Source: an uncultured Lachnospiraceae bacterium (GTDB lineage: Bacteria > Bacillota > Clostridia > Lachnospirales > Lachnospiraceae). From it: a stretch of 37,086 nt of DNA. Numbering within the stretch: position 1 is the stretch's first letter; each line of letters starts with the position of its first letter. A program made the position numbers and the translations under genes. Location of the stretch: contig CALWLK010000092.1 of NCBI GenBank assembly GCA_944381505.1, positions 1 through 37,086 of the forward strand, in the 5' to 3' direction. Below the pieces are notes generated by a model, which did not search any database, was not told where the DNA came from, and worked only from the letters and a program-made list of their open reading frames with translations. This document shows, piece after piece, positions 1 through 37,086 of this stretch.

Positions 1-19
1 TGCTATAATGACTTTGCAT
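1..19 (-). CDS. Start of an unidentified minus-strand gene, cut by the left edge
   Basis: On the minus strand an ATG (19 to 17) follows AGGAGGT (35 to 29) at a spacing of 9, which is close to ideal. Only six codons (M-Q-S-H-Y-S) lie inside the window, so no function can be given. A perfect TATAAT (77 to 72 on the minus strand) lies about 50 bases upstream, but it has no good -35 element. The gene would run in the same direction as the amidohydrolase operon, separated from it by hairpins. It may also be chance, because so few codons are visible. Confidence 0.4.
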
Positions 20-79
20 TGTTTATTTACCTCCTGTGGTGTATTTTGGTCGGTACCCGGGAGGTGTTTTTATTATATC

Positions 80-109
80 AAAAAATGCTGAGGCGGTTCT
101 TCCGCCCCA
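80..109 (-). terminator. Possible Rho-independent terminator, minus strand
   Basis: Positions 89-96 and 102-109 form a hairpin with a GGCGG/CCGCC core, one mismatch and a 5-base loop. On the minus strand it is followed, after GC, by ATTTTTT (86-80). It lies downstream of the amidohydrolase operon end and upstream of the partial gene at the left edge, a sensible place to end the operon transcript. Confidence 0.5.
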
Positions 110-134
110 ACATTTATTATAGAACCAATAATAT

Positions 135-199
135 AAAATACCACTCTCGTCTGAAGGAATTAAGCCTACGCCTGACTGAAGACGAGAGTGGTATTTTTT
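135..199 (+). terminator. Long perfect hairpin, probably a bidirectional terminator
   Basis: Positions 135-152 and 180-197 are perfect reverse complements (18 bp, core CCACTCTCGTCT). The loop is 27 bases. The right arm runs into a T tract (194-199), giving a good plus-strand terminator. On the minus strand the stem is followed by TTTTATATTAT, so it could also stop the operon that ends at 271. No plus-strand gene is visible to its left. The short open frame spanning this region looks like non-coding sequence. Confidence 0.6.
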
Positions 200-270
200 C
201 TTATTCTTAGAGAGTGGGACGCAGTCGATTCCTTCGAGGGAGTATGATATTCCGCTTTTTGTACAAATGA

Positions 271-1653
271 CTATTTTTTAAATGCCGATTTGTATTTTCT
301 TCCTCCTGTATCTTTGAGGAAGGTCTCCTTTGCCTTTTTAACAAGACCGGTATCGCTCATAAGGTCGTAAACGGTTCCTGCCATTACTTTTGCTCCGCAA
401 AGAACTGACTTTATCCCCATATCTGCCCCGGCGCAAGCTGTTACCTGCCAAGTATGGCCTGCAAGGCCTACAGGTAAAGCTGTTATAAAAAGATAGGCGA
501 AGGGGGCTATGTAGCTGACATCTCCGTGATCGAAGGTGCCCGGCATAACCTTATCCCAATTGTCGTTGTCCTGAATGTCCTCCATCAGGATCTTGCCTTC
601 TATTTGCTCGGGAAGAATGTAATAGGAAGACATTACGTTTTCTTTGACGGATTGGGGGATATCCTTGGTAATTGCTTCTGCAAAGGAAAAGTCCTTTTCA
701 TCAAATTCAGGTCCACCGACTTCATGAAGGTTTTTGTCAAGAAGCTCTGCGAGATCACGATTTATTATCATGTCGTAACAACCTGATAAAAGCTCTGATG
801 TAAAAGAGGTTTCTGTCATAAGCGCGGCACCCTCGGCTATCTTCATAAGGCGAGCTGTTACTTCCTCAACCTGATCTCTTTTGGGGGCCCGCACCATATA
901 CCAAACTTCCGCATCGGCGGGTACGGCGTTGGGAACCACACCTCCGTTTGTAATACAGTAATGCAGACGCACGGAGTCAACTACATGTTCCCGAAGGTAG
1001 TTGGCGCCTACATTCATGAGTTCTACAGCGTCAAGTGCGCTTCTTCCAAGGTAAGGAGCCATGGCGGCATGGGCAGATAGTCCCTTAAATTTGAATTTTA
1101 TTGAGTTTGAAGCCAAGGAACTGAAACGGACGACTTCGTTATTATTGGCGGGATGCCAAGATAAGGCTATATCCAGATCGTCAAAGACACCCTCGCCGGC
1201 CATCATTGGCTTTCCGACCAACTGCTCCTCGGCGGGACATCCGTAATACCGTATTGTGCCCTTAAGTTTCCCCGAGGCAATCATTTCTTTTATGGCCACA
1301 ACCGCGCCTACGCATCCTGTGGCTAAGAGATTGTGAGCACAACCGTGTCCTGAGGCTCCTTCTTTTACAGGCTCCTGAGTAGTTTGGATTTTCTGTGAGA
1401 GGCCGGGGAGGGCATCATATTCTCCGAGTATTCCTATAACGGGATAGCCGCTGCCGTACTCTGCTATAAAAGCTGTGGGCATGTTTGGCACATCTGATAT
1501 ATTGAAACCGTGAGCTTTCATATGCTCTTTTAAAAGGGATGATGATTTCACTTCATTAAATGCGGTTTCCGCATATTCCCACAGTTGATCGGATATTTCT
1601 TTAAGAGCATTGCGCTCGGAATCTATTGCATCATATAGTATTTGCTTATCCAT
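271..1653 (-). CDS. M20 family amidohydrolase, AbgB-like (p-aminobenzoyl-glutamate hydrolase subunit B type)
   Basis: Predicted cytoplasmic metallo-amidohydrolase of 460 residues, the usual size for the AbgB branch of peptidase family M20. Visible motifs are GILGEYDALPGLSQ (residues 74-87), GHGCAHN (102-108, with likely metal ligands Cys105 and His107) and PAEE (140-143, with the catalytic glutamate pair). AbgB proteins cleave p-aminobenzoyl-glutamate and related aminoacyl-amino-acid amides, but substrates in this branch vary, so the true substrate is unknown. It is the last gene of a five-gene minus-strand operon, just downstream of two membrane proteins that may import its substrate. AGGAGGT (1674-1668) lies 14 bases before the ATG, which is rather long. 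An in-frame stop lies a few codons upstream, so the start cannot move far. No AbgA or AbgT gene is next to it. Family assignment is firm; substrate is open. Confidence 0.9.
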   Translation of the reverse strand: MDKQILYDAIDSERNALKEISDQLWEYAETAFNEVKSSSLLKEHMKAHGFNISDVPNMPTAFIAEYGSGYPVIGILGEYDALPGLSQKIQTTQEPVKEGASGHGCAHNLLATGCVGAVVAIKEMIASGKLKGTIRYYGCPAEEQLVGKPMMAGEGVFDDLDIALSWHPANNNEVVRFSSLASNSIKFKFKGLSAHAAMAPYLGRSALDAVELMNVGANYLREHVVDSVRLHYCITNGGVVPNAVPADAEVWYMVRAPKRDQVEEVTARLMKIAEGAALMTETSFTSELLSGCYDMIINRDLAELLDKNLHEVGGPEFDEKDFSFAEAITKDIPQSVKENVMSSYYILPEQIEGKILMEDIQDNDNWDKVMPGTFDHGDVSYIAPFAYLFITALPVGLAGHTWQVTACAGADMGIKSVLCGAKVMAGTVYDLMSDTGLVKKAKETFLKDTGGRKYKSAFKK

Positions 1654-1678
1654 AATTTGATTTTATTACCTCCTGAAA

Positions 1679-2374
1679 CTATTTCTTTCCGGATATTCCT
1701 CGGCCTACAAATATCGTACCGAAGATGATCAGAACCATCATGAACCAATATGAGCCTCCCGGAACCCAGTTCAGAAGCGGAGTGAAATAGCCTATAAGGT
1801 GCACTGCTACAGCGAGGCAGGCGGCCACAATACCGGTCTTTAAATCGGAAACGAGCTGCTGGGCAAATAAAGCTCCAAAGAGAGCGGGAACTATATTTGT
1901 GAGAGCATTTGTTACGCCTTCGGGCACCATTGAAAGCACCGATGAACCGAGTATCACTCCTAAGGTAAGGATGAGTACATTTACAATGATGGACACCGCT
2001 ATTCCTATTGTGGAGATAATAGTACCCTTCTCGCTTCCGGGCTCAACCTCCGCAGCGTTTTGAACGGCAATAGAAACAGGCATGCGGAGGTTGCTGATAT
2101 TTCCGGACAAAAATGACATGTATGTGCCTGGAATTCCAAGAACTCCGTAATAGGAGATGGGCTCAATAAACCAAAATACTCCCTCCATAGAGGCTATAAG
2201 AAGAAATCCGGTCAGGATGTGTTGGGGTTGAGGATGCAGGTCGAACACAAATAAGAGGACGAGTCCGGGAAGCAATCCCATGAATACTCCAAGCAGATTT
2301 GTGAATCGGCCCAAACGGATTATAGAGGGTATATAATCTTTGTAGAATACACTCTCTTTACTTTCATTACTCAT
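1679..2374 (-). CDS. Unrecognised integral membrane protein, 231 aa, partner of the DUF5058-like protein
   Basis: A hydrophobic protein with about five membrane segments (near residues 25-45, 52-72, 122-148, 155-190 and 205-225). A charged stretch containing NAAEVEPGSEKG lies mid-protein. It also has a glycine/proline-rich region with SYYGVLGIPGTYMSFLSGN around residues 74-92, as seen in membrane carriers. I do not recognise the family by name. AAGGAGGG (2388-2381) sits 6 bases before the ATG, so the start is secure. It lies 16 bases after a DUF5058-like gene of nearly equal length (229 aa) and 25 bases before the AbgB-like hydrolase. Two membrane proteins of equal size between two amidohydrolases suggest a two-subunit transporter. 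That is inference from context. Confidence 0.8.
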   Translation of the reverse strand: MSNESKESVFYKDYIPSIIRLGRFTNLLGVFMGLLPGLVLLFVFDLHPQPQHILTGFLLIASMEGVFWFIEPISYYGVLGIPGTYMSFLSGNISNLRMPVSIAVQNAAEVEPGSEKGTIISTIGIAVSIIVNVLILTLGVILGSSVLSMVPEGVTNALTNIVPALFGALFAQQLVSDLKTGIVAACLAVAVHLIGYFTPLLNWVPGGSYWFMMVLIIFGTIFVGRGISGKK

Positions 2375-2390
2375 TTTGTTCCCTCCTTAT

Positions 2391-3080
2391 TTAGAAAAGC
2401 ATGGATACGGCCATGCCGATAAACATGGACAAGGTGAATGCCCAGTCGTGGATCCATTTCTTTTGAGCCTTTTTATTAAATCCTGAAAAAAGGGCCATAG
2501 ATGCAAATCCTACCAGAGCAGCAACAGTTTGAGCGTCGAAACGGAAGACCCTGTCACAGGTGAGGAACGCAAATACACCTGCTATACAGCACCCTGAGAT
2601 TATGGGAAGCATTTCTCTTTTTCCGCCGGCCATGATATTTTGAAGTTTATCCATTTTATCGGTAAAAAGTGCGGTGAGAATAGGAGCTCCCATAGCGCCG
2701 AGTGTCATGGTCCATACGGCCGTAGCAAAGCCGGTAGGGCTCAGTGACCCCAAGGCTTCTCCGGCTGCCTGAGCTCCAAGCTCTGCAGCAGTCGTTTCAT
2801 ATGCTACCGAACCGATATATGACAACCTATACCAAGCGATCGGCCCTCCCAAGGAGAGGAGCAAAGCGACCATTCCCACAGCTATCCCAAGAGACGGGCC
2901 TATACTTGTGACAGTAGCTATTTTTACTGTGGATTTGATTTGGGCATCCGTGACCCCAAGCTCTTTTCCAACTTTGAGAGATTTTCTCACAAATAAGAAG
3001 CTCTGAAGCAAGACCCAGCCCACACAGGCTCCGCAGGCAAGCCAGATCCAAGGACTGTTGGCGATTTCAAAATAGTTCAT
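2391..3080 (-). CDS. DUF5058 family integral membrane protein (putative transporter subunit)
   Basis: A 229-residue membrane protein. Its start (MNYFEIANSPWIW) and the segment TSIGPSLGIAVGMVALLLS followed by GGPIAWYRLSYIGS match my memory of the DUF5058 family, whose function is not established. About five or six hydrophobic segments are visible: near residues 12-32, 55-78, 115-137, 157-172, 183-200 and 212-229. GGGAGG (3091-3086) is 5 bases before the ATG. It sits between an M20D amidohydrolase and a second 231-residue membrane protein. DUF5058 genes beside M20 peptidases are, as far as I recall, a recurrent arrangement, which supports a role in moving the hydrolase substrate or product. The transport function is inferred. 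Confidence 0.75.
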   Translation of the reverse strand: MNYFEIANSPWIWLACGACVGWVLLQSFLFVRKSLKVGKELGVTDAQIKSTVKIATVTSIGPSLGIAVGMVALLLSLGGPIAWYRLSYIGSVAYETTAAELGAQAAGEALGSLSPTGFATAVWTMTLGAMGAPILTALFTDKMDKLQNIMAGGKREMLPIISGCCIAGVFAFLTCDRVFRFDAQTVAALVGFASMALFSGFNKKAQKKWIHDWAFTLSMFIGMAVSMLF

Positions 3081-3126
3081 AGTTGCCTCCCTTTCATAAA
3101 TATATAGATGTATAAATAGTTTTTAA

Positions 3127-3144
3127 ATTCCGGACATCCGGAAT
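3127..3144 (-). other. Intercistronic inverted repeat after the M20D gene
   Basis: ATTCCGGA (3127-3134), two bases, then TCCGGAAT (3137-3144) form a perfect 8+8 inverted repeat that begins within the TGA stop codon of the M20D gene. On the minus strand it is followed by TTAAAAAC rather than a U tract. It is a weak terminator at best. It could lower expression of the downstream membrane genes, protect an mRNA end, or be a protein-binding dyad. Confidence 0.4.
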
Positions 3145-4322
3145 CAGGCGTTAAGAAAGTCGACAGAAGCTTGAGCCAAAAGAGCGCTTCCCTTTACGAA
3201 AGCCGACTCATCTACATTGAAGCATTCATGATGGTGAGGATATGCACAGCCTTTTGCCTCATTCCTACCGCCGAGAAATGCGAATACTCCGGGGATATCT
3301 TGGCAAAAATATGCGAAGTCATCGCTTCCGCTTACAGGCGGGTCGTTTTTTATTACGTCAGCGCCGAAAAGCTTTGTTGCGGCATTCCTCACTAAATTGT
3401 TAAAATCAACATCCTCGTGTATAACAGGGCCGGTTTTAAATTCGTAGTCTATATCTGCACTGCATCCATAGGCCTTTGCAGTATATTGAACCATCTCTCT
3501 GATGCGATCAGACACCTCCATCCGGTGGATTTTTGAGAAATCACGGACATTGCCGTACAGAACGGTTTTTCCGGCAACGATATTATACTGATAACCGCCG
3601 TCTATTCGCCCTATGGTGATAACTGACGCATTTCTCGGATCGTTCTCTCTGGAAATAAGCGTTTGAAGATTCATGACGATCGCTGCCGCTGCAGTGATAG
3701 AATCATGGCCTTCGTGGGGCAGTCCGCCGTGACAGGCCTTGCCTTTTACTGTTATTGTAAACTGGTCGCTGCTTGCTGTCTGTGGGCCGTCGGGAATGCT
3801 GAAATATCCGGCTTCCTTCCAAGACGCTATGTGCAGACCCAACACGGCATCAACTCCGTTTAAAACGCCTCGATCTACATAAGCTTTCGCCCCTATAGCC
3901 GTCTCCTCCGCTCCCTGAAATATGAGCTTTACATTGCCTGAAAATTCGCCCTTAAGGTCTGTAAGTATCCTTGCGGCTCCAAGGAGCATTGCGATATGCG
4001 AGTCGTGGCCGCATGAGTGCATTACTCCGTCGTTGACGCTCTTGTAGGGAAGATCTGTGGCTTCCTGAGTCGGGAGAGCGTCTATGTCGGCTCTTAAGAG
4101 GATAGTGGCCGGATTCTCGGAGACCTTGCCTCCCCTTATTACGGCCTGACAACCTGTAAGACCGTCAAACCGCCGGGCCTCGATACCAATATCTCCAAGC
4201 TCTCTGATTATGCGTTCGGTAGTCTCAAATTCCTTGTTGGAAAGCTCCGGATGCTGATGAAACCATCTGCGCATATTGATAATGTAATCCTCGTACTTCA
4301 GCGCTCTGTCCTTGATATCCAT
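3144..4322 (-). CDS. M20D amidohydrolase (N-acyl-amino-acid / hippurate / IAA-amino-acid hydrolase type)
   Basis: A predicted cytoplasmic dinuclear-metal amidohydrolase of 392 residues, the normal length for the M20D subfamily. Motifs seen: RRWFHQHPELS (18-28), LLRADIDALPTQE (75-87), HSCGHDSH (102-109, with metal ligands Cys104 and His106), GAEE (137-140, catalytic glutamates), the dimerisation-lid signature CHGGLPHEG near residue 197, and a late HHHECFNVDE. Members remove acyl groups from N-acyl amino acids such as hippurate or indoleacetyl amino acids. They can also act on other amide-linked amino acids. Its ATG directly abuts the TAA of the ATC-hydrolase gene (4325-4323 / 4322-4320), so the two are almost certainly translationally coupled and may act in sequence. 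Exact substrate unknown. Confidence 0.9.
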   Translation of the reverse strand: MDIKDRALKYEDYIINMRRWFHQHPELSNKEFETTERIIRELGDIGIEARRFDGLTGCQAVIRGGKVSENPATILLRADIDALPTQEATDLPYKSVNDGVMHSCGHDSHIAMLLGAARILTDLKGEFSGNVKLIFQGAEETAIGAKAYVDRGVLNGVDAVLGLHIASWKEAGYFSIPDGPQTASSDQFTITVKGKACHGGLPHEGHDSITAAAAIVMNLQTLISRENDPRNASVITIGRIDGGYQYNIVAGKTVLYGNVRDFSKIHRMEVSDRIREMVQYTAKAYGCSADIDYEFKTGPVIHEDVDFNNLVRNAATKLFGADVIKNDPPVSGSDDFAYFCQDIPGVFAFLGGRNEAKGCAYPHHHECFNVDESAFVKGSALLAQASVDFLNA

Positions 4323-4811
4323 TTAATTCTCCCCTTTCGTGTCGATAATCACGCTGTCGCAGCATTCTCCTCCGGTCATCAGAGTCTGTGTGCGTTCAAA
4401 AGCAAAGTCGGGATTTATCCCCTTGAAGAATGCCTCGTCACGCATACAGGAGAGATAAGGCCCCCACTTTTCCATGCCGAGTCGCTTGTACATATCACAG
4501 TATTCGCATCTCAATGTTTTATAGAGCAATTTGTTTTCGGAGAGCCTTGTACATTCAACATCCAAGCTTCCCCCTTCGGAGTGGTGGCTGCAAATCGCCG
4601 GAAGATCTTCAAGCTTGTTGCTGCCGTGGAGCTCTGCTTGCTTTGCCCCGTGAGCCAAGGCGTCCTTTGTGACAGCTTTCGTAAGTATTTCAATGGTTTT
4701 TTCGGTGCCGAGTTCCTGTTCGAGGGCTTCCAAGAATGGCTTTAGGATACGCGCCTCCACCTCTCTTCTGGTTAAAACAGGCAATTCGTCCGGGCTTATT
4801 ATATTTGCCAT
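4323..4811 (-). CDS. L-2-amino-thiazoline-4-carboxylic acid (ATC) hydrolase family protein
   Basis: A 162-residue cytoplasmic protein with the cysteine-rich signature of the ATC-hydrolase family: an alpha-helical first half, CSHHSE near 74-79, then RCEYCDMYKRLG (101-112), LSCMRDEAFFKGINP (120-134) and ERTQTLMTGGECCD (139-152). The described enzyme opens the thiazoline ring of L-ATC to N-carbamoyl-L-cysteine, but many family members are untested. The start is the ATG at 4811: AGGAGG (4825-4820) is 8 bases away. An in-frame GTG at 4820 overlaps the Shine-Dalgarno and is unlikely. It is the first gene of the operon, with the promoter and a palindromic operator just upstream. The adjoining M20D hydrolase could cleave its product. 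That pathway link is inference. Confidence 0.85.
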   Translation of the reverse strand: MANIISPDELPVLTRREVEARILKPFLEALEQELGTEKTIEILTKAVTKDALAHGAKQAELHGSNKLEDLPAICSHHSEGGSLDVECTRLSENKLLYKTLRCEYCDMYKRLGMEKWGPYLSCMRDEAFFKGINPDFAFERTQTLMTGGECCDSVIIDTKGEN

Positions 4812-4836
4812 AAATTTCACCTCCTGATTTATATTT

Positions 4837-4852
4837 TTTAGTCATGACTAAA
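4837..4852. promoter_or_regulatory. Perfect 16-bp palindrome, predicted TetR operator at the amidohydrolase promoter
   Basis: TTTAGTCATGACTAAA is its own reverse complement. It begins about 10 bases downstream of the predicted -10 of the minus-strand operon, so it covers the transcription start. Its inner 14 bases fit TTANNCATGNNTAA, shared with a second palindrome at 5071-5084 in the same divergent region. The divergent tetR gene is the obvious candidate for the binding protein. Confidence 0.65.
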
Positions 4853-4861
4853 TATAAAATA

Positions 4862-4890
4862 AAAATAAACCCGGCATATTAAAATGTCAA
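4862..4890 (-). promoter_or_regulatory. Promoter of the amidohydrolase operon
   Basis: On the minus strand a perfect -35 TTGACA (4890-4885) is followed after 17 bases by TATTTT (4867-4862; four of six matches to TATAAT). The predicted start near 4855 lies at the edge of the 16-bp palindrome, and the leader to the ATG at 4811 is about 45 bases. The rest of this roughly 335-bp AT-rich intergenic region holds a second palindrome and the tetR promoter. I see no credible coding sequence in it. Confidence 0.6.
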
Positions 4891-5070
4891 CAATAAATTG
4901 GAAAACAGAGCAAATATTATAAAAAATATACAAAAAATGCCTGATGATTTTGTGTGTATTTTCGCGTAAAAATTCAAAAACAGATGAAAAGAGCAAAATA
5001 TTATATGTGAATAATTTATATGAGGGGATCATCCGTATAAAATTCCAATATTTATTGCGATATGGTTTGC

Positions 5071-5084
5071 TTATACATGTATAA
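5071..5084. promoter_or_regulatory. Perfect 14-bp palindrome, second predicted operator
   Basis: TTATACATGTATAA is self-complementary and matches the TTANNCATGNNTAA pattern of the palindrome at 4837-4852. Its far edge is 17 bases upstream of the tetR -35 element. It could take part in autoregulation or in looping between the two sites, whose centres are 233 bp apart. Confidence 0.5.
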
Positions 5085-5101
5085 AGCGTTGTGAAGGAAT
5101 A

Positions 5102-5131
5102 TTGATTTTGATCGGCAGAAAAGTATATAAT
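5102..5131 (+). promoter_or_regulatory. Promoter of the tetR-family gene
   Basis: TTGATT (5102-5107) and a perfect TATAAT (5126-5131) are 18 bases apart. The tetR ATG is at 5161, preceded by the purine-rich AAAGAAAGAGG. Confidence 0.5.
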
Positions 5132-5160
5132 AATTAAATAAATTAAAGAAAGAGGATATT

Positions 5161-5796
5161 ATGAGATACAAACAAGAAAAAAAGGAAAGCTTGAATCGGA
5201 CTGCATCAAGTATTCTTAAGGTGGCATATGATCTTTTTCTGAAAAAGGGATATAAAAATGTGACTACAAGGGAAATAGCAGCTTGCGCCGGAGTAAATTT
5301 GGGATTAATAAGCTATTATTTTTCTTCAAAAGAGAATCTGGGGGCCAAGGTTATGGACTATTCCAATAAAAAGCTTTATGAAAAGGCTTTTGAAACGAAA
5401 TTACCCGAGGATACCGGTCCTGCTGAAAAAATGTGTGTCTATACGATACTTCTGTGGAGGTATACGACGCCTGAATTATACCGCTTGGTATTTGAACTCG
5501 CGGATTCAAACCTTTCAAATATACGCATGGGAGAAACGTTTACAGATTTGGCATGGGACGTGATAAAAGCGTATGGTCTTTCTGTTACGCCAATGGAAAA
5601 CGAGATATATTTGACAGCGTTCAAAAGTTCTGAATTGTCGCTTATATGGAAAATGACAAATCATGAATTGAACATTACATGGGATGATATATCGGATCTG
5701 CTTTTATCTGACTATTTTTTCAATATAGGGCTGTCGGATCAGATCATTTATGATGTGCTTGAGCGTAGCAAGAAGATATTGAATGAAATAAGTTGA
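5161..5796 (+). CDS. TetR/AcrR family transcriptional regulator
   Basis: A 211-residue protein of typical TetR length. The N-terminal helix-turn-helix spans about residues 14-60: ILKVAYDLFLKKGYKNVTTR, then EIAACAGVNLGLISYYF and SSKENL, the classic family signature. The remainder (residues 65-211) is a divergent helical ligand-binding domain. It is transcribed away from the amidohydrolase operon across a 335-bp region that contains two related palindromes, so it probably controls that operon and itself, de-repressing when it binds the substrate or a breakdown product. The inducer cannot be read from sequence. The gene is clearly more AT-rich than everything after 5.9 kb. Confidence 0.92.
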   Translation: MRYKQEKKESLNRTASSILKVAYDLFLKKGYKNVTTREIAACAGVNLGLISYYFSSKENLGAKVMDYSNKKLYEKAFETKLPEDTGPAEKMCVYTILLWRYTTPELYRLVFELADSNLSNIRMGETFTDLAWDVIKAYGLSVTPMENEIYLTAFKSSELSLIWKMTNHELNITWDDISDLLLSDYFFNIGLSDQIIYDVLERSKKILNEIS

Positions 5797-5816
5797 TAAG
5801 ATTTTGGAGGATTTAC

Positions 5817-5828
5817 ATGTTTACATAA
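5817..5828 (+). other. Three-codon open frame with a good ribosome-binding site
   Basis: GGAGG (5806-5810) is followed after 6 bases by ATG-TTT-ACA-TAA, just 20 bases beyond the tetR stop. It has all initiation signals but no protein. It may be the remnant start of a gene removed by deletion or recombination, since base composition changes sharply right after it. Chance is also possible. Confidence 0.3.
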
Positions 5829-5913
5829 GAAACTATGAATAATCATTGAAAGCCCGGACCTGTATGGCCCGTATATATTTCAGATGAAAATATATGGGGA
5901 GGAGACTTTTGGT

Positions 5914-6927
5914 ATGAAAAAAACAATTTTGATTCTGTTGGCACTTTCGACTGCGTTTTTATCAGCCGCCTGCGGGGCGGGCTCGGAGGCTGATTCGGCT
6001 TATGAGGCTGAGATGGTGACAGCGGAGACCGCAGCGGCCTATGACGAGGCGGGGGCAGTAGCACAAAGTGTGGGAAGCGTTACGGCGGAGTCAGGCTTCG
6101 GGGCGGCTCCCTCGGCAAACCGAATCGTTGAAGCCGATAAAGGGAGCATGGGGGAAGCCGAGTACACGTCAGGGCCTGAGACAGGCTCAAGGAAGCTCAT
6201 AAAGGATGTAAGCATGAGAGTCGAGACCGAGGAGTTTGACAGGCTCACGGCTTCTATAGAGGAGAAGGCCGAGGCCCTCTCAGGTTATGTTGAGAGCTCG
6301 TCTGTCAGCGGCAACATCAAAAACGGGGAGACGAGATGGGGACATTTTACGGTGAGGATACCCTCCGAAAGGCTGGATGAATTCATGGACACAGCCTTTG
6401 CGTATGCAAATATCATATCCAAAAACGAGCAGCTCACTGACATCACCCTTAAATATACGGACACCGAGTCCCGCATTACCGCCCTTAAGACAGAGCAGGA
6501 GAGGCTTACGGAACTATTATCGGAGGCGGAGAGCGCGGAGAGCCTTATCGTAATAGAGGACAGGCTTTCGGAGATAAGATATGAGCTCCAAAACTTTGAG
6601 TCACAGCTGAGACTTTATGACAATCAGGTGAACTACAGCACTGTAAGGATAGATATCAGCGAGGTGAAGGTCCTAACAGTCGGCGCTCAGGCAGGAGTCC
6701 TTGAGAGGATAGGCTCGGGTATATCCAAAAACATGAGTGGTCTCGGAAGCTTTCTCGAAAATGCGGTCATAGTTACAGTAAGCTTTCTGCCTGTGGCGGC
6801 TGTTTTGGGTATGGTCATATCAGGCGTTTACAAGGCGGCAAAAACCGTGAAGAACCGCAGAAAAAACAGGCAGATCAACAAAGAGGGAAAAGGAGAAGGA
6901 GACGAGATACAACGCGAAAAAAAGTGA
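5914..6927 (+). CDS. DUF4349 domain lipoprotein
   Basis: A predicted membrane-anchored lipoprotein of 337 residues. The signal sequence MKKTILILLALSTAFLSAAC ends in a lipobox-like SAAC at Cys20. A low-complexity Ala/Glu/Ser linker follows. The DUF4349 domain (residues about 90-265) starts at RKLIKDVSMRVETEEFD and includes VRIPSERLDEFM and a coiled-coil stretch with TDTESRITALKTEQERL. A C-terminal membrane helix (about residues 285-312) and a basic tail follow. The start is the ATG at 5914: GGGGAGGAG (5896-5904) is 9 bases upstream, whereas an in-frame ATG at 5884 has no site. DUF4349 has no established function. The protein would be held at the outer membrane face by lipid and helix. It is monocistronic, with a hairpin downstream. 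Confidence 0.88.
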   Translation: MKKTILILLALSTAFLSAACGAGSEADSAYEAEMVTAETAAAYDEAGAVAQSVGSVTAESGFGAAPSANRIVEADKGSMGEAEYTSGPETGSRKLIKDVSMRVETEEFDRLTASIEEKAEALSGYVESSSVSGNIKNGETRWGHFTVRIPSERLDEFMDTAFAYANIISKNEQLTDITLKYTDTESRITALKTEQERLTELLSEAESAESLIVIEDRLSEIRYELQNFESQLRLYDNQVNYSTVRIDISEVKVLTVGAQAGVLERIGSGISKNMSGLGSFLENAVIVTVSFLPVAAVLGMVISGVYKAAKTVKNRRKNRQINKEGKGEGDEIQREKK

Positions 6928-6987
6928 GGGCTGTGGCGGGTTAAGTATTCGGAGAGCGGTAAAACGCAAATTTTAAAGAAAACTTTA

Positions 6988-7018
6988 AAAGCCGTATAGT
7001 GGAAAACTATGCGGCTTT
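6988..7018 (+). terminator. Probable terminator after the DUF4349 gene
   Basis: AAAGCCGTATAGT (6988-7000), loop GGAAA, then ACTATGCGGCTTT (7006-7018) form a 13-bp stem with one G-U pair ending in CTTTAT. The T tract is short. An overlapping AT-rich hairpin (TTTAAAG-AAAA-CTTTAAA, about 6972-6989) could compete with it. Confidence 0.55.
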
Positions 7019-7095
7019 ATGCTATTATAAAAAGCAGTATTTTAAAGAAAAACACCGCTTAAGAGCTTTGCTCCGGGCGGATTCGGAGGAAAAGA

Positions 7096-7929
7096 ATGAA
7101 GGGAATCATCCTTGCGGGGGGCTCGGGGACGAGGCTTTACCCGCTGACAAAGGTAACATCAAAGCAGCTTCTGCCCATTTACGACAAGCCCATGATATAC
7201 TATCCGCTGTCGGTTCTCATGAATGCGGGCATAAAGGACATACTTATCATATCCACACCCACGGACACTCCCAGGTTCGAGGATCTCTTGGGTGACGGAC
7301 ACCAGTTTGGAATAAGCCTTAGCTACAAGGTACAGCCATCTCCGGACGGCCTCGCCCAGGCCTTCATCATCGGCGAGGACTTTATAGGTGATGACTCTGT
7401 AGCCATGATACTGGGAGACAATATCTTCCACGGACACGGCTTCACAAAGAGACTGAGGAAGGCCGCTGAAAAGACTGAGGGCGCAACAGTCTTCGGATAC
7501 TATGTTGACGACCCTGAGCGCTTCGGAATAGTGGAGTTTGACAGCGAGGGAAAGGCTGTCTCCATAGAGGAAAAGCCTCAAAACCCCAAGTCCAACTACT
7601 GCGTCACCGGACTCTACTTCTACGACAACAAGGTGGTGGAGTATGCTAAAAATCTTAAGCCCTCCGCAAGAGGCGAGCTTGAGATAACGGATCTTAACCG
7701 CATTTATCTCGAGAACGGCGAGCTGGAGGTGGAGCTTCTGGGACAGGGCTTTACTTGGCTTGACACGGGAACCCATGAGTCCCTCATGGATGCCGGGAAT
7801 TTCGTGCGTACAGTGGAGACCCATCAGCACAGAAAGATAGCCTGCCTTGAGGAGATAGCCTATTTAAACGGTTGGATCACCAAGGAGGAGGTCCTTAAGT
7901 CCTACGAGGTACTTAAAAAAAACCAGTAA
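7096..7929 (+). CDS. rfbA: Glucose-1-phosphate thymidylyltransferase
   Basis: Makes dTDP-glucose from dTTP and glucose-1-phosphate, the first step to dTDP-L-rhamnose, in the cytoplasm. The 277 residues cover the whole family, slightly shorter at the C-terminus than the roughly 290-residue enterobacterial form. Motifs: [13 protein letters not shown] (6-18), [18 protein letters not shown] (22-39), LGDNIFHG near 110 and EEKP near 157. GGAGG (7085-7089) precedes the ATG by 6 bases. It opens the long plus-strand glycan locus, followed by rfbB and rfbD. A longer open frame starting upstream in another phase (6999) is a shadow of this gene. Confidence 0.96.
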
Positions 7930-7988
7930 GGAAAGTATTGAAAGGACGTGCTGGACGGAAAATATGTAGATAAGATCCAAAAGTAAGG

Positions 7989-8017
7989 CCGCAGAACTCG
8001 CTTTTGGAGCTTTGCGG
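7989..8017 (+). other. Intercistronic hairpin between rfbA and rfbB
   Basis: CCGCAGAACTC (7989-7999) pairs with GAGCTTTGCGG (8007-8017) with one mismatch and one G-U pair around a 7-base loop. It is followed by an A-rich, not T-rich, stretch, so it is not a plain terminator. It may stabilise a processed mRNA end or separate rfbA from rfbB. The rest of the 138-bp gap shows nothing else I can name. Confidence 0.35.
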
Positions 8018-8067
8018 AAAAATAAAATAAACATAGCTATTTCAAAAAAAATTTAGGAGTTAAACAT

Positions 8068-9093
8068 ATGAAGATAGTAGTTACAGGCGGAGCGGGATTT
8101 ATCGGGAGCGTAATGGTGCAGTATCTGGTAAACACCTATCCCGAGGACATGATAATAAACCTTGACAAGCTCACCTACGCGGGAAACCTTGAAAATTTAA
8201 AGAGCATAGAGGGAAAGCCCAATTATAAGTTTGTAAAGGGAGATATTGCAGACAGGGCATTTGTTTTCAAGCTCTTTGAGGAGGAAAAGCCCGACGTTAT
8301 CATAAACTTTGCGGCGGAGAGCCATGTGGATCGTTCTGTTGAGCATCCCGAGGAGTTCGTGCGTACCAATGTGATGGGCACCACCACCCTCCTTGACGCC
8401 TGCAAAAAGTACGGCATAAAGAGATACCATCAGGTGTCCACCGATGAGGTCTACGGAGACCTGCCTCTTGACAGGCCCGATCTCTTCTTTACGGAGGAGA
8501 CACCTCTCCACGCCTCAAGCCCTTACTCGGCTTCAAAGGCTTCGGCGGACATGTTCGTTATGGCATACCACAGGACATTTAAGATACCTGTCACCATCTC
8601 AAGATGCTCCAACAACTACGGGCAGTACCAGTTCCCCGAGAAGCTCATCCCTCTCATGATATCGAGAGCTCTCGCGGACGAGGAGCTTCCCGTATACGGA
8701 GACGGAGCGAACGTGAGAGACTGGCTCCACGTTGAGGATCACTGCAAGGCTATCGACCTTATCGTGAGAGAGGGAAAAGAGGGAGAGATCTACAATATAG
8801 GCGGTCACAATGAGAGGACGAACCTTCAGGTTGTAAAGACCATACTCTCGGCCCTCGGGAAGCCCGAGTCCCTCATAAAGTATGTTAAGGACAGGCCGGG
8901 ACACGACAGAAGATATGCCATAGATCCCGCAAAGCTCGAGAGAGAACTGGGATGGAAGCCCAAGTACAATTTTGATACAGGCATAAAGCAGACCATAGAG
9001 TGGTATCTCAAAAACAAGGACTGGTGGGAGAGGATAATAAGCGGAGAGTATCAGAATTATTTCAAGGAAATGTACAGGGACAGAGTCAATTAA
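8068..9093 (+). CDS. rfbB: dTDP-glucose 4,6-dehydratase
   Basis: Converts dTDP-glucose to dTDP-4-keto-6-deoxyglucose. This intermediate is the branch point both for rhamnose and for dTDP-amino sugars, which matters because a sugar aminotransferase lies downstream. 341 residues, full length. Features: NAD-binding TGGAGFIGS (6-14), the catalytic triplet Thr125-Asp126-Glu127 in STDEVYGD, and the Tyr153/Lys157 pair in YSASK. Near-identical organisation to other short-chain dehydrogenase/reductase sugar dehydratases. AGGAG about 9 bases upstream of the ATG supports the start. Confidence 0.97.
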   Translation: MKIVVTGGAGFIGSVMVQYLVNTYPEDMIINLDKLTYAGNLENLKSIEGKPNYKFVKGDIADRAFVFKLFEEEKPDVIINFAAESHVDRSVEHPEEFVRTNVMGTTTLLDACKKYGIKRYHQVSTDEVYGDLPLDRPDLFFTEETPLHASSPYSASKASADMFVMAYHRTFKIPVTISRCSNNYGQYQFPEKLIPLMISRALADEELPVYGDGANVRDWLHVEDHCKAIDLIVREGKEGEIYNIGGHNERTNLQVVKTILSALGKPESLIKYVKDRPGHDRRYAIDPAKLERELGWKPKYNFDTGIKQTIEWYLKNKDWWERIISGEYQNYFKEMYRDRVN

Positions 9094-9120
9094 AAACTTA
9101 AAGGGCGCAGGGGATATACT

Positions 9121-10062
9121 ATGATAAGCAACGATCTCAAGAATACTATAATCAAGACGGATTTCGGTGAGCTTGACATTGACAAGCTCATAGAGGACAG
9201 CGCAAAGAGGATATTTGTCACGGGAGTAAAGGGACAGCTGGGCCACGATATCATGCTGGAGCTCCAAAAGAGGAATATAGAGGGCATAGGTGTAGATATC
9301 GAGGAGATGGACATCACGGACCCTGAGGCCGTGAGACAGGTGATAGGCGACGCCGCTCCCGACGCGGTGATACACTGCGCCGCTTGGACTGCGGTGGACG
9401 CGGCTGAGGACAATGAGGAAAAGTGCAGGCTTGTGAACGCCTACGGCACAGAGAATATAGCAAAGGTCTGCAGGGAGCTCATGATACCCATGATGTATTT
9501 CTCCACTGACTACGTGTTTAACGGAGAGGGAGACAGGCCCTGGGAGCCTGAAGACGAGGCCGAGCCCTTAAATGTCTACGGACAGACAAAATATGAGGGT
9601 GAGGAGGCTGTCAGAAAGTACGTCCCCGACAGGCATTTTATAGTAAGGATACAGTGGGTATACGGAAAGAACGGAAAGAACTTTGTAAAGACCATGCTCA
9701 AGCTTTCCGAGACCCACGACAGGCTGACGGTGGTGGACGATCAGATAGGGTCTCCCACCTACACCCCTGACATAGCCCGCATTGCTGTCGATATGATACT
9801 TTCCGACAAGTACGGCACCTACCATGTGGCGAACGAGGGGCTCTGCAGTTGGTATGACTTTGCAAAGGAGATATTCAGGCTTTCAGGAAAAGATGTGGAG
9901 GTGGTGCCGGTGGATTCCTCGGAGTATCCCGCAAAGGCAAAGAGGCCTCACAATTCCAGAATGGACCTCTCAAAGCTTACGGAGGAGGGATTTACGATGC
10001 TTCCCCCTTGGCAGGATGCCCTATCAAGGTATCTTGAGGAGATAAACTACAAAGCCCTGTAA
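9121..10062 (+). CDS. rfbD: dTDP-4-dehydrorhamnose reductase, with an N-terminal extension
   Basis: Last step of dTDP-L-rhamnose synthesis: NAD(P)H-dependent reduction of dTDP-4-keto-rhamnose. The Rossmann motif TGVKGQLG is at residues 34-41 and STDYVFNG follows at 128-135. The Tyr153/Lys157 pair is in YGQTK, and PHNSRMDLSKL lies near the C-terminus. The 313 residues exceed the usual 280-300 because about 29 residues (MISNDLKNTIIKTDFGELD and onward) precede the normal start. AGGGG lies about 7 bases before the ATG at 9121, and no in-frame ATG occurs between there and IFVTGVKG, so the extension appears genuine. It contains no recognisable motif. Confidence 0.95.
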   Translation: MISNDLKNTIIKTDFGELDIDKLIEDSAKRIFVTGVKGQLGHDIMLELQKRNIEGIGVDIEEMDITDPEAVRQVIGDAAPDAVIHCAAWTAVDAAEDNEEKCRLVNAYGTENIAKVCRELMIPMMYFSTDYVFNGEGDRPWEPEDEAEPLNVYGQTKYEGEEAVRKYVPDRHFIVRIQWVYGKNGKNFVKTMLKLSETHDRLTVVDDQIGSPTYTPDIARIAVDMILSDKYGTYHVANEGLCSWYDFAKEIFRLSGKDVEVVPVDSSEYPAKAKRPHNSRMDLSKLTEEGFTMLPPWQDALSRYLEEINYKAL

Positions 10063-10104
10063 GCGCGGCTTACGGAGGCGTGATTTTTAAGGAAGTGAAG
10101 ACTG

Positions 10105-11457
10105 ATGGGTAAATATTTCGGAACGGACGGCTTCAGAGGCGAGGCAAACGTTGACCTCACCGTGGAGCATGCGTACAAGATAGGAAGGATACTGGGGTAT
10201 TATTACGGGAAGAAGCACCCGGGAGAAAAGTGCAGGGTGGTGATAGGAAAGGATACGAGGCGTTCAAGCTATATGTTTGAGGACGCTCTCTCCTCCGGGC
10301 TTACGGCCTCGGGGGCGGACGCATATCTGCTTCATGTCACTACAACTCCCTCCGTAGCGTATATTACGAGAGTTGACGAGTTTGACTGCGGAGTAATGAT
10401 CTCCGCAAGCCACAATCCCTACTATGACAACGGTATAAAGATAATAAGCTCCACCGGAGAAAAGATAGACGATGCCACCATAGAGGTGTTTGAGGGATAC
10501 CTTGACGGGGATATGAGCGCTATTCCCCTTGCAAGGAGGGACGATATCGGACGCACTGTGGATTATGCTGCGGGAAGGAACAGATATATAGGCTACCTTA
10601 TATCCATAGCAAAGAAGTCCTTTAAGGACAAGCATGTGGCTTTGGACTGCGCCAACGGATCGGCCTCCTCCATAGCCAAGCCTGTGTTTGACGCCCTTGG
10701 CGCCCATACCCATGTGATGGCAAACGAGCCCAACGGAGTGAATATAAACAACAACTGCGGCTCCACCCACATTGAAAGGCTCTGTGAGTTTGTCCTCAAG
10801 GAGGGCTGCGATATCGGCTTCGCCTACGACGGCGACGCCGACAGATGCCTTGCCGTGGACGAGAAGGGGAATGTGGTAAACGGGGATCAGATAATGTATA
10901 TATGCGGAAAATATATGTACGAGCAGGGAAAGCTCAACAACGATACCATAGTCACCACAGTAATGTCCAATTTCGGTTTGTACAAGGCCCTTGACAGAGA
11001 GGGGATAAAGTATGAGAAGACCAAGGTGGGGGACAGATTCGTATATGAGAATATGGTATTAAACGGGAATTCCCTGGGGGGAGAGCAGTCGGGGCATATC
11101 ATTTTCAGCAAGAATGCCACCACCGGGGACGGGATACTCACATCTCTCAAGCTTATGGATGTGTTCCTTGAAAAGAAGCTTCCCTTAAGCGAGCTCACCA
11201 AGGAGTGCCCTATGTATCCTCAATGCCTGAAGAATGTGAGGGTAAGGAGCAAACAGGAGGCTCAGGATGACGAGAGAGTTATCGATGCTGTGAGGAGAGC
11301 CGAGGAAAAGCTTGGAGACAGAGGAAGGGTCCTTCTTCGTCAGTCCGGGACGGAGCCCGTCATAAGGGTCATGGCGGAATCCATAGATGCGGCTGAATGC
11401 GAGGAGACTGTAGACGAGATAATAGAGGTAATGAAGGCGTGCGGGCATCTGCTTTGA
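10105..11457 (+). CDS. glmM: Phosphoglucosamine mutase
   Basis: Interconverts glucosamine-6-phosphate and glucosamine-1-phosphate on the way to UDP-GlcNAc, needed for peptidoglycan and many surface glycans. 450 residues, the standard GlmM length. Motifs: start MGKYFGTDGFRGEAN, catalytic SASHNP (Ser102), metal-binding DGDADR (242-247), sugar-specificity GEQSGH (326-331) and the phosphate-binding RQSGTEP near 412. The start sequence FGTDGFRGEAN and GEQSGH favour GlmM over a phosphomannomutase. It sits between rfbD and leuA in the same orientation. Confidence 0.94.
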   Translation: MGKYFGTDGFRGEANVDLTVEHAYKIGRILGYYYGKKHPGEKCRVVIGKDTRRSSYMFEDALSSGLTASGADAYLLHVTTTPSVAYITRVDEFDCGVMISASHNPYYDNGIKIISSTGEKIDDATIEVFEGYLDGDMSAIPLARRDDIGRTVDYAAGRNRYIGYLISIAKKSFKDKHVALDCANGSASSIAKPVFDALGAHTHVMANEPNGVNINNNCGSTHIERLCEFVLKEGCDIGFAYDGDADRCLAVDEKGNVVNGDQIMYICGKYMYEQGKLNNDTIVTTVMSNFGLYKALDREGIKYEKTKVGDRFVYENMVLNGNSLGGEQSGHIIFSKNATTGDGILTSLKLMDVFLEKKLPLSELTKECPMYPQCLKNVRVRSKQEAQDDERVIDAVRRAEEKLGDRGRVLLRQSGTEPVIRVMAESIDAAECEETVDEIIEVMKACGHLL

Positions 11458-11510
11458 TCTTCAGAGAAGTAATGCTTGCGTGCGAGGCGTTTTGCAGACA
11501 GGAGGAAAAC

Positions 11511-13202
11511 ATGCTTAATTACAAGAGATATGAGAGGGGACCGGTTATAAATTTTCCTGAGAGGACCTGGCCCTCGAAGATAATCACAAAGGCACCGGTT
11601 TGGGTGTCGGTGGATCTGAGAGACGGAAATCAGGCCTTGGTAAAGCCTATGAACGTGGAGGAGAAGATAGAATTCTTTGCGAAGCTCTGCGATATAGGCT
11701 TTAAGGAGATAGAAGTGGGTTTTCCGTCCGCCAGCCAGATAGAGTTTGATTTTATAAGACAGCTTGTGGACAGGAAGCTCATACCTGACGATGTATACAT
11801 ACAAGTCCTCTCTCAGTGCAGGGAGGATCTGATAAAGAGGACCTTTGAATCCCTCAAGGGCGTGAAGAAGGCCATATTCCATATATACAGCAATATCTGC
11901 CCACTTCACAGGGATGTGGTATTCCACAAGGACAAGGAGGACGTGAAAAATATTGCCGTATTGGGCACGAAGCTTGTAAAGCAGTATATGTCCGACTTTG
12001 ACGGTGAGCTTAGGCTTGAGTACTCTCCGGAATGCTTCTCAAGCACGGAGCCGGATTACGCTCTCGATGTGTGCGAGACAGTAAAGGAGATCTGGCGCCC
12101 CACAGCGGACAACAAGCTCATACTCAATCTCCCTACTACGGTGGAGTGCAGCACACCCAACGTGTTTGCGGATCAGGTGGAGTGGATGAACACTCACCTT
12201 AAGGACAGGGACAAGATCATTTTAAGCGTTCATCCCCACAATGACAGAGGAACAGGGGTTGCAGCCACGGAGCTTGCCCTCATGGCGGGAGCAGACAGAG
12301 TTGAGGGGACTCTCTTCGGAAACGGAGAGCGCACCGGAAATGTGGACATACTTACTCTGGCCTACAACATGTTTTCTCAGGGAATAGATCCGGAGCTCAA
12401 CATTGAAAACGAGCCCGAGATAGCGGAGATATATGAGAGATGTACGGGAATGCCCATAGACGACAGACATCCCTATGCGGGAAAGTTGGTGTTCACAGCC
12501 TTCTCGGGATCTCATCAGGACGCCATCAACAAGGGCGTCCATGCCCTTCAAGAGTCCGCTTCCCCCTACTGGCATGTTCCCTATCTTCCAATAGATCCTG
12601 CGGACATAGGAAGGACCTACGAGCCTATAGTGAGGATCAACTCCCAGTCCGGAAAGGGCGGAGTTGCCTTCGTTCTTGAGAGCTACTACGGCTACAAGCT
12701 CCCGAAGGCTATGCACAGGGAATTTGCGGATATCATACAGCCTCTCTCGGAGGAGTACGGGGAGATCACTCCCATGCAGGTGAACGAGGCATTTATAAAG
12801 AATTATGTGGACGCAAAGGAGCCCATGCACTTTAAGTCCGTAAAGATAAGCGAGCCTGACCTTGACGGGGAGGGAAGCACCACTTTGGTAAATGTCACCT
12901 ACAGAAACCATGGGGAGACGAAGACCTTCACCGGCATAGGAACAGGACCTATAGACGCTGTTCAGAGGGGCCTTGAGGACGAGCTTGGAATACAGATAAG
13001 GATCATGGACTACAGCGAGCATGCTCTTACCTCAGGTTCAAGCGCAGAGGCGGTAGCCTATGTTCACCTTCTGGACCAGCCTACGGGAAGAGTCACCTTC
13101 GGCGTGGGCATAAGCTCAAATATAACAAGGGCATCCATAAGGGGAATATTCTCCGCCATAAACAGGCTGTATTACAGCGACGAGGCAAAGGCTAAGGAAT
13201 AA
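11511..13202 (+). CDS. leuA: 2-isopropylmalate synthase, long (yeast/actinobacterial) type
   Basis: Condenses acetyl-CoA with 2-ketoisovalerate, the committed step of leucine synthesis. 563 residues, the size of the long LeuA type. Motifs: ERTWPSKIITKAPVWVSVDL (17-36), DLRDGNQALVKPM (35-47), HPHNDRG (241-247), GTLFGNGERTGNVD near 272, and a C-terminal regulatory domain (about 440-560) with GIGTGPIDAVQRGLE. The start is the ATG at 11511, with GGAGG (11501-11505) 5 bases upstream; the open frame extends further but lacks a site. No other leucine gene (leuB, C, D) lies nearby, so its presence inside a polysaccharide locus is odd. Its ribosome-binding leader resembles that of the L,D-transpeptidase gene at 21.1 kb. 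Confidence 0.95.
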   Translation: MLNYKRYERGPVINFPERTWPSKIITKAPVWVSVDLRDGNQALVKPMNVEEKIEFFAKLCDIGFKEIEVGFPSASQIEFDFIRQLVDRKLIPDDVYIQVLSQCREDLIKRTFESLKGVKKAIFHIYSNICPLHRDVVFHKDKEDVKNIAVLGTKLVKQYMSDFDGELRLEYSPECFSSTEPDYALDVCETVKEIWRPTADNKLILNLPTTVECSTPNVFADQVEWMNTHLKDRDKIILSVHPHNDRGTGVAATELALMAGADRVEGTLFGNGERTGNVDILTLAYNMFSQGIDPELNIENEPEIAEIYERCTGMPIDDRHPYAGKLVFTAFSGSHQDAINKGVHALQESASPYWHVPYLPIDPADIGRTYEPIVRINSQSGKGGVAFVLESYYGYKLPKAMHREFADIIQPLSEEYGEITPMQVNEAFIKNYVDAKEPMHFKSVKISEPDLDGEGSTTLVNVTYRNHGETKTFTGIGTGPIDAVQRGLEDELGIQIRIMDYSEHALTSGSSAEAVAYVHLLDQPTGRVTFGVGISSNITRASIRGIFSAINRLYYSDEAKAKE

Positions 13203-13243
13203 AAATCTTCGAAGAACGGACCTGTCGGACGGAAAGGAGAGCT

Positions 13244-14359
13244 ATGAAACACTATGATTACCTGCTGGTGGGAGCGGGGCTTTACAACGGAGTATTCGCC
13301 TACTTTGCGAAAAGGGCGGGAAAAAGCTGCCTTGTGGTTGAAAAGCGCGCAGAGATCGGAGGAAACGTCTACTGCGAGAATATAGAGGGCATAAACGTGC
13401 ACAAATACGGCGCCCATATATTCCATACAAACGATAAGGAGATATGGAGCTTTGTAAACTCCCTGTGCGAATTCAACAGGTACACAAATTCCCCTGTAGC
13501 AAACTATAAGGGAGAGCTCTACAATCTTCCCTTCAACATGAATACTTTCAACAAGATGTGGGGAGTGATCACTCCTGAGGAGGCCAAGCTTAAGATAGAG
13601 TCTCAGAGACAGGCCGTAAAGGGAGAGCCACGAAATCTGGAGGAGCAGGCCATAAGCCTTGTGGGGGAGGATATATACAGAAAGCTCATAAAGGGCTACA
13701 CGGAGAAGCAGTGGGGGAGAGACTGCAAAGATCTTCCCGCGTTCATTATAAAAAGGCTTCCCGTGAGGTTTATCTACGACAACAACTACTTTAACGACAA
13801 GTATCAGGGCATCCCGGAGGGCGGTTATAACGTGATAGTAAACAAGCTTTTCGAGGGCTGCGATATGATGTTTGACACGGATTTCCTTGAGCATAGAGAG
13901 CTCTCCGAGAGCTGTGAAAGGGTCGTATTCACAGGGCCCATAGACGCCTACTACGACTACAGCGAGGGAAGGCTTGAGTACAGGACGCTGAGATTCGAGA
14001 CAGAGCTTTTGGATATGGAGAACTATCAGGGAAATGCCGTCATAAATTACACGGACAGGGAAACTCCCTACACGAGGATAATAGAGCACAAGCATTTCGA
14101 GTTCGGAACGCAGAAGAAGACCGTCATCACAAGAGAGTACCCCTCGGAGTGGGAGGAGGGGATGGAGCCCTATTACCCCGTAAACGACGATAAAAATCAG
14201 GCTCTTTATCTCAAGTACGCAAAAAAGGCCTCCGGTGAGGAGAAGGTTATTTTCGGCGGCCGTCTGGGAGAGTACAAGTATTATGACATGGATAAGGTGA
14301 TTGCATCCGCATTCAACCTGTGCAGAAAGGAATTTGGTAGCGAGCTTTCATGGACGTAG
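13244..14359 (+). CDS. glf: UDP-galactopyranose mutase
   Basis: A flavoenzyme that converts UDP-galactopyranose to UDP-galactofuranose, indicating Galf in the surface glycan. 371 residues, typical length. Features: FAD-binding VGAGLYNGVFA (9-19), the second nucleotide-binding segment VVEKRAEIGGN, HKYGAHIFHT, YTEKQWG, a C-terminal FGGRLGEYKYYDMD with flavin- and substrate-contacting arginine and tyrosines, and the family-typical FTGPIDAYYDY. An AAAGGAG stretch lies about 6 bases before the ATG. The 3' end overlaps the next gene by 10 bases. Confidence 0.96.
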   Translation: MKHYDYLLVGAGLYNGVFAYFAKRAGKSCLVVEKRAEIGGNVYCENIEGINVHKYGAHIFHTNDKEIWSFVNSLCEFNRYTNSPVANYKGELYNLPFNMNTFNKMWGVITPEEAKLKIESQRQAVKGEPRNLEEQAISLVGEDIYRKLIKGYTEKQWGRDCKDLPAFIIKRLPVRFIYDNNYFNDKYQGIPEGGYNVIVNKLFEGCDMMFDTDFLEHRELSESCERVVFTGPIDAYYDYSEGRLEYRTLRFETELLDMENYQGNAVINYTDRETPYTRIIEHKHFEFGTQKKTVITREYPSEWEEGMEPYYPVNDDKNQALYLKYAKKASGEEKVIFGGRLGEYKYYDMDKVIASAFNLCRKEFGSELSWT

Positions 14360-15354
14360 TTTATGCGTCGGACGACAATTATGCGGTGTATGCGGGAGTG
14401 TCCATACGCTCCCTCTGCGCCGAGAATCAGTCGGCAAAGGACATAAATATATACGTTATTTCCATTGATATCAGTGCCGAAAACAAAAAAAGGCTTGAAG
14501 AGACGGTGGAGAGCTACGGGAGGAATATTTATTTCATGGATATCTCCCGGGAGCTTAATGCCTTCTCCCGCGAGGTGGATGCGGGGAGCTACGGTATAAA
14601 TGTTTTCGGCAGATTTTTTATGGGGAAACTGCTTCCCGAAAGCATAGAGAGGGTCCTTTATCTTGACTGCGATACGGTGATAAACGGAGACATATCCGAG
14701 CTTTTTTCAATGGATATGGGGGAGAACACGGCCATGGCCGTACAGGAGCCCACCATATATAAGTCAATATTAAAGAGCATAGGCTTAAAGCCCTCCGACC
14801 CATATTTCAACTCCGGGGTGATACTTGTGGATTTCAAAAAGTGGGTCTTACAGTCGGTCTCCGAGGAGCTTCTGGAGTGCTACAAGAGAGAGGGAGACAG
14901 GTTTTTTTGCGGGGATCAGGACACCATAAATCTGGTCTTGAGAGGGCGCATCGGAAAGCTTTCTCCCAAATACAATTTCTTTACAAACTACAGATATTTC
15001 AGCTACAGCTATTTGACAAGGGAGAGCAGCTCCTATGGGGATATAGGAGAGGGGGAGTTTGAGGAGGCAAAGAGGGCTCCCATAATCATTCACTATCTTG
15101 GCACAGAGAGGCCATGGGTGAGGGGAAACCTCAATCCCTACAGAAAGATATATGAAAATCACCTCAGGGAGACCCCCTTTAAGGGCATGGGAGAGATAAG
15201 GGGAAGGGAGCTTTCAATGCTCTTATTCCATGCAATGGAGCTTATGACCCTGTGCTTCCCTTTTGCAAGAAGGAGGATAAGCGCTTACTATGAGAAGCGG
15301 CAGGTGATGCCGCGGACGATGAGGGCACATACAGAGGAAAAGGAAGACAGATGA
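14350..15354 (+). CDS. Glycosyltransferase family 8 protein
   Basis: A cytoplasmic retaining glycosyltransferase of the GT8 (LgtC/GspA-like) type, usually a galactosyl- or glucosyltransferase using UDP-sugars. 334 residues. Features: start MDVVYASDDNYAVYAGVSIR, the metal-binding DxD in YLDCDTVI (Asp106, Asp108), FNSGVILVD (153-161), GDQDTIN (188-194) and HYLGTERPW (248-256), all standard for the family. The C-terminal 60 residues are basic and amphipathic and probably sit on the membrane. It starts inside the end of glf (10-base overlap) and ends in an ATGA overlap with the next glycosyltransferase. Donor and acceptor cannot be told. Confidence 0.92.
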   Translation: MDVVYASDDNYAVYAGVSIRSLCAENQSAKDINIYVISIDISAENKKRLEETVESYGRNIYFMDISRELNAFSREVDAGSYGINVFGRFFMGKLLPESIERVLYLDCDTVINGDISELFSMDMGENTAMAVQEPTIYKSILKSIGLKPSDPYFNSGVILVDFKKWVLQSVSEELLECYKREGDRFFCGDQDTINLVLRGRIGKLSPKYNFFTNYRYFSYSYLTRESSSYGDIGEGEFEEAKRAPIIIHYLGTERPWVRGNLNPYRKIYENHLRETPFKGMGEIRGRELSMLLFHAMELMTLCFPFARRRISAYYEKRQVMPRTMRAHTEEKEDR

Positions 15355-16265
15355 AGCTTGCAGCGGTTATCTTAAATTACAATAATGCCAATGAAACCAT
15401 AGAGGCGGCAAAGCGGCTTAAGAATTACTCTGTCATAGACGCGGTGATCATTGTGGACAACGCTTCCCCGGACAATGGATACGAAGCCATAGAGAGGTTC
15501 GCCGAAAATATGAACCGAAGCTTTGAGGAAGAGACCTGCGAGGAGGATAACTTCCACAGATTCATAGCGGTGCGCGCTGAAAAGAACGGGGGCTACGGCG
15601 CGGGGAACAACCTGGGAGTGAGATACGCATATGAGGTCCTGGGGGCGGAATATGTTATAATCGCAAATCCCGACGTATGTTTCAGCGAGGAATGTGCATG
15701 GAGGCTGGTGGAAGCTCTGTCTCAGGATGACGAGGCGGCTGTCGCCTCGGCCCTTATGGAGGACGGAAAGGGAGGGCTGCAGCAGACTGCATGGAGGCTT
15801 CGAGGCTGGGCGGGGGAGCTGTTAAACTCGGGCCCCGTCTCAAGGCGAATATTCCGAAGGCTTATAAACTACAGTGAAGGATTTTTTGAGGGTCGCTCCA
15901 TGTGCGAGGTGGGGGCTGTCCACGGTTCCCTCTTGTGTATTGATGCCGACAAATTCCTCGGCTGCGGAGGATACGACGAAAACATATTCTTATACTGCGA
16001 GGAGAATGTGCTGGGCTGTAAGATGCGGGCTGCAGGCTACAAGACCCTGCTCCTTACCGATATCTCCTACAGACATGAGGGGAGCACCTCGGTAAAAAAA
16101 AGCCTTGAGAACATGACAGCCAGAGAGAAGATAAGGCAGAGATCGGAGAGATATTATTACAAGAATTATCTCAAGGCGGGCCCTTTTAAGATGGCTGTGA
16201 CCGCAGTATTTCAGGCGGTGGTGCTGTTGGAGACCGGGATTGCACAAAAGCTCGGAAAGATATAG
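15351..16265 (+). CDS. Glycosyltransferase family 2, rhamnosyltransferase-like
   Basis: A 304-residue inverting glycosyltransferase. The N-terminal AVILNYNNANETIEA (5-19) and IVDNASPDNG form the nucleotide fold. ANPDVCF near 107 supplies the DxD-equivalent. Further motifs are GAVHGSLLCIDADKFL and YCEENVLGCKMRAAG, the late acidic region that holds the catalytic base in this subgroup. This pattern (NPD plus a late E-E-x-x-L) is common in rhamnosyltransferases of surface-polysaccharide loci, and dTDP-rhamnose genes are present, so a rhamnosyl transfer is plausible. It overlaps the GT8 stop by 4 bases (ATGA), implying coupled translation. AAGGAAG precedes the ATG. Confidence 0.9.
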   Translation: MKLAAVILNYNNANETIEAAKRLKNYSVIDAVIIVDNASPDNGYEAIERFAENMNRSFEEETCEEDNFHRFIAVRAEKNGGYGAGNNLGVRYAYEVLGAEYVIIANPDVCFSEECAWRLVEALSQDDEAAVASALMEDGKGGLQQTAWRLRGWAGELLNSGPVSRRIFRRLINYSEGFFEGRSMCEVGAVHGSLLCIDADKFLGCGGYDENIFLYCEENVLGCKMRAAGYKTLLLTDISYRHEGSTSVKKSLENMTAREKIRQRSERYYYKNYLKAGPFKMAVTAVFQAVVLLETGIAQKLGKI

Positions 16266-16304
16266 AATAGTATAATTCGGAGAATTCACATCAAGGGGTT
16301 TTCG

Positions 16305-17921
16305 GTGGGTATGGATAATGAAAAGGTAAGCGTTATTATCCCCGCGTACAACAGCGAGGAGACACTTGAGAGGGCTGTGTCCTCGGCGCTGTCTCAGAGC
16401 TACGGGAACGTGGAGATAATAATAGTGGATGACGGCTCCTTTGACAGGACAGGGGAGATCGCGGACAGGCTCTGCAGCGAGCATGAAAGCATAAGGGTGA
16501 TACATAAGAATAATGAGGGAGTGAGCGCCGCCAGAAACGACGGTATCAGGGCCTGCTGCGGAGAGTGGTTCATCACTCTTGATGCGGACGATTACATCGA
16601 CAGTATGATGGTGGAGAAGCTCCATAAGGATGTCAGCCTCTATGAGACTGATGTTTCCATATGTGGATTTAAGCTCGTGTCTGAAAACGGAAGAAAAGAG
16701 ATAAGGCGGGCTGAGGAGGATTTTCAGGGGACTCTTGAGGAATTCTTGAATCTGGTATTTACGGAGCTATATGACAAGCAGCTCATACATACCCACAGCA
16801 ACAAGCTATACAAAACCTCCATAGTGAGAGAAAACAAGCTGTATTACAAAAAAGGAATAAGCATAAATGAAGATATACTTTTTTCACTGAGATATTTGAG
16901 ACATTGCGAGAGCGTGTCTGTGGTGAGAGAGGCCTACCTCAATTACGTGCAGCACGGCGAGGGGGGATCCTTGGTGACAAAGTATAACGCAAACGGCTTG
17001 GAGACTTGCTTTGACGTGCTCAGAGCCTGCGACGAGCTTCTTGACAGCCGAAATGTGGAGGATGAAGTCGTAAACGCCATGAATAACAGGATGTTCTTCC
17101 ACATCTGCGGATTTGCCGGAATGCCCTACTATAAGACCGACTATTCGGATGAAAGGAAGCTTGAGATCATTAAAGAGCTCTGCGCTCGGGAGGATTTCAG
17201 GAAGCTCATATCCCAGACAGACCCCAAGGGACTCAAGAACACTATAGCATGGATACTTTTAAAAAATAAAAAGGCGGGGCTTTACCACAGGCTCTGTAAG
17301 CTCCTGTACAGAGGCGGAGTTTACAGGGCGAAAAGGCCTGCAGAGCTCCCCTGTGACGAGGAGCTTTCCGCTTCTTCGGAGAAGACGGATTCAAATACCG
17401 AGGATGAAACAGAGGAGACTTTCTCAAAGCCTGAAGCCAAGGCCGACAGCTTGGCGGAGCCTGAGGTAAAAGAATATATCGACCGGACCGAACCGGAACC
17501 CGCTCCGGAGCCGGAAGAGGCGGAGGAGCCTTTTTCGGAGGAGTCGGAAGAAGTAGGACAGGACACCGAAGCGGAAGAGGCGCCGGATACTAAGGATGAG
17601 CTGAAGGATGAGGAGGAGACATCGGAAGAGGAACTGCTTCCCGAGATAGAAAAGATCATAAGGGAGGCGGAAGGCGAGGCGATAAGGGAGCCTGAACCCG
17701 TGCCCGAACCGGAGCCTGCATTCGGGGACAAATCCGAGCAGAAACCCGAGACAAAAGAGGCCCCGCATGAAAAGGAGCCTGCGGCCACGGGCAAAAAGCC
17801 TCATCACAGAAGGCGCAGACCTGTCATAAGGGAGATAGACCCCGAACACTATGAGGAAGATAAAAAGAAAGAGGAAGAGGAGTACAGGCAAATAGAGCTC
17901 TCGGATCTGTTTGACCTGTAG
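16305..17921 (+). CDS. Glycosyltransferase family 2 with a long acidic, disordered C-terminal tail
   Basis: Residues 1-345 form a typical GT2 enzyme: VSVIIPAYNSEETLERAVSS, IIIVDDGSFDRT, NNEGVSAARNDGI and the DxD motif in TLDADDYIDS. Residues about 346-538 are quite different: a Glu/Pro/Ser/Asp-rich stretch with recurrent EPEP units (PEPAPEPEEAEEP, EPVPEPEPAF), then a short basic patch HHRRRRPVIREID and an acidic end (EEDKKKEEEEYRQ). Such a tail is foreign to GT2 enzymes and is likely disordered, perhaps a docking region. No frameshift is visible; the frame is open throughout. The start is taken as GTG at 16305, with AAGGGG 6 bases upstream; ATG at 16311 is the alternative. Confidence 0.88.
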   Translation: MGMDNEKVSVIIPAYNSEETLERAVSSALSQSYGNVEIIIVDDGSFDRTGEIADRLCSEHESIRVIHKNNEGVSAARNDGIRACCGEWFITLDADDYIDSMMVEKLHKDVSLYETDVSICGFKLVSENGRKEIRRAEEDFQGTLEEFLNLVFTELYDKQLIHTHSNKLYKTSIVRENKLYYKKGISINEDILFSLRYLRHCESVSVVREAYLNYVQHGEGGSLVTKYNANGLETCFDVLRACDELLDSRNVEDEVVNAMNNRMFFHICGFAGMPYYKTDYSDERKLEIIKELCAREDFRKLISQTDPKGLKNTIAWILLKNKKAGLYHRLCKLLYRGGVYRAKRPAELPCDEELSASSEKTDSNTEDETEETFSKPEAKADSLAEPEVKEYIDRTEPEPAPEPEEAEEPFSEESEEVGQDTEAEEAPDTKDELKDEEETSEEELLPEIEKIIREAEGEAIREPEPVPEPEPAFGDKSEQKPETKEAPHEKEPAATGKKPHHRRRRPVIREIDPEHYEEDKKKEEEEYRQIELSDLFDL

Positions 17922-17930
17922 CACCGAATT

Positions 17931-19067
17931 ATGGCGGAAGTAAAAGAAAACAAAAATACATATCCCCCGGAGCCTATAACAGTCACGAAGGCGAGCCTTC
18001 CGGAGTTTGGCGAGTATGAGGAGCTGATAAAAAAACTCTGGGAGAACAGGTGGCTCACCAACATGGGAATGTACCACGAGGAGCTGAAAAAAAGGCTAAG
18101 GGACTATCTCAAAGTCGGTGGAGCGGAGCTTTTTGTAAACGGCCACATGGCTCTGGAGATGGCTGTTCAGGCCTTCGGGCTCTCGGGGGAGGTAATAACC
18201 ACGCCCTTTACCTTTGCCTCAACTACCCACGCCATAGTCAGAAACGGGTTAAAGCCGGTCTTCTGCGATATAAGAGAGGACGACTGTACCATAGACGCGG
18301 AGATGATAGAGGGGCTTATAACCGAGGATACCTGTGCAATAATCCCCGTACACGTCTACGGAAATATCTGCGAATATGAGAAGATAGATGAGATCGCAAA
18401 GAGCCACGGGCTTAAGGTCATATATGACGCGGCCCACGCCTTTGGAGAGACCGTGGGGGACATGGGCGTCGGAAATCTGGGGGACGCCTCAATGTTCAGC
18501 TTCCACGCCACAAAGGTATTCAACACCATAGAGGGCGGAGCGGTGACCTGGCGCAAGGACCCGGAGGGCGAGCTTGAATCAAAGCTCTACAAGCTTAAAA
18601 ACTTCGGAATAACCGGGAAGGAAGCTGTAGAGTACGTGGGGGGAAACGCCAAGATGAACGAGTTCTGTGCCGCCATGGGGCTTTGCAACTTAAGGCATGT
18701 GGACAGGTGGATGGAGGAGAGAAAGCGGGTCTTTGACAGGTACAGAAAGAATCTGGGGCGTGTAAACGGCATAAGGTTCCTCGAACCGAGAGAGGATCAG
18801 AAGCTTAACTTTGCTTATATGCCGGTGGTATTCGACGGCGAAATATTTGACAGGGACGACGTGTACGAGAGGCTTTTGGAGAGGGATATCCTTTCAAGGA
18901 AATACTTCTATCCCTGCGCAAACGCCTACGACTGCTACAGAGATTTCTACGATGCGAAGGATACGCCTGTTGCCCTCAACATATCGAAAAACATCCTCAC
19001 TCTGCCCATATACCCGGAGCTCCCGGATGAGTCCGTGGATCTCATATGTGAGATAATAACAGGATAA
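17931..19067 (+). CDS. DegT/DnrJ/EryC1 family nucleotide-sugar aminotransferase
   Basis: A PLP-dependent aminotransferase of 378 residues that adds an amino group to a keto sugar nucleotide. Features: TTPFTFASTTHAI (90-102, aromatic/phosphate contacts), YDAAHAFG (165-172, with Asp166 for the PLP nitrogen), and the Schiff-base lysine Lys195 in FSFHATKVFNTIEGG. With rfbB supplying dTDP-4-keto-6-deoxyglucose, the likely product is a dTDP-4-amino-4,6-dideoxy sugar (VioA/WecE-like) or a 3-amino isomer; sequence by eye does not decide. No Shine-Dalgarno precedes the ATG and the gene follows the tailed glycosyltransferase by 9 bases, so translation may depend on coupling. No sugar N-acetyl- or N-formyltransferase is seen nearby. 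Confidence 0.92.
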   Translation: MAEVKENKNTYPPEPITVTKASLPEFGEYEELIKKLWENRWLTNMGMYHEELKKRLRDYLKVGGAELFVNGHMALEMAVQAFGLSGEVITTPFTFASTTHAIVRNGLKPVFCDIREDDCTIDAEMIEGLITEDTCAIIPVHVYGNICEYEKIDEIAKSHGLKVIYDAAHAFGETVGDMGVGNLGDASMFSFHATKVFNTIEGGAVTWRKDPEGELESKLYKLKNFGITGKEAVEYVGGNAKMNEFCAAMGLCNLRHVDRWMEERKRVFDRYRKNLGRVNGIRFLEPREDQKLNFAYMPVVFDGEIFDRDDVYERLLERDILSRKYFYPCANAYDCYRDFYDAKDTPVALNISKNILTLPIYPELPDESVDLICEIITG

Positions 19068-19078
19068 AAAGCTAAAAT

Positions 19079-20029
19079 ATGTTGAAAAACATTCGTTCAG
19101 ACATACAATTTTTGAAAAGGCACGAAAATGCCCTCATATATGTAAAGCGGGAGGATTGTATCCCGTTTTCTTTTGGCGGCAACAAGGTGAGGATAGGGGC
19201 GGAGCTTATGTCCGAGGCCGAAAGGGCAGGCTGTGACCATATCATATCCTATGGCTCGGAGGCCTCAAACTTAAACAGGGTAATGGCCCATATGGCTGAA
19301 AACAGGGGCATGGGCTGCACCGTCATTATAAAGAGAGACGGAAAAAAAGAAAAAAGTGCGCATTTTAACGAACTCATACTCAAAAATTCCCGGGCACATC
19401 TCGTGTATTGCACAAGAGACAGCGTGAGGGAGACTGTGGAGGCGGAGCTCTCAGCCCTCACTGCTTCGGGGCACAAGCCCTACTATGTTTACGGCAACTC
19501 GAGGGGTACAGGGAACGAGGCTGTCTTTTTGAGAGCCTATGGGAAGGCCTTCCTCGAGATAAGGGAGTACGAAAAAGAAAAGGAAATGTCCTTTGATCAC
19601 ATCTTTACCGCCTCCGGGACAGGTATGACGCAGGCGGGGCTTATAGCGGGAAAGATCAGTACAGGCTCAGGGGTGGAGATAACGGGCATTTCCGTTGCCA
19701 GACAGGAGGAGGCCCTCAAAGCTTCGATACTCTCGGCCCTTAAATCTGCGGGTTTTGGGCAGGCGAGGGAGGATATGGTGTCTGTGTCGGACGAGTATCT
19801 CTGCGGGGGCTACGGAAGCTACGACAGTGATATACGGAGCGTGGTATGGGAGCTCATGACTGATCATGGTATACCCTCGGACCCCTGCTACAGTGCAAAG
19901 GGATTTGCAGGCATGCTGCGGGAGCTTGAGAGAAAGGGCATCGAGGGAAATGTGCTCTTTATACATACCGGGGGAACTCCGGGATTTTTTGACTGCATAT
20001 CGGGAGGCAAGGGGCGGCATGGCTTTTGA
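19079..20029 (+). CDS. PLP enzyme of the ACC deaminase / D-cysteine desulfhydrase family
   Basis: A fold-type II PLP enzyme of 316 residues. Motifs: VKREDCIPFSFGGNKVR (22-38), with Lys36 as the expected Schiff-base lysine, YGSEASNLNR, the phosphate-binding SGTGMTQAGL, and HTGGTPGFFDCI at the C-terminus, which is characteristic of this family. Known members deaminate 1-aminocyclopropane-1-carboxylate or break D-cysteine to pyruvate, H2S and ammonia. Others have unknown amino-acid substrates. Finding it between a sugar aminotransferase and a glycosyltransferase suggests it prepares or transforms an amino acid for the glycan, but that is a guess. Its stop overlaps the next gene by 11 bases. Ribosome-binding site weak (AGGA 14 bases upstream). 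Confidence 0.88.
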   Translation: MLKNIRSDIQFLKRHENALIYVKREDCIPFSFGGNKVRIGAELMSEAERAGCDHIISYGSEASNLNRVMAHMAENRGMGCTVIIKRDGKKEKSAHFNELILKNSRAHLVYCTRDSVRETVEAELSALTASGHKPYYVYGNSRGTGNEAVFLRAYGKAFLEIREYEKEKEMSFDHIFTASGTGMTQAGLIAGKISTGSGVEITGISVARQEEALKASILSALKSAGFGQAREDMVSVSDEYLCGGYGSYDSDIRSVVWELMTDHGIPSDPCYSAKGFAGMLRELERKGIEGNVLFIHTGGTPGFFDCISGGKGRHGF

Positions 20030-21023
20030 AGATAACAGCTTTAAAGATGATATACTTGTGTCCGTCTCCTGCATAACCTACAATCACGGAAAGTATCTGC
20101 GGGACGCCATAAAGGGCTTCCTCATGCAGGACTGTGATTTCAAATATGAGATACTGATTCACGATGATGCCTCAACGGATGATACGCCGGACATAATAAG
20201 AGAGCTCGAAAGGGAGTACCCCGATATAGTAAGGCCGCTGATACAGACTGAAAACCAATATCGAAAGGGCATAAAAAACATAAGCGGTGTATGGAATTTC
20301 CCCAGGGCGAGAGGAAAATACATAGCCATGTGCGAGGGGGATGATTTCTGGACAGATCCCCGGAAACTTAAGCTCCAAGCGGATTACATGGAGAGCCATC
20401 CGGAGTGTGCAATGACTCTTCACTCGGCAGTGATAAGCTCTGAGGACGGGGCCTACAGAGGAAAAAAAATGATAAGGCCCTACAGAGAAAGCCGACCGGT
20501 AAAGGCGGAGGAGGTCATCTCCAAGAGGTCTAACTATCCCACCGCCTCCTTGATGTTCAGGACGGAGTATGCAAGGTCTCTTCCGGACTATTATTATAAA
20601 TGCCCTGTGGGAGACATACCTCTGCAAATATATATGGCTTCCAGAGGCACGGTGTACTATTTTGATCGGCCTATGTCCGTCTATCGGGCCGGGGCCGAGG
20701 GCTCTTGGTCCTCCGCTATAGATTCCGACACGGAGGGGACTAAGTGGAAGGAACACCGAGAGGCCATGAGGGAGCTTTTCGAGGCCTTTGATCTGGAGAC
20801 GGAGGGAAGATATCACGCTGCGGTGGCGGAGGCTTTGGAGAGAGAGAGCTTTTTGATAGATTTGAAGCTGGGGAAGCTCTCCGTACTTTCGGAAAAGAAA
20901 AACAGGAAGTTTTCGTCGGAGCTTCCTTTTGCGGACAGGAGCCTGCTTCTTTTGAAGCTTAAATTCCCCGGAATGTGGGAGCTTTTGCGACGGCTTTATT
21001 ACAAGTTTTTTACATTTTCCTGA
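20019..21023 (+). CDS. Glycosyltransferase family 2
   Basis: A 334-residue GT2 enzyme. VSVSCITYNHGKYLRDAIKG (14-33), ILIHDDASTDDTPDII (45-60) and a DxD-like CEGDDFWTDP near 105 are the common signature of GT2 enzymes in capsule and O-antigen loci. The C-terminal 70 residues are basic and amphipathic. The start is set at the ATG at 20019, preceded by AAGGGG (20009-20014), 4 bases away, and GGGAGG, 11 bases away. The frame is open further upstream only because it lies inside the PLP-enzyme gene. It overlaps that gene by 11 bases. Sugar specificity unknown. Confidence 0.9.
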   Translation: MAFEDNSFKDDILVSVSCITYNHGKYLRDAIKGFLMQDCDFKYEILIHDDASTDDTPDIIRELEREYPDIVRPLIQTENQYRKGIKNISGVWNFPRARGKYIAMCEGDDFWTDPRKLKLQADYMESHPECAMTLHSAVISSEDGAYRGKKMIRPYRESRPVKAEEVISKRSNYPTASLMFRTEYARSLPDYYYKCPVGDIPLQIYMASRGTVYYFDRPMSVYRAGAEGSWSSAIDSDTEGTKWKEHREAMRELFEAFDLETEGRYHAAVAEALERESFLIDLKLGKLSVLSEKKNRKFSSELPFADRSLLLLKLKFPGMWELLRRLYYKFFTFS

Positions 21024-21039
21024 TAAAAGGGATAGGCTA

Positions 21040-21069
21040 TTGGCAATGTCAGGTTTTTTGTGATAGATT
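21040..21069 (+). promoter_or_regulatory. Weak candidate promoter before the L,D-transpeptidase gene
   Basis: TTGGCA (21040-21045) and TAGATT (21064-21069) are 18 bases apart in the AT-rich 89-bp gap. Matches are partial (five and four of six). The gap and the strong AAGGAGGT downstream suggest separate expression, but the promoter is uncertain. Confidence 0.3.
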
Positions 21070-21112
21070 ATATTTATTATCTGCGCTTTGCAGACAAGGA
21101 GGTTTATCAGCA

Positions 21113-22498
21113 ATGCATAAGAGGATCAGATCCGCCGTTACGGCATGTTTTGCGGCGGCAATGATGGCGCTTGCACCCATGACGGCGCTTGCAAGCAATA
21201 TCATATGGGCTCCCGGGACAGACGGATATGAGAGGGAGCAGCAGAGAGCCGCTGAGGAGGCCGCACAGGCCGAGGCGGAGGCCATAAGGCAGTCCGAGCT
21301 CTATCAGGAGGGCAGCGTAAAGGCTGACGATATATTGGGACTTGTTCCCGAGGTCCACGCTCAGATGATAAAGTCCGACGGGAATCTCACCGAGGGCTTC
21401 ACCACCAACATGGACTTCTTTCAGGCTCCGGAGGGGGCTTTCTATGGGCTTAAGGTCCTTATGGGCAACGGCATAGGAGACGTATATTACAGGGTATATA
21501 CAGCAGAGCACGGATGGAGTCAGTGGGCCATGAATGAGATGCTTACTCCCTACGGGGGAGACGGAGCCAAGGTCACTGCCTTCCAGATGAGGATAACCGG
21601 CTACACCCATACCCTCTACGATCTGTATTACAGAGTGACTTTAAACGACGGAACTGTCTTGGACTGGGCTCACGACGGGCAGACTTCGGGAGCTATGGGG
21701 ACAGGACAGTATATCACTGCGGTGCAGCTCAAGCTCTGGAAGCACGGTCTTCCCTTCATAGAGGAGACGGCAAACCATATGTCTGCGGCGAACTATGAGG
21801 GAGTCGTCATAGGAGCGGACGGGATAGTGAGATACTCCACCTTTGACGGACAGCCTTATACAGGCTGGGGCTATAATGACAGAGACAAATATTACTTTGC
21901 GGGCGGTCAGGCTGTTACAGGTTGGCAGTATATAGACGGGTACAAATATTATTTTGACGCTACAGGCAAGGTGGTTACGGACTTGGAGCCTGTCATAGGT
22001 CTTCCCGGGGACTATCAGATAAGGATAAATAAGGACATGAAGACCCTGACCATATACACAAAGGACGGGGCGAACGGATATATCATCCCCTACAAGGTCT
22101 ACCTTGTCACCATAGGCTCCGCCACCCCCATAGGGACCTTCAAGACCTATGCGAAATACAGGTGGAAGATAATGCACGACAATATTTACTGCCAGTACCT
22201 GAGCAGATTTAAAGACGGATTTTTGCTGCACTCTCTCATTTACCTTGATGCTCCGGATTCATATCATCTGGATGCCGGAAGCTATAACTACCTCGGAAAG
22301 ATATACTCCGACGGATGCGTCAGGATGAGGGCGGGAGACGCGGCTTGGATATACAACAACTGTCCTACAGGGACACAGGTCACCATCTACAATGACGCGT
22401 GGGTGACAGGGCCCTTTGACAGGCCGGCTATAGAGCAGGCTATACCTATGTCTCAGAATTACGATCCTACGGATCCGGCCATAACAGGGGCGCAATAA
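21113..22498 (+). CDS. L,D-transpeptidase (YkuD) with ChW-like and cell-wall-binding repeats
   Basis: A secreted 461-residue protein. A signal peptide (residues 1-28, ending ALA-S) is followed by an Ala/Glu-rich helical linker (38-62). Two ChW-like repeats come next (about 105-163 and 165-210, with GWSQW and LDWAHDGQTSGAMGTGQYIT), then choline-binding-type aromatic repeats (about 236-290, GWGYNDRDKYYF and GWQYIDGYKYYF). The YkuD domain (about 300-430) has His373 and catalytic Cys402 in SDGCVRM. YkuD enzymes cross-link peptidoglycan stem peptides or attach proteins to them. Here it probably acts outside the membrane on the wall that receives the polysaccharide. Start fixed by AAGGAGGT (21096-21103), 9 bases upstream; the frame extends upstream without signals. 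A strong hairpin follows the stop. Confidence 0.92.
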   Translation: MHKRIRSAVTACFAAAMMALAPMTALASNIIWAPGTDGYEREQQRAAEEAAQAEAEAIRQSELYQEGSVKADDILGLVPEVHAQMIKSDGNLTEGFTTNMDFFQAPEGAFYGLKVLMGNGIGDVYYRVYTAEHGWSQWAMNEMLTPYGGDGAKVTAFQMRITGYTHTLYDLYYRVTLNDGTVLDWAHDGQTSGAMGTGQYITAVQLKLWKHGLPFIEETANHMSAANYEGVVIGADGIVRYSTFDGQPYTGWGYNDRDKYYFAGGQAVTGWQYIDGYKYYFDATGKVVTDLEPVIGLPGDYQIRINKDMKTLTIYTKDGANGYIIPYKVYLVTIGSATPIGTFKTYAKYRWKIMHDNIYCQYLSRFKDGFLLHSLIYLDAPDSYHLDAGSYNYLGKIYSDGCVRMRAGDAAWIYNNCPTGTQVTIYNDAWVTGPFDRPAIEQAIPMSQNYDPTDPAITGAQ

Positions 22499-22513
22499 AA
22501 TCACAAAGATTAT

Positions 22514-22553
22514 ATGCGATAACCGCAGAGTTTAAGGGCTGCGGTTATCGTAT
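22514..22553 (+). terminator. Hairpin terminator or attenuator after the L,D-transpeptidase gene
   Basis: ATGCGATAACCGCAG (22514-22528) pairs with CTGCGGTTATCGTAT (22539-22553): 15 bp with one G-U pair and a 10-base loop, followed by TTATTGG. The T tract is weak and the next ribosome-binding site starts 5 bases after the stem, so it may only partly stop transcription into the acyltransferase gene. Confidence 0.6.
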
Positions 22554-22568
22554 TTATTGGGAGGAAAA

Positions 22569-23609
22569 ATGGCTTCCGAGAAAAAGCTTCTCACAAACTA
22601 CAGTTTCTTGAGAATATTGGCCATACTTATGGTCATATCCACCCATATGCTCTCGCAGGTCTATATAACCGACGCCGCGTCGGATCCCTTCGGCTGGCAT
22701 ATACGAGAGATAATAAGGACAGTTACCCTCACCTGTAACGGACTGTTTTTTATGCTCAGCGGAAGATTTATGCTTGAGAAGGACTATGGAAACATATGGG
22801 GATTTTATTGGGACAGGATAGTGAAGATAGGCATACCTGTCTTCTTGGTGACGACCTTCAATTATATCTATATCTTCGGCTTTTCCCCGGAGCTCGCCTA
22901 CATTAAAAATTACCTTAAGCTTTTTCTGCAGGCAAAGGTCTTGGGGTATCTCTGGTTCGTGTTCGCTCTGGCGGGGTTCTATCTTGCGGCACCTTTTTTA
23001 AAGAGGATGTTTGAGCACATGCCGATCCCCGAGAAAAAGACACTCATTGTCGTGAGCTTTCTGTATTTTCTTGTGGAGGATCTCTATCATCTGGAGAGGA
23101 TGGAGATGGTGCTCACCTCCTATATCTTCTACAGCTGGGCCTTCTACTGTGTATTGGGCTATCTTCTTGACACCATAGAGCTAACGAAGGGGCAGACCCG
23201 GGGGCTTATAGCTGCAGGGGCTGTGGGGCTTCTTATATCCTCGCTGGAGGAGTTTTTTATTCCGGGACAAAATGCTTTCATACACGACTACGCCCCCAGC
23301 ATGATACTTATGACCGTGTCACTCTATCTCCTGATAACCCGCTACAGCGGATTTTTGACCCGGAGGATAGAGAAGGCGGTCAATTTCGTGGCGAGATATA
23401 TATTTTTCGTATATCTCTTTCACGGCTTTACCCAAAATCTTATAATCATGGATATACTGACGGAGACCCCTGCGGGCTACGGGATGTGGATACTCCTTAC
23501 CATAGCTTCGTTCCTGATGGCCCTCGCTATGGCGATAGCCGCCTATCACCTCATATATAAGCCTCTTTTGAGACTTCTTTTGCCGAGGAGAAAAGGAGGA
23601 AGGCTATGA
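22569..23609 (+). CDS. Membrane acyltransferase (acyltransferase 3 family)
   Basis: A polytopic membrane protein of 346 residues with about ten hydrophobic segments. The N-terminal NYSFLRILAILMVISTHM carries the conserved Arg and His of acyltransferase-3 (OafA/WecH-type) enzymes. These transfer acetyl or other acyl groups to sugars at the membrane. Further family features are TCNGLFFMLSGRFM and VFLYLFHG-like FFVYLFHGFTQ near residue 285. It probably O-acetylates the polysaccharide. The start is ATG 22569, with GGGAGG (22559-22564) 4 bases away; a TTG at 22557 that would lengthen it lies inside the ribosome-binding site. It overlaps the following flippase by 4 bases (ATGA). Confidence 0.88.
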   Translation: MASEKKLLTNYSFLRILAILMVISTHMLSQVYITDAASDPFGWHIREIIRTVTLTCNGLFFMLSGRFMLEKDYGNIWGFYWDRIVKIGIPVFLVTTFNYIYIFGFSPELAYIKNYLKLFLQAKVLGYLWFVFALAGFYLAAPFLKRMFEHMPIPEKKTLIVVSFLYFLVEDLYHLERMEMVLTSYIFYSWAFYCVLGYLLDTIELTKGQTRGLIAAGAVGLLISSLEEFFIPGQNAFIHDYAPSMILMTVSLYLLITRYSGFLTRRIEKAVNFVARYIFFVYLFHGFTQNLIIMDILTETPAGYGMWILLTIASFLMALAMAIAAYHLIYKPLLRLLLPRRKGGRL

Positions 23610-25072
23610 GCGGGGGAGCATTTGAATTGAGAGACAAAGTGGTAAAGGGCTTTTTTTGGAAGGCCCTTGAAAACGGCGGGGACCAGCTCATCACCTTTAT
23701 TATCTCGCTGGTGCTGGCAAGGCTTTTGGGCCCTGAAAAGTACGGCACTATGGCTCTCATGCTTATTTTTGTGTCCATAGGTAACGTGATAATACAGACG
23801 GGCTTTCAGACGGCCCTCATACAGAAAAAAGAGGTGGACGAGGGGGATTATTCCTCAGTGCTTTGGCTGGGACTCCTTCTGGCTCTTTTCATGTATGCGC
23901 TTATATTCGCTGCAGCTCCCGCTGCCGGGAGGTATTTTGGCGATGGGGAACTGGCTCCCATGCTGAGAGTGCTGTCTCTGATGCTCTTTTCAGGCGCCGT
24001 CGTCTCTGTGGAAATGGCGTATATAGCGAGGAGCATGGACTTTAAGAAGCAGTTTGCGGCTACGGTCATGGCGGACATTCTCTCGGGAGGTGCGGGGATA
24101 GCCGCGGCCTTCCTTGATGCGGGCACTTGGGCCCTCGTCATCCAACAGCTTTTGAAGAACCTGTTTTTGATGCTGATCTTCATTTTTCTCGTTCCTTTAA
24201 GGCCCGGGGCTGTTTTCTCTTTAAGAAAGCTCTCCTCCCTTTTCTCCTACGGGTGGAAGGTCCTTGCGTCAGGCCTCATCGACACTGTGTACAACAATAT
24301 ATATACCCCTGTCATATCAAAGCTTTACAGTCCTGTCACCACAGGTCTCTACAGCAGGGGAAACCAATTCCCTCAGATAATAGCGAACGCCATGGCCCAG
24401 ACCATGCAGTCTGTGATGCTTCCGGCCTTCTCAAAAAATCAGGATAAAGGGGAGGAACTCAGGTCCATGCTCAGAAGGACCGTGAAGATGGGAGGCTTTG
24501 TCATGTTCCCAATGATGGCGGGACTCATGGCTGTGTCGGTTCCCTTGATAGAGGTGCTTTTGGGCGAGGCTTGGGAGGGCTGCGCTCCCTACCTTATGCT
24601 CTGCGCCCTCGGCTACAGCGTGTGGCCCATGCATGTGGCAAATCTGCAGGCCATAAACGCTCAGGGACGAAGCGATATATATTTAAAGCTTGAGATAATA
24701 AAAAAGGCGGCGGGAATAGGAGTGCTGCTTCTGAGCCTTCCCTTCGGGATAATGACCATGATATTTTTAAAATCATGTTTTGACTTTGTGTGCACCATAA
24801 TAAACGCGGCTCCCAATAAGAGCCTCATAAACTACGGGCCTCTGAGACAGTGGAGAGACGTGCTTCCGGAGTTTTTGTGCTCCGCGGCCATGGGCATAGC
24901 GGTGTATTTGACCGCGAGACTTTTCCCTGAGGGAGCATTGAGTGGGGCTGCGACTCTCGCCGTCCTCATAGCAGAAGGGGCGGCCATATATCTGATTTTG
25001 GCGAGAGCCTTCAGGCTTGAGAGCATGAGCTACCTCCTTGCGGCCATAAAGAACTGTAAAAAACTCGGATAG
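23606..25072 (+). CDS. Polysaccharide flippase, WzxC-like (MOP superfamily)
   Basis: A 488-residue polytopic protein with about 12-14 hydrophobic segments. The start ELRDKVVKGFFWKALENGGD, followed by VLARLLGPEKYGTMALMLIF and a later QTGFQTALIQKKEVDEGDYS, is the signature of the WzxC/lipopolysaccharide-exporter branch of oligosaccharide flippases. It should move an undecaprenyl-linked glycan across the cytoplasmic membrane. GGAGG lies 7 bases before the ATG. It is translationally coupled to the acyltransferase gene. A second, unrelated-looking flippase lies 1.7 kb further on. Confidence 0.92.
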   Translation: MSGGAFELRDKVVKGFFWKALENGGDQLITFIISLVLARLLGPEKYGTMALMLIFVSIGNVIIQTGFQTALIQKKEVDEGDYSSVLWLGLLLALFMYALIFAAAPAAGRYFGDGELAPMLRVLSLMLFSGAVVSVEMAYIARSMDFKKQFAATVMADILSGGAGIAAAFLDAGTWALVIQQLLKNLFLMLIFIFLVPLRPGAVFSLRKLSSLFSYGWKVLASGLIDTVYNNIYTPVISKLYSPVTTGLYSRGNQFPQIIANAMAQTMQSVMLPAFSKNQDKGEELRSMLRRTVKMGGFVMFPMMAGLMAVSVPLIEVLLGEAWEGCAPYLMLCALGYSVWPMHVANLQAINAQGRSDIYLKLEIIKKAAGIGVLLLSLPFGIMTMIFLKSCFDFVCTIINAAPNKSLINYGPLRQWRDVLPEFLCSAAMGIAVYLTARLFPEGALSGAATLAVLIAEGAAIYLILARAFRLESMSYLLAAIKNCKKLG

Positions 25073-25078
25073 TGTGAT

Positions 25079-26119
25079 ATGATACAGACTATGAATATTT
25101 TACTTACAAGCGCGGGAAGAAGAACATATATGGTGAAATGGTTCAAGGAAGCCCTTTCAGGAAAAGGGCTTGTTTTTGCCTCCAACTCCACCGAAAGCCC
25201 TGCGCTTTATGCTGCGGACGGGTATGTGCTCACGCCGCTTATCTACGACGGAGCTTACATCCCCTTTCTTCTGGACTTCTGCAGAGAAAAGCACATAGAC
25301 CTTATAGTTCCCCTCTTTGACATAGACCTTCCCATATTGGCGGAGCACAGGGAGGAATTTTCAAGGGAGGGCGTTTTCGTTCTGGTATCCGACAGGGAGG
25401 TACTTTTAAACTGCAACGACAAGTACAATATGTACATGAAGCTTTGGAAGGAGGGCATAAGATGCCCCCACACGGAGCTCTCCCTCGGGGGAGCGAAGCT
25501 CGCCGTAAAGACCATGATGATGAACTTTCCCCTTATCGTAAAGCCCCGCTTCGGAATGGGATCCATAGGGGTGGAGAAGGCCTATGACAAGGAGGAACTC
25601 AAGGCATTTTACTCAAGCTGCAAAAGGAGAGTGGAGCAGAGCTATCTGAAATACGAGTCCAAGGCCTTTAAGGAGGAGTGCGTAGTAATACAGGAGCTCA
25701 GAGAGGGCAATGAGTACGGCCTTGACGTGGTAAACGACTTGAAGGGTGAATATGTGGCCTCGGCCATAAAGAGAAAGCTCTCCATGAGGGCAGGGGAGAC
25801 GGACGAGGCTATCGTCCTCGGGCCCTCCGACAGGGAGTTCGCCGTTTTATCAGAGCTTTCCGTAAAGATATCAAAGGCCTTCAGGCATATCGGGAACATG
25901 GACGTGGATGTGATCATGGATCCCGAGAATCTTTGCCCCTACGTGATAGACATGAACGCAAGGTTCGGAGGGGGATATCCCTTCTCACATTTGGCGGGAT
26001 TTGACCTTCCGAAAGCTGTGGTGGAGTGGCTCTCTTCGGGACATGCTTCCGAGGAGCGCTTTAAAATAAAAGAGCATGTCCACGCATACAAGGACATGGT
26101 GATCAGGGAATGCTTATGA
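25079..26119 (+). CDS. ATP-grasp domain protein (carbamoyl-phosphate-synthase-like ligase)
   Basis: 346 residues. The N-terminal part is a pre-ATP-grasp fold: MNILLTSAGRRTYMVKWF, then ASNSTESPALYAADG and LIVPLFDIDLPILA. The ATP-grasp core follows, with FPLIVKPRFGMGSIGV (150-165) and the metal-binding end IDMNARFGGGYPFSHLAG (290-307, Asp291 and Asn293). ATP-grasp enzymes form amide or ester bonds through an acyl-phosphate. Inside glycan loci such proteins probably attach an amino acid or similar acid to a sugar amine or carboxylate. The upstream sugar aminotransferase and PLP amino-acid enzyme make an aminoacyl-amino sugar an attractive but unproven product. Start: ATG 25079 or ATG 25091; neither has a strong site. 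It overlaps the next gene by 4 bases. Confidence 0.85.
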   Translation: MIQTMNILLTSAGRRTYMVKWFKEALSGKGLVFASNSTESPALYAADGYVLTPLIYDGAYIPFLLDFCREKHIDLIVPLFDIDLPILAEHREEFSREGVFVLVSDREVLLNCNDKYNMYMKLWKEGIRCPHTELSLGGAKLAVKTMMMNFPLIVKPRFGMGSIGVEKAYDKEELKAFYSSCKRRVEQSYLKYESKAFKEECVVIQELREGNEYGLDVVNDLKGEYVASAIKRKLSMRAGETDEAIVLGPSDREFAVLSELSVKISKAFRHIGNMDVDVIMDPENLCPYVIDMNARFGGGYPFSHLAGFDLPKAVVEWLSSGHASEERFKIKEHVHAYKDMVIRECL

Positions 26120-26823
26120 ATAAGGACAGGACACTCCTCGTTATACCTGCCTACAACGAGGAAAAAAGTATAGAGGCGGTGGTGGAGGAGCTCATAAGGG
26201 ATTACCCGGAGCTTGACTATGTGGTGGTGACCGACGGCTCCACCGACGGCACTCCCGCTCTGTGCAGAAAACGCGGCTACAGGACGCTGGAGCTTCCTGT
26301 AAATCTTGGCCTTGCAGGCTGTTTTCAGACCGGGATGAAGTATGCTCTGGATATGGGATACGGATGCGCCGTGCAGTTTGACGGAGACGGACAGCACAGG
26401 CCTGAATATATAGCCGACATGAGAAAAAAGATGGAGGAGGGCTATGACATTGTGATGGGCTCCCGCTTCATCGGGCTTGAAAATCATATGGGAGGCATGA
26501 GGAGCATAGGGTCGAAGCTCATTGCCCTGTCCATAAGGCTGACCACCGGAAAAAGGGTGACGGACCCCACCTGCGGACTCAGGATGTACAGCAGGGATAT
26601 GATCGAGGCCTTCTCGAAAAATCTCAATTATGCTCCCGAGCCTGACACTATATCTTTCCTCATAAAAAACGGGGCGAAGGTGGCGGAGGTCCCTGTGAAG
26701 GTCAGCGACAGAGAGACAGGGGAATCCTATCTGAGACCGGTAAACGCCATGAAATATATGCTCAGGATGCTTATATCCATACTTATAATACAGAATTTCA
26801 GAAAAACTTCAGATAAAAAATGA
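26116..26823 (+). CDS. Glycosyltransferase family 2, polyprenyl-phosphate (DPM1-like) type
   Basis: A 235-residue GT2 enzyme of the dolichol-phosphate mannose synthase-like group: LLVIPAYNEEKSIEAVVEEL, VVTDGSTDGT, LGLAGCFQTGMKYA, the DxD in QFDGDGQH, GSRFIGLE and DPTCGLRMY. Such enzymes make polyprenyl-phosphate sugars that GT-C membrane enzymes use outside the membrane, though some are ordinary transferases. It lacks C-terminal membrane helices beyond one weak hydrophobic stretch. The start is ATG 26116, because AGGGA (26105-26109) is 6 bases away and this makes the standard ATGA overlap with the ATP-grasp gene. An ATG at 26110 touches the ribosome-binding site. The DUF2304 and DUF2142 genes downstream could be its partners. 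Confidence 0.9.
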   Translation: MNKDRTLLVIPAYNEEKSIEAVVEELIRDYPELDYVVVTDGSTDGTPALCRKRGYRTLELPVNLGLAGCFQTGMKYALDMGYGCAVQFDGDGQHRPEYIADMRKKMEEGYDIVMGSRFIGLENHMGGMRSIGSKLIALSIRLTTGKRVTDPTCGLRMYSRDMIEAFSKNLNYAPEPDTISFLIKNGAKVAEVPVKVSDRETGESYLRPVNAMKYMLRMLISILIIQNFRKTSDKK

Positions 26824-28118
26824 GCGGAAATGCTTTGTCAATAAAAAAAATAAATAGGGATCTGTTTTGGAATACCGCAGGCAGCCTTTTCTATGCCCTG
26901 TCCTCAATGATACTCGCCTTCTTTGTCATGAGGGCCGAGGGGCCCTCGGTGGGAGGGATATTCGGCTTCGGTTTTTCAACCTTCGGCCAGCAGATGTTCA
27001 TAGTCGCCTACTTCGGCATAAGGCCCTTCCACATAACCGACGTGAAGCCGGAGTACAGCTTCGGGGAGTACAGAAGGTCAAGGCTTCTAAGCTGCGGGGC
27101 GGCGATACTCTTTTCCGCGCTGTTTTCGGGCTTCATGCTTCTTTCGGGGGTATATTCGGCCTACAAAGCCTTCGTGATATTTTTGCTGGCGCTTTGGAAG
27201 GTTGCGGACGGAATGGGAGACGTGTACGAATCGGAGTGCCAGAGAGGAGGGAGCCTATATTTGGGAGGGAAAGCCCTCTTTTTTCGCACCATCACCTCTG
27301 TCCTCATATTTATGGCGGCTCAGCTCATTACGGGGAGTCTTCCAATAGCGGCGATCTCGGCCCTTTTGGGACAGCTTACAGGGCTTTATTGCTTTGACAG
27401 CAGATACCTGAGGGAGGGAACCGGTAAGCCGGATCTTAGGGTGGAGGCGGGAAAGACCGCAGGGATCTTCAAGGCTACCGTTCTCCTTTTTTTGTCGGTG
27501 TTTTTGGATTTTTACATATTTTCGTCGGTAAAATACGCCATAGATATGTTCCTTGGGGACGAGTCAAGCGGTATATTCAATATACTCTTTATGCCCACGA
27601 GCTTCGTCTACCTTCTGGCAAATTTTATAATAAAGCCTTTTATGACCATGCTTGCCACAGCCTACGGCAGAGGCGACAGAGCGGGATTTTTAAGGATATG
27701 CAAGAGGATAAAGCTTTTTATCGGAGGCCTTGTGCTCCTATGCTTTGCCGCCGCCCTTGTCCTTGGCGGCTTCGTGCTTGATATAGCCGAGTTTTTGTTG
27801 GGAGAGGGCTACAGCGGAAGCCTTGTTCCCCACAGGTATTCCTTTGCCTTTATAATCCTCGGAGGAGGATTTTATGCCATGGCAAACTTTTATTACTATA
27901 TTTTGGTGATAATAAGGCGACAGAAGGGGATATTTTTCGTCTATGCGGCCACGGCCCTTGTTGCAGGCGCAGCCTCCCGCTATGCCGTGCCGAGGTTTTC
28001 CATAAAAGGAGCCGCGATGTGCTATGCCATGCTCATGCTGATACTTATGCTGAGCTTCCTTTGGATGTCGCGGTACTATATAAGCAGGGAAGGAGCTTTT
28101 TCCGGAGAAGATGGATAG
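26820..28118 (+). CDS. Second polysaccharide flippase-like membrane protein (MOP superfamily)
   Basis: A 432-residue polytopic protein with about 12 hydrophobic segments. The N-terminal INRDLFWNTAGSLFYALSSM followed by LAFFVMRAEGPSVGGIFGFG matches the first two helices of Wzx-type flippases. The central loop has EYRRSRLL, and the C-terminal half carries the usual paired helices. It shows little resemblance by eye to the WzxC-like protein at 23.6-25.1 kb. It shares ATGA overlaps on both sides of the cluster (4 bases with the GT2 gene before, 8 bases with the GT2 gene after). It may flip a different lipid-linked unit. Function is inferred from family. Confidence 0.85.
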   Translation: MSGNALSIKKINRDLFWNTAGSLFYALSSMILAFFVMRAEGPSVGGIFGFGFSTFGQQMFIVAYFGIRPFHITDVKPEYSFGEYRRSRLLSCGAAILFSALFSGFMLLSGVYSAYKAFVIFLLALWKVADGMGDVYESECQRGGSLYLGGKALFFRTITSVLIFMAAQLITGSLPIAAISALLGQLTGLYCFDSRYLREGTGKPDLRVEAGKTAGIFKATVLLFLSVFLDFYIFSSVKYAIDMFLGDESSGIFNILFMPTSFVYLLANFIIKPFMTMLATAYGRGDRAGFLRICKRIKLFIGGLVLLCFAAALVLGGFVLDIAEFLLGEGYSGSLVPHRYSFAFIILGGGFYAMANFYYYILVIIRRQKGIFFVYAATALVAGAASRYAVPRFSIKGAAMCYAMLMLILMLSFLWMSRYYISREGAFSGEDG

Positions 28119-29082
28119 GAGATTAAAGGCGGACATCATCATACCTGTGTACAAGCCGGGAGAGCTTTTTTTGGAGCAGCTTTTGAGGCTTTCGAGGCAG
28201 GCCTCCCTCATAGAGAGGCTCATAATAATAAATACCGAGGAGGAGCTCATGGGTGAGGAGATAAAGAAAGCCGTCTCCAAATACGGAGCTTCCCCGAACT
28301 CCCCCCTTTTCGGAAAGACACAGCTCATACACATAAAGAAACGGGAGTTTGACCATGCGGCCACAAGGCGTATGGGAGCCGAGATGGGAGAGGCGGAGTT
28401 TTTCGTGTTTATGACGGACGATGCCTTGCCTGAGGACGACTCGCTCCTTTTAGAGCTTTTGAAGCCCTTTTCTGATGAAAATGTAGCCCTGTCCTACGCA
28501 AGGCAGCTTCCGAGGAAGGATTGCAGGGAGGCGGAGCGCTTTACGAGGGCCTTCAATTATCCCGAGGACAGCCTTATAAAGACAGAGGCCGATATCGGAA
28601 GGCTCGGCATAAAGGCCTTTTTTGCCTCGGACGTGTGCTGTGCTTACAGAAGGAGCGTTTACGGGAAGCTGGGAGGGTTCGTTGACCACGCTATATTCAA
28701 TGAGGACATGATATACGCGAGAAAGGTCCTCAAAAACGGATATTCCATATCCTACACGGCCTCGGCGAAGGTGATCCACTCACATAACTACAGCCTTTCC
28801 GAGCAGTTCCACAGAAATTTCGATCTGGGATTGAGCCAGGCGGAAAACGAGGAGGTCTTCGGGGGGATAAAGAGCGAGGGCGAGGGCGTGAAGCTTGTAA
28901 AGAGCACGGCCCTTCACCTCATGAAAAAGGGAATGCCGCTCTCCGTAGCGGGACTTTTCTTCTCCTCGGCGGCAAAGTACGCGGGATATCTTTCGGGGAA
29001 GAATTACCGGCGTCTCCCCAAAAGACTTCTCAAGGCCTTTGCCATGAACAAGGATTATATAGATAAATATTACGGTTTTTAA
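28111..29082 (+). CDS. Glycosyltransferase family 2, rhamnosyltransferase-like
   Basis: A 323-residue GT2 enzyme. KADIIIPVYKPGELFLEQLL (6-25) is the nucleotide-binding start. HIKKREFDHAATRRMGAEMG (around 74-93) and FFVFMTDDALPEDD are the hallmark of rhamnosyltransferases of the RfbF/RgpB kind. AFFASDVCCAYRR and AIFNEDMIYARKVLKNGY supply the later acidic catalytic region. With dTDP-rhamnose genes at both ends of the locus, rhamnose is the likely donor, though this is not proven. It overlaps the flippase stop by 8 bases. A GGAG lies 3 bases before the ATG, which is short. Confidence 0.9.
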   Translation: MDRRLKADIIIPVYKPGELFLEQLLRLSRQASLIERLIIINTEEELMGEEIKKAVSKYGASPNSPLFGKTQLIHIKKREFDHAATRRMGAEMGEAEFFVFMTDDALPEDDSLLLELLKPFSDENVALSYARQLPRKDCREAERFTRAFNYPEDSLIKTEADIGRLGIKAFFASDVCCAYRRSVYGKLGGFVDHAIFNEDMIYARKVLKNGYSISYTASAKVIHSHNYSLSEQFHRNFDLGLSQAENEEVFGGIKSEGEGVKLVKSTALHLMKKGMPLSVAGLFFSSAAKYAGYLSGKNYRRLPKRLLKAFAMNKDYIDKYYGF

Positions 29083-29101
29083 GCTTTAAGAGGTCAATAC
29101 T

Positions 29102-29491
29102 ATGATGACAACGCTTTTCAGGATAATTTTGATAGTAGTTTCCTTAAGTACCTTCGGTGTGATAGTCCAAAAGATCAGGCGCTCAAGGATGAGGATAGAG
29201 GACTCTATTTTTTGGGTGATACTCTGCCTCATGTTCGTGGTGTTCGCCCTCTTTCCGAGTGTTGCGGACGGCCTTGCGGCGCTTTTGGGCATCTATTCCA
29301 CTGCGAACTTTCTTTTCCTCTTTACAATCTTTATTCTTATAATGAAGCTTTTCTCCATGAGCATGGCAATATCCTCATTGGAGACGAAGCTCAAGGAGCT
29401 GGCTCAAAAAAATGCTTTGGAAAAGCTTGAGAGCCATGAGAAGGGCGGAGATGCGAATGATGAGAGAGACAGGGAAAAAACTGAAGAATAA
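29102..29491 (+). CDS. DUF2304 family membrane protein
   Basis: A small membrane protein of 129 residues with three hydrophobic segments (about 5-22, 34-58 and 66-86) and a charged, coiled-coil-like C-terminus (SSLETKLKELAQKNALEKLE). The central motif RIEDSIFWVILCLMFVVFAL is the DUF2304 signature. DUF2304 proteins are commonly encoded beside GT2 enzymes of the polyprenyl-phosphate type, whose membrane partner they may be. No activity is established to my knowledge. Alternative start ATG 29105. Its 3' end overlaps the DUF2142 gene by about 35 bases. Confidence 0.85.
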   Translation: MMTTLFRIILIVVSLSTFGVIVQKIRRSRMRIEDSIFWVILCLMFVVFALFPSVADGLAALLGIYSTANFLFLFTIFILIMKLFSMSMAISSLETKLKELAQKNALEKLESHEKGGDANDERDREKTEE

Positions 29492-31460
29492 GGTAATAAG
29501 GGCAGCCATAGTTTTCCTTGCGGCCTTCTCTGTTGCCGCGGTGGTGGAGCTCATTTCAGGCGCCCAAATCGCATCTTCCGGAAAAGGGGAGGGGCTCTCC
29601 TTTATATCAGAGGAGACAGCCTTTGATGAGGACGGAAAAGGCCCTGTGACAGAGGTCGGAGGCCTCTCGGGAGACAGGATCTCCTTTGAGCTTTCAGGGG
29701 GAGTCTTAAGAGACGGGGTTTTTTATCCCGTGGGCTCTCAAAGCATGAGTTTAAGGATAGGCGTAAAGTACGAGGGAGACAGGGATTTCACCTATATAAC
29801 GGATGAGCAGCCCGCATACCTCACAGAGGAGACGATACCCATAGACGGGGACCGCAGAGTGGAGGCTGTGAGCATAGACGCCCTGGCGGCGCCCTCGGGA
29901 GAGGAAGAGAGGGATGCGGACTTCTCGGCTCTTTTTATAGACAGAGCGTATTTCGGGTATTACGAGGGGACAAATCCTTATAGGGCGCTGTTTGTATTTT
30001 CGACGGTCTTCCTATTGCTTTGGCTGAGCCTGTTTTCAAATTACGCGGCGGCAAAGCCCCATGTGACTTTTCTTGTCATATGCCTCGTGACGGGAAGCGT
30101 TCTCGCGATTTCCCTTCCTCCAAATAAGGTTGGAAACGACGAGGAGACCCATCTTCAGGCGGTGATGGACATAGCGGCTTTTCCCTCGGAGCTCCATGTT
30201 TCAGATGCCATAATGAACCAGCTCATGGTCACGGACCTGAATAATCCCGAGGCTCAGCCCGGGAGCATAGAGGAGATGGAGAGCTACGTGCAGATAATGG
30301 AGGAGGCGGGAAACTATAAGTCCGGAAACAGGAATCCGGATTTTTACACGCCGAAAAACAGGGTGCCTGCCTATCTGGCCTCGGCTTTCGGAGTAAAGCT
30401 TGCCAAGGGCCTCGGGCTTTCATGGCCCTCTGTTATGCTTGTGGGAAGGTTTATGAATCTGCTTATGTACGGCGTCTTGATGGCGACGGCCATAAAAAGG
30501 CTTCCCTGCGGAAAGCTTCTGATGATTGTAATAGGACTGTTTCCGCAGAATCTTTTCCTTGCGGACACCTTTTCCTACGATCCATTTATAACAGCCTGCC
30601 TCTCCCTCGGGTTCGCCTGCCTTATGGAGGAGCTTCTGAATCCCCAAAGGGAAATAAATATGAGAACTCAGACTGTGATGGCGCTTTCATTTTCGGCAGG
30701 CTGTGTGGTGAAGGCGGTCTACGCCCCTCTGATCCTCACGGCGCTTCTCATGCCACGGGGAAAATTTAATAAAAAGACCTCTCAAATATGCTACAGAGCC
30801 TTTATTCTGCTGCTTTTTGTACTTCTTATCTCAAGCTTTATCCTGCCCACGGTGGTGGCGCCATCGGAGACAGGGGACCTTAGGGGAGGGGATACCTCGG
30901 AGGTGTCTCAGATAGGGTTTATATTGGGCGCCCCCTTAAGCTATGCCCTTATACTTTTAAGGCAGATGATAAGCTGGATACCCCAGTGCTTCATAGGACC
31001 TGACTGTACCACCTTTATGGGACATATAGTGGACGGAAATTCCGCCTTCAAGGGCTACTATCAGGCAGTGTTCCTCATTTTGACGGTCTCGGTACTTTCG
31101 GACAGGAGGAGCGCGGCAAAGACCGTGCTTTCCGAAGGGCAGAAGCTTTGGATATTCCTTATGGCGGGGGCTGCCTGCGTGCTCATATGGACGAGTATGT
31201 ATGTGGCCTTCACAGAGCCCGGCGCGGAGGAGATAGCGGGAGTTCAGGGAAGGTACTTCATTCCCCTTATATTCCCCATGTATCTTCTCTTAAATCAGAG
31301 GAAAAAACTCCTTCCCACGGCCATGGCTTCAGGAATAGAGACAGAGGGGGCCATCCTTGCAAGGAAAAATGATATATGCTATTATTTAATAACAGTTTGC
31401 GCGGCAGCGGTGGGCGCGGCGAGCGTTTGGAGCTCGGTGGTGTCACGGTTCTGCCTTTAA
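29457..31460 (+). CDS. DUF2142 family polytopic membrane protein (putative GT-C glycosyltransferase)
   Basis: 667 residues. An N-terminal membrane helix (about 12-31) leads into a large extracytoplasmic region (about 35-160). About ten further membrane segments follow. The segment SLPPNKVGNDEETHLQAVMD is the DUF2142 signature: an acidic pair plus His in the first external loop, as in GT-C enzymes where Asp/Glu is catalytic. DUF2142 proteins are suspected to use polyprenyl-phosphate sugars, which would match the DPM1-like GT2 at 26.1 kb and the DUF2304 protein before it. The start is ATG 29457, with GGCGGAG 6 bases upstream; the open frame extends to 29412 without a site. GT-C role is inference. 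Confidence 0.85.
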   Translation: MMRETGKKLKNKVIRAAIVFLAAFSVAAVVELISGAQIASSGKGEGLSFISEETAFDEDGKGPVTEVGGLSGDRISFELSGGVLRDGVFYPVGSQSMSLRIGVKYEGDRDFTYITDEQPAYLTEETIPIDGDRRVEAVSIDALAAPSGEEERDADFSALFIDRAYFGYYEGTNPYRALFVFSTVFLLLWLSLFSNYAAAKPHVTFLVICLVTGSVLAISLPPNKVGNDEETHLQAVMDIAAFPSELHVSDAIMNQLMVTDLNNPEAQPGSIEEMESYVQIMEEAGNYKSGNRNPDFYTPKNRVPAYLASAFGVKLAKGLGLSWPSVMLVGRFMNLLMYGVLMATAIKRLPCGKLLMIVIGLFPQNLFLADTFSYDPFITACLSLGFACLMEELLNPQREINMRTQTVMALSFSAGCVVKAVYAPLILTALLMPRGKFNKKTSQICYRAFILLLFVLLISSFILPTVVAPSETGDLRGGDTSEVSQIGFILGAPLSYALILLRQMISWIPQCFIGPDCTTFMGHIVDGNSAFKGYYQAVFLILTVSVLSDRRSAAKTVLSEGQKLWIFLMAGAACVLIWTSMYVAFTEPGAEEIAGVQGRYFIPLIFPMYLLLNQRKKLLPTAMASGIETEGAILARKNDICYYLITVCAAAVGAASVWSSVVSRFCL

Positions 31461-31488
31461 ATATAAACGAATCAAAGAGGGAACACAG

Positions 31489-32061
31489 ATGGGAAAGATA
31501 AAGGTAACACAGTGTGAAAAGGACGGGATAAAGATAGAGGGCCTCTGCGTCATAGAGCCCACAGTATTTAATGACGAGAGAGGCTATTTCATGGAGACCT
31601 ACAATCAAAACGATTTTCGGGAGGCCGGACTTTCCATGAATTTTGTACAGGACAACCAGTCCTGCTCCGTAAAAGGAGTTTTGAGAGGGCTTCACTATCA
31701 GAAGGAGCATCCCCAGGGAAAGCTGGTGAGAGCCGTGAGAGGAGAGGTCTTTGATGTGGCTGTGGACCTGAGAGCGGGTTCGGAAAGCTATGGAAAATGG
31801 TTCGGTGTCATTCTCTCCGAGGACAATAAAAAGATGTTTTACATACCGGAGGGATTTGCCCACGGATTTTTGGTCTTGAGCGACGTGGCGGAGTTTGCCT
31901 ACAAGTGCACTGACTTTTATCATCCCGGAGATGAGGGAGGACTCATCTACAATGACAAGGACATAAACGTGGAGTGGCCCATACCCGCAGGAATGGAGCT
32001 CATAATGTCCGAGAAGGACAAAAAATGGGGAAGCCTTAAGGACACCTTTAAATTCAGATAA
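31489..32061 (+). CDS. rfbC: dTDP-4-dehydrorhamnose 3,5-epimerase
   Basis: Epimerises dTDP-4-keto-6-deoxyglucose at C3 and C5, between RfbB and RfbD. 190 residues, normal length. Features: PTVFNDERGYFMETYN (24-39), GVLRGLHYQ with catalytic His69, KLVRAVRGEVFDVAVDLR, the tyrosine Tyr138 in FAYKCTDFYHP, and YIPEGFAHGF (118-127). It completes the rhamnose set begun by rfbA, rfbB and rfbD more than 21 kb upstream. GAGGGAAC sits about 7 bases before the ATG. The gene is the last before an internal promoter. Confidence 0.96.
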   Translation: MGKIKVTQCEKDGIKIEGLCVIEPTVFNDERGYFMETYNQNDFREAGLSMNFVQDNQSCSVKGVLRGLHYQKEHPQGKLVRAVRGEVFDVAVDLRAGSESYGKWFGVILSEDNKKMFYIPEGFAHGFLVLSDVAEFAYKCTDFYHPGDEGGLIYNDKDINVEWPIPAGMELIMSEKDKKWGSLKDTFKFR

Positions 32062-32089
32062 AATCAAAATCAAGTTTAAGTAAAGTCTA

Positions 32090-32118
32090 TTGACCGTCCC
32101 CCGTCACAGGGGGATAAT
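32090..32118 (+). promoter_or_regulatory. Strong predicted promoter with a C5/G5 inverted repeat in its spacer
   Basis: TTGACC (32090-32095) and GATAAT (32113-32118) are 17 bases apart, each five of six to consensus. The spacer holds CCCCC-GTCACA-GGGGG, a perfect inverted repeat centred between the elements. It lies 26 bases before the ABC permease ATG. The repeat could be an operator or, if transcribed from upstream, a short stem. Confidence 0.6.
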
Positions 32119-32143
32119 TATTAATGATCAGGAATTACGGCTG

Positions 32144-32956
32144 ATGAGAAGCATAACGCATTTGATAAAAGGCATAATTGAAAAGAGAAAGATGATATGG
32201 GATCTGGCAAAGGCGGATTTCAGAAAGCGCTTTGTGGGATCTTACTTCGGGATGGTCTGGATGTTTGTTCAGCCTATAGTCACGGTGCTGATATTTTTCT
32301 TTATCTTCCAGCTGGGAATGAAGTCCACGCCCCCGGTACCGGACACGCCCTACGTCATCTGGCTCATACCGGGCCTCATACCTTGGTTCTATTTTCAGGA
32401 GGCACTTCTCGGAGTCACCAATAACCTTCAGGAGTACAGCTATCTTGTGAAGAAGGTGGTCTTTCCGGTGGAGCTTTTGCCCATAATAAAGGTGGTGTCG
32501 AGCCTCATGGTGCATTTCTGCTTCCTCATCATCATGGCGGCGGTGTTCCTTGTGGCGGGATATACTCCGAGGATAAGCTGGATACAGGTGTTTTACTATT
32601 CCTTCGCGGCTACGGTGCTGGCTCTGGGCTTGGGTTATATAACCTCGGCGGTAAATGTCTTTTTCAAGGATATGTCCCAGATAGTCTCCATATCCCTTCA
32701 ATTCGGGATGTGGCTTGCGCCCATTATGTATTGGGACGGCATGTTTACGGCAGATCACCCTTGGATGGCCCCAATATTCAAGCTGAACCCTTTTTACTAC
32801 ATAGTGGCGGGCTACAGAGACAGCATGCTCACGGGAAACGCCTTTTGGGAGAGGCCTTTAAACACAGTCTATTTTTGGATAGTGACTGTGGGTATCTTCT
32901 ATCTGGGGCTTAAGATATTTACAAGGCTCAGGCCTCATTTTTCGGACGTGCTTTGA
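32144..32956 (+). CDS. ABC-2 type polysaccharide export permease (Wzm/TagG-like)
   Basis: Membrane subunit of an ABC exporter for polysaccharide or teichoic acid. 270 residues with six hydrophobic segments. Family features: IWDLAKADFRKRFVGSYFGM at the cytoplasmic interface helix, WMFVQPIVTVLIFFFIFQL, IPWFYFQEAL, NPFYYIVAGYRDSML and a C-terminal FTRLRPHFSDVL. The start is set at ATG 32144 (AGGA about 10 bases upstream); the longer frame from 32090 would begin inside the promoter. The normal partner, a Wzt/TagH ATPase, is absent: the next gene is a PlsC-type acyltransferase. The ATPase must be encoded elsewhere, or the permease works with a shared one. Confidence 0.92.
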   Translation: MRSITHLIKGIIEKRKMIWDLAKADFRKRFVGSYFGMVWMFVQPIVTVLIFFFIFQLGMKSTPPVPDTPYVIWLIPGLIPWFYFQEALLGVTNNLQEYSYLVKKVVFPVELLPIIKVVSSLMVHFCFLIIMAAVFLVAGYTPRISWIQVFYYSFAATVLALGLGYITSAVNVFFKDMSQIVSISLQFGMWLAPIMYWDGMFTADHPWMAPIFKLNPFYYIVAGYRDSMLTGNAFWERPLNTVYFWIVTVGIFYLGLKIFTRLRPHFSDVL

Positions 32957-32969
32957 TGAGAGGAAAGAT

Positions 32970-33725
32970 ATGATAAGAATAGCGGCAGTGCTCATAACGG
33001 TGATATGCTTCCTTATATTTGGGATACCCCTTTTGATATTTGAACAGATACTTGCAAAGCTCGACCCGAAAAAGCAGGGAAGGCAGTGCAGGCTCATAAT
33101 CCAAGGGGTGTTCAGAGGCCTTTTAAAGATCACAGGGACAAGGATCACGGCCTATGGGACGGAAAACATTCCTGATGATGAGGCGGTGCTTTTTGTGGGG
33201 AACCATCGCTCCGACTTTGATATACTCATAGCCTACAGCTTCGTAAAGACGGAGACAGGTTTTATCGCCAAGGCGGAGATCGGAAACGTCCCGCTTCTGC
33301 GGCAGTGGATGAAAAACATCAAGTGCCTGTTCCTTGACAGGAGCGATATAAAGCAGGGCTTAAAGACCATCCTTGACGCTGCGGCGCAAATCAATTCCGG
33401 GATCTCGGTGTGGGTATATCCGGAGGGCACCAGGAACAGGAACGAGGACCCGACAAAGCTGCTTCCGTTCCACGACGCCACTTTAAAGATCGCCTCAAAA
33501 TCGAAATGCAGGGTAATTCCTGTGGCTATGCTGGGAACAGATGATATATTTGAAAAGCATTTTCCTTCGGTGCGACCTGCCGATGTGACGGTGAGGTTCG
33601 GAGAGCCTGTGTCTCTTGAAAAGCTTCCTCCGGAGTGTAGAAAAAAGCCCGGAAAGTATTTTGAGGAGCTCATTTCCCGCATGATAGGCGAGCTGCAGGA
33701 GGAAGTGAAAAAGGAGCGTGAGTAA
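32970..33725 (+). CDS. 1-acyl-sn-glycerol-3-phosphate acyltransferase (PlsC family)
   Basis: Predicted membrane-associated acyltransferase making phosphatidic acid from lysophosphatidic acid. 251 residues. An N-terminal membrane helix (4-28) precedes the catalytic NHRSDFD (78-84, the NHxxxxD motif with His79 and Asp84), FIAKAEIGNVP (99-109) and YPEGTRNRNED (150-160), all in the usual order and spacing. It lies 13 bases after the permease gene and its TAA abuts the ATG of the Ppx-like gene, so the three probably share the transcript from the promoter at 32.1 kb. A role in acylating a glycan lipid is conceivable but there is no sign of it. Confidence 0.92.
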   Translation: MIRIAAVLITVICFLIFGIPLLIFEQILAKLDPKKQGRQCRLIIQGVFRGLLKITGTRITAYGTENIPDDEAVLFVGNHRSDFDILIAYSFVKTETGFIAKAEIGNVPLLRQWMKNIKCLFLDRSDIKQGLKTILDAAAQINSGISVWVYPEGTRNRNEDPTKLLPFHDATLKIASKSKCRVIPVAMLGTDDIFEKHFPSVRPADVTVRFGEPVSLEKLPPECRKKPGKYFEELISRMIGELQEEVKKERE

Positions 33726-35255
33726 ATGGCTTACCATATTTTTGCTGCCATCAGGGTGGGGAGCCTTGAGCAGGAGCTGTCCATATATGAGATAGGCGGC
33801 AAGAGACAATTTAAGAGGATAGACAGGATAATAAACAGGATACCTGTCGGCAGAGAGACCTTTGAGCTGGGGCGTATCTCCTACGACGCCATGGAGAGGC
33901 TCTTTGAGGTGTTGAACGGTTTTGCCGAGATCATGAAGACATACAAGGTGAACGCCTATAAGGCCTACGCGACCTCGGCTTTTCGTGAGGCGGAAAATTC
34001 AAAGATAGTCACTGACAGAATAAAGGTCCGCACGGGAATAAACATAGACGTCGTGTCAAATTCGGAGCAGCGCTTCATAAATTACAAGGCCCTTGCCGTA
34101 AATCCGGACATAGGCTTTGATGAGATAATCAGGGAGAGCACCGCGATTATAGACTCCGGATATGGAGGAATGCAGATATCCCTTTTTGACAAGGACAAGC
34201 TGGTGTCGACGGAAAACCTACCCTTGGCCTCATCAAAGATAGCTGAGATGGTGGGGGAGCTGCCGGTATCGAGGGATATAATAATCAAGGACATAAGGGA
34301 GATAACGGACGCGGAGCTTGAGAGCTACAGAAGGCTCTATCTCAAAAACAATGTCATCACAAACCTTATAGGTATGGGAGAGAGCATAAGCTACATCTTA
34401 AGGAGCGAGGACAGGCCGGGGATGGCGGTATTTACCTCGGAGGAGGTAATGGAGCGCTGCGACGAGGTCATCTCCATGAGAGTCGAGAGACTTGAGGAAA
34501 GGCTCTACGTGAACAGGAGCCTTGCCGAGGCGCTTTTTGTGACGGCGGTGATCTACAGGAGGCTGATAGAGTTTTTCGGGGCGAAGAAGATAATACTCCC
34601 CGGCACCGGCTTTTGCGACGGAGTGGCGGCTCAGTACGGGGAGAAGACTAAGCTTCTCAAATTCAGCCATGACTTTGAGGAGGATATTGTGGCGGCCTCC
34701 CGAAATATGGCAAAGAGATATAAGTGCGACACAGCCCATTCAAAACTGGTGGAGGCATACGCCCTCGCCATATTTGACGGCATGAAGAAGATAGGCGGAT
34801 TCTCAAAGAGGGACAGGCTGATACTTCGCATAGCGGCAATACTCCATTCCTGCGGAAAGTTTATAAATATAAAGAATTCCGCAGGCTGCGGCTACAACAT
34901 AATCCTTTCCACAGAGATAATAGGGCTCTCCCACGAGGAGAGGCTGCTCACGGCAAATGTGGTAAAGTATAACACCGCAGAATTTGATTACGGCCTTACG
35001 GAGAGCGGAGCGGATCTCATAAGGGCTGCCAAGCTCACGGCGGTCCTTAGACTTGCAAATGCTCTGGACAGGGGACACAAGAGCAAGCCGGAGAGCATGA
35101 AGATCACTGCAAACGACAAGGAGAGGAAGCTTTTGATAAGTGTTTCCTCCAAGGAGGATATGGTCTTGGAGAGGACGGAGCTTGAGAAGAAGGCGGTCTT
35201 TTTCGAGGAGATATTCGGTTTAAGGCCTGTTTTAAAGCACAAGAAGGTGCTGTGA
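33726..35255 (+). CDS. Ppx/GppA phosphatase family protein, divergent
   Basis: 509 residues: an actin-like N-terminal half of the exopolyphosphatase/pppGpp-phosphatase family and a C-terminal HD-like helical domain (about 320-480). Recognisable are AFREAENS (85-92, holding the family's catalytic Glu), a divergent phosphate loop IDSGYGGMQISLF (142-154) where the canonical form is DIGGGS, and LHSCGKFI (373-380) where an HD would be expected. The first loop reads AAIRVGSLEQEL (7-18); family members normally have an Asp at the Arg10 position (A-x-I-D-x-G-S). Its partner ppk follows by 30 bases, supporting a polyphosphate role. Whether it still hydrolyses polyphosphate is doubtful from these residues. 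Confidence 0.88.
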   Translation: MAYHIFAAIRVGSLEQELSIYEIGGKRQFKRIDRIINRIPVGRETFELGRISYDAMERLFEVLNGFAEIMKTYKVNAYKAYATSAFREAENSKIVTDRIKVRTGINIDVVSNSEQRFINYKALAVNPDIGFDEIIRESTAIIDSGYGGMQISLFDKDKLVSTENLPLASSKIAEMVGELPVSRDIIIKDIREITDAELESYRRLYLKNNVITNLIGMGESISYILRSEDRPGMAVFTSEEVMERCDEVISMRVERLEERLYVNRSLAEALFVTAVIYRRLIEFFGAKKIILPGTGFCDGVAAQYGEKTKLLKFSHDFEEDIVAASRNMAKRYKCDTAHSKLVEAYALAIFDGMKKIGGFSKRDRLILRIAAILHSCGKFINIKNSAGCGYNIILSTEIIGLSHEERLLTANVVKYNTAEFDYGLTESGADLIRAAKLTAVLRLANALDRGHKSKPESMKITANDKERKLLISVSSKEDMVLERTELEKKAVFFEEIFGLRPVLKHKKVL

Positions 35256-35285
35256 CAGACGGGTCCTTTCGAGAGGAGATAAGAT

Positions 35286-37086
35286 ATGGCGGAGCAGAAA
35301 AAACAACAGTCCGACAACTATATAAACAGAGAATTGAGCTGGCTGGAATTCAACCGCAGGGTGCTGGAGGAGGCGAGGGACAGGAGCCTTCCGCTTATGG
35401 AGAGACTTAAGTTCCTGAGTATCACCGCCTCAAACCTTGACGAATTCTTTATGGTCAGAGTGGCCTCCTTAAAGGACATGGTCCATGCCGGATACAAGAA
35501 GACGGACATAGCGGGCATGACTCCCAAGGAGCAGCTTGAGAGGATATCCGAAAAGACCCACGACATGGTGGACATGCAGTATTCCACCTACAAGAGGGGT
35601 CTGGTTCCCGCCCTTAAGCAGGAGGGACTCACGGTAATAGGAGAACACGAGGATATGACGGAGGAAGAGAAAAAGGCGGCGGACCTGTATTTCTCGGAGA
35701 TGGTCTACCCGGTCCTCACTCCCATGGCATTCGACTCCTCAAGGCCCTTCCCGCTGATACTCAACAAGACCTTAAATATCGCGGCTCTTGTGAGGAAGAA
35801 GGGATCAAAGGAATCTGACGAGGCCGAGTTCGTCATGGTCCAGGTGCCCTCGGTGCTTCCAAGGGTCGTGGAGCTTACATCTTCGGAGGACGAAGAAAAG
35901 TCCTGCCGTAAGGTCATACTCCTTGAGGAGATAATAGAGAGGAACATCCAAAAGCTCTTTTTGAATTACGACATAATATCAGCGCACCCCTTCAGGATAA
36001 TGAGAAACGCGGATTTCGACCTTGACGAGGAGGACACAGAGGACCTTCTGGAGGAGATAAAGAAGCAGCTGAAAAAGAGACGCAGAGGAGAGGTCATAAG
36101 GCTTGAGATAGAGGACAAGACCGACAAGCGCCTCCTGAAGATACTCAAAAAAGAATTTGAGATAGAAAACGACGATATATACATGATAAACGGGCCGCTG
36201 GATCTCACCTTCCTCATGAAGATGTACGGCCTTGAGGGCTTTGACAGGCTCAAATACAAAAAGTATGTGCCCCAGCCTGTCCCCGAGCTCATGAACGACG
36301 ATGACATATTCGAGAACATAAGGAAAGAGGATATCTTCCTCTATCACCCCTACGAGAGCTTTGAGCCCGTCATAGATTTCGTGAGGACGGCGGCAAAGGA
36401 CCCCAAGGTACTTGCCATAAAGCAGACCCTTTACAGGGTGAGCTCCACCTCCCCCATCATCGCGGCTTTGGAGGAGGCTGCCGGAAATGGAAAACAGGTC
36501 ACCGTCCTTGTGGAGCTCAAGGCGAGATTCGACGAGGAAAACAACATAGTCTGGGCAAAGAGGCTTGAGAAGGCCGGATGTCACGTCATATACGGCCTCG
36601 TGGGCTTGAAAACACACTCGAAGATAACGCTGGTGGTGAGGTACGAGGACGACGGCATAAGGAGATACGTACATCTGGGAACGGGAAACTATAATGATTC
36701 CACCGCAAAGCTCTACACAGACTGCGGGATATTTACCTGCAACGAGCGTATAGGCGAGGACGCCACGGCGGTGTTCAACATGCTCTCAGGCTATTCCGAG
36801 CCTGAAAATTGGAACGAGCTCATAGTTGCGCCTCTTTGGCTCAGGAAAAAGCTTCTTAAGCTCATAGAGAGGGAGACTGAAAACGCCAAGGCGGGAAGGC
36901 CCGCATCAATAACGGCGAAGATGAATTCCCTGTGCGACAAGGAGATAATAGACGCCCTCTACGAGGCCTCCGCAAACGGAGTAAAGACAGAGCTCATAGT
37001 GAGAGGCATATGCTGTCTGAGGCCGGGGGTGGCGGGCTTAAGCGAAAACATAAGCGTCCGCTCCATAGTGGGCAATTTCCTTGAGC
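35286..37086 (+). CDS. ppk: Polyphosphate kinase, 3' end beyond the window
   Basis: Synthesises inorganic polyphosphate from ATP. 600 codons are visible of an expected roughly 700. The start MAEQKKQQSDNYINRELSWL carries the family's YINRELSWLEFN. Then come LDEFFMVRVA (51-60), YPVLTPMAFD (141-150), HPYESFEPV (354-362), the ATP-loop region KQTLYRVSS (379-387), ELKARFDEENN (410-420) and GLKTHSKI (440-447), with His444 as the phosphorylated histidine. AGAGGAG (35272-35278) lies 7 bases before the ATG. No frame disruption is seen in the visible part. Co-occurrence with the Ppx-like gene directly upstream is a common polyphosphate arrangement. Confidence 0.96.
   Translation, partial: MAEQKKQQSDNYINRELSWLEFNRRVLEEARDRSLPLMERLKFLSITASNLDEFFMVRVASLKDMVHAGYKKTDIAGMTPKEQLERISEKTHDMVDMQYSTYKRGLVPALKQEGLTVIGEHEDMTEEEKKAADLYFSEMVYPVLTPMAFDSSRPFPLILNKTLNIAALVRKKGSKESDEAEFVMVQVPSVLPRVVELTSSEDEEKSCRKVILLEEIIERNIQKLFLNYDIISAHPFRIMRNADFDLDEEDTEDLLEEIKKQLKKRRRGEVIRLEIEDKTDKRLLKILKKEFEIENDDIYMINGPLDLTFLMKMYGLEGFDRLKYKKYVPQPVPELMNDDDIFENIRKEDIFLYHPYESFEPVIDFVRTAAKDPKVLAIKQTLYRVSSTSPIIAALEEAAGNGKQVTVLVELKARFDEENNIVWAKRLEKAGCHVIYGLVGLKTHSKITLVVRYEDDGIRRYVHLGTGNYNDSTAKLYTDCGIFTCNERIGEDATAVFNMLSGYSEPENWNELIVAPLWLRKKLLKLIERETENAKAGRPASITAKMNSLCDKEIIDALYEASANGVKTELIVRGICCLRPGVAGLSENISVRSIVGNFLE

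Follow-up and report, generated by a model that had tools for sequence, protein, structure and literature searches.

A DUF5058 membrane protein and its partner encoded with M20D amidohydrolases: a probable carrier in a proposed import-and-hydrolyse operon for capped amino acids

The operon described here is probably a TetR-controlled import-and-hydrolyse system for capped amino acids, in which a DUF5058 membrane protein (subunit A) and a second membrane protein encoded beside it (subunit B) would act as the carrier. It lies in a 37,086-nucleotide stretch of DNA from an uncultured Lachnospiraceae bacterium (GCA_944381505.1, contig CALWLK010000092.1), referred to below as the window. In the proposed mechanism, A and B would form one carrier, possibly an antiparallel heterodimer, with their conserved motif regions reaching in from opposite faces, and Arg85 and Glu95 of A together with Glu71 of B may provide carboxylate binding and ion coupling. 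The cargo entering the cytosol would be an N-acyl, N-aminobenzoyl, or N-carbamoyl amino acid, or a small peptide, whose amide would be cleaved there by an M20D amidohydrolase and an AbgB-like enzyme; a protein of the ATC-hydrolase family (ATC, 2-aminothiazoline-4-carboxylic acid) may act on an additional substrate, perhaps a cyclic one, by opening or trimming it before passing it to the same amidohydrolases. If this is true, a membrane pair found in many Clostridia of the gut and rumen, of which subunit B has no Pfam family, gains a role in the uptake of N-capped amino acids, a group that connects diet, host, and microbes and includes N-acyl amino acids, folate breakdown products, and carbamoyl amino acids. 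The pair would, in addition, be a carrier made of two different subunits with opposite orientation.

Operon layout and control sites

As originally predicted, the genes for an ATC-hydrolase-family protein, an M20D amidohydrolase, two membrane proteins, and an AbgB-like hydrolase form one TetR-flanked operon; all lie where that prediction had placed them, and the families match. They are read in the order ATC-hydrolase-family, M20D amidohydrolase, DUF5058, partner membrane protein, AbgB-like hydrolase, with intergenic gaps of 0, 63, 16, and 25 bases. The features of the window are as follows.

83 to 115, reverse strand: terminator-like hairpin after the last gene (14-pair stem, T-rich tail), equally frequent by chance
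271 to 1653, reverse strand: AbgB-like M20D hydrolase; best solved relative HmrA
1679 to 2374, reverse strand: partner membrane protein (subunit B); six predicted membrane segments, charge pattern puts both ends inside
2391 to 3080, reverse strand: DUF5058 membrane protein (subunit A), PF16481; six predicted membrane segments, charge pattern puts both ends outside
3144 to 4322, reverse strand: M20D amidohydrolase, CpsA/YxeP-like, TIGR01891; best solved relative YxeP
4323 to 4811, reverse strand: ATC-hydrolase-family protein, PF14196, three conserved Cys; alternative GTG start at 4820
4837 to 4852, no strand: perfect 16-base palindrome TTTAGTCATGACTAAA, between operon promoter and ribosome site
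4862 to 4890, reverse strand: promoter-like site of the operon, TTGACA-17-TATTTT, 10/12, equally frequent by chance
5102 to 5131, forward strand: promoter-like site of the TetR gene, TTGATT-18-TATAAT, 10/12, equally frequent by chance
5161 to 5796, forward strand: TetR-family regulator divergent from the operon; PF00440 (TetR_N), 50.4 bits
1207 to 9716, no strand: segment shared with a contig of the same-genus genome G021, 99.9% identical (75-85% beyond)

The first two genes abut exactly, as had been noted (stop codon at 4323-4325, next start ATG at 4320-4322), and the two membrane proteins are indeed near-equal in size, at 229 and 231 aa. For the first gene, ATG 4811 is the more likely start (162 aa), because GTG 4820 overlaps the AGGAGG ribosome site. 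The palindrome is the sole such site at one mismatch or fewer in its own genome, for which the assembly is about 87% complete, and it is a candidate operator to which the TetR protein may bind. Taken as a whole, the promoter scan (13 found, 11.4 expected by chance) and the terminator scan (6 found, 5.6 expected) are not above chance, so it is position that speaks for these sites. The promoter-like site, palindrome, and terminator-like hairpin, combined with the small gaps, are consistent with one regulated transcript.

The membrane pair and its M20 neighbours

Subunit A matches PF16481 (DUF5058) at 216.2 bits against a cut-off of 28.2, and no Pfam or NCBIfam family was found for subunit B at E 0.01. 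The two proteins have opposite positive-inside patterns. At least two Lys/Arg residues occur in loops 1, 3, and 5 of A in 60, 60, and 59 of 60 alignment rows, respectively, and in the N terminus, loop 4, and C terminus of B in 58, 51, and 57 of 58 rows; the motif region of A, placed outside by the model, still has at least two in 36 of 60 rows. Arg85 and Glu95 are invariant in A, and Glu71 is nearly invariant in B. The predicted structures have mean pLDDT values of 87.9 and 89.9, and a Foldseek search at E 0.001 or better returned no match for either among folds solved up to April 2026, which leaves a carrier fold unconfirmed. Clear paralogy of A and B was considered and rejected: profile comparison gave a local E of 0.008 (probability 5%) and a global P of 0.001 (probability 9%), with P values of 0.16 and 0.17 for the reversed local controls. 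The similarity is suggestive and not significant, and the proposed symmetry thus rests on the charge patterns and on our reading of the helix order. No A-B fusion genes occur among the ORFs of the examined loci. The Gate-type protein YjiH was rejected as a relative of A or B, because hhalign comparison with one YjiH sequence gave probabilities of 0.6 and 1.0%. A literature search yielded no paper on transport by, or enzyme activity of, either subunit.

The neighbourhood of the pair speaks for a carrier, since different amide-cutting enzymes accompany one membrane pair. From 122 loci we took 118 DUF5058 genes and counted 116 after removing two duplicates (L193 and L203). Two loci collected for PF14196 (L083 and L084) gave no counted DUF5058 gene, and three others were left uncounted: L082, where a contig end cuts the gene; L081, where the gene is truncated; and L087, where an in-frame stop splits it although partner and M20 genes are both there. 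In six-frame recounts, B lies directly downstream of A on the same strand in all 112 DUF5058 genes that have at least 700 bases downstream; the truncated gene in L081, too short to count, had no detected partner. A same-strand M20 gene lies within 3.5 kb in 81 of the 90 cases with enough flank (97 of 116 overall), compared with an M20 gene near 5 of 40 random control positions, although the loci, collected by homology and related to one another, are not independent. Phylum-sample loci alone give partner B in 21/21 and M20 in 16/21. The suggestion that the membrane pair is a likely carrier for amides therefore holds up, since A-B lies beside M20 hydrolases in many Clostridia, and also in single Synergistaceae and other records.

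Nine of the 90 well-flanked genes, however, have no same-strand M20 gene. One of these loci (L068) has an M20 gene on the other strand, two of the nine have a PGA_cap or FAD oxidoreductase gene next door, and an M42 glutamyl aminopeptidase or an amidohydrolase occurs at some loci without M20. The M20 partners themselves are diverse: when 91 M20 ORFs near the pair were sorted by BLAST, the nearest reference was AbgB or the AbgB-like protein of the window for 16, the first M20D of the window for 11 (the G021 copy among them), and AbgA for one, while 63 matched none of the four. Example partners match PRK08262, ArgE/DapE, glutamate-carboxypeptidase, and carbamoylase models. BLAST sorting was used to tell the kinds apart in place of profile labels (72, 20, and 5), as the M20D1 and M20D2 profiles mix two M20D kinds and several YxeP-like proteins are labelled M20D2.

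It is A-B pairing and M20 linkage, not the five-gene set, that is conserved. The five genes as a conserved unit were not supported by the neighbourhood check: among the 116 DUF5058 genes, an ATC-hydrolase gene was found beside the pair in G021 only, with none found within 5 kb of the other 115 (5 kb was available on both sides for 63 of 118). This confinement of the link to one lineage also counts against the main reading. The left end of the segment shared with G021 (1207) is the end of the G021 contig.

A second A-B cluster in the window's own genome comes after selA, selB, and a cysteine-desulfurase-family gene. A selenium link for A-B was considered and dropped because selA and selB are confined to same-genus loci (L066, L069, and L082) among those examined. 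Separately, a gene neighbouring the pair in L070, guessed to be an aminotransferase, is a phage integrase.

The ATC-hydrolase-family protein and alternative readings

The first operon gene matches PF14196 (ATC_hydrolase) at 106.8 bits, with a Pfam cut-off of 28.1. Its Cys105, Cys125, and Cys154 (GTG numbering) occupy the three conserved Cys columns of the family alignment, which hold Cys in 43, 44, and 45 of 59 rows; a three-cysteine cluster is described in the available text of PMC5847659. These residues, and the abutting PF14196 and M20D genes, speak for the originally predicted route from ATC through N-carbamoyl-cysteine to cysteine. In full, this alternative has ATC brought in by the pair and its ring opened by the PF14196 protein, after which the adjacent M20D enzyme would strip off the carbamoyl group to give cysteine. 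Further encouragement comes from YxeP, the closest solved relative of that M20D, which frees cysteine from N-acetylcysteine (PMC9706529, in part), and from the natural occurrence of ATC as a cyanide metabolite in animals (PMC9291117, in part). However, PF14196 is broad, with members in 43 of 299 phylum genomes and varied gene neighbours, and the window protein is only 26% identical to its best match outside its own genome among 392 genomes of the order, sharing one long tree branch with the G021 copy. The lack of a detected ATC-hydrolase gene near 115 of the 116 DUF5058 genes, with the flanks given above, also counts against this route.

The amidohydrolase of the Pseudomonas pathway from ATC to L-cysteine belongs to the hydantoinase/carbamoylase family. 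A PF14196-family protein adjoins an amidohydrolase gene in both systems, but the window enzymes are M20D proteins that miss the carbamoylase model TIGR01879: the first reaches 34.8 bits against a cut-off of 204, and the AbgB-like enzyme is not listed at E 0.01. ATC racemase is a named step of the Pseudomonas pathway in the available part of PMC10821248, and no gene for it was found among the five operon genes and TetR. The same partial source gives two alternative intermediates, N-carbamoyl and S-carbamoyl cysteine, so the ATC chemistry taken as known is not single. We consider this thiazoline scavenging route unlikely. Across its family, the linkage of PF14196 genes to M20 genes is weak, with an M20 gene within three genes in 9 of 72 cases, compared with baselines of 2 of 79 for distant ORFs and 42 of 678 for the full set of ORFs at those loci. 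Seven of the nine M20 genes are AbgB-like, four of these from the window's genus; the nine cases include four same-genus neighbours, one G021 copy, and one on the opposite strand (L237). Two further PF14196 genes adjoin a peptidase T that was missed by the M20 profiles.

It is also rather improbable that A-B, instead of importing, works as an exporter, as a membrane enzyme, or as a scaffold keeping M20 hydrolases at the membrane. In the commonest M20 class, 60 of 65 partners carry a hydrophobic N-terminal segment, compared with 0 of 31 in the two M20D profile classes, and a PGA_cap gene comes after the pair in two loci; the direction of transport is itself something we infer. Against this, the three window enzymes (the PF14196 protein and both M20D hydrolases) are free of hydrophobic N-terminal segments, import followed by hydrolysis is the simplest use of cytosolic enzymes, and the pair is common to different hydrolase branches. 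In favour of the main reading, positive charges after the segment exceed those before it in 54 of the 60 partners that have one, with the reverse in 5, and this excess predicts a cytosolic catalytic domain.

Returning to A-B as an importer, a bolder version can be offered only tentatively: the pair may represent a new transporter family in which two diverged, oppositely inserted subunits make a single antiparallel carrier that lacks any solved relative and serves only amide-capped amino acids. Its cargo would be handed to M20 amidohydrolases, which most relatives would hold tethered to the inner membrane face. The window version would have added a ring-opening enzyme, and may use cyanide-derived ATC for sulfur and nitrogen.

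Nearest known systems

By analogy, the operon is best read as an AbgABT-like system with an unrelated transporter. Like E. coli abgABT, it brings together an AbgB-like enzyme, another M20D, and membrane proteins in a single operon that a divergent regulator flanks; the AbgB-like assignment was borne out by 38% identity to E. coli AbgB over 468 aa. Both M20D proteins pass the TIGR01891 amidohydrolase cut-off of 153.75 bits, the first with 344.2 and the AbgB-like one with 224.3. It differs in having DUF5058 and its partner rather than AbgT, a TetR regulator rather than one of LysR type, and an additional ATC-hydrolase-family gene. No AbgT match was found for the two window membrane proteins at E 0.01, nor among the 18 families of the subunit B alignment or the best 25 of 62 of the DUF5058 alignment. 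The least probable alternative, in which the M20D pair acts on p-aminobenzoyl-glutamate from folate breakdown like AbgA and AbgB and A-B replaces AbgT, draws on the AbgB identity and on 29% identity of the other M20D to AbgA over 382 aa, but AbgA reaches 97 bits with that enzyme, far below the CpsA model and YxeP, the relatives of the AbgB-like protein include HmrA and an Xaa-Arg dipeptidase, and the ATC-hydrolase-family protein is left without a role.

The Bacillus subtilis yxe (scm) operon for S-(2-succino)cysteine likewise encodes a YxeP-like M20D with a probable transporter, which is of the ABC type, unlike the window pair (PMC9706529, in part). YxeL and YxeK, by comparison, have no counterpart among the window's five genes. 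Three same-genus clusters (L119-L121) also place AbgB-like and PF14196 genes side by side near importer genes. The L119 importer, with its permease, ATPase, and binding protein, is of the ABC type for small solutes, those of L120 and L121 being judged by gene size alone, and the PF14196 proteins of all three form another clade than that of the window.

Operon layout and regulatory signals

The operon is real, and its interest centers on the tie between a membrane-protein pair and M20 hydrolases, not on the ATC-hydrolase gene. All six genes are present as the original prediction stated. In order of transcription, the minus strand carries genes for a PF14196 (ATC-hydrolase-family) protein, an M20D amidohydrolase, DUF5058, a second membrane protein nearly equal to DUF5058 in size, and a second M20D enzyme, with a TetR-family gene divergent from them:

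271–1653, minus strand, AbgB-like M20D enzyme
1679–2374, minus strand, partner membrane protein
2391–3080, minus strand, DUF5058 (PF16481) membrane protein
3144–4322, minus strand, first M20D enzyme
4323–4811, minus strand, PF14196 protein
4837–4852, palindrome
5161–5796, plus strand, TetR-family regulator

Successive operon genes are spaced by 0, 63, 16, and 25 bases, and the PF14196 gene probably starts at the ATG at 4811. A promoter-like site, a perfect palindrome immediately behind it, and a terminator-like hairpin 3′ of the last gene are compatible with a single repressed transcript; promoter and terminator matches of this kind are about equally frequent in shuffled sequence. With at most one mismatch allowed, the palindrome occurs only once in the 1.8 Mb of its own draft genome (~87% complete), of which the window is one contig, and is absent from 24 other genomes searched, a set that did not include G021, a genome of the same genus.

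Conservation and anatomy of the membrane pair

DUF5058 loci were drawn from 61 relatives (match in 15), from 299 genomes of the phylum (match in 25, above the cut-off in 23), and from at least 590 relatives in the GTDB collection, of which 80 were kept. Counting in six frames across 122 loci (L065–L106 and L125–L204) yielded 116 distinct DUF5058 genes, leaving out five loci without a counted gene (L081, L082, L083, L084, and L087) and two duplicates (L193 and L203). Every one of the 112 DUF5058 genes with at least 700 bases downstream has the partner 3′ of it on its own strand, and of the 90 whose flanks are long enough, 81 have a same-strand M20 gene no more than 3.5 kb away (97/116 overall). 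In the phylum-sample loci alone (L085–L106, minus the split gene of L087), the partner is found in 21/21 and M20 in 16/21; as a small and imperfect control, M20 was nearby at 5 of 40 random positions of the same loci. Neighborhood conservation holds for the partner and M20 beside DUF5058 and not for the ATC-hydrolase gene, which, apart from the window itself, was found within 5 kb of DUF5058 once in 116 genes, in G021. Flanks of 5 kb on both sides were available for only 63 of 118 DUF5058 genes (before duplicates were removed), and sampling of this kind may have missed less common occurrences of the full set of five genes.

Judged by its sequence, the G021 copy is not independent of the window. 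Only 10 positions differ across window positions 1207–9700, 1207 being the end of the G021 contig; identity to G021 contig C24 (L065 and L259) is 99.9% over 1207–9716 and drops sharply to 75%–85% from 9717, and other compared stretches of the two genomes are 68%–91% identical. The segment would reflect either recent exchange between two species or one chimeric assembly. Across 392 genomes of the order, the window PF14196 protein finds a match in 15, its own included; outside its own genome the lowest E-value belongs to a match of 26% identity, and identities reach 39% at most.

The partner gave no match in Pfam and NCBIfam at E 0.01. AlphaFold modeled both membrane proteins with confidence (mean pLDDT of 89.9 for DUF5058 and 87.9 for the partner), and neither model has a solved counterpart at E ≤ 0.001. 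On our reading of the helix lists, the two appear to share a similar helix order, in which the second long helix is followed by a motif region of short helices. We counted charges in alignments of 60 DUF5058 and 58 partner rows, drawing helix borders ourselves from the models. At least two positive charges occur in DUF5058 loops 1, 3, and 5 in 60, 60, and 59 of 60 rows (N-terminus 4/60, C-terminus 0/60), and in the partner at the N-terminus (58/58), loop 4 (51/58), and C-terminus (57/58), with loops 1, 3, and 5 so charged in 1, 7, and 2 of 58. By the positive-inside rule, these patterns predict insertion in opposite directions, although the motif regions, partly positive in 36/60 DUF5058 and 51/58 partner rows, run counter to a clean reading. 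A profile comparison of the two points in the same direction as opposite-insertion symmetry and is not significant. Invariant residues are Pro62, Gly78, Trp83, Arg85, and Glu95 in DUF5058 and Gly22, Gly80, Tyr85, Gly91, and Pro99 in the partner, where Glu71 and Asn92 are near-invariant. A literature search for DUF5058/PF16481, with most subscription papers lying outside it, returned no paper; the partner, being nameless, offered no search term.

Individual loci vary. An in-frame stop splits the DUF5058 gene of L087 (genome G081), the adjoining partner and two M20 reading frames being open. A second DUF5058/partner/M20D cluster lies 3′ of selA, selB, and a cysteine-desulfurase-family gene in the window's own genome (L066, contig C70) and in L069; its start is also seen in L082, and among fetched loci it is confined to the genus. 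In L080 and L106, the gene directly 5′ of the pair encodes a large regulator that combines a LuxR-type end with MalT-like repeats.

Hydrolases beside the pair and the likely substrate

We sorted 91 M20 ORFs near the pair, each at least 340 aa, by BLAST. Sixteen are closest to AbgB or the window AbgB-like protein, 11 to the first M20D enzyme (one being the G021 copy), and one to AbgA; 63 have no match to AbgA, AbgB, or the two window M20Ds. For an example of the large M20 class (L125), PRK08262 models score best, under their cut-offs, and solved relatives are aminoacylase-1 and DapE; PRK08262 resembles human PM20D1. Single examples elsewhere match ArgE/DapE (L086), glutamate-carboxypeptidase models under cut-off (L104), and a hydantoinase/carbamoylase model at 355 bits against a cut-off of 204 (L093). 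Genes seen in scanned loci without M20 include those for an M42 glutamyl aminopeptidase (L105), an amidohydrolase (L103), PGA_cap (L100), and an FAD oxidoreductase (L181). A capsule-type PGA_cap gene lies directly 3′ of the pair in two genomes (L070 and L100). A hydrophobic N-terminal segment is present in 60/65 partners of the commonest M20 class versus 0/31 of the two M20D profile classes, and, by our own threshold, in none of the three window enzymes. Positive charges are more numerous after than before 54 of the 60 segments (the reverse in five), a pattern predicted to put the catalytic domain at the inner side of the membrane. A single membrane pair combined with several kinds of amide cutter is, we infer, the arrangement expected if the pair carries amino acids with an amide cap, or small peptides.

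In the mechanism we propose, appearance of a substrate or product would cause TetR to free the operon, the membrane pair would bring in a capped amino acid for uncapping by both M20D enzymes, and the PF14196 protein would work on a further substrate from the same supply line. This general import-and-hydrolysis reading is reasonably likely. The last gene is indeed AbgB-like (38% identity to Escherichia coli AbgB over 468 aa), with HmrA and then Xaa-Arg dipeptidase as best solved relatives; AbgABT of E. coli serves p-aminobenzoyl-glutamate use. For the first M20D enzyme, the top-scoring models are CpsA, whose cut-off it misses, and TIGR01891, whose cut-off it passes. The best solved relative of this enzyme is YxeP, which in Bacillus subtilis is reported to free cysteine from N-acetylcysteine (PMC9706529).

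ATC as the specific substrate, opened to N-carbamoyl-cysteine and cleaved to cysteine as originally suggested, is improbable. The window PF14196 protein retains the three cysteines of its family; neither window M20D protein reached the hydantoinase/carbamoylase model in the profile search, the family to which the Pseudomonas carbamoylase belongs. Two alternative intermediates of the Pseudomonas route, N-carbamoyl cysteine and S-carbamoyl cysteine, are given in a review (PMC10821248); other sources describe ATC as a cyanide metabolite of animals (PMC9291117) and V4R and HNOB domains as resembling PF14196 (PMC5847659).

PF14196 genes in other settings

PF14196 and AbgB-like genes are adjacent in other same-genus genomes (L118, L119, L120, and L121) and in L266, which favors a functional tie between them. 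Against this, those PF14196 proteins fall in another clade than the window's, and M20 within three genes of PF14196 shows only a weak excess (9/72 vs. a baseline of 2/79). ABC importer genes (binding protein, permease, and ATPase) stand beside the two genes in L119, and neighbors in L120 and L121 match such genes in size. A 596-aa gene follows in L118–L120, the L119 copy encoding a flavoprotein with flavin-reductase, flavodoxin, and rubredoxin-like domains. In two same-genus genomes (L084 and L112), the PF14196 gene adjoins a peptidase T gene, with an ABC permease (BPD_transp_1) on its opposite side in L084. PF14196 genes in L206, L242, L224, L235, and L271 lie near gene runs resembling ABC importers by size alone.
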